From Balneolales bacterium (lineage in GTDB: Bacteria; Bacteroidota; Rhodothermia; Balneolales; HLUCCA01): DNA of 53,187 nucleotides. The stretch is taken from NCBI GenBank assembly GCA_024711145.1, contig JANJTJ010000125.1, positions 1-53,187 of the forward strand, given 5' to 3'. The notes below the pieces were generated by a model, which did not search any database, had not been told where the DNA came from, and saw only the letters and a program-made list of their open reading frames with translations. The translations under genes and the position numbers were made by a program. Shown in pieces: positions 1-53,187 of this stretch (within the stretch, counting starts at the first letter, position 1; the number at the start of each line of letters is the position of its first letter).

Positions 1-185
1 CCGCTGGGCGACACGAACAGGGGGTTGTTCCCATTGGTGCCGATCTGGGTCCAGCCGTTCTGCCCCACCAACTCGGCGTTGCCGGTATAAGTTGAGAAAT
101 CGGCCGACAGGTACGTGGTCTGGGCCGAAACGGCCATAGGCAGGGCCACCAGGGCGGCCGTAACAATTCGGTAACGTAGGTTCAT
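1..185 (-). CDS. Secreted protein, partial (N-terminus only; runs off window start)
   Basis: Minus-strand ATG at 185; MNLRYRIVTAALVALPMAVSAQTTYLSADFSTYTGNAELVGQNGW..., a clear signal peptide. Confidence 0.7.
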   Translation of the reverse strand, partial: MNLRYRIVTAALVALPMAVSAQTTYLSADFSTYTGNAELVGQNGWTQIGTNGNNPLFVSPS

Positions 186-269
186 AAGAATCCGGTGGTT
201 AGGGTTTCTGGGAATGTTCCCCTCAAGTTAAAGAATCGCGATGCGTCCGGTATAGTGGATTTTGCGCCT

Positions 270-453
270 GCCGCTTCTGCCGAGTAAGCTCTCTCGAAGC
301 ACGTCTTACCGAGGTGCCGCTTCAGCCGAGTAAGCTCTCTCGAAGCACGTCTTACCGAGGTGCCGCTTCAGCCGCTTAAGCTCTCTCGAAGCTCGTCTTA
401 CCGAGGTGCCGCTTCAGCAGCTTAAGCCTTCACGAATCAGGCCTTACCGAGGT
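270..453. repeat. Four tandem copies of a 46-bp repeat (270-315, 316-361, 362-407, 408-453), the last degenerate
   Basis: Unit gccgcttcagccgagtaagctctctcgaagcacgtcttaccgaggt read directly; copies 1 and 2 differ by about 1 nt. Confidence 0.95.
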
Positions 454-470
454 GCGGCTTTAGCCGCACC
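451..470 (-). terminator. Perfect 9-bp stem hairpin GGTGCGGCT-AA-AGCCGCACC downstream of the amylase stop
   Basis: Inverted repeat ggtgcggctttagccgcacc between the amylase stop (483) and the 46-bp repeats; no clear U-tract. Confidence 0.5.
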
Positions 471-482
471 CCTTCAGCCCCC

Positions 483-3400
483 CTACTTCAGCAGCGTCAC
501 CCGCCGCACCGCTACCTCGCCCCCGCTCTCCAGCCGGATCAGGTAGATCCCGCTCGAGAGTCCGGCCCCGTCGAAGGTGACCGTGTGCGCCCCCACCGGC
601 ATCACACCGTCCACCAGCACCGCCACTTCCCGACCCAACAGGTCATACACCGCCAACCTGGTCTTACCGAAAACCGACAACTGATAACTGACAACCGTCG
701 AAGGATTGAAGGGGTTGGGATAGGCGGGATCGAGTTCGAAACTGTCCCCTGTCATCTGTCCGCTGTCCACCGACGTCACCACCGGCGTGCGGAAACTCCG
801 GCGCGGGCTCCAGGGCCCCCATCCGCCGTCGTTGCCGGCCCGCACGCGCCAGTAGTGGTTCCGGTTGGCCGCCAACCCCGAGGCTACGGTGCTGCTGTCG
901 TCCAGCACGCTGCGGAAGGCGTTGCTGCTGAAGGTGGTGAATACCGATACCTGCACCTCGTAGCGGTCGGCGCCGGCCACCGAATGCCAGTTGAGCACCA
1001 CGTTGATGCTGTCTGCGGTGGTGGCCTCGGTGGGACCCACTGTCACCGGCGCCACGGTGGGCGCAACGGGCACGGGTTCCGGCTCGGGATCCGGGTCGGG
1101 ATCGCCGGCACCACCCCGTACCGGCCACCACGTACTGTGAACGGTTTGTTCACGATTCGTGAAGTCCGCGGCGAAGCCGATGTTGCCGAAGGCATCGGCC
1201 GTGCCGGTGAGGTCGCCCGGTACCAGCACGTTGCTGAAATAGCCGGTGCTGCTCACCACGAAGGCGAACGCGCGCACCTCTCCCCCGTTCACGCCGATCA
1301 GGGTGCGGGGCAGGGCGATTTCCCAGCCTCCGTCGGTCTTCCTGAAGAAGAAGCGGGTCGCCCCTTCGGTGTTCACATTCCGTGAACTCAATTCACCATC
1401 CGTGAACATGACGTGCGACATGGCCGGTACACCGTTCTGCACCCCGAACAGGCTGAACAGGTGGTCGGCTTCGAAATCCAGCGTGAACCGGCCGTTGGCT
1501 CCGTTGCCGGCATTCAGATAGTGGCCGGCCCCGGCGATGCCGCCGATCGGTGTGCCGGCCGGCACACCCGGCGTTTCGCTGAAATCGAGCACCAGGCCCA
1601 GGCCGTCGGCATCGGTGAGGGGCATGGTGGCGTCCACGAACACGTAGAAGGTGTCGGGCGCGTCGGCGAAGCGGATGGCCCGCACGTCTTTGGCCGCCCC
1701 GAACCCGAAGTTGGTGTTCTGCTTGAGGGCCAGGGTACGGTACCGGCTTTCGGTGCGCTGCCCGTCCACCCGGAACGGATAGGCGGTGGTGGTGTCCTGC
1801 ACGGACCGGTACAGGCTCAGCTCGTTGTCGGTGGGGTCGCCGTCCAGGGTGTATTCGAGCCGGGAGTTCACAAATAGTGAATCGGTGTGTTCACTGAATG
1901 TGAACGAATCGAACCGCACCACTCGGCGGTCGCCCGCTTCGATGCGCGAAACCAGCACGCTGTCGCGGTATTGTTCACCGATTGTGAACACAATGTTCAC
2001 GTTTTGTGAACTGAACAGGCTCCGGTTCTCGATGGTGACTTCCGGAAACACGGTGTCGCCCACGCGCAGGTCTTCGCCGATGCCGCCGATGGCGGTCAGG
2101 CTGAGGTTGAAGGGGCTGGCCACGGTGTATTCCACGGGCACCCAGATGCCGTATTCCCCGGCCTTGGTTTCCAGATAGACGCGACCGTCGTTCTGCACCC
2201 GGCGGATTTCGCTATGGTTGCCGGTGATGTCTTTCAGGTCGCGCCCGGCCCAGAGCTGACTCGTAACCCACACCCCGATGCGGAAGCCGCTGTGTTTGTT
2301 GATGGCCACGATGAGGCCGGTGTTCTGCTCGCCCGCATCGTTGATGCCCAGGCGTTGGGCCACATACACATGCTTGGGATCTTCGGTGGCGTTGCCGGGC
2401 CAGAACGGGGCCTGCCATTTGCCGCTGGGGTCGGTGTAGGCGGTGAGGATGTGGGCCCCGCCGTGCACGAAGGCCTCGCGGATCTGCACCAGGCGGGTGA
2501 TGCGGTCGCGCAGGCCGTATTTGAAGTAGTCGCGCCACCAGACGGTGGCCGTGCCGGGGTGCGTGAGCATGTGGGCGTAGGCCAGGTGTTTGTGGTTCAC
2601 CACGGGCGAATGCCCCTCGATGCGCACGGTGTTGGTATGGTCCAACCGGTCGAAATCGTGGTTGTCCACAAAGGTGGCTATGCGCCGCCAATCCACTCCG
2701 CTCTGGGTCCACAGGCCGGTGCCGTGCCAGGCGCGGATGTCGTAGCTGTTGCCGGCGTCGCTCAGGGCCTTGTAGGCGAAGCGCTGGCTGAAATCGAACA
2801 CGGCGCCGTTCCGTTGGGTGCCCCCGATCTGGCCCAGGTAGGTTTTCAGCCGGTCCAGACTCCCGTCATACAATTCATGGACCGTGTATTTCCCGGCCAC
2901 CCCGGTCTGGTCCACGAAGCGTTTGAAATAGGCCGGATGCATCCCCTTCACGAAATCGAACCGGAACCCGTCGAACCCCACCTCTTCCACCATCCATCGG
3001 CCCCAGGCCATCAGCGAATCGCCCAGGGGCAGGTTGGAGCCGTCGCCGTTGTGCAGGGCGTTGTCGCCGCCGAACGAATTCACATACATCTGATGGAAGC
3101 CGGCCAATTGGCTGTCGCTGTAGAAATCGCCCGTATTGGACGGATTCCGGACCCCGTTCGGGAAGAAATACGCCGGACCCTGGCCCACCGGCCAGGCGAT
3201 GCGGCCCGACCCGTAGGTGAGCGGAAACGCCGTGTAGGTACTGTCGTTCCGTTTCACCGAATACCATTGGGCATAGGGATTGGGCTCCAGCAGGCCACCC
3301 GAGCGGTGGTTGAGCACCACATCGGCATAGACCTCCATGCCGCGCGATTTATAGGCCTGGATGGCCCGGTCGAGGCCGGCGCGGGTGCCGTAGCGGGTGG

Positions 3401-3734
3401 GAATCATGTTGCCCACGCCCGATGTCTGGTTGCCGGGACCCGAATCGTACTCGCCCAGGTCGTAATAGTCGTAGGGGGTATAGCCCACGTCGAAGGGTCC
3501 GCCGGCGCCTTTGGAGGGCGGCGGGAACCAGATGGCGTCGAACCCGGCGCGCTGGAGCAGGGGGGCGTAATGGGCGAGCGTATCGTACCAAACACCGCCG
3601 GGACTCACATCCCAGTAGAAGCCCTGCATCATGGTGCGGTCGGGTTGGGCGGCGGCGGGCGGGGTCCACCCAAGGGCCAGGAGTGCCGGCAGGGCGACCA
3701 GCAGGCGGAAGCGAAGTTGGAAGCGGGTACGCAT
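483..3734 (-). CDS. Secreted GH13 alpha-amylase with FN3-like domain and T9SS type A sorting domain
   Basis: Signal peptide; GFDGFRFDFVKG, VHELYDG and FVDNHDFDR motifs; C-terminal YPNPFNPSTVVSYQLS...GIYLIRLESGG. Confidence 0.9.
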   Translation of the reverse strand: MRTRFQLRFRLLVALPALLALGWTPPAAAQPDRTMMQGFYWDVSPGGVWYDTLAHYAPLLQRAGFDAIWFPPPSKGAGGPFDVGYTPYDYYDLGEYDSGPGNQTSGVGNMIPTRYGTRAGLDRAIQAYKSRGMEVYADVVLNHRSGGLLEPNPYAQWYSVKRNDSTYTAFPLTYGSGRIAWPVGQGPAYFFPNGVRNPSNTGDFYSDSQLAGFHQMYVNSFGGDNALHNGDGSNLPLGDSLMAWGRWMVEEVGFDGFRFDFVKGMHPAYFKRFVDQTGVAGKYTVHELYDGSLDRLKTYLGQIGGTQRNGAVFDFSQRFAYKALSDAGNSYDIRAWHGTGLWTQSGVDWRRIATFVDNHDFDRLDHTNTVRIEGHSPVVNHKHLAYAHMLTHPGTATVWWRDYFKYGLRDRITRLVQIREAFVHGGAHILTAYTDPSGKWQAPFWPGNATEDPKHVYVAQRLGINDAGEQNTGLIVAINKHSGFRIGVWVTSQLWAGRDLKDITGNHSEIRRVQNDGRVYLETKAGEYGIWVPVEYTVASPFNLSLTAIGGIGEDLRVGDTVFPEVTIENRSLFSSQNVNIVFTIGEQYRDSVLVSRIEAGDRRVVRFDSFTFSEHTDSLFVNSRLEYTLDGDPTDNELSLYRSVQDTTTAYPFRVDGQRTESRYRTLALKQNTNFGFGAAKDVRAIRFADAPDTFYVFVDATMPLTDADGLGLVLDFSETPGVPAGTPIGGIAGAGHYLNAGNGANGRFTLDFEADHLFSLFGVQNGVPAMSHVMFTDGELSSRNVNTEGATRFFFRKTDGGWEIALPRTLIGVNGGEVRAFAFVVSSTGYFSNVLVPGDLTGTADAFGNIGFAADFTNREQTVHSTWWPVRGGAGDPDPDPEPEPVPVAPTVAPVTVGPTEATTADSINVVLNWHSVAGADRYEVQVSVFTTFSSNAFRSVLDDSSTVASGLAANRNHYWRVRAGNDGGWGPWSPRRSFRTPVVTSVDSGQMTGDSFELDPAYPNPFNPSTVVSYQLSVFGKTRLAVYDLLGREVAVLVDGVMPVGAHTVTFDGAGLSSGIYLIRLESGGEVAVRRVTLLK
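1127..2010. repeat. Four pairs of TTCAC-N5-GTGAA palindromes inside the amylase CDS
   Basis: Perfect copies at 1149-1163, 1372-1386, 1392-1406, 1867-1881, 1890-1904, 1974-1988, 1996-2010; degenerate at 1127-1141. Confidence 0.93.
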
Positions 3735-3742
3735 CGGGGGAA

Positions 3743-3756
3743 TGTAAGCGCTTACA
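3743..3756. promoter_or_regulatory. Perfect 14-bp palindrome TGTAAGCGCTTACA, a LacI-family/cre-like operator upstream of amylase
   Basis: 8 bp upstream of the amylase ATG; matches the LacI/CcpA-type operator consensus with central CG. Confidence 0.65.
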
Positions 3757-3872
3757 GTCGAACGGGCAACGGCTGTCGGCTGACCCCGGGCCCCAGCACG
3801 GGGTTTACGGCGGAGCCGGGTGCTAACTTACCCAACCACCCACCACCAACCACCAACCACCCACCACCCACC

Positions 3873-4316
3873 ATGATCACCGACATCGAAACCTTGCCTG
3901 CGCAACTGCGGGCCGCCATCGAAGCCCTGCCCCCCGGCGCCCTCGACCAGCCGTATCGTCCGGGCGGATGGACCCGCCGCCAGGTGGTGCATCATCTGGC
4001 CGATTCCCACATGAACGCCTACATGCGGTTCAAACTGGCCCTCACCGAAGACAATCCGGTCATCAAGCCATACGACCAGAATGCCTGGGCGGCCACCGCC
4101 GACGCCGGCGCCGGCAGCGACATCGAAGCCTCCCTGAAACTCCTCGAAGGGCTGCACGAGCGCTGGGTACGGCTGCTCCGGTCCATGACCGAAGCCGATT
4201 TCCAACGCACCTTCACCCACCCCGAGCACGGCCGCACCTTCACCCTGGCCTACACCCTGGAGCAATACGCCAACCACGGCAAAAAGCACCTGGGCCATAT
4301 TGCGGGTAACGGGTAA
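3873..4316 (+). CDS. YfiT/DinB-family metal-dependent hydrolase or thiol transferase
   Basis: PYRPGGWTRRQVVHHLADSHMNAYMRFKLAL...YANHGKKHLGHI, DinB/YfiT His motifs. Confidence 0.85.
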   Translation: MITDIETLPAQLRAAIEALPPGALDQPYRPGGWTRRQVVHHLADSHMNAYMRFKLALTEDNPVIKPYDQNAWAATADAGAGSDIEASLKLLEGLHERWVRLLRSMTEADFQRTFTHPEHGRTFTLAYTLEQYANHGKKHLGHIAGNG

Positions 4317-4414
4317 CGGGTAACGGGATACGGGATACGGGATACGGATACCCACAGACCCATAGTCCCAAAGTCCCATAGTCCCATAGACCCATAGACC
4401 CATAGACCCAAAGA
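4304..4414. repeat. Composite microsatellite: six heptamers (gggtaac x3, gggatac x3; 4304-4345) then eight octamers (cccaYagW type; 4351-4414)
   Basis: Direct reading of tandem units. Confidence 0.95.
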
Positions 4415-4415
4415 C

Positions 4416-5564
4416 GTGGATTTCCAACTCATCAGCTCCCACCTCCACCTCAGCCCCGCCGAGTTCGCGCTCCGGTTTCCGGGCAAGCGTGCCGAGGCCG
4501 AACTGCTGGATTGCTACCGGCGCGCGCCGGCCAAGTACCCCACCTGGCACGGCGAGGGGTTGCTGTACACCCGGTTGGCCCTGGAGCAGAGCTCGGGAGA
4601 GGCGGCCGCCCGGTGGAAAGCCGATTATCTGGGAAACGGGAAGCGGTTGATCGATCTGACCGGTGGCTTGGGCATCGACACCTTCGCCTTTTCGCAGCGG
4701 TTCGCCGAAGTATGGCATGTGGAACGGGACCCAGCCGTTACCGACATGGCCCGACACAACCACCGGGTGATGGGCTGCGAAGGCATCCGGTACCTGACCG
4801 GTAGCGCCGAAGACGTGCTGGACCGCCTGCCCGATGCCGATGCCGTCTATCTGGACCCTTCGCGTAGGCCGGGCGGGGCGCGCACGCTCCGGCTGAGCGC
4901 GTACGAACCCGATCCCGTGGCGCTGGTGCCCCGCCTGCTCGACCGCTGGCCCGAGGTATTGCTGAAGGTATCGCCCATGACCGACCCCGCCGAGGCCGCC
5001 CGCTTGCTGCCCGGGCTGGACGACGTGGTGGCCGTGTCGGTGGCGGGCGAGGTAAAGGAGCTGCTGCTGCGCCTGCGGCGCGGTAGGGCGGGCGCCCCCG
5101 GGTACCGTGCCGTAGGCTTGCGCCCCGATGGCGCCCGCCTGTTCGAGCGGGTGGCGGCCGGGCCGCCACCCGCTCGGCAGGCTCCGCCGGCGGATGCGCC
5201 CATGGCGGTGCTGGTGTCGGGCACGGCGGCTTCAGACCGCTACATCCTGCTGCCCGATGCCGCTTTGCGGAAGTTGGGCCTGGGCGCCGACGAACTGCAT
5301 GCCGCCGGCGCCGAGGTGATGGATCCCACCGGCGGTGTGGGTCTGGCGGCCGCGGCGCCCGCCGGGTTCGCCGGCCGCGTGCTGCCCCTGCGCTACCGCC
5401 TGCCCTGGAAACCCAAGGAGGTGGCCAAGCGCCTGAAAACCGACGGCATCCGCGCCGTGCAGGTGCTCCCCAAGGGCGTACCCCTGGGCGAAGCCGAGGT
5501 ACTCAAGACCCTCGGCCTGCGCCACGGAGACGACGCCTGGCTGGTACCTACGCGCCTGCCCTAG
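4416..5564 (+). CDS. Class I SAM-dependent methyltransferase with THUMP-like domain
   Basis: GTG start at 4416; [19 protein letters not shown] (SAM motif I), [10 protein letters not shown]. Confidence 0.85.
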
Positions 5565-8215
5565 GCCGGCTCGCGCACACCGTATTCCAGCTCGGCCTGG
5601 GCCGCCGCCAACCGGGCTATGGGCACCCGGAAGGGGCTGCAGGAGACGTAATCGAGTCCGGTGCGGTAGCAGAAGGCGATGGAATGCGGGTCTCCGCCGT
5701 GCTCGCCGCAGATGCCCACATGCAAATCCGGATTCGCTGAGCGCCCCGCCACAGTGGCCATTTCCACCAATTTGCCCACCCCTTCGGTATCGAGCACCTG
5801 GAACGGGTCAACCGGCAGGATCTTGCCGCTCAGGTAGGGTACCAGGAACTTGCCGGCATCGTCGCGCGAGTATCCGAAGGTCATCTGCGTGAGGTCGTTG
5901 GTGCCGAAACTGAAGAAATCGGCCTCCTGGGCGATGCGGTCGGCCACCAGGGCGGCACGGGGCACCTCGATCATGGTTCCGACGAGGTAGGGCGGCAATG
6001 GACCCACCGTGCGTTCCACATCGGCCGCCACGGCGCGCACCCGGGCGGCCTGGTGGCGGAATTCGGTTTCGAGGCCGACCAAGGGCACCATGATCTCGGG
6101 CCGCACATCCACCCCTTCGGCGAACAGCTCGGCGGCCGACTCGAGAATGGCCCGCGCCTGCATGTCGGTGATTTCGGGATGCGTGATGCCCAGCCGGCAC
6201 CCGCGGTGACCCAGCATGGGGTTGAATTCGTGCAACTGCATCACCTTGGTGCGCAGGGTCTTGGCCGGCACATCCAGGTCGTGAGCCACATGGATGATCT
6301 CCTCGTCGGTATGCGGCAGGAATTCGTGCAAGGGCGGGTCGAGCAGGCGGATGGTGACCGGCAACCCTTCCATGGCTCGGAATATGCCCTTGAAATCCGC
6401 TTTCTGGAAGGGCAGCAGCACGTCCAGCGAGGCTTTCCGCTCGTCGGGCGAATCGGCCAGGATCATGCGGCGGATGGCGGATATGCGCTCCTCCCCGAAG
6501 AACATGTGCTCGGTGCGGGTGAGGCCGATGCCGGTGGCCCCGTATTCGCGGGCTTTGAGGGCGTCGGCCGGGGTATCGGCGTTGGCCCGTACCTGCAAGG
6601 TGCGGTGGCTGTCCACCCATCCCATGAAGGTGTGGTAGGTGGCATCGAAACTGGGCGACGTGAGGCGTTTCTTGCCGGCGATCACCCGGCCGCTGGTCCC
6701 ATCGATGGAGATCCACTCCCCTTCCTTGATGGTGCGGTCGCCATTGGTGAACTGGCGTTTGCGGTAATTGATGACGATGTCGCCGCAACCGGCCACGCAG
6801 GGTTTGCCCCAACCCCGGGCCACCACGGCGGCGTGGGAGGTCATGCCGCCCCGGGAGGTGAGGATGCCCTCGGCGGCGCTCATGCCGCCCACGTCTTCGG
6901 GCGAGGTCTCCACCCGCACCAGGACCACGGGTTCCCCTTTGGCACGGGCTTTTTCGGCATCTTCCGAATGGAAGACCACCCGGCCCACCGCCGCCCCGGG
7001 CGATGCCGGCAGCCCGGTGCCGAGCACGTCGGCGGGAGCCACGTCGCTGTCGTCCAATTGCGGGTGCAGCAGTTGGTCCAGATGGGGCGGTTCCACCAGC
7101 TTGGCCACGGCTTCGGCTTCGGTCACGGTGCCTTCCCGCACCAGGTCCACCGCGATGCGCAAGGCGGCCGGACCCGTCCGTTTGCCGCTGCGGGTCTGCA
7201 GCAGGTACAAGGTTCCGTTCTGGATGGTGAATTCGATGTCCTGCATGTTCCGGTAATGCTGCTCCAGCCGCCGGGTGAGCACCAGCAATTCGGCGTGGCT
7301 TTCGGGCATGAGGTCGGCCAGGCGGGCGATGGGCTCGGGCGTGCGCAACCCGGCCACCACGTCTTCCCCCTGGGCGTTCACCAGAAACTCGCCATAGAGC
7401 ACCGGCTCGCCGGTGCTCGGGTTCCGCGTGAAGCAGACCCCGGTGGCGCTGCCGGCACCCAGGTTGCCGAACACCATGGCCTGCACGTTCACGGCGGTGC
7501 CGGCCAACCCGAAGATCTTGTTGATCTGGCGGTACTTGATGGCACGGCCGCTGTTCCAGGATTTGAAGACGGCTTCGATGGAGAAATGGAGCTGCTCCCA
7601 GGGATCTTCGGGGAACATGAACCCGGTATGCTGCCGGTACACGGCTTTGTAGCGGTCGGTGAGTTCGCGCAGGTCCTCGGCCGTGAGGTCGGCGTCGGAC
7701 GCCGCCCCCCGCTCTTGCTTGAGGGCGTGCATCACGTCTTCGAAATACTCGTGCGGTACGCCCATCACCACGTCTCCGAAGAGATCGATGAACCGGCGGT
7801 AACTGTCGTACACGAAACGGTCGTCGCCGGTCTCGGCCACCAGCCCTTCGGCCACGTCGTCGTTGATGCCCAGATTGAGCACGGTGTCCATCATGCCGGG
7901 CATGCTGAGGGCGGCACCCGACCGCACCGATACCAGCAGGGGCCGGTCGGGGTCGCCGAACCGGCGGCCGGTTTCGGCCTCGAGGGCCCGCATGGCCGCC
8001 CGAACCTGGGCGTGCAGGCCGTCGGGCCATTTGCCACCGCTGTCCAGGAATCGGGCGCAGGCCTCGGTGGTGCAGGTGAAGCCGGGCGGCACCGGCAATC
8101 CGATGGCACTCATTTCGGCCAGGTTGGCACCCTTTCCGCCAAGCAGGGTTTTGAGACTGCGGTCGCCGTCGGTGTGGGTCCGCCCGAAGGCGTACACCCA
8201 TTTGATGTCGTTCAT
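5561..8215 (-). CDS. ppdK: Pyruvate, phosphate dikinase
   Basis: [65 protein letters not shown]. Confidence 0.97.
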
Positions 8216-8278
8216 GATGGAAACTTCCCCATTTCCATTGAACGCATCTTGCCTACCTATGTACGGCTGTTGCCGCCT

Positions 8279-10000
8279 TCAGCGCACGAGCAGCTTGAGT
8301 TGCTCCACCCGCTCGGCCACTTCGGCCCGGGGCATGGACCTCCAGGGCTCGGGCAACAGGTCTTTGGAGGTGCATTCCATAACGGCGCACAGGTTCTGCA
8401 GCTCGATCTCTTCGGGGTAGGTGGGTGGTATGAAATCGGCGAAGACCGATTCGAGCACGTCCGGTGTAACGGCCGGCAACCCTTCGGCCACGGCTTTGAA
8501 TTTGGCACGGGTGAGGGCGGCTTCCATGTCGGCCCCGCTCAGGATGCGGTCTTCCTGGCGCACGATCTCGGGCACGTAGGCGGGGTCGCTCAGGCTCAGT
8601 TTGGTCTTTTTGCGCATGGCTTCGTACAGCTCCTGCCGCTCTTCGGGCGAAGTGGGATAGAACAAAGCCAGGTGCTCCTCGGCGCGGCCCTGGCGTTTCA
8701 GGTCCACCGGCATGAGGTCGGGACGCGCCGTCATCAGGAACCACACGATCCGCCCCCGGTTCTTCGTGTTGCTCATGAAGGTGGCGATCTGGGCGAACAC
8801 GCGGCTGCTCACGCCGCTGTCGCCACCGGAATTGCGGTCGCCCAGGTAGGCGTCGGCCTCGTCGATCATGACGGCCACGGGCGCCATGGCGTCCAGCAGG
8901 GCCAGGATCTTCTCCAGGTTGCCCTCGGTAACGCCCTGCCATTGGCTGCGGAAGTTCTTCAGCTTGACCATGGGTATGCCCACTTCGCCGGCGAAGCAGG
9001 TTACGATCCAGGTCTTGCCGGTACCTACGGGACCCGCCACCAGATACCCCATGGGCATCACGTCGGGGCGGCCGTTGCGCAGGGCGTTGGCCGCCGCGCG
9101 CAGATGGGCTTTCACCCGGCCGTGGCCGGCCACGTCGTCCAGCGAATGGTCGGTCTGCACGAACTCGATCAGCCCGTAGGCCTCCGCTTCGATGAGCTCT
9201 TTCTTGGTTTGCGACAGGCTCTCGAAGGTGATGGGCGACTTGTTCTCCAAGGCGCTGGCCAGCACGGCGTTCAGGTTCACGCAGCTCAGTCCGGCCGTCT
9301 GCTGGGCCAGGATCTCCACCGGCACCTGCGAGATCTTCTTGTAGGTCTTGGCGTCGGTGAACTGCCGGATGAAGGCGGTACGCTCGGCGTCGCCGGGCAA
9401 ACCCACATGGAGGCTGGCCGTGTACGGACTCTGCACCAGAGCCCGGTTCAGGTCGGCCAGGTTCTCGGTAATGAGCACCAGGGTGAAATCGGAAGCCAGG
9501 AAGAGCGGATCGTGCGCCCATTTCTGCAGATAGACCAGGGCCGTGCGGTCTTCGCTGCCGGCCGAGGCGCTGTCGGTCATGGGTACGATGGTCTCGGCGT
9601 AATCCACCACGCAGGCGATGCTTTTGCCGTCGGCCAGGCGCAGGCGGAAGTAGTTCTCGAGCAGGGCGAACACCCGAACGGGGTCTTTGGGCAGTTTGCC
9701 GGCGAACTCGGTGCCGTTGGCTTTGTCGTACCCCTGCACGGCCCGCTGCAGGTCGGTCAGGCTCTGCTGGTCACGGAAACGGATGCCACCCGACCGGTCG
9801 AACAGGAGCACGATGTCGCGTGTGCCGAAGAGTTCATCGTTCAGAAAACTGCCGAACCGATGGAAGCTGTGGGTTTTGCCCTCGCGCACGGGCACCAGGT
9901 CGCGCACGTTGCCGTGCAGGATGAACTGGTTGAGGGTCTTGCTGAAATATTTGCGGGCGAATTCCTGCGCCCAAACGGGATAACCGGGTACGGTGCTCAT
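8279..10000 (-). CDS. AAA ATPase, Ycf46/Vps4-like (degenerate first module plus active AAA module)
   Basis: Walker A VAGPVGTGKT, Walker B VAVMIDEAD, TARPDLMPVDLKRQGR arginine-finger region. Confidence 0.8.
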   Translation of the reverse strand: MSTVPGYPVWAQEFARKYFSKTLNQFILHGNVRDLVPVREGKTHSFHRFGSFLNDELFGTRDIVLLFDRSGGIRFRDQQSLTDLQRAVQGYDKANGTEFAGKLPKDPVRVFALLENYFRLRLADGKSIACVVDYAETIVPMTDSASAGSEDRTALVYLQKWAHDPLFLASDFTLVLITENLADLNRALVQSPYTASLHVGLPGDAERTAFIRQFTDAKTYKKISQVPVEILAQQTAGLSCVNLNAVLASALENKSPITFESLSQTKKELIEAEAYGLIEFVQTDHSLDDVAGHGRVKAHLRAAANALRNGRPDVMPMGYLVAGPVGTGKTWIVTCFAGEVGIPMVKLKNFRSQWQGVTEGNLEKILALLDAMAPVAVMIDEADAYLGDRNSGGDSGVSSRVFAQIATFMSNTKNRGRIVWFLMTARPDLMPVDLKRQGRAEEHLALFYPTSPEERQELYEAMRKKTKLSLSDPAYVPEIVRQEDRILSGADMEAALTRAKFKAVAEGLPAVTPDVLESVFADFIPPTYPEEIELQNLCAVMECTSKDLLPEPWRSMPRAEVAERVEQLKLLVR

Positions 10001-10629
10001 GGTTGAATATCGTCATGTTCGTCGCGGATGTCGCCGACCACCTCTTCGAGCAGGTCTTCGATGGTGACCAGGCCTTCGGCCTTGCCGGTACGATCGACCA
10101 CGATCGCCATCGAATGCCCCTGGGAGCGGAAATCGGCCAACAGGTCGTGGCTGCGACGCGAGCCGGAGACCAGCCGCACAGGACGGGTGATGGCGGCCAG
10201 GGATTCGGGCTGTTTGAAGAGATCGTAGGCCAGTACCACCCCGACGATCCGGTCGCGGCTGCCATGGTACACGGGCAATTTGGAGAACCCGGACCGGATG
10301 AAGGTCTGACGCACGGTTTCCAGGTCGGTGCCCGTTTCGACGGCGATGAGGGCCTCTATGGGCACCATGCTGTCTCGCACGCGGATTCCGGGCAAGGCCA
10401 GGATGTTGGAGACGATTTCCTCGTCTTGCGCATCGAGCCGGGGTGGTTCTTCCACCGTAGCGGCGGGCAGCCGCAGACCGCGGAACACCAGGTATTCCCA
10501 GGTGATCCAGGTTCCGGCGGCCAGGATGAGGTACGGCCCGATGGGCCCCATCAGAACCGAGGCCGCCGTTGCCAGCAGGAAAGCGGATCGGATGAGCCGG
10601 TCGCGGCCCGGCCTACTGGGAGGTTCCAC
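9997..10629 (-). CDS. CBS-domain membrane protein (CNNM/CorC-like), probable GTG start
   Basis: MVPIEALIAVETGTDLETVRQTFIRSGFSKLPVY...GLVTIEDLLEEVVGDIRDEHD; ATGA overlap with the AAA gene. Confidence 0.75.
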   Translation of the reverse strand: MEPPSRPGRDRLIRSAFLLATAASVLMGPIGPYLILAAGTWITWEYLVFRGLRLPAATVEEPPRLDAQDEEIVSNILALPGIRVRDSMVPIEALIAVETGTDLETVRQTFIRSGFSKLPVYHGSRDRIVGVVLAYDLFKQPESLAAITRPVRLVSGSRRSHDLLADFRSQGHSMAIVVDRTGKAEGLVTIEDLLEEVVGDIRDEHDDIQP

Positions 10630-10633
10630 GCTG

Positions 10634-11419
10634 TCAGGAGCCGGTGAACGAAGGAGGCCGTTTGGCCAGGAACGCGGCGGTACCCTCGGCGAAATCTGCG
10701 GTACCGCACAGGCGGCCGAAGGCTTCGGCTTCGGCCTCGTAGCCGGCATCGGCGTCGTTCAGGCCGGCACGCACGGCCTGGATGGCGGCGGCCACGGCCA
10801 AGGGTCCGCGGGTGGTGATCTGGCGGGCCATGGCTTTGGCCGCCTCGAGGCCTTCGGCGGCAGGCACCACCCGGTTCACCAGGCCCATGCCCAACGCGGC
10901 TTCGGCTTTCACCGGCACGGCCGTCAGCATCAACTCCAGGGCACGGCCCTTGCCCACCACGTGCATGAGGCGCTGGGTGCCGCCGTACCCGGGAATGGTG
11001 CCCAGGGTCACTTCGGGCAGCCCCATCACGGCGTTGTCGGCCGCCACGCGCAGGTGGCAGGCCAAGGCCAGTTCGCAGCCGCCGCCGAGCGCGAAACCGT
11101 TCACATAGGCCACGAACACCTTGGCCGACGACTCGATGCGGTCGAACACGGTTTGCCCGTATCGGGAGAATTCCTCGCCGGTGGAGGTATCCAAACCGGC
11201 CAACTCGGAGATGTCGGCACCGGCCACGAAGGCCTTGGGGCCGGCCCCCGTGAGCACCACGGCCCGAATGGCCGCGTCGGACTCCACCGCATCCAGGGCG
11301 GCGTTCAGTTCGCGCATCACCTGGCGGTTCAGCGCATTCAGTTTGTCAGGACGGTTCACCGTGAGGACCGCGACCCCGTCAGGGTCCACCGTCAGGGTCA
11401 GCGTTTCGAAACGGGGCAT
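10634..11419 (-). CDS. Enoyl-CoA hydratase/isomerase family protein
   Basis: NRPDKLNALNRQVM; AFVAGADISEL; GGGCELALACHLRVAA. Confidence 0.93.
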   Translation of the reverse strand: MPRFETLTLTVDPDGVAVLTVNRPDKLNALNRQVMRELNAALDAVESDAAIRAVVLTGAGPKAFVAGADISELAGLDTSTGEEFSRYGQTVFDRIESSAKVFVAYVNGFALGGGCELALACHLRVAADNAVMGLPEVTLGTIPGYGGTQRLMHVVGKGRALELMLTAVPVKAEAALGMGLVNRVVPAAEGLEAAKAMARQITTRGPLAVAAAIQAVRAGLNDADAGYEAEAEAFGRLCGTADFAEGTAAFLAKRPPSFTGS

Positions 11420-11422
11420 GGT

Positions 11423-12283
11423 TCAGCGTACGGGTGCGGATCGTTTGGGGCGGAGGGCGGCGGCTTCGGCTTCGTCGGCCTCCATTTTCTCTATCAGATG
11501 ATAACCCGGGAGCGCTTCATCTTCAACATCCTCGATGATGGTGACGGTCTCTTCCACATCGGTGAGCAGGGTGTCGAGCTGGATACCCAATTCTTCCGGA
11601 TTGGACATCGTGATGCTCTGTTCGTAGATGTAGGAGATGGCGTCTTCGATGGTCTCCAACTGCGATTCCCCGATATGGAGTTTCTCCTTGGCCGATTTCA
11701 GTCGGTCCAGGCGTTTGCGCAGGATGACCAACCGGCGGCGTTTGATGTCGCGCAGTTTTTCGGAGGTGGCTTCGGCCAACTCCTGCTCGGCTTCGGCGAT
11801 TTCCGAATTCAGATGCGATTCCTTGGTGGTGGCCACATACTGTTCGAACCGGTAGGTGGAATCGAGCACGAACAGGTAGTTCGACGACAGGCCGTCGATC
11901 TTGCGGCCGATGGCTTCGGTGAGGCCCTGACTGGTATCCGGGAATTTCACGAAGTTCTGGCGGATGCGTTCGCTCAGGTGTTTGACCTTGAGAAACCGCT
12001 TCTGCGATTTGGTGTCGAGCGTGTAGAAGAGTTCCTTCTCGTCCTGGCGGGTATCGCGGGCGCTCAGGTACCGGCGTTTCACCAACTGTTGGAACCATTC
12101 GGAATGCGGAATGGTACCCAGGTACACCAGTTCGGCACCGATGGCCACCGTAATGGTGAACAGGCTCATGGCACCCAGATCGCTGACGAAAAAGGTGGTG
12201 AGCCCGGCCAGAAAGAGGAAGCCGAGATTGAAGGGATGGAAGAAGGCTTCCCGGGGATAGTTGATGGCGGGTTCGGCTCTCAT
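11423..12283 (-). CDS. Membrane-anchored coiled-coil protein of unknown function
   Basis: Two N-terminal hydrophobic segments then a long charged coiled coil; coupled to neighbours. Confidence 0.7.
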   Translation of the reverse strand: MRAEPAINYPREAFFHPFNLGFLFLAGLTTFFVSDLGAMSLFTITVAIGAELVYLGTIPHSEWFQQLVKRRYLSARDTRQDEKELFYTLDTKSQKRFLKVKHLSERIRQNFVKFPDTSQGLTEAIGRKIDGLSSNYLFVLDSTYRFEQYVATTKESHLNSEIAEAEQELAEATSEKLRDIKRRRLVILRKRLDRLKSAKEKLHIGESQLETIEDAISYIYEQSITMSNPEELGIQLDTLLTDVEETVTIIEDVEDEALPGYHLIEKMEADEAEAAALRPKRSAPVR

Positions 12284-12729
12284 TTCGGGGATTTGCGGCC
12301 CAGGGTCTTGGGGCGCGCAACAGGCGTGGGGTCGGGTTGGGTGATGCGTTCGGACGGCCCGAGGGTTTTGTCGGTAGCCAGGGCGCGGGCTTTGGTTTCC
12401 AATTCGGTTTCCAACATGCCCATTTCCATCTTGAGCTGGTCGAGGGTGGCTTTGGCCTGCATGCGCTCGGCGGCCGGGTCGGGTTCGGGCGCTTCGTGCC
12501 GCTCCATGGCCACTTCCAGCTTGGCTTCGGCCATGGCGATCTTCTCGCGCACGGTCTGCAGCATGTGGTCCATGCCTTCGAGCAGATGGTCGGCATTCAT
12601 GGACCGCAGGGTACCGGCGATCTTGGCCATACGCTCCGATTCGGCCAACTTCTGCTTGGTCTGGAGGATCTGGCGGTAATGCGCCTTGTATTCCTCCTTG
12701 AGGCGTTCGCGTTCCTCGGCGCTACCCAT
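12280..12729 (-). CDS. Small coiled-coil protein of unknown function
   Basis: Highly charged helical sequence; ATGA overlap with the next gene. Confidence 0.7.
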   Translation of the reverse strand: MGSAEERERLKEEYKAHYRQILQTKQKLAESERMAKIAGTLRSMNADHLLEGMDHMLQTVREKIAMAEAKLEVAMERHEAPEPDPAAERMQAKATLDQLKMEMGMLETELETKARALATDKTLGPSERITQPDPTPVARPKTLGRKSPK

Positions 12730-12737
12730 GGATCGGT

Positions 12738-13502
12738 TCAGGCTTTGGTTTTGCGCCGACCGATGCTCTTGCCGGCGGCGGGTTCGTCGGCTTCGACCTG
12801 GATCTTGCCGCCTTTGCCTCCGGTACCGGCATCGCCGGCATCGGCCTGCATTTGCAGCTTGAACTGCTGCACCAACTCGTGGGCACGCAGCTTTTCGGCG
12901 TCGATCTCGATCTCCATGGCTTTCGCATCCACGCTTTCGAGGGCGATTTCCATGCGGGCTTCGTTCTTGGCCGTTTTTTCGTTGATGCGGGTGATCATCT
13001 CCGTGTGGGTCTGGTCCACACCACCCACTTCGAACTGCTCCAGGGTGTCGGCCACCTTGGCTTGCCAGGCGGCACGCTCGTGGGCGCGCAGGGCCTCGCG
13101 GGCTTCCGAGATCTTGCGGTCTTTTTCCCGCATGAAGGCTTTCTTCACCTGAAGGGCTTTTTCATAGGCCTTTTCGGCGAAATCGAGCTGCTGACGGCTG
13201 GAAGCCAGGTTCTCCTCGGCTTTCTGCATCTGCAAGGCATACGACTCGGCGATGTCGTCGCGGCCGGCGGTGATGGCCGAACGGATCTTGGTGGTGGTTT
13301 CGGCCAGTTGTTTCTCGTAACGGGCCACTTCTTTCTGCAGCAGCAGCACGTTCGCCTTCACCGTGGCTATGCTTTCGTTCATCTTGGGAACCTGGTCGTT
13401 CAGTTCCCGGATGTTCTGCTCCAGTATGAGTTTGGGGTCTTCCATGGCGCCGATGAGGCCGCCGAAGATGGATCGGATTGCGCGGACGAAACGTTGCCAC
13501 AT
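12738..13502 (-). CDS. PspA/IM30 (Vipp1) family protein
   Basis: IFGGLIGAMEDPKLILEQNIRELNDQVPKMNESIATVKANVLLLQKEV..., characteristic PspA/IM30 N-terminus. Confidence 0.88.
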   Translation of the reverse strand: MWQRFVRAIRSIFGGLIGAMEDPKLILEQNIRELNDQVPKMNESIATVKANVLLLQKEVARYEKQLAETTTKIRSAITAGRDDIAESYALQMQKAEENLASSRQQLDFAEKAYEKALQVKKAFMREKDRKISEAREALRAHERAAWQAKVADTLEQFEVGGVDQTHTEMITRINEKTAKNEARMEIALESVDAKAMEIEIDAEKLRAHELVQQFKLQMQADAGDAGTGGKGGKIQVEADEPAAGKSIGRRKTKA

Positions 13503-13563
13503 AAGGTCGGTGCGGTTGGGTATTGAACGGTTGGACAGGACTATGGAAATGAGCTACGGGGCC

Positions 13564-14895
13564 TCATTCAAGCGGGTTGCCGCCCAATATAGGGTCGATG
13601 CGACCCAGCACGAGCGGCTTGGGTTCTGGAGCCCGGTCGCCGAAGCGGTATGCGGCCGCCACCGCCCCGACCTGGGCCCGGGTACGTTCGGCGTCGGACC
13701 CGAGCAGGACGGCCAGCGGTTGCCCGGCTTTCACGTGGTCGCCGGTTTTGGCCTGCAGCCGGATGCCGGCCACCGGATCGATGCGGTCTTCTTTGCGCAG
13801 GCGGCCCGCACCCAGCTCGACGGCCGCCATGCCGATGGCGAAGGTGTCCATGCCGGTGATCCACCCGTCGCGGTCGGCGGCCACCACCAATTGGTGCGGA
13901 GCTTGCGGATACCGTTCCGGATGCAGCAGGCAGGTGATGTCGGCATCCTGCGCGGCGGCCAAGCCGATGAAGGCCTGCAGGGCCGAACCGTCTTCGATGG
14001 CACGCGCGCCGAGGGCGATGCCGGCCTCGACCGACTCCGCCTGGCCGCCCAGGTATATCATGGTGCCGGCGAGCAGCAGCGAGAGCTCGCGCACGTCGGC
14101 GGGCCCGCCGCCGGCCAGCACGGCCAACGATTCCTCCACTTCGATCCAGTTGCCGATGGCATGCCCCAGGGGTGTGTCCATGTCGGTCAGGTAGGCGATG
14201 GTGGGTTTGCCGGCCGCCGTACCGATGGCCACCAGCCGCTCGGCCAACCGCCGGGCATCGGCTTCGGTTCTCATGAAGGCGCCGTTGCCCACTTTCACAT
14301 CGAGCACGAGGGCATCTATGCCTTCGGCCATCTTTTTGGACATGATGGACGCCGCGATGTAGGGGATGCACTCCACGGTGGCGGTCACATCGCGGAGGGC
14401 GTACAGGCGTTTGTCGGCCGGAGCGATGGTTTCGGTCTGCCCGATGAGCACCATGCGGTGTTCGGCCAGCACCCGGCGGTATCGGTCCAGGTCCAGGTTC
14501 ACGTTGAACCCGGGGATGGACTCGAGCTTGTCGAGGGTGCCCCCCGAATGCCCGAGGCCGCGGCCCGAGATCATGGGAACGGGCACGCCGCAAGCGGCGG
14601 CCACCGGCGCCAGGATGAGCGAGAGTTTGTCGCCCACACCGCCGGTGGAATGTTTGTCCACTTTGATGCCGGGTATGTCGCGCAGGTCGAGCACCTCGCC
14701 CGAATGCAGCATGGCTTCGTAGAGGGCGAACGCTTCGGCGTCCACGAATCCGCGGATGAAACCGGCCATCAGAAAGGCGGCCATTTGATAATCGGGTACT
14801 TCGTCGCGGGTGTATGCGGCAACCAAAGCACGGATTTCGTCACCCGAAAGGGTTTCGCCGTCGCGTTTGCGGCGTATCAGGGATAGCACGTTCAT
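13564..14895 (-). CDS. deoA: Thymidine (pyrimidine-nucleoside) phosphorylase
   Basis: KVDKHSTGGVGDKLSLILAPVAAACGVPVPMISGRGLGHSGGTLDKLESIPGF. Confidence 0.93.
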   Translation of the reverse strand: MNVLSLIRRKRDGETLSGDEIRALVAAYTRDEVPDYQMAAFLMAGFIRGFVDAEAFALYEAMLHSGEVLDLRDIPGIKVDKHSTGGVGDKLSLILAPVAAACGVPVPMISGRGLGHSGGTLDKLESIPGFNVNLDLDRYRRVLAEHRMVLIGQTETIAPADKRLYALRDVTATVECIPYIAASIMSKKMAEGIDALVLDVKVGNGAFMRTEADARRLAERLVAIGTAAGKPTIAYLTDMDTPLGHAIGNWIEVEESLAVLAGGGPADVRELSLLLAGTMIYLGGQAESVEAGIALGARAIEDGSALQAFIGLAAAQDADITCLLHPERYPQAPHQLVVAADRDGWITGMDTFAIGMAAVELGAGRLRKEDRIDPVAGIRLQAKTGDHVKAGQPLAVLLGSDAERTRAQVGAVAAAYRFGDRAPEPKPLVLGRIDPILGGNPLE

Positions 14896-14920
14896 ATATT
14901 GCCAAGGTACCCAATTCCTC

Positions 14921-15412
14921 ATGGAACTTTCCGATCTCCTCATCCTGCTCTTCGTGTTGGCTCCGTTGCTGGAGCGCTTTCTGAACAAGCGCAAACAGCA
15001 GGCGCCCGGGAACCGTCCGGTGGAACCGGCGCCGGAACCCGCGTCCAAACCCGACCTGAACGTGGATTGGGACAAGGCCCTGAAGGAGTTGGAAGTGTTG
15101 CTGGGGGGCCAGCCCGAACCGGCGCAGGTACCCGCACCGGCGCCTCCACCCATGCCCCGCCTGGAGCAGAAACCGTTCGAGACGGTCCGCACCGAACACA
15201 AGAAACCGGAATTCCGCTCGCATCGGCACGAGTCGTCCTTCGCCTTCCACAAACCGGTGGACCATGCCCCGGTGGAACCCGAAGCCGAGGCGCACCCCGA
15301 GCCCATCCAGCTGAAAGTGGATGCCGCCGCCATACGGTCCACCGTGGTGCTCAACGAGATCCTGCTGCCGCCGGTATCCAAACGGCCCAAGGGGTTCCTG
15401 CACCGGCGATGA
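14921..15412 (+). CDS. Hypothetical protein with single TM and proline-rich region
   Basis: MELSDLLILLFVLAPLLERFLNKRK...; ATGA overlap with pdxB. Confidence 0.65.
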   Translation: MELSDLLILLFVLAPLLERFLNKRKQQAPGNRPVEPAPEPASKPDLNVDWDKALKELEVLLGGQPEPAQVPAPAPPPMPRLEQKPFETVRTEHKKPEFRSHRHESSFAFHKPVDHAPVEPEAEAHPEPIQLKVDAAAIRSTVVLNEILLPPVSKRPKGFLHRR

Positions 15413-16380
15413 CCCGGCTGCTGGCCGACGCGCACATCCCCCATGTGGAGGAGTATCTGCCTGAAGGCGTGGTACTCGAGCGGTTCGACCGGGCACCGGA
15501 TGAGGCCGCCCTGCTCCGCGCCGATGCCTTGCTGGTGCGTACGGTAACCCGCGTGGATGCGGCCTTGTTGGCCGCGGCGCCCCACGTGCGCGTGGTGGGT
15601 TCGGCCACGGCCGGTTACGACCACGTGGACCCGGACGCCTGCTCCGCGGCGGGCGTGCGGTTCGCGTATGCGCCGGGGTGCAACGCCGGCGCGGTCGGCG
15701 ATTATGTGGCGGCCGTGGCCGGGCCCGCCCGCCGCGGGCTGGCGTCGATCGCCGTGGTCGGCTGCGGGCACGCCGGAGGCGCCGCCGAGCGGCGCTTGCG
15801 CGCGCTCGGCTGGCGCACGGTGCCGTACGACCCGCCCCGGGGGCTACCGGCCACCTGGGATGAGGTGCTGGCCTGCGATGCCGTCACCTTCCACGTGCCC
15901 CTCACCCGGGGCGGGACGTACGGCACACACGGCCTCGTGGACGAGGCCGTGTTCCGGCGTGCCCGCTGGCAGATGCTCATCCAGGCCGCTCGCGGCGGCG
16001 TGGTGGACGAACCCGCCCTGAAGGCGTGGATCCGCCGCGGCGGCCGCGCCCACGTGGACGTGTGGGTGGGCGAACCCGACGCCGACCCCGAGCTGATCGC
16101 CCTGGCCCATACCGCCACCCCGCATATCGCCGGCTATTCGGTGCAGGCCAAACGCCGGGCCACGGAGATGGTGCTCCAGGCGATGGGACTTTGGGACGCT
16201 GGGACTATGGGACTATGGGACTTTGGGACTTTGGGACCTTGGGACAGTGGGTCTTCTACCCCAAACCCCGAACCCCAAACCTCCGACTATCTGAAGCAGA
16301 TGAGTAGTGCTTGGAAAGCAAACCCGGGGGCCGAGACCTTCCTGGAGATCCGCAATACCTGGCCCTTACGCTCCGAATAG
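15409..16380 (+). CDS. pdxB: 4-phosphoerythronate dehydrogenase (PdxB-like), C-terminal linker encoded by octamer repeats
   Basis: LLVRTVTRVDAALL; GSATAGYDHVD; HTATPHIAGYSVQAKRRAT. Confidence 0.85.
   Translation: MTRLLADAHIPHVEEYLPEGVVLERFDRAPDEAALLRADALLVRTVTRVDAALLAAAPHVRVVGSATAGYDHVDPDACSAAGVRFAYAPGCNAGAVGDYVAAVAGPARRGLASIAVVGCGHAGGAAERRLRALGWRTVPYDPPRGLPATWDEVLACDAVTFHVPLTRGGTYGTHGLVDEAVFRRARWQMLIQAARGGVVDEPALKAWIRRGGRAHVDVWVGEPDADPELIALAHTATPHIAGYSVQAKRRATEMVLQAMGLWDAGTMGLWDFGTLGPWDSGSSTPNPEPQTSDYLKQMSSAWKANPGAETFLEIRNTWPLRSE
16184..16281. repeat. Composite microsatellite: nine octamers (tgggactW; 16184-16255) plus short heptamer stretch (ccccaaa/ccccgaa; about 16257-16281)
   Basis: Direct reading; reverse complement has the same order as 4304-4414. 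Confidence 0.93.
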
Positions 16381-17154
16381 CGAATCGGCGTTGGCGGCGG
16401 TTAGGGCGGCGGTTTCTTCGAGGGAGCGGTTGAGCAGCAGGGCCAGTTTTTCGGCCACGGCGCGCACATAGGCCGGTTCGTTGCGTTTGCCCCTGTGCGG
16501 CACCGGCGCCAGGAACGGGGCATCGGTTTCCAACAGGAGCCGGTCGGCCGGCAAGGCATGCACCCATTCCGATATGCCCCCTTTCGGATAGGTGAGCACG
16601 CCGCCTATGCCCAGGTGCAGGTTCAGGTCCACCGCCATCAGCCCTTGGTCCAGGGTGCCGGTATAACAATGCCAGATGCCGCGGAGGCGCCCGTCCTGTT
16701 CCTCGCGGATGATGCGCAGCACATCGTCGGTGCTATCGCGCACATGCAGGATGATGGGTTTGCCGGTTTCGCGGGCCAGCCGGCAATGGAACTGCAACGA
16801 TTCCTGCTGCCGATCCACCAGATCCCGGCTCCAGTAATAATCGAGCCCGGTTTCGCCGATGCCCACCACCTCCGGTTCGTGGGCCCAGGCTTCCAACTTC
16901 CCGAAATCCACCCCATCGGCCGGTACATCGGTGGGATGGATGCCCGCCATGGGATACAGGCGGATGGCCGAAGGGCAGATGGCCCGGAGTTCCTCCACGA
17001 GCGGTTGCGTATCGAAATCGATGGCGGGCAAGGCGATGTCGGTAACGCCGGCTTCCTGGCAACGGAGCAGCACGGCATCCAGATCGGGTGCCAGACGGTC
17101 GTGGTAGAGGTGGCAATGGGTATCGAACAACCGGAAGGCGGGCCTATCTTGCAT
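16366..17154 (-). CDS. tatD: TatD-family metal-dependent deoxyribonuclease/hydrolase
   Basis: LFDTHCHLYHDRL; GIGETGLDYYW; LLETDAPFLAP. Confidence 0.94.
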   Translation of the reverse strand: MQDRPAFRLFDTHCHLYHDRLAPDLDAVLLRCQEAGVTDIALPAIDFDTQPLVEELRAICPSAIRLYPMAGIHPTDVPADGVDFGKLEAWAHEPEVVGIGETGLDYYWSRDLVDRQQESLQFHCRLARETGKPIILHVRDSTDDVLRIIREEQDGRLRGIWHCYTGTLDQGLMAVDLNLHLGIGGVLTYPKGGISEWVHALPADRLLLETDAPFLAPVPHRGKRNEPAYVRAVAEKLALLLNRSLEETAALTAANADSLFGA

Positions 17155-17166
17155 GCCTCAAAGATA
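17145..17166. promoter_or_regulatory. Divergent promoter region: TATCTTGC (+, kynA) and TATCTTTG (-, tatD)
   Basis: TATCTTGCATGCCTCAAAGATA between start codons; the minus box is 4 nt from the tatD ATG. Confidence 0.55.
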
Positions 17167-17172
17167 TCCCGA

Positions 17173-17853
17173 ATGGCGCTCACCTACCTGGACTACCTGC
17201 GCATCCCGCAGTTGCTCGACCAACAACGGCTCAAGTCGGACCCGGCCGAGCACGATGAGATGCTCTTCATCATCATCCATCAGACCTACGAGCTCTGGTT
17301 CAAACAGCTCCTGCACGAAACCGACCTGTTGCAGCGGGAGCTGGAAGCCGGAAGCACCTGGGGGGCGGTGCGCACCTTGCGGCGCATGCTCACCATCTGG
17401 AAAACCCTGGTGGGCCAGATCGACATCCTCGAGACCATGACCCCCGTGCAATTCCTCAGCTTCCGCGGGTTTCTGGACAACTCCAGCGGGTTCCAAAGCA
17501 CCCAGTTCCGGGATATCGAAACGGTGCTGGGCATCCGTGGCGATGCGGAGCGCACCGTATGGACCTCCTTCCTCAGCTATCTGGAGCGGCGCGGGCATGC
17601 GCTGGAGGCCGGACGTGAGGAGGATGGCCTCATTGAGGTGATGCGTGCCGCCGCCGAAGAATCGGTGGTGTGCGAGCTGCTGGTGGACCTGGACGAAGGC
17701 TTGCAGGAATGGCGTTACCGCCATGTGAAAATGGTGGAACGCACCATCGGTACCAAAAAAGGCACGGGGGGCTCCGACGGGGTCGAATACCTCAAACGCA
17801 CCCTCTTCCGGCCGGTATTCCCCCTGTTGTGGGGCATCCGGTCGCAGTTGTAG
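17173..17853 (+). CDS. kynA: Tryptophan 2,3-dioxygenase
   Basis: MLFIIIHQTYELWFKQLLHE; SGFQSTQFRDIE; GTGGSDGVEYLKRTL. Confidence 0.93.
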   Translation: MALTYLDYLRIPQLLDQQRLKSDPAEHDEMLFIIIHQTYELWFKQLLHETDLLQRELEAGSTWGAVRTLRRMLTIWKTLVGQIDILETMTPVQFLSFRGFLDNSSGFQSTQFRDIETVLGIRGDAERTVWTSFLSYLERRGHALEAGREEDGLIEVMRAAAEESVVCELLVDLDEGLQEWRYRHVKMVERTIGTKKGTGGSDGVEYLKRTLFRPVFPLLWGIRSQL

Positions 17854-17856
17854 GAA

Positions 17857-19035
17857 TCAGGTCCGGCCGATCCAGCGCAGGATTTCCTTGAAACCGGGTT
17901 CCTTGCCGTAGAGCAACATACCCAGGCGGAAGATGCGTCCCGCCACCAGACGGAACAGCCAGGCGGTGGCCGCCAGCAGCATCCAGGCACCGAGCGGTTC
18001 CCACCAGGCCACGCCATCGAGCACCATGCGCGCCGGCATGACCGCGTAGGACGTGAGCGGGAACCAGGACAGCACCATCACGGCCGTGGTGGTGGGATCC
18101 ATCAGTACCAGGAAGGCGAACAGAGGCGGCACCGTGGGCAACATCATCAGGCCCGATTTCTGGGAGGAATTGGGATCGTCGATCGTGGCGGCCACACCAG
18201 CCAGGAAGGCGTTCCACATGAGGATGCCGGTGAGGGCGAACAGGAAGAAGAGCAACACGGTGTAGGCATCCACTGCGGCGAAGAAGGACGCGAAGGGCGC
18301 ATCGGTCATGAGCCCGATGACACCGAACACCCCCACCGTGAGTAGGCTATATAAGGCCACATGGGAGATGCCGATGGCCGATATGCCGATGATCTTGCCG
18401 TCGATCCAGGTCTGAGGCGAGATGGCCGCCACCACCTGTTCGGTGATGCGTTGCTGTTTCTCTCCGGTGATGGCGGTGAACTGGTAGGCGAAACTGAGGA
18501 ATACCGCAATGAGCACCAGGGCGATGGAGATGGCGGCCAGGATCTTGGGTATGCGGCCTTTGGGAGCTTCGCCGGTGAAGGATTTCACCAGGGTTATCGG
18601 AGCGCCGAGGTTCTCGAACAAGGCGCGGTCGATGCCGGTCTCCTTCAGGCGCAAGTCGGTGCGGAGCGAATCCAGATAGGTCTGCAACCGACCGGTCCAA
18701 GGGCGGTCGCCCTCCATGCGGAGCCGGGCCTCATCGGCCGAGACGATCTCCAGCACGGCATCGAAGGCGGCGAGCTGGGCTTCGGTCATGCCGGTGGCGT
18801 CGATGAGCTCGAGGCCTTCGGTGGTCCACGTTTCCTGCAGGAACACGCCGTTGTGCAGAATGCCGACTACGGGGGTATCGGAAGCGTCCTGCATGAGCCA
18901 CCGCGTGCCGCTGAAACTCAGGAATCCGATCAGCACGGTCCACATGAGCCCCTTCAGCACATCCTTCCATTTGAAGAAGCGGTTGTATTCCCAGGCCGCC
19001 ACCCGGCGTACCAGGCGGAACTCGTTGCGGTTCAT
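17857..19035 (-). CDS. ABC-2 type (NatB-like) transporter permease
   Basis: ITGEKQQRITEQVVAAISPQTWIDGKIIGISAIG; several TM segments. Confidence 0.82.
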   Translation of the reverse strand: MNRNEFRLVRRVAAWEYNRFFKWKDVLKGLMWTVLIGFLSFSGTRWLMQDASDTPVVGILHNGVFLQETWTTEGLELIDATGMTEAQLAAFDAVLEIVSADEARLRMEGDRPWTGRLQTYLDSLRTDLRLKETGIDRALFENLGAPITLVKSFTGEAPKGRIPKILAAISIALVLIAVFLSFAYQFTAITGEKQQRITEQVVAAISPQTWIDGKIIGISAIGISHVALYSLLTVGVFGVIGLMTDAPFASFFAAVDAYTVLLFFLFALTGILMWNAFLAGVAATIDDPNSSQKSGLMMLPTVPPLFAFLVLMDPTTTAVMVLSWFPLTSYAVMPARMVLDGVAWWEPLGAWMLLAATAWLFRLVAGRIFRLGMLLYGKEPGFKEILRWIGRT

Positions 19036-19739
19036 GCGGTGCCTCCGGTGCTGAAACTGCTGATGAAGATGTCGTGCAGGTCCTCACGGGCCGTTTTGGT
19101 GCGGATCTCCTCCAGCGTCCCGCTCAGGAATTCCTTTCCTTGGTGCAACAGCAGGAAGCGGTCGGCCAGGCGCTCCACCAGCTGCATCTGGTGGGCCGAA
19201 AGCAGCACGGTCATGCCTCCCGCCCTCAATTCGGTGATGCAGGACGATATGAGCTCCTGATTGATGGGATCGAAGCCGGAATAGGGCTCGTCGAGCACGG
19301 CGAACTCGGGCTCGTGGAGCACGGCCGCTATGAATTGGATCTTCTGCTGGTTGCCCTTGGACAACGTGGATATTTTGTCGTTCCGACGGTCGTACAGGCC
19401 GAACCGGTCGAGCCAGAATTTGGCCTGTTCCTTCAGCCGGGCCTTGTTGTCGCTCCGCAGCGAACCGAGATAGAGCAGGGTTTCGGCCACGGGCGTATCC
19501 TGATAGATACCCCGTTCCTCGGGCAGGTAGCCGAGCCGGCTGCGTTCCATGGGCGGGTCGAAATGCAATCGACCCGAGTCGGGTTCGATGATTCCGAGTA
19601 TCATGCGCACGGTGGTTGTTTTGCCGGCTCCGTTGGGACCCAACAGGGCGAAGATCTCCCCCTTGCGGACTTCCATGGACAGGCCGTCCACGGCGGCGAC
19701 CGTTTGGTACACTTTCCGCACATTTTCCAGAGCAAGCAT
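19032..19739 (-). CDS. ABC transporter ATP-binding protein
   Basis: LLGPNGAGKTTTVRMI; LSKGNQQKIQFIAAVLHEPEFAVLDEPYSGFDP. Confidence 0.93.
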   Translation of the reverse strand: MLALENVRKVYQTVAAVDGLSMEVRKGEIFALLGPNGAGKTTTVRMILGIIEPDSGRLHFDPPMERSRLGYLPEERGIYQDTPVAETLLYLGSLRSDNKARLKEQAKFWLDRFGLYDRRNDKISTLSKGNQQKIQFIAAVLHEPEFAVLDEPYSGFDPINQELISSCITELRAGGMTVLLSAHQMQLVERLADRFLLLHQGKEFLSGTLEEIRTKTAREDLHDIFISSFSTGGTA

Positions 19740-19740
19740 G

Positions 19741-20697
19741 ATGGGATATGGGATAGAACGAATCGGTGGGCAAGGCATCTGGCTGTCGGGCGCGAAGATA
19801 GCATTGGATGGGATGCGGGCGGAAGCGGAATGGGTTTGCGTGTCGCACGCGCATGCCGACCACGTGCCCCGCAGCCGCCGACTGCCCGTGCATGCCACGC
19901 CTGCCACGGCGGCGCTCATGCGGGCACGCGGGTTCACGGGGCCCATCGAAGCCATACCCTTCGGCCAGACATTCGGCTCGGCCGACCTGCGCATCACCTT
20001 TTTTCCGGCGGGGCACATCCTGGGTTCCGCCCTCACCCTGGTGGAATCGGAAGCGGGCCGTCTGCTTTACACCGGCGACTGCCGCACGCCGGCGAGTCCG
20101 ACTTCCGAAGGGTTCGACTGCCCCTCGCACGTGGACGAACTCATCACCGAGGCCACCTTCAGCCTTCCCATCTACAAATGGAAGCCGCATGCCGATCTGG
20201 CCGGCCAGATCGCCACCTTCGCCCGGGAGAGTCTGGCGGCGGGCGCCGTGCCCGTATTCCAAGCCTACAACCTGGGCAAGGCGCAGGAGATCATGCATAT
20301 CCTGGCCCAAGCGGGGGTACCGACCGCCATCCACGAGGCGGGATTCGCCTTGTGCGGCATCTATGAATCGTTCGGAATTCCGTTGGGAGATTATCGGAAG
20401 CATGAGCCGGGGATCATCGATGGCCGTGCCCTGATCACCCCGTATCCGCCGAACGACGGGGATCCGGGTCGGTACCGGACGGCCTATGTCTCGGGTTGGG
20501 CCGTGCTCGAAAAGCACCGGGCGGCATCGGGAGCCGACGCCCTCATACCCTTGAGCGACCACCTCGATTTCTTCGAGCTGCTGGCCTTGGTGGAGCGGTT
20601 GGGTCCGCGGCTGACCCACATCACGCATACTCCGAATCCGGACATCGTGCGGCATTATCTGGCCGCCCGGGGTCTGGAAAGCCGGTACCTGGCATGA
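19741..20697 (+). CDS. MBL-fold, ligase-associated DNA-repair exonuclease-like protein
   Basis: VSHAHADHVPRS; FFPAGHILGSALTLVE; LLYTGDCR. Confidence 0.8.
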   Translation: MGYGIERIGGQGIWLSGAKIALDGMRAEAEWVCVSHAHADHVPRSRRLPVHATPATAALMRARGFTGPIEAIPFGQTFGSADLRITFFPAGHILGSALTLVESEAGRLLYTGDCRTPASPTSEGFDCPSHVDELITEATFSLPIYKWKPHADLAGQIATFARESLAAGAVPVFQAYNLGKAQEIMHILAQAGVPTAIHEAGFALCGIYESFGIPLGDYRKHEPGIIDGRALITPYPPNDGDPGRYRTAYVSGWAVLEKHRAASGADALIPLSDHLDFFELLALVERLGPRLTHITHTPNPDIVRHYLAARGLESRYLA

Positions 20698-21569
20698 AGG
20701 CGGGGTTCGGCGAATTCTGCGCCGCCTGCGACCGCATCCGTGCGGCACGCACCGATGCGGCCAAACGCGCCGCGGCCGAGGTGTTCCTTTCGCATGCCGA
20801 TCCGGCCACAGGGGCGCTGGCACGGGCCTTGTGGACCCGTGGCCGGCCTGCGCCCCTGTCGCCGGCGGCCCTGGCCCGCGAGGCCTGCGTCTGGCTGGGC
20901 ATTCCGTACGACCCGGTGTTCAAGGCCTGCCGCGAAGCCGTGGGCAACAGTGCCGAAACCGTACGGCTGCTGGCCGAGAACCTGGGTTGCGGCGGGCGGG
21001 AGCAACCGGATCTGCCCACCGTGGAGGCCTGGTTGCAGGAGCTGGCCCGATGCCCCGATGCCAAATCCCGGTACGTCTATCTGGTGTCGGTCTGGAACCG
21101 CCTGCCTCCCCGGGAGGCCTATTGGTTCGTGCGCCTGACCGAGGCGGGTGGTCCGCGCCTGGGCGTGGCGTTCGAGGACGACAGGGAAGCCGGGACCGGT
21201 GTGCTGCAGGCCGTGGTATTGTACACGGCAGGAGCCGAAATAACGCTGGGAGTGCGCGCCGGCGAGGGGTTCGTGCCCATCGGCAAGACCCATGCCTTTC
21301 CGGAGGCCGAAGCGGCCGCCGTGCGGCTCCGGCTGAAAGCCCTGCAGGTGGACCGGTTCGGGCCCACCTCGGCCTACCGGCCCGAGCTGGTGGTGGAGGC
21401 CGAATTCGGCCATCTGTTCCGCAATACCCGCACCAAAGCCGGCTGGGTGCTCAAATCCGTTCGGATCCGGCGGATCTTATGGGAATCGAAGCCCGATTCG
21501 GTCGCCGATCTGGCAACCGTGGAACACCTCGGCCGTAGCCGCGCGCACCATTCCAACCAACCATCCTGA
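20694..21569 (+). CDS. ATP-dependent DNA ligase-like protein lacking a recognisable nucleotidyltransferase domain
   Basis: N-terminal helical DNA_ligase_A_N-like region joined to an OB-fold-like C-terminus (RFGPTSAYRPELVVEAEF...NTRTKAGWVLKSVRIRRIL); no KxDG motif. Confidence 0.65.
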   Translation: MKAGFGEFCAACDRIRAARTDAAKRAAAEVFLSHADPATGALARALWTRGRPAPLSPAALAREACVWLGIPYDPVFKACREAVGNSAETVRLLAENLGCGGREQPDLPTVEAWLQELARCPDAKSRYVYLVSVWNRLPPREAYWFVRLTEAGGPRLGVAFEDDREAGTGVLQAVVLYTAGAEITLGVRAGEGFVPIGKTHAFPEAEAAAVRLRLKALQVDRFGPTSAYRPELVVEAEFGHLFRNTRTKAGWVLKSVRIRRILWESKPDSVADLATVEHLGRSRAHHSNQPS

Positions 21570-21578
21570 CATACCCTC

Positions 21579-23216
21579 ATGAAAAACACCTACTTGCTGT
21601 TGTTCCTACTGGCCGGTGCCGGCCCCCTGGCCGCGCAAACCGACGCGGCATTCCGAACCGCCTTTCCGGCCGATGCGCCCGGCGCATCGGTAATCGCCGC
21701 AATCGATGGCCAAGTGAAACTGCATGCCGGGTTCGGCCTGGCCGATCTGGAACATCAGGTGGCGGTCCGTCCGGAAACCGTATTCCGCATCGGCTCCATC
21801 ACCAAACAATTCACCGCCGTGGCGGTGCTCAAATTGGTCGAGGAAGGCAAAATCGACCTGGACAAGACCGTTGAGGATTATTTCCCGGGCCTGTTGCCCT
21901 ATGGAAACACCATAGCCATCCACCGATTGCTGGACCACACCTCGGGCATACCCAGTTATACCAACCAGGGCTCCTTTATGGCGGGCATGCGCGGCGAATG
22001 GGCCGACCCCCTGGACGTGGTCCGGTTGACCACCCAAATGCCGGCCGAGTTCGCCCCGGGCGAGCGTTGGAACTACAACAACACCGGCTATGTGCTCCTG
22101 GGCGCCCTCATCGAGAAAGCCAGCGGCATGCGCTACCAGGTGTACATGGAACGGGTCATTTTCCCTCTGGCCGGCCTGAAAGAGACCTGGTATGGGGATG
22201 AATCCCGCTTGATTCCGAACCGAGCACAGGGATACAAACCCTCCGAAAACGGATTTCTGAATTCCGATTTCATCGATATGGACTATCCCCATGCGGCCGG
22301 CGCCCTGGTATCCACCGTGGCCGACCTGCACCGCTGGCATCAGGCCTTGGTGGATGGCCGGGTGATTTCCGCCGCCAGCCTGCGCCGGGCCTGGACGGCC
22401 ACCACCTTGAACGACGGCAGTTCCACCAATTACGGGTATGGGTGGCAGATCTCCAACTTCGACGGCATTACGGTGATCGAGCACGGTGGCGGCATCAACG
22501 GATTCGTGACCCATGCGCTGTGGGTCCCCGACCGGAAGGCCTTCGTAGCCGTGCTGACCAACCGCGAAGGCGGCGACCCGGATCCCTCCTACCTCGCATT
22601 CCGGGTGTTGGGCGATCTGGTCGGTCGGCCGGTGGATGCACCCGTTGTGGCCGTACCGGCCGCCAAACTGAACGATTACAGCGGGGTGTATGCGCTCGAA
22701 GGCGGCGCTTACCGGCATATCTATGTGGAAAACGGCGTGCTGATGAGCCGGCGTTCGGGCAGCAGCGCCTTCGGCCTGCAACCCATAGGGAACGACACCT
22801 TCCAGTATGAAGGGTCCTTGTCGCGGGTCACCTTCCTCCGTGGTGCCGATGGTCGCGTGAACGCCATGGAGTTCGATACCCGCCGTGCCCCCAAAACCCG
22901 CCATGCCCGCACGGCCGACGCGCCACCTGCCGAAGCGGCCGAATTCGCCTTGCCTGATGGGCATTTCGCCAAGCTGGCCGGCAGCTACCAATTGGCCCCC
23001 AACTTCGTGCTGCGGTTCTGGCAAGACGGCGACGCCTACTGGACCCAGGCCACCAACCAACCGCCCATCCGCATGAAAGCCGTATCCGAAACCCGCTTCG
23101 TCATAGAGCAGGTGGGTGCCCAGCTCGATTTCCGTCTGGGTGCCGATGGCAAAGCCGACCAAGTGACCCTGACCCAAGGCGGCCGCACCATGCCGGCACC
23201 GCGTGTGAGCGACTGA
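21579..23216 (+). CDS. Serine hydrolase, beta-lactamase (class C/PBP) family
   Basis: FRIGSITKQFTAVAVLKLVEEGK (SxxK); YNNTGYVLLG (YxN). Confidence 0.92.
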   Translation: MKNTYLLLFLLAGAGPLAAQTDAAFRTAFPADAPGASVIAAIDGQVKLHAGFGLADLEHQVAVRPETVFRIGSITKQFTAVAVLKLVEEGKIDLDKTVEDYFPGLLPYGNTIAIHRLLDHTSGIPSYTNQGSFMAGMRGEWADPLDVVRLTTQMPAEFAPGERWNYNNTGYVLLGALIEKASGMRYQVYMERVIFPLAGLKETWYGDESRLIPNRAQGYKPSENGFLNSDFIDMDYPHAAGALVSTVADLHRWHQALVDGRVISAASLRRAWTATTLNDGSSTNYGYGWQISNFDGITVIEHGGGINGFVTHALWVPDRKAFVAVLTNREGGDPDPSYLAFRVLGDLVGRPVDAPVVAVPAAKLNDYSGVYALEGGAYRHIYVENGVLMSRRSGSSAFGLQPIGNDTFQYEGSLSRVTFLRGADGRVNAMEFDTRRAPKTRHARTADAPPAEAAEFALPDGHFAKLAGSYQLAPNFVLRFWQDGDAYWTQATNQPPIRMKAVSETRFVIEQVGAQLDFRLGADGKADQVTLTQGGRTMPAPRVSD

Positions 23217-23236
23217 GTATTGCGTAGTTTGGAGGC

Positions 23237-24187
23237 ATGCGCATTGTCAGCACGCCTCCGCATGATTTCTGGGTCGCACTGGATGTGGACCCGTATTTCG
23301 ATCACGAGCACGACCCCGAACGCATCGTCGATACCGGATTCATCCGTCCGGTACCGGTTGGCGATCGGGACGTGCTCGCGGTCATCCGCTACAACGGAGA
23401 GCCGGAACAGCCCGTCTTCGATGTGCGGTTCGGCGAACCCCTGAGCGCCGAAGAGGAACGTACCGCCGAACGGGTGATCCGCCATATCCTGGGGTGCGAC
23501 CTGGACCTGCGGCCCTTTTACGAACAGGCCGCCACCGACCCCGTGCTGGCACCGAAATTCGAGGCCTTCTATGGAGCCAAGCGCGTAGCCAGGGCCAATT
23601 TCTTCGAAGAGGCCATCAATCAGATCATCCAAAGCCAGATCGCGCACAAGCCTACGGCCAAAAAGATGGTGTATCGGGTTCGTGAAGCGTTCGGTCAGCG
23701 GCTGGATGGTCCGGAGGGTCCCGTCGCGGCCTGGCCCAGGCCCATCCGCCTGGTCGGTGCCGACCCCGTGGGCATGAAACGCTACGGCCTCTCGGAGCGG
23801 AAGGGGGAATACGTGATCGGCCTGGCCGACGACATCCTATCGGGCCGCCTTGATGTGGACGAACTCGAACGGCTCGACCCTCCCGCTTTCCTGGAACGGG
23901 TGAACCGTATCCGGGGCATAGGCCCCACCACGGCCCAAGACCTCATGCTGTATCGGGATCGGACCGACGCCTGGTTTCCCGCGCGCAAAGACAAAGGCCT
24001 GGAGATCGGATTCAGGAAGTGGATCATCCGCAGTTATGGTGCCGACCCCGACACCACCACAGAAGCCGAATACCTGCATCTGATCCGGTACTGGAAGGGC
24101 TACGAGGCGGCTGCCCTGGAATTGCTCTTCATGGATTGGGTGATCGGCGAAAAACGTAGGCGCGAAGCCAAACGGAAACGGGTATGA
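23237..24187 (+). CDS. DNA-3-methyladenine glycosylase / HhH-GPD (AlkA-like)
   Basis: FEEAINQIIQSQIAHKPTAKKMVYRVREAFG; LERVNRIRGIGPTTAQDLMLYR. Confidence 0.85.
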   Translation: MRIVSTPPHDFWVALDVDPYFDHEHDPERIVDTGFIRPVPVGDRDVLAVIRYNGEPEQPVFDVRFGEPLSAEEERTAERVIRHILGCDLDLRPFYEQAATDPVLAPKFEAFYGAKRVARANFFEEAINQIIQSQIAHKPTAKKMVYRVREAFGQRLDGPEGPVAAWPRPIRLVGADPVGMKRYGLSERKGEYVIGLADDILSGRLDVDELERLDPPAFLERVNRIRGIGPTTAQDLMLYRDRTDAWFPARKDKGLEIGFRKWIIRSYGADPDTTTEAEYLHLIRYWKGYEAAALELLFMDWVIGEKRRREAKRKRV

Positions 24188-27120
24188 GGTATCTGAGGCT
24201 GTTGCTGCTTTGGGCGGTGGCCGGTTCCCTGCAAGCCCAGGACCTGCCCGGCCGATGGCGTGTGGAGGCCTTCACGCCGGAACAGTACAAGTCGCACCCG
24301 CAGATCTGGGCCATCACCCAGGACGCCCGCGGCATCCTGCACATCGCCAACAACAACGGCGTGATGCGCTACGACGGCGTCCGTTTCGAGGACCTGCCGG
24401 CCCCCGGCGGTGCGGTGGTACGCTCACTGGCCACCGATCCCGCCGGTCGCGTCTGGTATGGGTCGCAGCGCGATTTCGGAGTGATCGAAGCCGACGCGAC
24501 CGGGCAACCCTGGTTGAAATCGCTGGTGGGCGAGCTCGATTCCACCGAAGCCGATTTCGGCGATGTGTGGAAAACCTACGCCACCCACGATACCCAGTAC
24601 TTCTTCACCGTGCGGAAGATCATCCGACGTACGGCTGCCGGATACACCTTCATCCGACCCGAACGGGGCTTCTATTTCCCCTTTCTGGTGGATGGGGTAC
24701 TCTATGCCCAGGAACCGGGCCGGGGGTTGTTCCGCGTGGAAGGCGACAGCCTGGTGGCCGTGCCCGGGGGCGACACCTTCGCCCAGAGGCCCATCTTTTC
24801 GTTGACCGCCACCGACGTGCCCGGGCGGCTGTTGGCGGCCACCGCCGACCACGGGCTGTTCGCCGTTACGGCCGCCGGGGCCGAGCACGTACCCTCCGAA
24901 GCCCACGCCTGGCTGGTCGCCCACAAACCGTATCACGGCATCCGGTTGTCCGACGGCCGCCATGCCATCGCCACCCGCACCGGCGGTGTGGTGGTGCTGG
25001 CTGCCGACGGGCTTCAGGCCGAAATCCTGAACAAGGAACGCGGGTTGCCCAACGACATCGCCTGGTATGTGTATCAGGATCGGGAAGGCGGATTGTGGAC
25101 CGGGCACGACCTCGGCTTCAGCCGGACCATGGTCGAATATCCCATCCGTTCGTTCGACGAATCGGATGGCCTGGTAGGCACGGTGGAAGCCGTGGTGCGG
25201 CATCAGGGCCGGCTGTTCGCCGCCACCCGCCGCGGGTTGTTCCGCATGGGTAGGCACGGGTTCGAACCGGTACCGGGTTTCGAGGGCGATGCCTGGGCCC
25301 TGCTCGACCTGGGCGACCGCCTGTTGGTGGGTGGAGCCCGCGGGTTGTTCGAATGGCGCAACGGGCGCCTGCGCCGGCTGCCCACACCGGAGCCCGCGGC
25401 CACCGTGCTGGCCCTGCACAGAAGTCCGGGCGATGGCACCCACATCTGGCTCGGCACCCGCGAGGGGGCCCACCGCATGCGCCGGGATGGCGACCGCTGG
25501 GTGGTAACCACCCCCGAAAACGCCCCGACCGGAGAAATCCGCCGCATCTTCGAACACCAGGGCCGGTTGTGGTTCCAGACATCGTACACCGGCCTGCTCC
25601 GCTACGAACCCGAACGGCGGTTCACCCATCCGGAACAATTCGGCCGAAACGACCTCTCCATGCATCTGGTCGGCGATACCCTTTGGGTGAACGACACCGA
25701 ACGCATGTACCGGTACCACGCGGAAGCCGATTCGTTCGTGATGGTGCCCGATTTCGCGCAGGGATCGCTCATCAATCTGCGGGCCATGTGGACCGGCACC
25801 GACGGTGCGGTGTGGCTGGCGGCACGCGTAGGGGCACACAACCGGCTCTCCAGGATGTCGGCCGCAGGCATGCAACGGTACCCGGTACACCAATGGTTGG
25901 GCGAATTGGCCATGTTGTCGGTCTTGCCCGAAGCCGACGGCACCATTTGGGTCACCCATCCCGCCGGGTTGCTCCGGTTCCAGCCGGACCAGGCGCCACC
26001 CTCGGTAGCACCGGGCGAACCGCTCATCCGGTCGGTGCTCCTCAACCAGGACAGCCTCTGGTTCGCCGGCATGGCGCCCGGCCACCTGCCGGATTTCGAC
26101 ATGCGCCCCGATGCCCGATCCATCCGCATCAACTTCGCATCCCCCTCGTTCGGCATCGGCCGGCCGGTGGGGTACCGTACCTATCTGGAAGGCTTCGATC
26201 CCGATTGGAGCGCCATCAGTACCGAAACCTTCCGCGAATACACCTCTTTGCCGGCCGGTACCTATGTGTTCCGGGTGAAGGCGGTCGGCGCCGATGGCAC
26301 CGAGAGTGTCGAAGGCCGTTTCCTGTTCACCGTGCAACCGCCCTGGTATGCCAGCGCCTGGTTCCTGGCGGGCATGCTGCTGCTTACGGGGTACCTGGGC
26401 TACCGGGCGGTGGACCACCGCATCCGGGTGTTGCGCGATCGCGACCGCATGCAGGCGCGGCAGCATCAACTCGACATGATCGGCCGGATCGGTGCCAGTG
26501 TGACCCACGACATCCGCAACACGGTGTTCAGCCTGGGCATGCTCACCCGCAATCTGGAAAAGCATTTCGACGACCCCGAATTCCGGAAAGACGCCATCGA
26601 AACCCTGGACACCGTCGGTCACCACCTGGAGACCTTGGTGCGCCGGTTCCAGGAGCGGCCCGACCAATGGAACCCGCAGATCCGCGACACGAAACTGGCC
26701 GATACCGTGCGAGCCGCGGTTCGCCGTGCCCTCCCCGAAGGCCTCTCCACCCTGACCCTGCGCATGGAGATCGACGACCAGGTACGTGTTCCGCACGACC
26801 CCGACCTGTTGGGCCGAGTGGTCGAGAATCTGGTGCGCAACGCGGTGGATGCCACAACGGGTACCGGTACCGTAACCATCCGCCACCGTACCGGATCGGC
26901 GGAGCATGTCGTCGAAATCGAAGACACCGGCCGCGGTATGGATGCCGATTTCATCCGGCACAAGCTGTTCCAACCTTTCGCCACCACCAAGGCCAACGGG
27001 CTGGGGCTGGGTTTGTACAGCTGCCGCGAAATCGTGCTGGCGCATGGGGGTGCCATATCGGCGCGCAGCACCCCCGGCCAAGGTTCGGTGTTCGAGATCC
27101 GGCTACCGGCTCATTCGTAA
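24184..27120 (+). CDS. Sensor histidine kinase with two-component regulator propeller and Y_Y_Y-like domain
   Basis: Beta-propeller repeats; ASVTHDIRNTVFSLGML H-box; HATPase ENLVRNAVDA, GLGLGLYSCREIV. Confidence 0.88.
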   Translation: MRYLRLLLLWAVAGSLQAQDLPGRWRVEAFTPEQYKSHPQIWAITQDARGILHIANNNGVMRYDGVRFEDLPAPGGAVVRSLATDPAGRVWYGSQRDFGVIEADATGQPWLKSLVGELDSTEADFGDVWKTYATHDTQYFFTVRKIIRRTAAGYTFIRPERGFYFPFLVDGVLYAQEPGRGLFRVEGDSLVAVPGGDTFAQRPIFSLTATDVPGRLLAATADHGLFAVTAAGAEHVPSEAHAWLVAHKPYHGIRLSDGRHAIATRTGGVVVLAADGLQAEILNKERGLPNDIAWYVYQDREGGLWTGHDLGFSRTMVEYPIRSFDESDGLVGTVEAVVRHQGRLFAATRRGLFRMGRHGFEPVPGFEGDAWALLDLGDRLLVGGARGLFEWRNGRLRRLPTPEPAATVLALHRSPGDGTHIWLGTREGAHRMRRDGDRWVVTTPENAPTGEIRRIFEHQGRLWFQTSYTGLLRYEPERRFTHPEQFGRNDLSMHLVGDTLWVNDTERMYRYHAEADSFVMVPDFAQGSLINLRAMWTGTDGAVWLAARVGAHNRLSRMSAAGMQRYPVHQWLGELAMLSVLPEADGTIWVTHPAGLLRFQPDQAPPSVAPGEPLIRSVLLNQDSLWFAGMAPGHLPDFDMRPDARSIRINFASPSFGIGRPVGYRTYLEGFDPDWSAISTETFREYTSLPAGTYVFRVKAVGADGTESVEGRFLFTVQPPWYASAWFLAGMLLLTGYLGYRAVDHRIRVLRDRDRMQARQHQLDMIGRIGASVTHDIRNTVFSLGMLTRNLEKHFDDPEFRKDAIETLDTVGHHLETLVRRFQERPDQWNPQIRDTKLADTVRAAVRRALPEGLSTLTLRMEIDDQVRVPHDPDLLGRVVENLVRNAVDATTGTGTVTIRHRTGSAEHVVEIEDTGRGMDADFIRHKLFQPFATTKANGLGLGLYSCREIVLAHGGAISARSTPGQGSVFEIRLPAHS

Positions 27121-29504
27121 CGGAGTACGTCGGCCGGGTTGCGGGTCACCGCCCGATACATGACCCAACCGGTCGCCACCAGCGTGATGCCGGCCGTGAG
27201 CAAGGCCGCCCAGGCGAAGAGCAAGGGGTCCACTCCGGCCGGATAGGGAAATCCGTCCATCCAGGAAGACGCCGCCCGCCAGGAGATGGGTACGGCCAGT
27301 ACGAACGCGATACCGATGAGTACGGTGGTTTCGGCACCCAGGCGCCAGGCCAGATGCCAACCGCCGGCTCCGAAGATCTTGCGGATGCCGATCTCGCGCA
27401 CACGCAAGGTGGCGGCATAACTCACCAGACCGAACAGACCGAACGCCGCTATGCAGACCGCCACCACGGTGAACAGCAGGAACAGCCGCAGCAAGAGCTG
27501 GTCGTTCTGGTATTGCAGGGCGAACTCGTCGTCCAGGTAACCGGCCACATGCGGGAATTCGGGAAAATGACGGTCCCACGCGGCTTGTACGATCTCCAAC
27601 TGGCGCTGGGGCGGACCGCTTTCGAACGATACCGTAACGAAGTTGGTCCACGGTTTCTCCCGCTGCAACAACAGGGGCGGCAACGGATTCTTCAGGGAGT
27701 AATAGTGGAAATCCTTCATGACTCCCACCACCACGCCGGTGTCGTCGCCCACGCTGATGCGTTTGCCCAGGGCTTCCTGGGGAGACGCCCACCCGATGAT
27801 CTCCATGAGTTTTTCGTTGATCACCCAACCGGAATCCGCAGCCGGGTAGGCCGCATCGAAGAAGGTGCCGGCCACCATCTCCAGGTCGAATTGGTCGTCG
27901 AACTGGTCATCCACCGCCACCAGGTACGAATCGCGGGTGTTGGCTTCGCCGGCCGCGTTTTCCGGGTAGATGTTGTAGAACGGCGCCCCCTTGCCGGGAA
28001 CGCTGGACGAATAGCTGACCGACCGCACCCCGCTCTGGGCCCGCAGGTCGGCCACAAAGGCATCCAACCGGGGAATGAATATGGATTTGACCACGCCCGA
28101 TCCGTTCACCACGATCTGATGCGCCATGCGGAACCCCAAGGGTTGGTCGCGCATGTGCCGGATCTGAGCGTACATGACCAGGCTGTAGGCCACCAACGCG
28201 ATGGAGGCCGTGAACTGGGCCACCACCAATACCCGCCGCAGCCCTATGCCTTTGGAGCTGGCGCTGAACCGGCCCCGCAATACCTCGATGGGCTGGAAGC
28301 GGCTGAGCACCAGGGCCGGATACAGCCCGGCGACCAAGCCCACCGCCAACGTGACCCCCACCGCCAGCAACAGGAACCCCGGATCGAACAGATCCGCACC
28401 TACCAGTTGTTTCTGGCTGATCTGGTTGAAATGCGGTAGCAACCACCAGGTGAGCAAGCCCGCGGCGGTACCGGCCAAGGTCCCCATCAGTACCGATTCG
28501 CCCAGGAATTGCCCGACCAAGGCCCCCCGCAAGGAACCGCTCACCTTGCGTATGCCCACTTCGCGGGCCCGTTCGGTGGCCCGGGCCGTACTCAGATTCA
28601 CATAATTGATGATGGCCAATATGAGGATGAGCACCCCGATGGACAGGAACAACCGCACGTAGTCGGCATCGCCTTTCGGGCCGATGTCGGCCGTACGGGT
28701 GGACCGCAGGTACAAGGTGGAGACGGGTGTGGTCTGCAGCCGGACAGTGATGCCCGAACCGGCCAACTGCTCGCTGAATTCCTGCATGGCCAGGGGCGAG
28801 AGCAGGCTGTCCAGGCGGGCGGCATCCACGCCCGGCCGCGCTTTCAGGTAGAGGAATTGGTTGAGGAATAGCCAGTCGCCAGGCGCCAGGAAGGGCCAGT
28901 CCTGCTGGGTGATCCAGGAGACCAACCCGTCGAATTGGATATGGGAATGGCGCGGAGGGTTGGCCAGCACGGCCTTCACGGTAACCACCACCGAGTCGTT
29001 AAGTACCAGGGTGCGACCCAAGGCGTCTTCATGCCCGAAATACCGGCTGCGCATCTTTTCGGTGATGGCGATGGCGTCGGGGGTGGACAAGGCCTCTTTC
29101 AGATCGCCCGAGACCACCCTGAAGCTGAACAGGTCGGCGAAATCGGGTTCGGCGAAATACAGCGGATTCTGGTTGAAATAGCGGCCGTCCTGTTTCACCG
29201 ACGGGTTGTAGGGGGCCAGCTGGGTCTGGGCCTCGATCTCGGGAAAGCGGTCGCGGATGAATTCGGCCGCCGCCCGGCTGGCCCGGGCGTAATGATGCTC
29301 GTCTTCGCCTCGGAAGGCGTCGGTTCCCACCTGGAAGAGCCGATCCTTGTGCTCATGGAACTGGTCGTAGGCCTGTTCGTCGCTTACGAACAGCAGGATG
29401 AGGAAAAAGCAGGCGAGGCCGACGGTGAGGCCGGCCACATGCGCGATGCTGTGGCCGGCGCGGCGCCGCAGGTTGCGCCAGGCGATGCGGAAATCGAAAC
29501 CCAT
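27111..29504 (-). CDS. ABC transporter permease (MacB/FtsX-like)
   Basis: VGIRKVSGSLRGALVGQFLGES; VREIGIRKIFGAGGWHLAW. Confidence 0.9.
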   Translation of the reverse strand: MGFDFRIAWRNLRRRAGHSIAHVAGLTVGLACFFLILLFVSDEQAYDQFHEHKDRLFQVGTDAFRGEDEHHYARASRAAAEFIRDRFPEIEAQTQLAPYNPSVKQDGRYFNQNPLYFAEPDFADLFSFRVVSGDLKEALSTPDAIAITEKMRSRYFGHEDALGRTLVLNDSVVVTVKAVLANPPRHSHIQFDGLVSWITQQDWPFLAPGDWLFLNQFLYLKARPGVDAARLDSLLSPLAMQEFSEQLAGSGITVRLQTTPVSTLYLRSTRTADIGPKGDADYVRLFLSIGVLILILAIINYVNLSTARATERAREVGIRKVSGSLRGALVGQFLGESVLMGTLAGTAAGLLTWWLLPHFNQISQKQLVGADLFDPGFLLLAVGVTLAVGLVAGLYPALVLSRFQPIEVLRGRFSASSKGIGLRRVLVVAQFTASIALVAYSLVMYAQIRHMRDQPLGFRMAHQIVVNGSGVVKSIFIPRLDAFVADLRAQSGVRSVSYSSSVPGKGAPFYNIYPENAAGEANTRDSYLVAVDDQFDDQFDLEMVAGTFFDAAYPAADSGWVINEKLMEIIGWASPQEALGKRISVGDDTGVVVGVMKDFHYYSLKNPLPPLLLQREKPWTNFVTVSFESGPPQRQLEIVQAAWDRHFPEFPHVAGYLDDEFALQYQNDQLLLRLFLLFTVVAVCIAAFGLFGLVSYAATLRVREIGIRKIFGAGGWHLAWRLGAETTVLIGIAFVLAVPISWRAASSWMDGFPYPAGVDPLLFAWAALLTAGITLVATGWVMYRAVTRNPADVLRYE

Positions 29505-29507
29505 GGC

Positions 29508-32500
29508 TCAGTGGCAGGTGCAGGTGAGCACGGAACCCGGTTCGGCCGTCCACAGGCCGGCGTGGCGGTAGGGTGCCCGGGTGCCGGCACGGGGCCACAC
29601 GGGGTTCAGGTCGCCGTCGAAGTAGCGGCCGTCGGCCACCACACCGGCTATGCGGTCGCTGTTGCGGATGTCGGCCAGGGGATCGGCATCGAGGATGACG
29701 AAATCGGCCAGCTTACCGGGTTCGATGCTACCCAGATCGGCACCCATGCCGAGGTTGAGGGCCCCGTCCAGGGTGGCGGCCCGAAGCGCCTGGTGCGGAC
29801 TGAAGCCCCCTTGCACGAGCATGCGCATTTCCCAGTGCATGGCCAATCCCTGCAACTGGCCATGGGCGCCCGTGGCCACACGGATGCCGCGGTCGCGCAG
29901 GGCTTTGGCGGTTTCGGCCACACGGATGTGGTGGTAATCGGCTTCGGGCGCCATGTCCCTGCGTCGGGCGCGGGTATCGATTTCGGCGGCCGGATGGAAC
30001 CGGCGCAGCCGCGCGTCGGCATACACGTCGTCGTGTTGGTAGAACCAGTACTCGCCCGACAACCCGCCGAAACTGACTACCAGGGTCGGGGTGTAGCCGA
30101 TGTCGCTGTGCCCCATGTAGGTAAGCACGTCGTTGTACAGGGGCGCCACCGGGATATTGTGCTCGATGGTGCTGTGCCCGTCGGCCACCATGGTCAGGTT
30201 GTGCGTGAGGAAAGACCCTCCCTCGGGTACGACCAGCATGTCGAGCTCCCGTGCCGCTTCCAATACCTGCTGGCGTTGGTTGCGCCGGGGTTGGTTGTAG
30301 CTTTTCACACTGAAGGCGCCTACCGCTTTCAGACGCATCAGATGGGCGCGGGCGTCTTCCAGGGAGTTGATTTCGGCTCGTTGGGCGCTGCGGGCACCAT
30401 ACAGGATGTACCCGGTGGAAAAGATGCGCGGACCCAGGGTAACGCCCGCTTTCACCTGTTCGGATAGCGCGAATACGGATTGGGTGGAAGCGGATGGGTC
30501 GTGGGTGGTGGTCACGCCGTACGCCAGGTTGGCTTCGTATTCCCACAGGCGGTCCGGGGTGATGTCCAACACGCCGTAACCCATGTGCGCGTGGGCGTCC
30601 ACCAGACCGGGAATCACGGTTTTGCCACCCAGATCCACGGTGCGTACCCCCGCAGGCACCCGCACATCGGCACCCACCGCTTCAATGCGGGTTCCGTTCA
30701 CCAACAGAGTACCGCGTTCGATCACTTCGTCGCCTTTCATGGTGATGATGCGCGCGTTCACGTAGGCGATGCGCCCCGTTGGCCGATCGGGGGTGATGTC
30801 GGCGGCCAATGTGACGATGCGCCCCTGCCGCATGAGGTTGGTGGTGTCGGTGGCGGCGGCGGCACCCATCTCCACCCGGTGGAAGGCGTTGCCCAGACTG
30901 AAGGTGAGCGCTTTCCCGTCCGGAGTGAATGCGAGCCAGTCGGCGCCGTAGCGGGAAACGCGGGTGACCGGTACGGAGGAGCCGGAGGGTTCCAGGCTGA
31001 GCGGACGCCCGCCGGTGGCCACCACGGGGGCCACATAGGCCTGGTGCAGCACCTTGAAAGCGGCCCAGGTGCCATCGGGCGATAGCAGCAGTTCGTCGGC
31101 TTCGGCCGAGGTGAGGTGAACCTGGCGGTCGAGCCCGTCGCGGCGCACGGAAGCCAGCACGGTGGCGCCACCGGCCGACTCATGGTAGCGGATGCGGGTT
31201 CCCTCGGCGTTCCAGCCGAGCTTGGGCATGCGGTTGTTGGGGCCGCGGTTGGCGGTGCGGATCACGAAGGTCGGTTCGGCGGAGGCGTCGGCAGGTACGG
31301 TCCACAGGCGCAGGAACCATTCGCCGGACAGGCCGGCACCCCGGTTGGTGGTACCGCTGCCGCCGACGAAGGCGATGGTGCGGCCGTCGGGCGACCAGGC
31401 GGGGTTGGCGTATTGGTCGGGCGTACGGGTGAGCCGGACGGCCGCACCACGGCCGTCGACGGGGGCCACCCACAGGTGGCCGCCGTCGCGGTCGTTCCAG
31501 GTGGTGAAGGCCACCCGGCGGCCATCGGGCGACACGGCGGGCGCGAACGCGGCCGCGGTGTCGCCCGGGCGGAGGCGGCGGGCGGCACCGGTGGCGGCAT
31601 CGGCCACCCAGAGGGCGCCCGCCGCCTGGAAGGCCACACTACGCCCGTCGGGCGTGGTGTGGGCCCAGCGGATCACGTGCGCCCGGAAGGCGCCGTCTTC
31701 GAGGCGCCGTTCGGGGCGCACGGCTTCGGCGATCCGCTGGTCCACGGTGGCCGTGAAGGGGATGACGGTGGCGGCGCCGCTTGCCGCTTCCAACCGATGG
31801 ATCTTGCCTTTGGCCCAGATCACGATGGCTTTTCCGTCCGGGGTCCAACTGTAGGCCGGATACACGCCGTGGATGGCCCAGGCTTCCTGCTGGTCGATGG
31901 ACAGGCCGTCGTACAGCACCCGCTCGCTGCCGGTGACCAGGTCGCGCAGCATGAGCGCGCTGGTGGTGCCTATGCGTTTCACGTAGGCCAGGGTGCGGCC
32001 GTCGGGCGAGGGCACCGGTCGCACGCCCCCACCGGCGCCGCGCACCACAGGCTCCTGCTCACCGGTTTCCAGATGCTTCCGGTCGATGCGGTAGATGCCG
32101 GCATGCGGATCCCGGTTGTAATCGAAGTTGCCGGTGAAATAGCTGTAGTAGAGCCATTTGCCATCGGGCGAAACCGAGGGTTCGTTCTGATCGGCCTGCC
32201 AGGTGGTCTTCTCCACGATCACCTGGCCTTTGCCCCCATCCGGATGGATCATCCAGATCTCTCCCGCACCCAGGGAGCGGGTATCGGTGAAATGCTTGCG
32301 GGCGAAGAGGGTGCGGCCGTCGGGGGTCCAATCGGGCGAACTGTAGAGGCGGAAGGTTTCGGTGGTGACGGCTTTCGGATCGCTGCCGTCGGCATTCATC
32401 ACCCACACGTTGTCGCCCCCGTTGCGGTCGCTGGTGAAGGCGATCCGGGTGCCGTCGGGCGAGAACCGGGGCTGCTGGTCGAATGCCGTGCCTCCGATCA

Positions 32501-32744
32501 GGCGCTCCGCCCGGCCACCGGAAATGGGCATGCGGTAGATGTCGCCCAGCAGGTCGAAGACGATGGTGCGGCCGTCGGGGCTCACATCCAGGTTCATCCA
32601 GGTGCCTTCGTCGGTCTCGAAGGTGACGGCCCTGGTGGGCCAACGCTCCCATTGGGAGCCTTCCACCTGCCAGGCGGGTGGGTTGTCGGCCGTTGCGAAA
32701 GCGGCGGCCAGTACGAGTACGGGTAGGAGAGCATGTGCGCGCAT
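29508..32744 (-). CDS. Secreted amidohydrolase with N-terminal TolB/PD40 propeller
   Basis: [27 protein letters not shown] repeats; [38 protein letters not shown]. Confidence 0.92.
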
Positions 32745-32851
32745 AGGAGGCAAAGATAGGCGCGCGGGGCGTTCGGAGAGCTTCGCAAGGACGGGAGGAT
32801 GATTTTGAGGGACGAAGCGTCGGCGCCTTCCATTTTTGGTAAGTTCGGCGC

Positions 32852-34150
32852 ATGCTGTCCTTCCAAAAACGCCTGAGCAACGGCTTCTACATGCTGTTGT
32901 CGCTCCCATCCACCGCGATGGGTTTCGCCCTGTCGGTCCAGATCGCCGCACTGAGCTGGATCCTGAACACCAAATTCGGCTTCGACCTGCACCAGGTCGG
33001 TATCGTGTGGGCGGCGGGGCCTCTGGCGGGCATCATCGGGCAGGTGCTCATCGGGGTGGTGAGCGACCGCGTGTGGTTCTGGAACGGGCGGCGCCGGCCG
33101 TTCATCCTGATCGGTGGCACCATCGCGGCGCTCATGCTGCTGGCCTTGCCGAACATCGGGGTCATCAACGACGCCCTCGGGCTGGATTCCATCATCGGGG
33201 TGGCCATCACCGTGGCGCTCACGCTGGACCTGGCCATCAACATCTCCTTCAACCCCACCCGCAGCATCATCGCGGATGTGACGCCCGTGGGCGACCAGCG
33301 CACCAAAGGCTACACCTGGATGCAGACCATATCCGGCGCCTTCGGTGTGCTGGCCTATCTGGTGGGCGCCTTCATCGGCAACGAATTCCTCATCTATCTG
33401 AGCGTGCCGATGGTGTTTCTGATGAGTGTGGTTCCGCCCTTGTTCGTGGTGGAACCCCGGGAGCTGAATGCCGCCTCGGAAGGCGAACACGTGCAGGGCC
33501 GTACCGACACCAACCTGCCCGAATTCCTGAAGATCTGCCTGGCTCACGGGTTTTCCTGGCTGGGTATCCAGACCATGTTCGTTTACAGTTTCTCGTACAT
33601 CAAGGAAGTGATCATGGGCTACGGCACCACCGAGACCCTGGGCGCCGAACTGAACAACGAGATCGGGTTCATGACGGGTGTGGCCTTCGCCGTGCTCAAC
33701 ACCATCGGGTTCCTGCTGCCGGCCCTGGTGTTGGAACCCATCACCGAGAAGATCGGTCGGGTGCGCACGCATTTCCTGGCCATCGGGGTCATGACCCTGG
33801 GCTATTTCGGCCTCTATTACGCCGGTGGCACCCAGACCGCCTTCTTCCTGCTCATGATGGTGGTGGGTGTGGGCTGGGCGGCCGTGGTGAGCCTGCCGTT
33901 CGCCATCATGAGCGAACATGTGAACCAGGGCCGCATGGGCCTGTTCATGGGGCTGTTCAACCTCAGCGTGGTGTTGCCCCAGTTGGTGGCATCGTTCCTG
34001 GGAGGGTGGCTCGGATCGTTCGAAGACCGCAGCGTGATCTACCTGGTATCGGGCGTTTCACTGGGGGTTTCCGCCCTGTTGTGGCTGTTCGTGAAAGACG
34101 CCTACACGGGTGCCGGCCGGAGCGCGGTCAAGGGCGGGGGCGCACACTGA
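32852..34150 (+). CDS. MFS transporter (SLC45/sugar-type)
   Basis: [40 protein letters not shown]. Confidence 0.85.
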
Positions 34151-34526
34151 GCCGGACGGCGGCCAGCAGCGAATCCAATTCGTACGGTTTGATGTGCAAC
34201 GAGGCCACCCCTGCGGCACGCAGCCGCGGTTCGTGGTCGCTCAGGCTGTAGTCGAGCACCACGTGCAACCGCCCCCGGAAACGGGGGTCGGTGGCCAGGT
34301 GAAGGATGCGTTCCAGATCGCAGGTCTGGTGGTCGATGTCCACCACGATGGTCCAGGGCAGGTCGGTATCGGGAGCGAAGCGGTCCAGCTCGGACAGATC
34401 CGAGTGGGAGCAGACCCGAAGGCCGGCTTCGCGGAAGCAGAAGGCCAATGAGCTGCGGAGGGCGGGGTCGGCTTCGAAAAGAAAGACCGCCCCGGCGGTC
34501 AGGCTCGGGGCGGTCAGCGTGTTCAT
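34128..34526 (-). CDS. Stand-alone degenerate response-regulator receiver domain
   Basis: FLFEADPALRSSLAFCFREAG...IVVDID...LHIKPYELDSLLAAV. Confidence 0.65.
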   Translation of the reverse strand: MNTLTAPSLTAGAVFLFEADPALRSSLAFCFREAGLRVCSHSDLSELDRFAPDTDLPWTIVVDIDHQTCDLERILHLATDPRFRGRLHVVLDYSLSDHEPRLRAAGVASLHIKPYELDSLLAAVRLSVRPRP

Positions 34527-34563
34527 GACAGTCAGGTCAGTCTATTCCAGGAGCAAGGCAGGG

Positions 34564-35820
34564 TCAGAAGCCGATGGTCGCAGAGACCATCACGCCTTTG
34601 AATTTCAGGTCGACGAAGCGGGCGGTGGCGTAGCCATCGTAGCTCTGGGTCACATATTCCACTTTGGCTTGCACGTTGGGCGTCAGGAACCAACCGCCGG
34701 CGAAGGCCATGCGGTTGATGGAGATGTCGCCATCGGCGCCGGTCAGTTCGGCATTCACCGTATTGTAGCGGGCGCCTACGTAGGCTTGCTCGTTTTCGAG
34801 GAAGCGGAAGATGCCGTCCACGGCGAACTGCGTGGCTTTGCGGTCGGAGGTTTCAGCCAAGCCCGAGCCCGTGGCGGATTCGATGTTGGCGAAGACTTCG
34901 AAGCCTTGGAATTTCACGAAGGGGTTGATGACCCAGGCGGTCACGTCGTTGCGGAATCCGGGGTTGAAGCGGCCCGAGGTGAAGGCGGCGGCGGCCGTGG
35001 CACCGGTGGCTTCGGTAACCAGGTAGTAGCGGGAACCGGTGCGGTCGCCACCATACAGGGTGTTGCTGTTCGATTTGCGGGTGGTGTAAGCCGAACCCGA
35101 GATGCGTACTCGCAGGTCGTCGTTCACTTGGGTGTCGTAGGCCACTTTCGCGATGTAGGCGGGAGCCACGCGGCGGGCCACATCCACACGGCCGTTGATC
35201 TCGCCGTTGGTCACACTGACCGCCGTGAGCAGGTCGCCGAAGCGCATCTGGACCTCACCACCGATCTCGGTCGAGTAGCCGTCCATGATGTAGTTCTCTA
35301 CGAAGGGGTTGTAGAGCGAATTGGCACCGTCGGTGCGGCGGAAGTGCGCATCACCGTAGTTCACATCGTAGTGACCGATCTTGATGGTGGTGAATTCCAT
35401 CAGGCGGTTCAGAGCAGCCACATCCAGGAAGGGCAGGGCTTCGAACCGGATGTATCCGCCTTTCACCCAGGCTTCGTTGTGGTGGCGCGAAGACAGGTAG
35501 GTGGTCAAGTGCATGTACACGCCGCGCTCGAGCTGCATGTCCATGGTCCAGTTGGCTTGGGCGGTGTTGAAGTTGTCGCCGATGTAGATCAGGCCGCCGT
35601 TGGCGTTCTCATGCGTGAGGGATTGGAAATCCTGCGAGAAGAAGCCGCCGTGGAACAGGCGCACACCGTTGAACTCGGAGATCTCGGGCTTCTGGCCTTC
35701 GAACATGTTGATGCCGGCCGAGCTGTTCGGGCGTTTGCCGTCGATTTCGGCGGGTTGGGCCACCACCGTGGCGGCAAGGACCGTGAAGGTCAGAAGGGTG
35801 AGGAGGCTGAGGCGTTTCAT
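34564..35820 (-). CDS. Outer-membrane porin-like beta-barrel protein
   Basis: Signal peptide; repeated amphipathic strands; C-terminal VSATIGF. Confidence 0.75.
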   Translation of the reverse strand: MKRLSLLTLLTFTVLAATVVAQPAEIDGKRPNSSAGINMFEGQKPEISEFNGVRLFHGGFFSQDFQSLTHENANGGLIYIGDNFNTAQANWTMDMQLERGVYMHLTTYLSSRHHNEAWVKGGYIRFEALPFLDVAALNRLMEFTTIKIGHYDVNYGDAHFRRTDGANSLYNPFVENYIMDGYSTEIGGEVQMRFGDLLTAVSVTNGEINGRVDVARRVAPAYIAKVAYDTQVNDDLRVRISGSAYTTRKSNSNTLYGGDRTGSRYYLVTEATGATAAAAFTSGRFNPGFRNDVTAWVINPFVKFQGFEVFANIESATGSGLAETSDRKATQFAVDGIFRFLENEQAYVGARYNTVNAELTGADGDISINRMAFAGGWFLTPNVQAKVEYVTQSYDGYATARFVDLKFKGVMVSATIGF

Positions 35821-35876
35821 GGGATAAATCGGATGGGTTTGGAGGGAAGGCCCTTTCGGGTTCACGACCGACCCCT

Positions 35877-35893
35877 TCCAAACACCGTGCCAA
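35877..35893 (-). promoter_or_regulatory. Sigma54 -24/-12 promoter TTGGCACGGTGTTTGGA upstream of the porin gene
   Basis: Reverse complement of tccaaacaccgtgccaa; TGGCAC-N5-TTGSA. Confidence 0.7.
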
Positions 35894-36044
35894 ACCGCAA
35901 TCCGAAGCGCTGGAGCCGTTTTTTCCGGCTTTCCCACGCCTCCCATTGCATATCCGCACGGCCACCGGCCAGGCCATCGTGCAACCCTGCATGATGCGGC
36001 GCCCCGATTTCCCCGAAATCCCCGTTTCCGGCGTATTCTCCCGG

Positions 36045-36061
36045 TTGGCACGATACTTGGA
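36045..36061 (+). promoter_or_regulatory. Sigma54 -24/-12 promoter TTGGCACGATACTTGGA upstream of yceI
   Basis: TGGCAC-N5-TTGSA; only one mismatch to YTGGCACGRNNNTTGCW. Confidence 0.72.
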
Positions 36062-36065
36062 ACTG

Positions 36066-36090
36066 GTTCGTTGAACATCTGATAACGAAC
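36066..36090. promoter_or_regulatory. Inverted repeat GTTCGTT-N11-AACGAAC at the predicted yceI TSS
   Basis: Perfect 7-bp arms read directly. Confidence 0.5.
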
Positions 36091-36110
36091 GACACCAATC
36101 CCCTCCCATC

Positions 36111-36656
36111 ATGAAACGCCTCCTCTTCCTCCTGCTGCTGCTCGTCCCCGCCCTCGTGGTGGCCCAATCCACCCGCCTGGCCTTCCAACCCGCTTCCAAG
36201 ATGTGGGTCGACGGTACCTCCACCTTGCACGACTGGACCGTAGAGGTGCAGAAAGTGGAAGGCGCCCTGTTCGCATCGGGCGCCAGCATCGACTCCGTCC
36301 GCTTCCAGGTACCGGTCAATTCCCTCAAAAGCGGAAAAGGCGGTATGGATTCCAAAATGTATGAGGCCCTGAAAGCCGAGCGCCACCCGATCATCACGGT
36401 ATCGGCCGGTGCCGTATCGCTCAACGCCCAAGGCGTGGGTACGGCCAACGCCCGTGTGACCATAGGCGGCTTCACGAAAACCATGCCCGTACAGGTGACC
36501 GCCCGCACGGCCGGTGCCCAAACCAGCTACACGGGTGCCATCACCTTCAAGATGACGGATTTCCGCCTGAGCCCACCCACGGCCATGATGGGTACGATCA
36601 AAGCCGGCGACACCGTAACGCTCCGGTTCGACCTGAAAACCAATGCCCTTCGCTGA
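36111..36656 (+). CDS. YceI family periplasmic protein (1)
   Basis: Signal peptide; MWVDGTSTLHDWTVEVQKVEG. Confidence 0.88.
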   Translation: MKRLLFLLLLLVPALVVAQSTRLAFQPASKMWVDGTSTLHDWTVEVQKVEGALFASGASIDSVRFQVPVNSLKSGKGGMDSKMYEALKAERHPIITVSAGAVSLNAQGVGTANARVTIGGFTKTMPVQVTARTAGAQTSYTGAITFKMTDFRLSPPTAMMGTIKAGDTVTLRFDLKTNALR

Positions 36657-37272
36657 TCCGGCCCGGGTCGTGGTCGGGTTGCTCCTTGGCCTGGTCTTGG
36701 CGCCCCCGGCGGGTGCCCAGGACCGGGCCATACGATTGGAACCCGCCTCGACCATCCGGATCGAGGGTACGGCAGGGCCCGTGAATTATGCCTGCCAGGC
36801 ACGCGATATCGCGGTCGACGGAAAAGTGAACCTGGAGGGGCGCGCCGGTGGAGGCCATGGAGCTGGTGATCTGAAGCTCCGGGTCTCCATACCGGTTGCG
36901 CGGTTGGATTGCGGCCTGGCCGCCATGAACCGCGACCTCCGCAATGCCCTGAACATGCGCACCCATCCGGAAATCCGGTATGAGTTCGTCACCTTTTCGT
37001 TGGTGGGGCCGGCCGGGCCCGAATCGTTCTGGGTGGATGCCACCGGCGCGCTAACCGTGAACGGAACCACCCGCCCGATCACGGTGCGCACGTTGGCCCG
37101 CCGCACCGGCGAAACCGGCATGCGCTTGAGCGGCAGCGCCGACCTGCTCATGACCGATTTCGGCGTGGTGCCACCCCGCCCCATGATGGGGCTCATCCAG
37201 GTGGAGAATGCCATGCAGGTCCGGTTCGACGTGCATTTCCGCGCGGCGGAAGCTCAGCTGTCCAACAGGTGA
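36643..37272 (+). CDS. YceI family periplasmic protein (2)
   Basis: YceI-like fold: RLDCGLAAMNRDLRNALNMRTHPEIRYEF; PPRPMMGLIQVENAMQVRFDVHF. Confidence 0.8.
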   Translation: MPFADPARVVVGLLLGLVLAPPAGAQDRAIRLEPASTIRIEGTAGPVNYACQARDIAVDGKVNLEGRAGGGHGAGDLKLRVSIPVARLDCGLAAMNRDLRNALNMRTHPEIRYEFVTFSLVGPAGPESFWVDATGALTVNGTTRPITVRTLARRTGETGMRLSGSADLLMTDFGVVPPRPMMGLIQVENAMQVRFDVHFRAAEAQLSNR

Positions 37273-38612
37273 TGCTTCTCCATCTTGCGGTACAAGGTGG
37301 ACGGGTCCACCCCCAGCGCGCGGGCCGTCTCGCCCCGGTTGCCCTGGTACCGCTCCAGCATGTGGCGGATGTACTGCCGCTCGAACATGGATACCGCATC
37401 GGATAAGCCGGAATCGGCCCCAGGCAGCTGATCGATGGCCGTGGCGCCCGCCGATCCCATGGGCAGGTCGGAAGGCTGTATGAAGTCGCCGTCGCAGAGC
37501 AGCACCGCCCGCTCCATGGCATTCTCGAGCTCTCGCACCTGCCCTTTCCATTCGTGGGCCACCATCACCTGCATGGCTTCGGCACCGATCCCCTTCACCG
37601 ATTTGCGGAATTCCCGGTTGAATTTCTCTACGAAATGCCCCGCCAACAGGGGAATGTCGGTCCAACGCTCGCGCAACCCGGGCATGCGGATGCGGATGAT
37701 GTTGAGCCGGTAGAACAGGTCCTCGCGGAAACGGCCTTCGGCCACCTCCTGCTCCAGATCCCGGTTGGTGGCCGCCAGAATGCGCACATCCACCTCGTGG
37801 CCGGCCGTGGCACCCACCGGTTTCACCTCGCCGTCCTGCAGTACCCGTAGCAGTTTCACCTGCATGGCCAGGGGCAACTCGCCGATCTCGTCGAGGAAGA
37901 GGGTGCCTTTGTCGGCCAGGCTGAACACGCCTTCACGGTCCTGGGTGGCCCCGGTGAAACTGCCTTTCTTGTGGCCGAAGAGCTCCGACTCGAACAGACT
38001 TTCGGGAATGGACCCGCAGTTGACCGCAATGAAGGGTTTGGCCGCACGGTCGCTGCGCTGGTGGATGGCCCGGGCGATGAGTTCCTTGCCGCTACCCGAC
38101 GGACCCGTCACCAGCACGGTGCTGCGGCTGGGGGCGATCTTCTCGATCATTCGGTAGAGCTGTTTCATGGGCTCGCTCTCCCCGATGATGAAATTGAAAT
38201 TGAAGCTGCGGTCGATCACCTCGCGCAGGTACCGGTTTTCACGCAGCAGGTCGCGCCGTTCCAGCAACGACCGCACCCGCACACCGGCCTCGTCCAATTC
38301 GACCGGTTTGGTGAAATAATCGGCCGCTCCTTCCCGCAAGGCCTCCACGGCGGTCTCCACACTGGCGAAGGCCGTCATGAGCACCACCAGGGTTTCGGGC
38401 GACCACTGCCGGATCTCGCGCATCAGCGCGATGCCGTCCATGCCGGGCATGCGCAGGTCCGAGATCACCAGGTCCAGATTGCCGTTCTTCACGGCGGCCA
38501 AGGCCTCATGCCCGTCGGCGGCCATGCTGGTGGCATATCCTTCCTGCCGGAAAAAAGCGGCCAATGCGGTCCGGATTCCGGGTTCGTCGTCGACAATGAG
38601 GATGCGGCTCAT
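37254..38612 (-). CDS. Sigma54-dependent NtrC-family response regulator
   Basis: ILIVDDEPGIRTAL; VTGPSGSGKELIARAIH; GSFTGA; ESELFGHKKGSFTGAT; C-terminal Fis-type HTH. Confidence 0.96.
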   Translation of the reverse strand: MSRILIVDDEPGIRTALAAFFRQEGYATSMAADGHEALAAVKNGNLDLVISDLRMPGMDGIALMREIRQWSPETLVVLMTAFASVETAVEALREGAADYFTKPVELDEAGVRVRSLLERRDLLRENRYLREVIDRSFNFNFIIGESEPMKQLYRMIEKIAPSRSTVLVTGPSGSGKELIARAIHQRSDRAAKPFIAVNCGSIPESLFESELFGHKKGSFTGATQDREGVFSLADKGTLFLDEIGELPLAMQVKLLRVLQDGEVKPVGATAGHEVDVRILAATNRDLEQEVAEGRFREDLFYRLNIIRIRMPGLRERWTDIPLLAGHFVEKFNREFRKSVKGIGAEAMQVMVAHEWKGQVRELENAMERAVLLCDGDFIQPSDLPMGSAGATAIDQLPGADSGLSDAVSMFERQYIRHMLERYQGNRGETARALGVDPSTLYRKMEKHHLLDS

Positions 38613-39889
38613 GAAATGGTTTCGCGCGGGATGCGCAGGCTGAAACAGGTACGGCCGGGTTCGGATTCCACATCGATGCGGCCGCCCAAACCGGTGAGGA
38701 TGTGGTGGCTCACCGACAAACCCAGACCCGTGCCCTTGCCTACGTCTTTGGTGGTGAAGAAGGGCTCGAAAATACGGGGCAAGACCTCGATCGGAATGCC
38801 CTTGCCATTGTCTTCGACCGACAGATGCACCATGTCGGCATCGGCCCAGGTGCGGATGCGCACCTGGCGGTCGGGTTGGCCGGCCGTGGCATCCACCGCG
38901 TTCAGGATGAGGTTCACCAACACCTGGTGCAGGCGGTCGGCGGTGGCGGTAACGGTGGGCAGGTCGGCCGCAAGGTCGGCCTCGAAACGGATGTCGCGGC
39001 ATCGCGAATCGTGCCGCATGAGCCCCACGGCCTGCTCGGCCAGGTCGTTGAGGTAGGTGGGGGCCAGATCGGCACGCTTGGGCCGGGAGAAATCCACCAG
39101 GTCCCGCACGATCTTGTTGATGCGGTTCACGTTCTCGCGCACTACTTGCAATTGCTCGGTGGTGAACTCGTCCTGGGGCCGTTTCTGCATGAGCTGGATG
39201 ATGGAGGAGATGGCGGTGAGCGGATTGCCGATCTCGTGGGCCACCCCGGCCGCCATGTGCCCGAGGGAAGCCAACCGCTCCGACCGCTCCAACTGGGCCT
39301 GGCGCAGGCGGGTCTCGGTGAGGTCGCGCAAGATGACGCCGCAGGCCTCCCGGCGCCCGTCTTCATCCAGCAGGACCACATGGGTCAGATCGGCACGGAA
39401 CACGCGGCCCGTATGGGTGGTCACATCGGCTTCCCATCGCCGGTTGCGGGCGGCATCCACACCGCCGGCCACCGGCAATACCTCGGTCAGCGGTTTGCCG
39501 ATCATGTCGGTCAGGGTCCACCCCAACTCGCGTTCGGCGGCCGTGTTGGCATACACCACCCGATGGTGGTCGTCGGTGAGCAGGATGGTCTCCACGGCCG
39601 CACCCAGCAGGCGTTGGTACTGGTCGTCGTGCTGGCGCATCACGGTGCGGATGCGGTCACGGTATTCGTAGAGGGTCCAGATGATCCAGATCACCAGGCC
39701 ACCGCTGGTCACCATGCCCCGGCTCAGGTGCAGATAGGTGAGGTCGGCCCCCGGATTTCCGGATCTGATGGTGATTTCCAACAGTTGGAAGGCCCCGAAG
39801 ATGAGCCCGAACAGCAGGAATGAGGTCCCCGCGAGGTACGGAAACCGGACATCGGCCAAAAAGCGCCGGAAAGACGTGGAATCGGACAC
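38609..39889 (-). CDS. PAS-domain sensor histidine kinase (GTG start), cognate partner of the NtrC-type RR
   Basis: GHMAAGVAHEIGNPLTAISSIIQLM H-box; HATPase VLVNLILNAVDA, GKGTGLGLSVSHHI. Confidence 0.92.
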   Translation of the reverse strand: MSDSTSFRRFLADVRFPYLAGTSFLLFGLIFGAFQLLEITIRSGNPGADLTYLHLSRGMVTSGGLVIWIIWTLYEYRDRIRTVMRQHDDQYQRLLGAAVETILLTDDHHRVVYANTAAERELGWTLTDMIGKPLTEVLPVAGGVDAARNRRWEADVTTHTGRVFRADLTHVVLLDEDGRREACGVILRDLTETRLRQAQLERSERLASLGHMAAGVAHEIGNPLTAISSIIQLMQKRPQDEFTTEQLQVVRENVNRINKIVRDLVDFSRPKRADLAPTYLNDLAEQAVGLMRHDSRCRDIRFEADLAADLPTVTATADRLHQVLVNLILNAVDATAGQPDRQVRIRTWADADMVHLSVEDNGKGIPIEVLPRIFEPFFTTKDVGKGTGLGLSVSHHILTGLGGRIDVESEPGRTCFSLRIPRETIS

Positions 39890-39890
39890 G

Positions 39891-39908
39891 GGGCAATATA
39901 AATTGCCC
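39891..39908. promoter_or_regulatory. Palindromic bidirectional promoter GGGCAATATAAATTGCCC
   Basis: Contains TAAATTGC (+) and TATATTGC (-); start codons at 39889(-) and 39911(+). Confidence 0.6.
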
Positions 39909-39910
39909 GC

Positions 39911-40765
39911 ATGGAATTTTCCCGACTCGGCCTCGGGGCCGGCCACATCGGCTCCCCGCACATACAAGACGACCAGGTGGAACGGCTGCTCCGCACCGCC
40001 GTGGATGCCGGTATCACCTATTTCGACACGGCCCGCAGCTACGATCTGTCGGAAGAACGGCTGGGCAGACACCTGGGTGCGTTCCGGCAACGGGTTACCC
40101 TGGCCACCAAGGTCGGGTACGGCATTCCGGGTGTCGACGATTGGACCTACGACGCCGTGCGCATCGGCATAGACGACGCGCTGCGCACCATGCGCACCGA
40201 TTACCTGGATGTGGTGATGCTGCACAGCTGCAACCTGGGTACCCTGGAATGGGGCGAGCCCATCCGCGCGTTGGAAGATGCCAAGGCCGCCGGCAAGATC
40301 CGCCTCACCGGCTACTCCGGCGAAAACGACGAACTGCGTTGGGCGCTGCACAGCGGCCGGTTCGACGTGCTGGCCTGCAGCGTGAATGTGTGCGACCAAC
40401 GGGTGTTCGACGACGTGTTGCCCGTGGCGGCCGAAAAAGGCATACCCATCATCGCCAAACGCCCGCTGGCCAATGCGCCCTGGCGGTTCGCCGAATGTCC
40501 CAAAGGCGATTACGCCGAAGAATACTGGTGGCGTTGGACCACCATGCGCTTCGAGCGGGCCGGCCACTCCAAGTTGGAAACCGCCATCCGGTTCGCGGCC
40601 CACGCTCCCGCCGTGGCCACGGCCATCGTGGGTACCCACAAGCCCGAACACCTGCTGGCCGCCAAAACCGAGGTGGACAAAGGCCCGCTGCCCGAACCGC
40701 TCATCTCCCACATCCGCCGCCGCTTCCACGAATGCGACCCCGGCTGGTGGATCGGCCAAATCTGA
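39911..40765 (+). CDS. Aldo/keto reductase
   Basis: GLGAGHIGSPHIQDDQVERLLRTAVDAGITYFDTARSYDLSEERLG. Confidence 0.93.
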   Translation: MEFSRLGLGAGHIGSPHIQDDQVERLLRTAVDAGITYFDTARSYDLSEERLGRHLGAFRQRVTLATKVGYGIPGVDDWTYDAVRIGIDDALRTMRTDYLDVVMLHSCNLGTLEWGEPIRALEDAKAAGKIRLTGYSGENDELRWALHSGRFDVLACSVNVCDQRVFDDVLPVAAEKGIPIIAKRPLANAPWRFAECPKGDYAEEYWWRWTTMRFERAGHSKLETAIRFAAHAPAVATAIVGTHKPEHLLAAKTEVDKGPLPEPLISHIRRRFHECDPGWWIGQI

Positions 40766-40785
40766 CTCAACACTCAGGACTCACT

Positions 40786-41247
40786 ATGAAAATCGGCCAC
40801 GTCCATCTCAAAGTATCCGACCTGGAACGCGCCCTGGCCTTCTACCATGGCGTGCTCGGGTTCGACATCCAGCAACGCTGGGGCGACGCAGCCGCTTTCC
40901 TCGGCGCCGACGGCTACCATCACCACATCGGCCTCAATACCTGGTACAGCAAAGGCGGGCCACCGCCCGCACCCGGCACATCGGGCCTGTTCCATACCGC
41001 CATCCTGTATCCCACCCGTGCGGCGCTGGGCCGGGCATTGCTGAAGCTGGATGCCGTGGGCATCGAGCTGGACGGTGCCGCCGACCACGGCGTGAGCGAA
41101 GCCCTCTACCTGCGCGATCCCGACCAGAACGGGGTGGAGTTGTACTGGGACCGCCCCGAAGCGCTATGGCCACGAGACCCCGACGGCGGCTTGGCCATGT
41201 ACACGCGCCCCTTGGACTTGGACGACCTGCGCAACGCGGGACGTTGA
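40786..41247 (+). CDS. VOC family (glyoxalase/dioxygenase-like) protein
   Basis: HVHLKVSDLERALAFYHGVLGFDIQQRWG; YLRDPDQNGVELYWDRP. Confidence 0.92.
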   Translation: MKIGHVHLKVSDLERALAFYHGVLGFDIQQRWGDAAAFLGADGYHHHIGLNTWYSKGGPPPAPGTSGLFHTAILYPTRAALGRALLKLDAVGIELDGAADHGVSEALYLRDPDQNGVELYWDRPEALWPRDPDGGLAMYTRPLDLDDLRNAGR

Positions 41248-41256
41248 GTCTTTACG

Positions 41257-42627
41257 TCAAAGGTATTTAAGGACCACCGTCTTGAGTTCGGTGACTTCGT
41301 CGAGGGCCGCCATGCCCTTTTCGCGACCGAACCCGGACGCTTTGGTCCCACCGAAGGGCAGTTCCACACCCCCACCAGCCCCATAGGTATTGATGAAGAC
41401 CTGGCCGGCGCGGACCCGGTCGCAGAGGTCGTGGGCCCGTGAGAGGTCGCGGGTCCAGATGCCGGCCGTAAGGCCATAAGGCGTTCCGTTGGCCAGCGCC
41501 ACGGCCTGGTTCACGGTCCGGAACGGAGTGACCACCAACACCGGACCGAAAACCTCCTCCTGCTGGATGGAGCTGGACGGAGCGGCATCGGCGAGCAAGG
41601 TGGGTGCCACGAAAAAGCCCGGCAAATCGGGAACCTGGGTTTGGGCCACCACCCGGGCGCCGGCACCCACGGCTTCACGCAGCATGCCCGATACCCGGTC
41701 GCGTTGTTTGGCGGATATGAGGGGGCCCACTTCGGGGTCTTCCAATGCCGGACCCACGGACAGGTTGTTGAACCGGTGGGCCAACCAGTCGGTCACGCGG
41801 CGGGCGATGGGTGCCTCCACCAACAGGCGGGAACCGGCCGAGCAGGTTTGTCCGCCATTCTGCAGGATGGCGTTGAGGATGACCGGCAGGGCCGCATCCA
41901 GGTCGGCGTCGGCGAAGAGCAGTTGAGGCGATTTGCCACCCAATTCGAGCGTGAGGGGCCGGGTGAACCGGGCGCAGGCTTCCATGATGGTACGGCCGGT
42001 GGCGGTACTGCCGGTAAAACTGAGGTAATCGATACCCGCATGCCCGGCCAATGCGGCGCCGGCCTCGGCACCATAGCCGGTAATCAGATGGGCCACGCCG
42101 GCGGGCAGGCCGGCCTCCGCGAACAGCTCGAACAGGCGGATGGCGGTGGCGCAGGCGTCTTCGGCGGCCTTGAGGACCACGGTGTTGCCGGTAACCAGCG
42201 CCGGCGCCAAGGTGCGGGCCGTCATCTGCAACGGGTAGTTCCAGGGCAGAATGTGGCCGGTAACACCACGTGGTTCGCGTTTGGCCACCACCTGGTGCCC
42301 CGGTTGGAAGGGGATCACCTGGCCATGGTGTTTGTCGGCCGCGCCGGCATAGAATTCGAAATAGCGGGCCGCAAGGGCCGCATCGGCACGGGCCTGGCGC
42401 AGGGGTTTGCCGGTGTCGGTGGCTTCGAGCACGGCCAGGGCTTCGGCATCGCGGCGCACCAGCTCAGCCATGCGGTACAGGATGCGCCCCCGTTCGACGG
42501 GCGCCAGAGCCGCCCAAGGCCGCTGCGCCGCCCGCGCGGCCCGCACGGCGGCATCCACCTCGGCCGCACCCATGCGGGAGATTTCCATGAACGGCCGGCC
42601 GGTGGATGGGTTGATTAGGGGTATCAT
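41257..42627 (-). CDS. NAD(P)-dependent aldehyde dehydrogenase
   Basis: ILPWNYPLQMTARTLAPALVTGNTVVLKAAE; FTGSTATGRTIME; LELGGKSPQLLF; NGGQTCSAGSR. Confidence 0.95.
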   Translation of the reverse strand: MIPLINPSTGRPFMEISRMGAAEVDAAVRAARAAQRPWAALAPVERGRILYRMAELVRRDAEALAVLEATDTGKPLRQARADAALAARYFEFYAGAADKHHGQVIPFQPGHQVVAKREPRGVTGHILPWNYPLQMTARTLAPALVTGNTVVLKAAEDACATAIRLFELFAEAGLPAGVAHLITGYGAEAGAALAGHAGIDYLSFTGSTATGRTIMEACARFTRPLTLELGGKSPQLLFADADLDAALPVILNAILQNGGQTCSAGSRLLVEAPIARRVTDWLAHRFNNLSVGPALEDPEVGPLISAKQRDRVSGMLREAVGAGARVVAQTQVPDLPGFFVAPTLLADAAPSSSIQQEEVFGPVLVVTPFRTVNQAVALANGTPYGLTAGIWTRDLSRAHDLCDRVRAGQVFINTYGAGGGVELPFGGTKASGFGREKGMAALDEVTELKTVVLKYL

Positions 42628-42635
42628 GGGTGCTA

Positions 42636-42714
42636 CGGTACGTCGGTACGTCGGTACGTCGGTAATTTAAGAGACCCAAAGTCCCATAGTCCCATAGTCC
42701 CATAGTCCCAACGT
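42636..42714. repeat. Divergent octamer arrays: cggtacgt x3-4 (42636-42667) and cccaWagt x5 (42675-42714) flanking an AT-rich box
   Basis: Direct reading. Confidence 0.93.
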
Positions 42715-43549
42715 GCTTCACCCCGACAACCCGCACAAAGACGGCTACGATTTCGAGGCCCTGGCCACCACCTGGCCCGAGTTGCGCCCTTTCCTGAGGC
42801 CCAACGGATACGGACGCATCAGTCTGGATTTCGCCGATCCGGTGGGTATCGTGGTATTCAACAAGGCGTTGCTGGCACATCATTACGGGGTGCGGCATTG
42901 GGATCTGCCCAAGGGCTACCTGTGTCCGCCCATACCGGGTCGGGCCGATTACCTGCACCGCATGGCCGAGGTGGCCGGCATGGGCACCGGAAGCCGTTTA
43001 CTGGATGTGGGCACCGGGGCGAACGCCATCTATGCGCTGTTGGGTAAGGCCGCCTTCGGCTGGGAGGTGGTCGGTTGCGACATCGATCCGGTGGCGTTGG
43101 ACTCGGCCCGGCGGAACGTGCCCCATGCGGATTTCCGGCTTCAGTCGGATCCCGCCAAATTCTTCCAGGGCATCGTGCGGGCCGACGAACGCTTCGACCT
43201 GGTGGTATGCAATCCGCCCTTCCATCTGGATATGGAGATGGTTCGGGCCGGAACCCGCCGCAAGTGGAAGAATCTGGGCAAGGAACAGGCCTTGCAAGCC
43301 CAGCGGAATTTCGAAGGGCGGGTGAACGAACTCACCTATCCCGGTGGCGAAACCGCCTTCGTGAGCCGCATGATCGAAGAAAGCCGGGCGTTCGGGACAC
43401 AGGTGGGCTGGTTCTCCAGCCTGGTGGCCCGGGCCGACCACCTGCCCGAGATCTACACCGCCTTCGACCGCATCGATGCCCGCGAGGTACGCACCCTGCC
43501 CATGACCCAAGGGCGGAAGTCGGTCCGCATTGTGGCATGGCGCGTGTAA
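42713..43549 (+). CDS. rlmF: 23S rRNA (adenine-1618-N6)-methyltransferase-like
   Basis: MLHPDNPHKDGYDF; RLLDVGTGANAIYALLG; FDLVVCNPPFH; GTG start. Confidence 0.92.
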   Translation: MLHPDNPHKDGYDFEALATTWPELRPFLRPNGYGRISLDFADPVGIVVFNKALLAHHYGVRHWDLPKGYLCPPIPGRADYLHRMAEVAGMGTGSRLLDVGTGANAIYALLGKAAFGWEVVGCDIDPVALDSARRNVPHADFRLQSDPAKFFQGIVRADERFDLVVCNPPFHLDMEMVRAGTRRKWKNLGKEQALQAQRNFEGRVNELTYPGGETAFVSRMIEESRAFGTQVGWFSSLVARADHLPEIYTAFDRIDAREVRTLPMTQGRKSVRIVAWRV

Positions 43550-43557
43550 CTTGCCGC

Positions 43558-46080
43558 ATGCGCATCCAGCTCGCGGCGGTACTGCTGCTCATCTCGTCGG
43601 GGGCGGCCGTTCGGGCCCAGACCCCTATTCCCTTCTCAACCGACAGCACCCACATCACGGTTTGGAACGGCGAACGCCATGTACCCTTCTTTGTGAAGGG
43701 GGTGAACCTGGGTGTGGGCATACCCGGCACCTTTCCCGGCGAAATGGCCGCCACACGCGAGCAATACCGGCGCTGGTTCGGGCAGATCCGGGAGGCCGGT
43801 TTCAATGTGATCCGCGTTTACACCCTGCATTTCCCGCGTTTCTATGAGGAATTGCGGGCGTTCAATCTGGCGAACCCCCGGCAACCCCTGATTCTGATGC
43901 ACGGGGTCTGGCTCGAGGAGGAAGTACCCGGCTACGACCACGACCTGTTCGGCCTCACCGACCGTTTCGACCAGGAAATGCGGGAAAACGTGGGTGCCGT
44001 GCACGGCGACATCCAGATCGCGCCCCGTGTGGGCAAGGCGTTCGGCACCTACACGGCGGATGTATCGGCCTGGACCATGGCCTACATCATCGGGCGCGAG
44101 GTGATGCCCGAAGAAGTGGTGACCACCGACGAACGCCATGCGGAAGTGACCGCCTACACCGGCACCTATTTGTCCATTGCCGGCACCGAAGCCACCGAAG
44201 CCTGGTTCGTGGAACGGATGGACCGTTTGATCGGGCATGAATGGACCACCTATGGCACCATGCGGCCGGTGAGCTTCTCCAGCTGGCCCACGCTCGACCC
44301 CTTCGACCATCCCGAAGAATGGAATGAGAACGAGGACCTGGTGGGCTTGGACATCTCCGGACTGGACCATAGCCGGGCACCCGCCGGGGTGTTCGCCAGC
44401 TACCACATCTATCCCTACTACCCCGATTTCATCAGCCGCGACAGCGACTACCAGAACCGGTACGATGCCTACGGTCCCAACAGCTACCTGGCCTACTTGG
44501 AAGCCATGAAAGGCCACTATGCCGGAATGCCGTTTCTGGTAGCCGAATATGGCGCCCCGTCGAGCTGGGGCATAGCCCACTACGCGCAGAACGGCATCCA
44601 CCACGGCGGGCACGACGAGCGGCAGCAGGGCGAGGCGGCCATCCGGCTGTTGGAAAACACCGTGGAAGCCGGTACCGGGGGCGGCATGGTCTTCGCCTGG
44701 ATCGATGAGTGGTTCAAACGGACCTGGGTGGCCGATCCCTACGATTTCCTGGCCGAGCGGCGCATCATCTGGCACAACGTGACCTCCGCCGAGCAGAACT
44801 ACGGCTTGATCGGATTCCGCAAAACCGGGGATTTCATGTCCCGTTTGGTCACCAACGCCCCCACCGACCGCATACGCCACATCGATGCCGGCGCCGATTT
44901 CGCCTACTTGCACCTGCGCTTCGGCCTGGGCGCCACCTTCGGCCTGCTCGATACCCTGTGGGTGGCGCTGGATACATACGACCCCGACCTGGGCGAATCG
45001 CGCATGCCGGACGGCACGGTCATGCCCACACGGGCCGAATTCCTCCTACGCATCACCCACTCCTCGGCCGACCTCTTCGTTACCCAAGCCTACGATACCT
45101 ACGGTATCTGGCACCGCACCTCGGCCGCCCATCAACGCTATCAGTCCATCCCTACCGACGGAGCGCCCTGGTTGCCCGTGCGGTGGAAAAACAACATCGG
45201 CGATACCGAAGCCCAATACATCGGGGTGATGCGGGTGAACCGGTTGGGCATACCACCCAGCAGCCACGATGCCGTCCGGATATCCGACAACGGGTTGGAT
45301 GTGCGCCTGCCTTGGACCCTGATGCACGTGGTGGACCCCAGCCAGCGGGTGGTTTTGCACGACGACCGTGCCACGCCCGACCCCGAGACCCGTGTGTCCG
45401 ACGGGTTGGGCCTGTTCATCCGGTATGGCGACACGACCTACCAGGCCGGGCGCTACCTCTGGCCCACCTGGAACCATGCCCTCGATGCCGAAGAATATGT
45501 GAAAGACAGCTACCACATCTTCCGCGAACGGCAACCCCTGTTGCCCGGCAATCCGGTAGCCGTTCGCGATTCCCATACCGTGGCCATCGGTACGGAAACC
45601 CGCATCGCGGCCGACGCGGGGGTGCTGGCCAACGATTGGGCGGCCGGCGGCGGCGACCTGAGCGCCATACTCGACCGACCCACCGCCAACGGACTCCTGC
45701 AGCTCGCCGCCGATGGCGGATTCCGATACCGCCCGGTGTACGGGTTCGCCGGAACCGACACCTTCACCTACCGCGTGAAAGCCGGCATGCATGTGTCCGA
45801 AGCGGTATCCGTGGTTCTACGGGTGAGCGGCGATGCCCAAGGCGACGGATTCGCCAAAGTCTATCCCAATCCGTCGGCGGGCCCCGTCACGGTCGAATCG
45901 CGCAGCATCATCGACCACATCGAAATCTTCACCCTGGATGGGCGTTCACTCGGTCGGCACCCGGGTGGTGCCCTGCAGGTGACCCTGGATTGGCCGGGCG
46001 CGGCCGGCTCCTACTTCCTGGTCGTCCGGTCGGGGTCGGAAAGCCTGGTGCGGCGTGTCACCCGCCTGCGCGCGCATTAG
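43558..46080 (+). CDS. Secreted glycosidase-like TIM-barrel protein with Big_9/cadherin-like domain and T9SS sorting domain
   Basis: Signal peptide; VKGVNLGVGIPG...REAGFNVIRVYTLHFPRF; NDWAAGGGDLSAIL...GTDTFTYRV; C-terminal VYPNPSAGPVTVES. Confidence 0.75.
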   Translation: MRIQLAAVLLLISSGAAVRAQTPIPFSTDSTHITVWNGERHVPFFVKGVNLGVGIPGTFPGEMAATREQYRRWFGQIREAGFNVIRVYTLHFPRFYEELRAFNLANPRQPLILMHGVWLEEEVPGYDHDLFGLTDRFDQEMRENVGAVHGDIQIAPRVGKAFGTYTADVSAWTMAYIIGREVMPEEVVTTDERHAEVTAYTGTYLSIAGTEATEAWFVERMDRLIGHEWTTYGTMRPVSFSSWPTLDPFDHPEEWNENEDLVGLDISGLDHSRAPAGVFASYHIYPYYPDFISRDSDYQNRYDAYGPNSYLAYLEAMKGHYAGMPFLVAEYGAPSSWGIAHYAQNGIHHGGHDERQQGEAAIRLLENTVEAGTGGGMVFAWIDEWFKRTWVADPYDFLAERRIIWHNVTSAEQNYGLIGFRKTGDFMSRLVTNAPTDRIRHIDAGADFAYLHLRFGLGATFGLLDTLWVALDTYDPDLGESRMPDGTVMPTRAEFLLRITHSSADLFVTQAYDTYGIWHRTSAAHQRYQSIPTDGAPWLPVRWKNNIGDTEAQYIGVMRVNRLGIPPSSHDAVRISDNGLDVRLPWTLMHVVDPSQRVVLHDDRATPDPETRVSDGLGLFIRYGDTTYQAGRYLWPTWNHALDAEEYVKDSYHIFRERQPLLPGNPVAVRDSHTVAIGTETRIAADAGVLANDWAAGGGDLSAILDRPTANGLLQLAADGGFRYRPVYGFAGTDTFTYRVKAGMHVSEAVSVVLRVSGDAQGDGFAKVYPNPSAGPVTVESRSIIDHIEIFTLDGRSLGRHPGGALQVTLDWPGAAGSYFLVVRSGSESLVRRVTRLRAH

Positions 46081-46142
46081 GTCAATTTAATGCATCGGAT
46101 GGTGTAACAGATGCGGATTTGACACATCATTGCATGTGTCAA
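46081..46142 (+). promoter_or_regulatory. Leader with two overlapping inverted repeats (46081-46123 and 46119-46142)
   Basis: GTCAA...GCATC...GATGC...TTGAC, and TTGACACAT-CATTGC-ATGTGTCAA. Confidence 0.55.
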
Positions 46143-46528
46143 CCGGCCAAGTATTTCTCACCCTGGGAGCCATAACCCTGCTCTCGCTCACGGCGCTGAA
46201 CGTGAACCGCACCTATGTGGCCACCCTGGAGGCCGCCGTGGGCATCCAGGCCGAGCAGGACGCCATCCATTTCGCGCAAACCCTGGCCGACGAGGTCGCT
46301 TCGCGCCGGTACCTCTACGACAACCTGGCCACCCTGTACCCACCGGGCAACACCCGGGCCTGGGTCACCCCCAGCGGCGACAGTTTGAGCGGATCGGTGG
46401 CTGTCGGTGCCGAAACCACCCTCCCCTTTTCCACACCGGGCCGTTATGTGACCGTGAGCGTGCTGTCGCGGGAACAGGGCGTTCCCATCCAGCGGGTCCG
46501 CTTGCTCATTCCCATACCGGAGCCCTGA
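46136..46528 (+). CDS. Pseudopilin-like protein with N-terminal TM (GTG start; TTG at 46130 possible)
   Basis: STGQVFLTLGAITLLSLTALNVNRTY, hydrophobic N-terminus then globular region. Confidence 0.6.
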   Translation: MSTGQVFLTLGAITLLSLTALNVNRTYVATLEAAVGIQAEQDAIHFAQTLADEVASRRYLYDNLATLYPPGNTRAWVTPSGDSLSGSVAVGAETTLPFSTPGRYVTVSVLSREQGVPIQRVRLLIPIPEP

Positions 46529-46531
46529 CCC

Positions 46532-46978
46532 TTGGGATCCCAGTACGACCTCGTCATCTCCTTCATCGTAGCCGGCATGCTGGTGCTGCTGGTACTCAGC
46601 ATGCAGATCTTCATGGTCGAAACCACGGCGGAGACTTCGGCCATACATACCACCCAGGCCCGCATCAACGTGGGTATGCAGCGGTTGCACGAGGAAGTGC
46701 GCGGGTTCGACCGCCTCATCCAGCTCAACGACTCGGTGCTCGTGTTCGGTACCGCCGCCGGCGATTCGGTACGCATAGGCCGCACAGGCAGCCGGTTGGT
46801 CCTGCATCGCACGCCCGCCATCGGTGCCGCACGTACCGACACCCTCGAATTGGGCCTGACGGATACCGATTTCCGGATAACCGACACCGCCGGCGCAGCC
46901 CCCTATTTCCTGCGCATCCGACTCGACGCCCAGGGAACCGCCATCCAACGCGACATCTACCTGAGGAATCTGGACTGA
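46532..46978 (+). CDS. Pseudopilin-like (PilW/PilX-type) protein
   Basis: Single N-terminal TM, then polar helix and globular domain; 3 bp after the previous gene. Confidence 0.6.
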   Translation: MGSQYDLVISFIVAGMLVLLVLSMQIFMVETTAETSAIHTTQARINVGMQRLHEEVRGFDRLIQLNDSVLVFGTAAGDSVRIGRTGSRLVLHRTPAIGAARTDTLELGLTDTDFRITDTAGAAPYFLRIRLDAQGTAIQRDIYLRNLD

Positions 46979-46981
46979 ACC

Positions 46982-47900
46982 ATGGGTCGTTACGCCATAT
47001 TCACGGTCATGGCCCTCATCTTCGGTTTGGTGACCTACAACCATGCCATGATAAGCGGAGCCCTGCAACCCAAAGCCGAGAACATCGCCATGGCCGGCCA
47101 GGCACAACGGCCAGGAGTACGCCATCGCCGTGGTGTTGGAATTCGAACCCGGCGACGACACCTGGGACCCCGACCTCAGCAAAGCCGTTTTCGCTTCGGA
47201 AACCATCCGTTTGGAAGGCAGCGCCCGCATTCGGGGCCATGTGGGAACCAATTCCACCGCCGTGGGGGGTGTCCGCATGCAATGGGCCACCAAAATCGAC
47301 AGCAGTCTGACCATAGGCCCGGGCGGCAATCCGCTCACCGTGCCCATATTGGCCAACTCGGCAGGCAACATCGGTCCGGGCGGCGTGAAAGTGGCCACCC
47401 AGCTCAAGGAACACGCCATGCCCGTGTATCCCGAGTATCCGGCCAAAACCGCCCCCATCGTGAACTGGACCGTAGGTGGCGCGTCGTCGGTGACCAAAAA
47501 TCCGGCCGATTACTCCGGCAAGTACATCCCGGCCATCAGCGTGACCGCCAGCGGAACCCTGTACATCAACACCAACAATCAGAACCAGGTCATCCACACC
47601 TCGGCCATCACCATATCGGGTTCGGGCCGCATCATCATCCAAGGTACCGGGCATGTCACCACCGGTGGTACCGCCGTGAGCGTTACCGGAGCGGCCGACG
47701 CGCATTCGCGCGTCATCTATGCGCCGGCCGCCACCGTCACGTTGGGAGGTTCGGGAAAAGTGACCGGAACGGTGATCGCCCGGCATTACATCGCCACCGG
47801 TTCGGCCGATGTGTGGTTCGCAACCGGGCTCGACGAAAAACTGCCACCGTTGAAATCGGCGGCGGCGGCACCCCGGGTGCGTGTAAAATCTTGGTACTGA
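46982..47900 (+). pseudogene. N-terminal-TM protein with beta-helix-like C-terminus (PilX/DUF7305-like), frameshifted near 47100-47110
   Basis: Frame 46982 MGRYAIFTVMALIFGLVTYNHAMISGALQPKAENIAMAGQAQ continues in another frame as NGQEYAIAVVLEFEPGDDTWDPDL...VKSWY. Confidence 0.6.
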
Positions 47901-47951
47901 GGCCCGATTTCCGGTGCCTCCTGCTAACTTGCAGGCCAGACGTCATCCGCT

Positions 47952-49679
47952 TTGGCCGTACCAACACATCCGCTCCGGGCACCTTGGAGCACCGAGCATC
48001 CAGATGCATTTCTGATCCTCTCGGATACCGACACCGCCATCCGTGCCGTCAACGACCGCTATGCCCATGCCCTCGGGGTGCATGCCTCCGAGCGCGTCGG
48101 GTTGCGCTGGATGGACGCCCTCACCGGGGAAGAACGCATCCGGGTCCGCCGCGACATCGCCGCCTGCACGCCGCAACACGCCGCCTTCGTAACGGAAACC
48201 TGCGACCCGAAACCCGACGGCACCGAATTGTGGGTCAGGTGGGTGCACCAGGGGCAGTTCGAGAACGGTCGTCTGGTCGCCTTCCATTCGGTGGGTACCG
48301 ACATCACCGCCCGGAAACGGCGCGAACGGCATGAGGTCGAACTGCTCGAGGCGGTACCCGACATCTTCCTGCGCATCGACCGGGAACACCGGTTCCAGGA
48401 CCAACACGTCGGCCGTGGAGGGCAACCGCTCCTGCCGCCCGGCGAGTTCCTGGGAAAACGTATGGATGAGATCCTGCCGTTCGATGTGGCCCGGGAGGCC
48501 GGTATCGCCATAGACCGCGTGTTCCGTACCGGCAAATCCACCACGTTCGAATATTCCCTGCGGTTCCCGCACGGCACCCGCTGGTTCGAAAGCCGCATCT
48601 TCCTCGAAGACCAGGACATGGTCACCGTGGTCGTGCGCGACACCACCGCCCAGCACACCATGCTCAAGGCCTTGGAACGTGCCCGCCGCGACTATGCCAC
48701 CATCTTCGAGGGCACCGACGAAGCCATCTTCCTGGTGACCGTGGAAGACGACGGGTTCCGCTTCCAACGGGTGAACCCCGCCTTGCTGCGCCGCACCGGT
48801 TTCGGCAAGGCCGACCTGGAAGGCAGACGCATCGAGCAGGCCCTGCCACCCGATATCGCCGCATTCACCCATCAACGGTTCACCGAATGCGCGACCACCG
48901 ACACCCAGTTGCGTTTCCAGGCCGAAGTACCGGTCCCTACCGGATTGCGCACCTGGGATGTCACCCTCACACCGGTCAAAGAGGCCGACCGGGTGCGGTT
49001 CATCATCGGATCGGCCCTGGACATCACCGAAAAGGTGCGGGCAGAAAAGAATCTGATCGATGCCCTGCGCGAAAAGACCGTGCTGCTGGCCGAAATCCAC
49101 CACCGGGTGAAGAACAACCTGGCCATCGTGGACAGCCTGCTGGAGCTGCAGAAAGACCACACCGACGCGCCGGACATCCGGGTGGCCCTGCAGGAAAGCC
49201 AGTTCCGCATCAAGACCATGGCCCTGATCCATGAGATGCTCTACAAGAACGATTCCTTCTCGCGGATCGCCTTCGATGCCTACATCCGCGAATTGGGCGC
49301 GCATATCCACCGGGCCCAGGGGCCGGCGGGCGGCGGCATCACCTTGGAGTTCGATACCCAACGGCTCGAACTGCCCATGACCGGCTCCGTGCCGGCGGCC
49401 CTGGCCTTCAACGAAATCCTCAACAACGCCTTCAAACATGCCTTCGGTGCGGGCGAGCCCGGCCGCATCCGCGTGATCCTGGAATCGCACGAAAACCACG
49501 TCACACTGACCATCACCGACAACGGCATCGGGTACGATCCCGACCGGAACGGTCGGGAAGAGGGGTTGGGTATCACCCTCATCCGTACTTTGGCCGAGCA
49601 ATTGGGCGGATCCGTCCGTTGGATCATCGGCGATGGTACACGGGTGGAACTGGTTTTTCCTGCGGAACCGAACAGATGA
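47952..49679 (+). CDS. PAS-domain histidine kinase, HisKA_2/HWE-like (TTG start assumed)
   Basis: LLAEIHHRVKNNLAIVDSLLELQ; FNEILNNAFKHAFGAGEPGRI. Confidence 0.87.
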   Translation: MAVPTHPLRAPWSTEHPDAFLILSDTDTAIRAVNDRYAHALGVHASERVGLRWMDALTGEERIRVRRDIAACTPQHAAFVTETCDPKPDGTELWVRWVHQGQFENGRLVAFHSVGTDITARKRRERHEVELLEAVPDIFLRIDREHRFQDQHVGRGGQPLLPPGEFLGKRMDEILPFDVAREAGIAIDRVFRTGKSTTFEYSLRFPHGTRWFESRIFLEDQDMVTVVVRDTTAQHTMLKALERARRDYATIFEGTDEAIFLVTVEDDGFRFQRVNPALLRRTGFGKADLEGRRIEQALPPDIAAFTHQRFTECATTDTQLRFQAEVPVPTGLRTWDVTLTPVKEADRVRFIIGSALDITEKVRAEKNLIDALREKTVLLAEIHHRVKNNLAIVDSLLELQKDHTDAPDIRVALQESQFRIKTMALIHEMLYKNDSFSRIAFDAYIRELGAHIHRAQGPAGGGITLEFDTQRLELPMTGSVPAALAFNEILNNAFKHAFGAGEPGRIRVILESHENHVTLTITDNGIGYDPDRNGREEGLGITLIRTLAEQLGGSVRWIIGDGTRVELVFPAEPNR

Positions 49680-51304
49680 AGGATATCAGACTCGGCATAC
49701 CCTACCTCATCGTCTGGGCCCTGTATGTGGCCCTGGGATGGGCCGGCGTGCAATACGTCCATCTGGAACCGGCCAACATCTCGGTGGTCTGGTTGCCGGC
49801 GGGCATAGCCCTGAGCGCCCTGCTGCTGCTCGGCTGGCGCGGATTGATCCCCGTGTTCCTGGGAGCCCTTGTCGTGCAAACGGCTTTCGCAGGCTACCCG
49901 GCCTGGTACCACGCGGCGATCGCCGTTGGAGTGCAGACCGTACAGCCGGCCCTGGCATACCTGCTGGTGCGGCACCTTCCGTTCGACGACATGCTGCACG
50001 ACATCCGCGCCTACCTGCGTTTCATGGGCTGGGGAGCGCTCATGCCGCCCCTGCTCACCACCTGGGTGTTCGTGGGCAATCTGCACCTGGCCGGCGTGTA
50101 CGTGCATACCGACCTCGCCTCCTGGCTGCGGCTTACGGCCACATCCAGCCTGGGCGACGCCTTGGGCGTGTTGCTCATCGTACCGGCCTTTGCGGCCATC
50201 CGCCAGGTCCGCTGGTCCCAGGTACCATCCCGTTCCTGGCGCGACGGCCTGCTGCTTACAGCCCTGTTCATCGGTGTGCTCGTGTTCATGAACATGCACA
50301 AGGAGATCCGACCGGTTGCCGTACTCTTTCCGTTGGCGTTGATCGCCCTGCGGCTGCGCATGGCCGGAGCCACCGTAGGCGTTCTGGCCACTACCGGTAT
50401 CGTGCTTACCGGCACGGCGCTCGGCTTCGGCCCACTGGCGGGGCTGCCCATGGAACTCCGGTACATCAACATGGTGAGTTTCGTGTTGTCGGTGGGGCTC
50501 ACCATCCACCTCATCGCCATCGCCCGCGAGTCGCTACGGGTGGCCAATGAGCAGTTGGAAGCCCGGGTGGCCGAACGTACCCGGCAATTGAGCGAAAGCG
50601 AGACCCGGTTGGCCGAAATGAACCACGCCAAAGACCGCCTCATGTCCATCATCGCGCACGACCTGCGCAGCCCCCTCAGCGGCATCCTCGGCGTGGCCGG
50701 CTTCATGGAACAGGATGCCCGGAACGGCGATTTCTCCGAAATCCCCCAACATGCCGCCCTGCTGTCGCGCAGCGCGCGCCAAACCCTGGACCTGTTGCAC
50801 AACCTGTTGGATTGGTCGGCGGCCCGCTCCGGCGGCATGCGGTTCGAACCGGTGGAGACCGACCTGGACCGCTCCGTACGCGACGCCCTGGGCGCGGCAC
50901 TGGAGACGGCCGCCGTCAAACGGGTTGAATTGGACGTGGATGTTCCGGCTGGTTTGCTCGTGCGCCTGGACCGCCACATGTTCTCCACCATCCTGCGCAA
51001 TCTGGCATCCAACGCCATCAAATACACCCGACCGGGCGGCAAGGTCCGCGTTCGAGGCGAGGCCCGAGCCGAAGGCGGCTTCCGCCTGTCGGTGCAGGAC
51101 TCGGGCATCGGCATGTCCCGGGAAGTCCTCGACTCCCTCTTCGGCGGGCAGGAAGTACGCACCACGCCCGGCACCGATGGCGAAAAAGGCTCCGGCCTGG
51201 GGTTGGCCTTATGTTCCGATTTTGTCCGTCGCCACAGCGGCACCATCCGCGCCGATAGCAACCCGGGCGCCGTTACCACATTCACCCTCGAGTTTCCACC
51301 ATGA
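49676..51304 (+). CDS. MASE1-domain sensor histidine kinase
   Basis: ANISVVWLPAGIALSALLLLGWRGLIPVFLGAL; MSIIAHDLRSPLSGILGV; GSGLGLALCSDFV. Confidence 0.9.
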   Translation: MKDIRLGIPYLIVWALYVALGWAGVQYVHLEPANISVVWLPAGIALSALLLLGWRGLIPVFLGALVVQTAFAGYPAWYHAAIAVGVQTVQPALAYLLVRHLPFDDMLHDIRAYLRFMGWGALMPPLLTTWVFVGNLHLAGVYVHTDLASWLRLTATSSLGDALGVLLIVPAFAAIRQVRWSQVPSRSWRDGLLLTALFIGVLVFMNMHKEIRPVAVLFPLALIALRLRMAGATVGVLATTGIVLTGTALGFGPLAGLPMELRYINMVSFVLSVGLTIHLIAIARESLRVANEQLEARVAERTRQLSESETRLAEMNHAKDRLMSIIAHDLRSPLSGILGVAGFMEQDARNGDFSEIPQHAALLSRSARQTLDLLHNLLDWSAARSGGMRFEPVETDLDRSVRDALGAALETAAVKRVELDVDVPAGLLVRLDRHMFSTILRNLASNAIKYTRPGGKVRVRGEARAEGGFRLSVQDSGIGMSREVLDSLFGGQEVRTTPGTDGEKGSGLGLALCSDFVRRHSGTIRADSNPGAVTTFTLEFPP

Positions 51305-53187
51305 AACAATCGCTGCTGCTTTTGATCCTGGCCCTGGGCCTGTCCGCTCCCTTATCCGCTCAAAAGCACACGGTGGTATCGCCCGGTGCTGTGAATTCGA
51401 TCACCTTCGAGCTCATGGACGGCATACCGACCTACCGGGTGGACCGCCTGGGCCGGCCCGTGCTCGGCACGTCGCGCCTCGGCTTCACCCTGAAAGACCA
51501 GGAACCCTTCGACCAGGGCTTCCGCATCGTGTCGGTCCGGCGCGATTCGCTCGACCAGACCTGGGAGCAGGTATGGGGCGAACAACGCCACATCCGCAAC
51601 CACTACCGCGAATTGCGCATCGCGTTGGAGGATTCCGCCTCCCGCCGGCGCATGGACGTGGTCTTCCGCGCCTACGACGATGGCATCGCCTTCCGCTACG
51701 AGTTCCCCCGGCAGCCCAATCTCGGCGCCTTCCTCATCATGGACGAACACACCGAGTTCGCCTTGCCCGAGGGTCCGGCCCGCACCTGGAGCATCGACGC
51801 CTACCAGTGGAACCGGTTCGAATACTACTACGACGAGCGCCCCCTGGCCGCGCTCGACACCGTGCACACGCCCCTCACCCTGCAACGGCCCGACGGGCTG
51901 CACCTGAGTTTCCACGAAGCCGCCCTGGTGGACTGGAGCACCATGACCCTCGAGCGCATCCATGGCACCACCTTCAAGGCCAACCTGATGCCCTGGAGCG
52001 ACGGCGTGAAAGTGCGCACCGCGGCGCCGGCCGTTTCGCCCTGGCGCACCGTTCAGATCAGCGACGATGCGGCGGGCCTCATCGAGAGCTACCTCATCCT
52101 CAACCTGAACGAACCGAACAAGATCGAAGACACCAGCTGGATCGAACCCGGCAAATATGTGGGCATCTGGTGGGAGATGCACCTGGACAAAAGCACCTGG
52201 AGCATCGGTCCCAAACACGGAGCCACCACCGCCAACGCCAAGCGCTACATCGATTTCGCGGCGGCCAACGGGTTCGACCAGGTGCTGGTGGAAGGCTGGA
52301 ACACCGGGTGGGAAGGCGAATGGTACCGGGCCGGCGCCGTATTCGATTTCACCAAAGCCTACCCCGATTTCGACCTGGAGGAAGTAGCCCGTTACGCCCG
52401 GGAGAAGGGTGTGAGGCTGATGGGGCACCACGAGACCAGCGCCGCCGTGGAGCATTACGAATCGCAGATGGAAGCCGCTTTCGCCCTGTACCAACGCAAT
52501 GGCGTGCGCAGCGTGAAAACCGGATACGTAGGCCATGGCACCGACATCCGCCGAACCGACGAACGCGGCGTGAAGCACCCCGAATGGCACCACGGGCAGT
52601 TCATGGTACGCCACCATCAGAAGGTGGTGGAGACGGCGGCCCGTTACGGCATTTCGCTCAATGTGCATGAAGGGCTGAAAGACACCGGCCTGCGCCGCAC
52701 CTGGCCCAACCTGATGACCCGCGAAGTGGCCATTGGCCAGGAATACAACGCCTGGGGCGGCGACGGCGGCCACCCGCCCAGCCACACGGTCACCCTGCCC
52801 TTCACCCGCAACCTGGCCGGCCCCTTCGATTACACGCCCGGCGTGCTGCAGCTCACCTTCGAGCCCTACCGCCCCCAGAACCGCGTGAAAAGCACCATCA
52901 GCAAGGAGCTGGCCCTTTATGTGGTGCTGTATTCGCCCTTGCAGATGGCCGCCGACCTTCCCGAGAACTACCTCAAACATGCCGAGGCCTTCCGGTTCAT
53001 CCGCGAAGTACCCACCGATTGGCATGAGACCCGCGTGCTGAACGGGGAGATCGGCGATTACGTGACCATCGCCCGGCGCGACCGTGATTCCGAGCGCTGG
53101 TTCCTCGGCAGCATCACCGACGAATCCGGCCGCCTGCTCCGGATCGACCTCTCCTTCCTGGATCCGGGCCGCCGCTACCGTGCCACC
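51301..53187 (+). CDS. Glycoside hydrolase family 97 (SusB-like alpha-glucosidase/galactosidase), partial at window end
   Basis: SPGAVNSITFELMDGIPTYRV; YDDGIAFRYEFP; GFDQVLVEGWNTGWEG; LNVHEGLKDTGLRRTWPNLMTREVAIGQEYNAW. Confidence 0.9.
   Translation, partial: MKQSLLLLILALGLSAPLSAQKHTVVSPGAVNSITFELMDGIPTYRVDRLGRPVLGTSRLGFTLKDQEPFDQGFRIVSVRRDSLDQTWEQVWGEQRHIRNHYRELRIALEDSASRRRMDVVFRAYDDGIAFRYEFPRQPNLGAFLIMDEHTEFALPEGPARTWSIDAYQWNRFEYYYDERPLAALDTVHTPLTLQRPDGLHLSFHEAALVDWSTMTLERIHGTTFKANLMPWSDGVKVRTAAPAVSPWRTVQISDDAAGLIESYLILNLNEPNKIEDTSWIEPGKYVGIWWEMHLDKSTWSIGPKHGATTANAKRYIDFAAANGFDQVLVEGWNTGWEGEWYRAGAVFDFTKAYPDFDLEEVARYAREKGVRLMGHHETSAAVEHYESQMEAAFALYQRNGVRSVKTGYVGHGTDIRRTDERGVKHPEWHHGQFMVRHHQKVVETAARYGISLNVHEGLKDTGLRRTWPNLMTREVAIGQEYNAWGGDGGHPPSHTVTLPFTRNLAGPFDYTPGVLQLTFEPYRPQNRVKSTISKELALYVVLYSPLQMAADLPENYLKHAEAFRFIREVPTDWHETRVLNGEIGDYVTIARRDRDSERWFLGSITDESGRLLRIDLSFLDPGRRYRAT

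Follow-up and report, generated by a model that had tools for sequence, protein, structure and literature searches.

Two-part heptamer and octamer arrays in a Balneolales genome as probable gene-less relatives of a small intergenic element with a PF05635 gene

The stretch of DNA analyzed here as a whole (53,187 nt, referred to below as the window) comes from a draft genome of a Balneolales bacterium. Near its start, a two-part tandem array occupies positions 4304 to 4415, with six G-rich heptamers followed by eight octamers, and ends 1 nt 5' of a GTG start codon, as the preliminary description of this DNA had stated. The features of this region are as follows.

3832 to 3873, + strand: lone C-rich heptamer arm (ACCACCA/ACCACCC), immediately 5' of the ATG of the DinB-like gene
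3873 to 4316, + strand: DinB_2-family gene (DinB-like), with its stop in the second heptamer of the array
4304 to 4350, + strand: left arm, (GGGTAAC)3(GGGATAC)3 followed by GGATA, G-rich on the + strand
4351 to 4415, + strand: right arm, eight CCCAHAGW octamers, C-rich on the + strand, abutting the GTG start
4416 to 5564, + strand: THUMP-like methyltransferase gene, with its GTG start immediately 3' of the array

Within the left arm, the three copies of GGGTAAC span positions 4304 to 4324, those of GGGATAC span 4325 to 4345, and GGATA fills 4346 to 4350; the octamers cover 4351 to 4414 and leave a single C at 4415 before the GTG at 4416. The number of octamers given earlier (eight) was right, but the consensus CCCAYAGW was not and has to be widened to CCCAHAGW, because two of the eight units are CCCAAAGN. 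The left arm overlaps the end of the DinB-like gene, taking in its last codons and its TAA stop (4314 to 4316), which falls inside the second GGGTAAC. On the other side, a TAG at 4395 to 4397 lies in the frame of the GTG, 18 nt upstream and with no start codon in between, so that a start of the methyltransferase farther upstream is impossible. The lack of a Shine-Dalgarno sequence before this GTG, to which attention had been drawn, is true but counts as weak evidence, since genomes of such bacteria are often without one. An Rfam search of the window gave no match. Near the contig end, at positions 269 to 466, there is also a minisatellite with 4.3 copies of a 46-bp unit (90% matches).

The claim that the same two-part architecture recurs at 16184 to 16281 and at 42636 to 42714 holds for the recurrence itself, but the third composite has an octamer left arm without any G-triplet.

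15409 to 16380, + strand: PdxB-like gene containing the second composite
16184 to 16251, - strand: second composite, right arm, octamers
16258 to 16281, - strand: second composite, left arm, GGGGTTT/GGGGTTC heptamers
42636 to 42664, + strand: third composite, left arm, CGGTACGT octamers
42675 to 42714, + strand: third composite, right arm, CCCAWAGW octamers, directly adjoining the GTG at 42713 that starts an RlmF-like methyltransferase gene

In its 3' part, the reading frame of the PdxB-like gene runs through the second composite (MGLWDAGTMGLWDFGTLGPWDSG...), which takes the place of a variable linker; the conserved C-terminal tail of the protein (FLEIRNTWPLRSE) picks up again past it. The third lies between divergent genes and has octamers in both arms. 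No gene of family PF05635 (see below) was present at any of the three composites.

The rest of the genome (a draft of 2.30 Mb in 138 contigs, 90% complete) contains many more of these arrays. A 20-mer of the octamer array had 73 matches at ca. 20 unlinked places, and its reversed control had none. In a sample of 446 kb, we counted 20 perfect arrays of period 7 and 14 of period 8, against 2 and 1, respectively, in order-2 Markov sequence. Among periods 5 to 12, the noncoding tandem arrays of this sample were of periods 7 and 8 alone (12 each), with coding and noncoding DNA separated by the gene calls of a simple codon-usage script. Lag autocorrelation outside the strong arrays left no residual period, so the arrays are discrete. 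The preliminary description had asked for a genome-wide look at octamers next to G-rich 7- or 8-mers, and an association with 7/8-mer arrays was found, with a fixed polarity: a second 7/8-mer array was located at most 75 nt 5' of the octamers, read in their C-rich orientation, at 13 of 17 gene-less octamer arrays. None of the 17 had one 3' of the octamers, and none was present in control windows placed at a distance of 300 nt. The left arm varied widely among loci (GGGTAAC, GGGGTTT, ATGTTGA, GGACAGT, TGACGGC, GGGTGGT, GTTTGTG, CGGTACGT, and others); the near constancy of the right arm reflects that the loci were picked by the octamer.

The array at 4304 to 4415 had been described as prone to form G-quadruplexes, and the pattern of four or more G-triplets is indeed satisfied at 4304 to 4341. 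As a common principle of the arrays it fails, because most left arms (ATGTTGA, GGACAGT, TGACGGC, CGGTACGT, and GTTTGTG among them) are without GGG. For the window RNA from 4300 to 4416 (fold z = -3.05), a long imperfect hairpin is predicted in which the repeats pair one unit at a time, G-runs of the heptamers with C-runs of the octamers; the other two composites were not unusually stable as RNA (z of -0.13 and +1.10). Regulation by quadruplexes or hairpins, with G-rich arms past stops and C-rich arms before starts acting on termination, mRNA stability, or translation, would fit the stability of the first transcript and the closeness of the arms to gene ends (mostly 0 to 12 nt). It would also fit their placement, which follows the position rule of the GGGNATC heptamers described for other bacteria: in intergenic DNA, on the + strand, arrays in the left half were G-rich in 8 cases versus 3 and those in the right half were C-rich in 10 versus 1. 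Nevertheless, given that many left-arm families have no G-triplets, that one copy sits in a coding frame, and that the neighboring genes are functionally unrelated, we consider a regulatory role of this kind quite improbable as the explanation of the arrays.

A gene-bearing form of the same architecture is present in the genome. Seven genes belong to PF05635, the family of the 23S rRNA intervening-sequence protein (IVP), a four-helix bundle, and most of them are bounded by inverted arrays, with one unit per element. Five element types had matching inverted arms, listed here as left arm and right arm.

CGGTACTA and GTACCGTA
ACGACTG and CGTCAGT
GGCTTAC.. and GCCGTTA
GGGTTTG and CCAAACCC
GGGACTNT and CCCAAAGT

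The PF05635 gene is the sole gene of these complete elements, in which no transposase of a known family was found. Gene-less arrays reuse the units that flank PF05635 genes (CCCAWAGW at ca. 17 places, ACGACTG at 2, GCCGTTA at 2, and GTACTACA at 1), so that ends shared with a gene-bearing relative, a trait of miniature inverted-repeat elements (MITEs), are present here through common unit families. One element is dispersed; with contig ends placed together, it reads (GGGACTNT)n, leader, gene, (CCCAAAGT)n. In the contig pairs C36/C136 and C102/C104, its two copies were 98.4% identical over a 188-nt 5' part and 95.6% identical over a 340-nt 3' part, and the identity ended at the octamer arrays, beyond which the outer flanks were unrelated. 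The arrays themselves differed in length between the copies (6 versus 14 units and 8 versus 12 units). By eye, a leader motif recurs upstream of PF05635 genes (GTCAGGTAG...CCTNTAT in this genome and TTTGTAAGG...CTTAC in relatives); it may serve as a promoter or fold as a structured RNA.

In the class, 74 of 120 genomes had PF05635 genes (up to 16 per genome), and in a sample of the phylum, 61 of 80 did. For 59 PF05635 loci across the phylum, we aligned each left flank with the reverse-complemented right flank of its own locus. The median score was 17, versus 9 for flanks of mismatched loci (Mann-Whitney p of ca. 1e-28, with orthologous sites among the 59, so that not all of them are independent), and 45 of the 59 exceeded the 95% level of mismatched pairs, 25 of them also the 99% level. 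Arrays beside PF05635 genes had period 7 in twelve cases, period 8 in eight, and periods 6 and 12 in one each (20 of 22 with period 7 or 8), versus no period-7 array and a single period-8 array beside 26 control genes. Arrays of period 7 or 8 were absent from three genomes without a PF05635 gene, numbered 0 to 3 per 100 kb in five other genomes with such genes, and reached 22 per 446 kb in the genome studied here. One genome (G003) with 11 PF05635 genes had no array in a 100-kb sample. These small samples are suggestive of an array density that tracks the presence of PF05635 only loosely.

Plain microsatellites, generated by polymerase slippage and surviving where they do least harm, with the PF05635 genes there by chance, would account for the strong noncoding bias of the arrays and for their variable copy number, and slippage was cited by Rehm et al. 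(2015) for similar heptamers, for which they offered no function (PMC4692102). What slippage leaves unexplained is the fixed two-part polarity (13/17 versus 0/17), the inverted complementarity of the arms at PF05635 genes, the presence of one unit at ca. 20 unlinked sites, and the similarity of dispersed copies that stops at the arrays. This explanation is thus already disfavored, and we regard it as rather unlikely.

Beyond this genome, the octamer 20-mer had no match among 250 further genomes from the class, and a 28-mer matched 25 loci in GTDB genomes and 2 in viral contigs, scattered among phyla. At some of these loci (L062, L064, L072, L077, and L080), a G-rich array was seen by eye 5' of the octamers. 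None of the 27 had a PF05635 gene nearby, within the 2 to 14 kb available around them. Long arrays of the octamers CCCATAGT, CCCAAAGT, and CCCAAAGA (L058, L059, L065, and L076) occur in unrelated genera such as Thalassospira, Pseudacidovorax, and Alistipes, with no PF05635 gene beside them within the DNA examined.

One orthologous site, between the genes of a PaaI-like thioesterase and a thiolase, was found in three states among relatives.

375 to 443 nt: complete element
80 to 91 nt: gene-less head-to-head heptamer pair
25 to 46 nt: short spacer

The state varied inside genera. In the gene-less pairs, which have the same architecture as the window composite, the arms were complementary beyond shuffled controls. 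Between two relatives of one genus (G007 and G001), the neighboring proteins were 93% and 97% identical, versus 59% for the IVP encoded at the site, and the arms were different, the pattern expected if a mobile element had entered the site independently or had replaced its occupant. Between G001 and a third relative (G002), the bundle protein at the site was 100% identical. No target-site duplication was identified; at this site, the spacers of different genomes have diverged too far for an insertion point to be placed. G007 also carries a second PF05635-like gene right after the thiolase gene (L156, 3105 to 3314), which is thereby flanked on both sides.

The order of events could also be the reverse, with older arrays acting as a landing target and PF05635 elements inserting between or beside them. 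Single arms and gene-less pairs are more numerous than complete elements, and some of the otherwise short spacers at the PaaI-thiolase site are faint heptamer runs, both of which would agree with such targets. Against them, dispersed copies bring the same arms together with leader and gene, and the pairs of arms are locus-specific complements; we therefore think it unlikely that the arrays came first.

The dispersed, gene-less inverted pairs in intergenic DNA, accompanied by rarer gene-bearing copies, also resemble REPIN/RAYT systems and MITEs, and two Y1_Tnp genes are present in the genome, which would allow REPIN-like repeats to be mobilized by a Y1 transposase (RAYT). However, neither of the two Y1_Tnp loci has a 7/8-mer array, the units are tandem 7/8-mers and no palindromes, no Y1 transposase or known recombinase is attached to the elements, and they end in tandem arrays instead of single terminal inverted repeats. 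Mobilization of this type is extremely improbable here. Upstream of one Y1_Tnp gene (L276) lie several copies of the palindromic motif GGTGGGGCTTCAGCCCCACC, as in a separate REP/RAYT system.

Given the polarity of the composites, the inverted arms at PF05635 genes, the dispersed copies, and the variable occupancy of one site, the window arrays are likely gene-less, non-autonomous relatives of a small, selfish, intergenic IVP element, a reading to which we assign a probability of about 0.62. The earlier suggestion of a defined mobile element, and not a chance microsatellite, is borne out by the polarity at 13 of 17 loci, by the dispersed copies ending at arrays, and by presence or absence at the orthologous site. 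The complete form would consist of a 7- or 8-mer array, a short leader, a PF05635 gene (IVP/S23p, Avd-related), and the same unit inverted. From the sequences, we infer how these elements might move. The IVP protein would bind the arms, as DNA or as RNA, and in transcripts the arms could pair as an imperfect hairpin, like 23S rRNA intervening sequences. New copies would be made by host replication or repair functions, because no match to a reverse transcriptase (RVT_1) was found in the 90%-complete genome, the element has no known recombinase, and the Y1 genes have no arrays. Slippage would lengthen and shorten the arms, and gene-less pairs of arms may spread or persist in trans. The gene-less composites of this genome are not simple internal deletions, because their arms are mixed: complete elements have one unit in both arms, while in the composites the left arm varies and the right one is usually CCCAWAGW.

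Among known systems, the intervening sequence (IVS) of the 23S rRNA gene, as in Coxiella, encodes IVP/S23p, has complementary borders, and has been called selfish (PMC4990558); IVP open reading frames are known also from 16S and 23S insertions of CPR bacteria (PMC11270868). The elements described here are likewise small (ca. 0.4 kb) and probably selfish, with a PF05635 protein and a reading frame bordered by complementary sequences. They differ in being multicopy, in having tandem 7/8-mer arrays as ends, and in their abundant gene-less forms, and we do not class them as IVS because copies sit between or in protein genes and not in an rRNA gene. PF05635 is related to Avd of diversity-generating retroelements (PMC10053308), from which this genome differs in that no reverse transcriptase was found in it.

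The GGGNATC heptamers known from Xanthomonas and Nostoc are noncoding and vary in copy number, and no function was assigned to them (PMC4692102). They share with the arrays studied here short, G-rich tandem units lying on the coding strand past stop codons and on the non-coding strand ahead of start codons. By contrast, the units here are GGGTAAC, GGGATAC, CCCAHAGW, and others instead of GGGNATC, and the arrays form head-to-head two-part pairs, many without G-triplets, that are tied to PF05635 genes. Xanthomonas campestris encodes a PF05635 protein (XCC0516; PDB 2gsc). The TAACTGA repeats of marine Beggiatoaceae, found also in Bacteroidetes and Cyanobacteria and discussed with regard to mobility (PMC4679880), are intergenic 7-mer direct repeats too, but of a single unit family with 2 to 6 copies, and that study recognized neither an element nor a partner gene. 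In an open-access library, we found no report that connects PF05635 genes to inverted 7/8-mer arrays, and with this scope the novelty of an intergenic IVP element with array ends is provisional.

PF05635 (IVP/S23p) genes are common and multicopy, and their function is without an explanation despite a solved structure; intergenic heptamer repeats have been reported, equally unexplained, from several phyla. The link between the two leads to a joint hypothesis, in which a selfish element has a protein gene, ends that match, and followers without the gene, and it makes the function of the PF05635 protein directly testable. We put forward tentatively, as a doubtful extension, that PF05635 genes and the inverted 7/8-mer arms around them make up a widespread and so far undescribed class of mobile elements that encode neither a transposase nor a reverse transcriptase, and that many unexplained intergenic heptamers and octamers in bacteria, those in Xanthomonas and Nostoc among them, would be its gene-less forms. 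Gene-less IVP elements could in this way explain a class of bacterial repeats so far without explanation.
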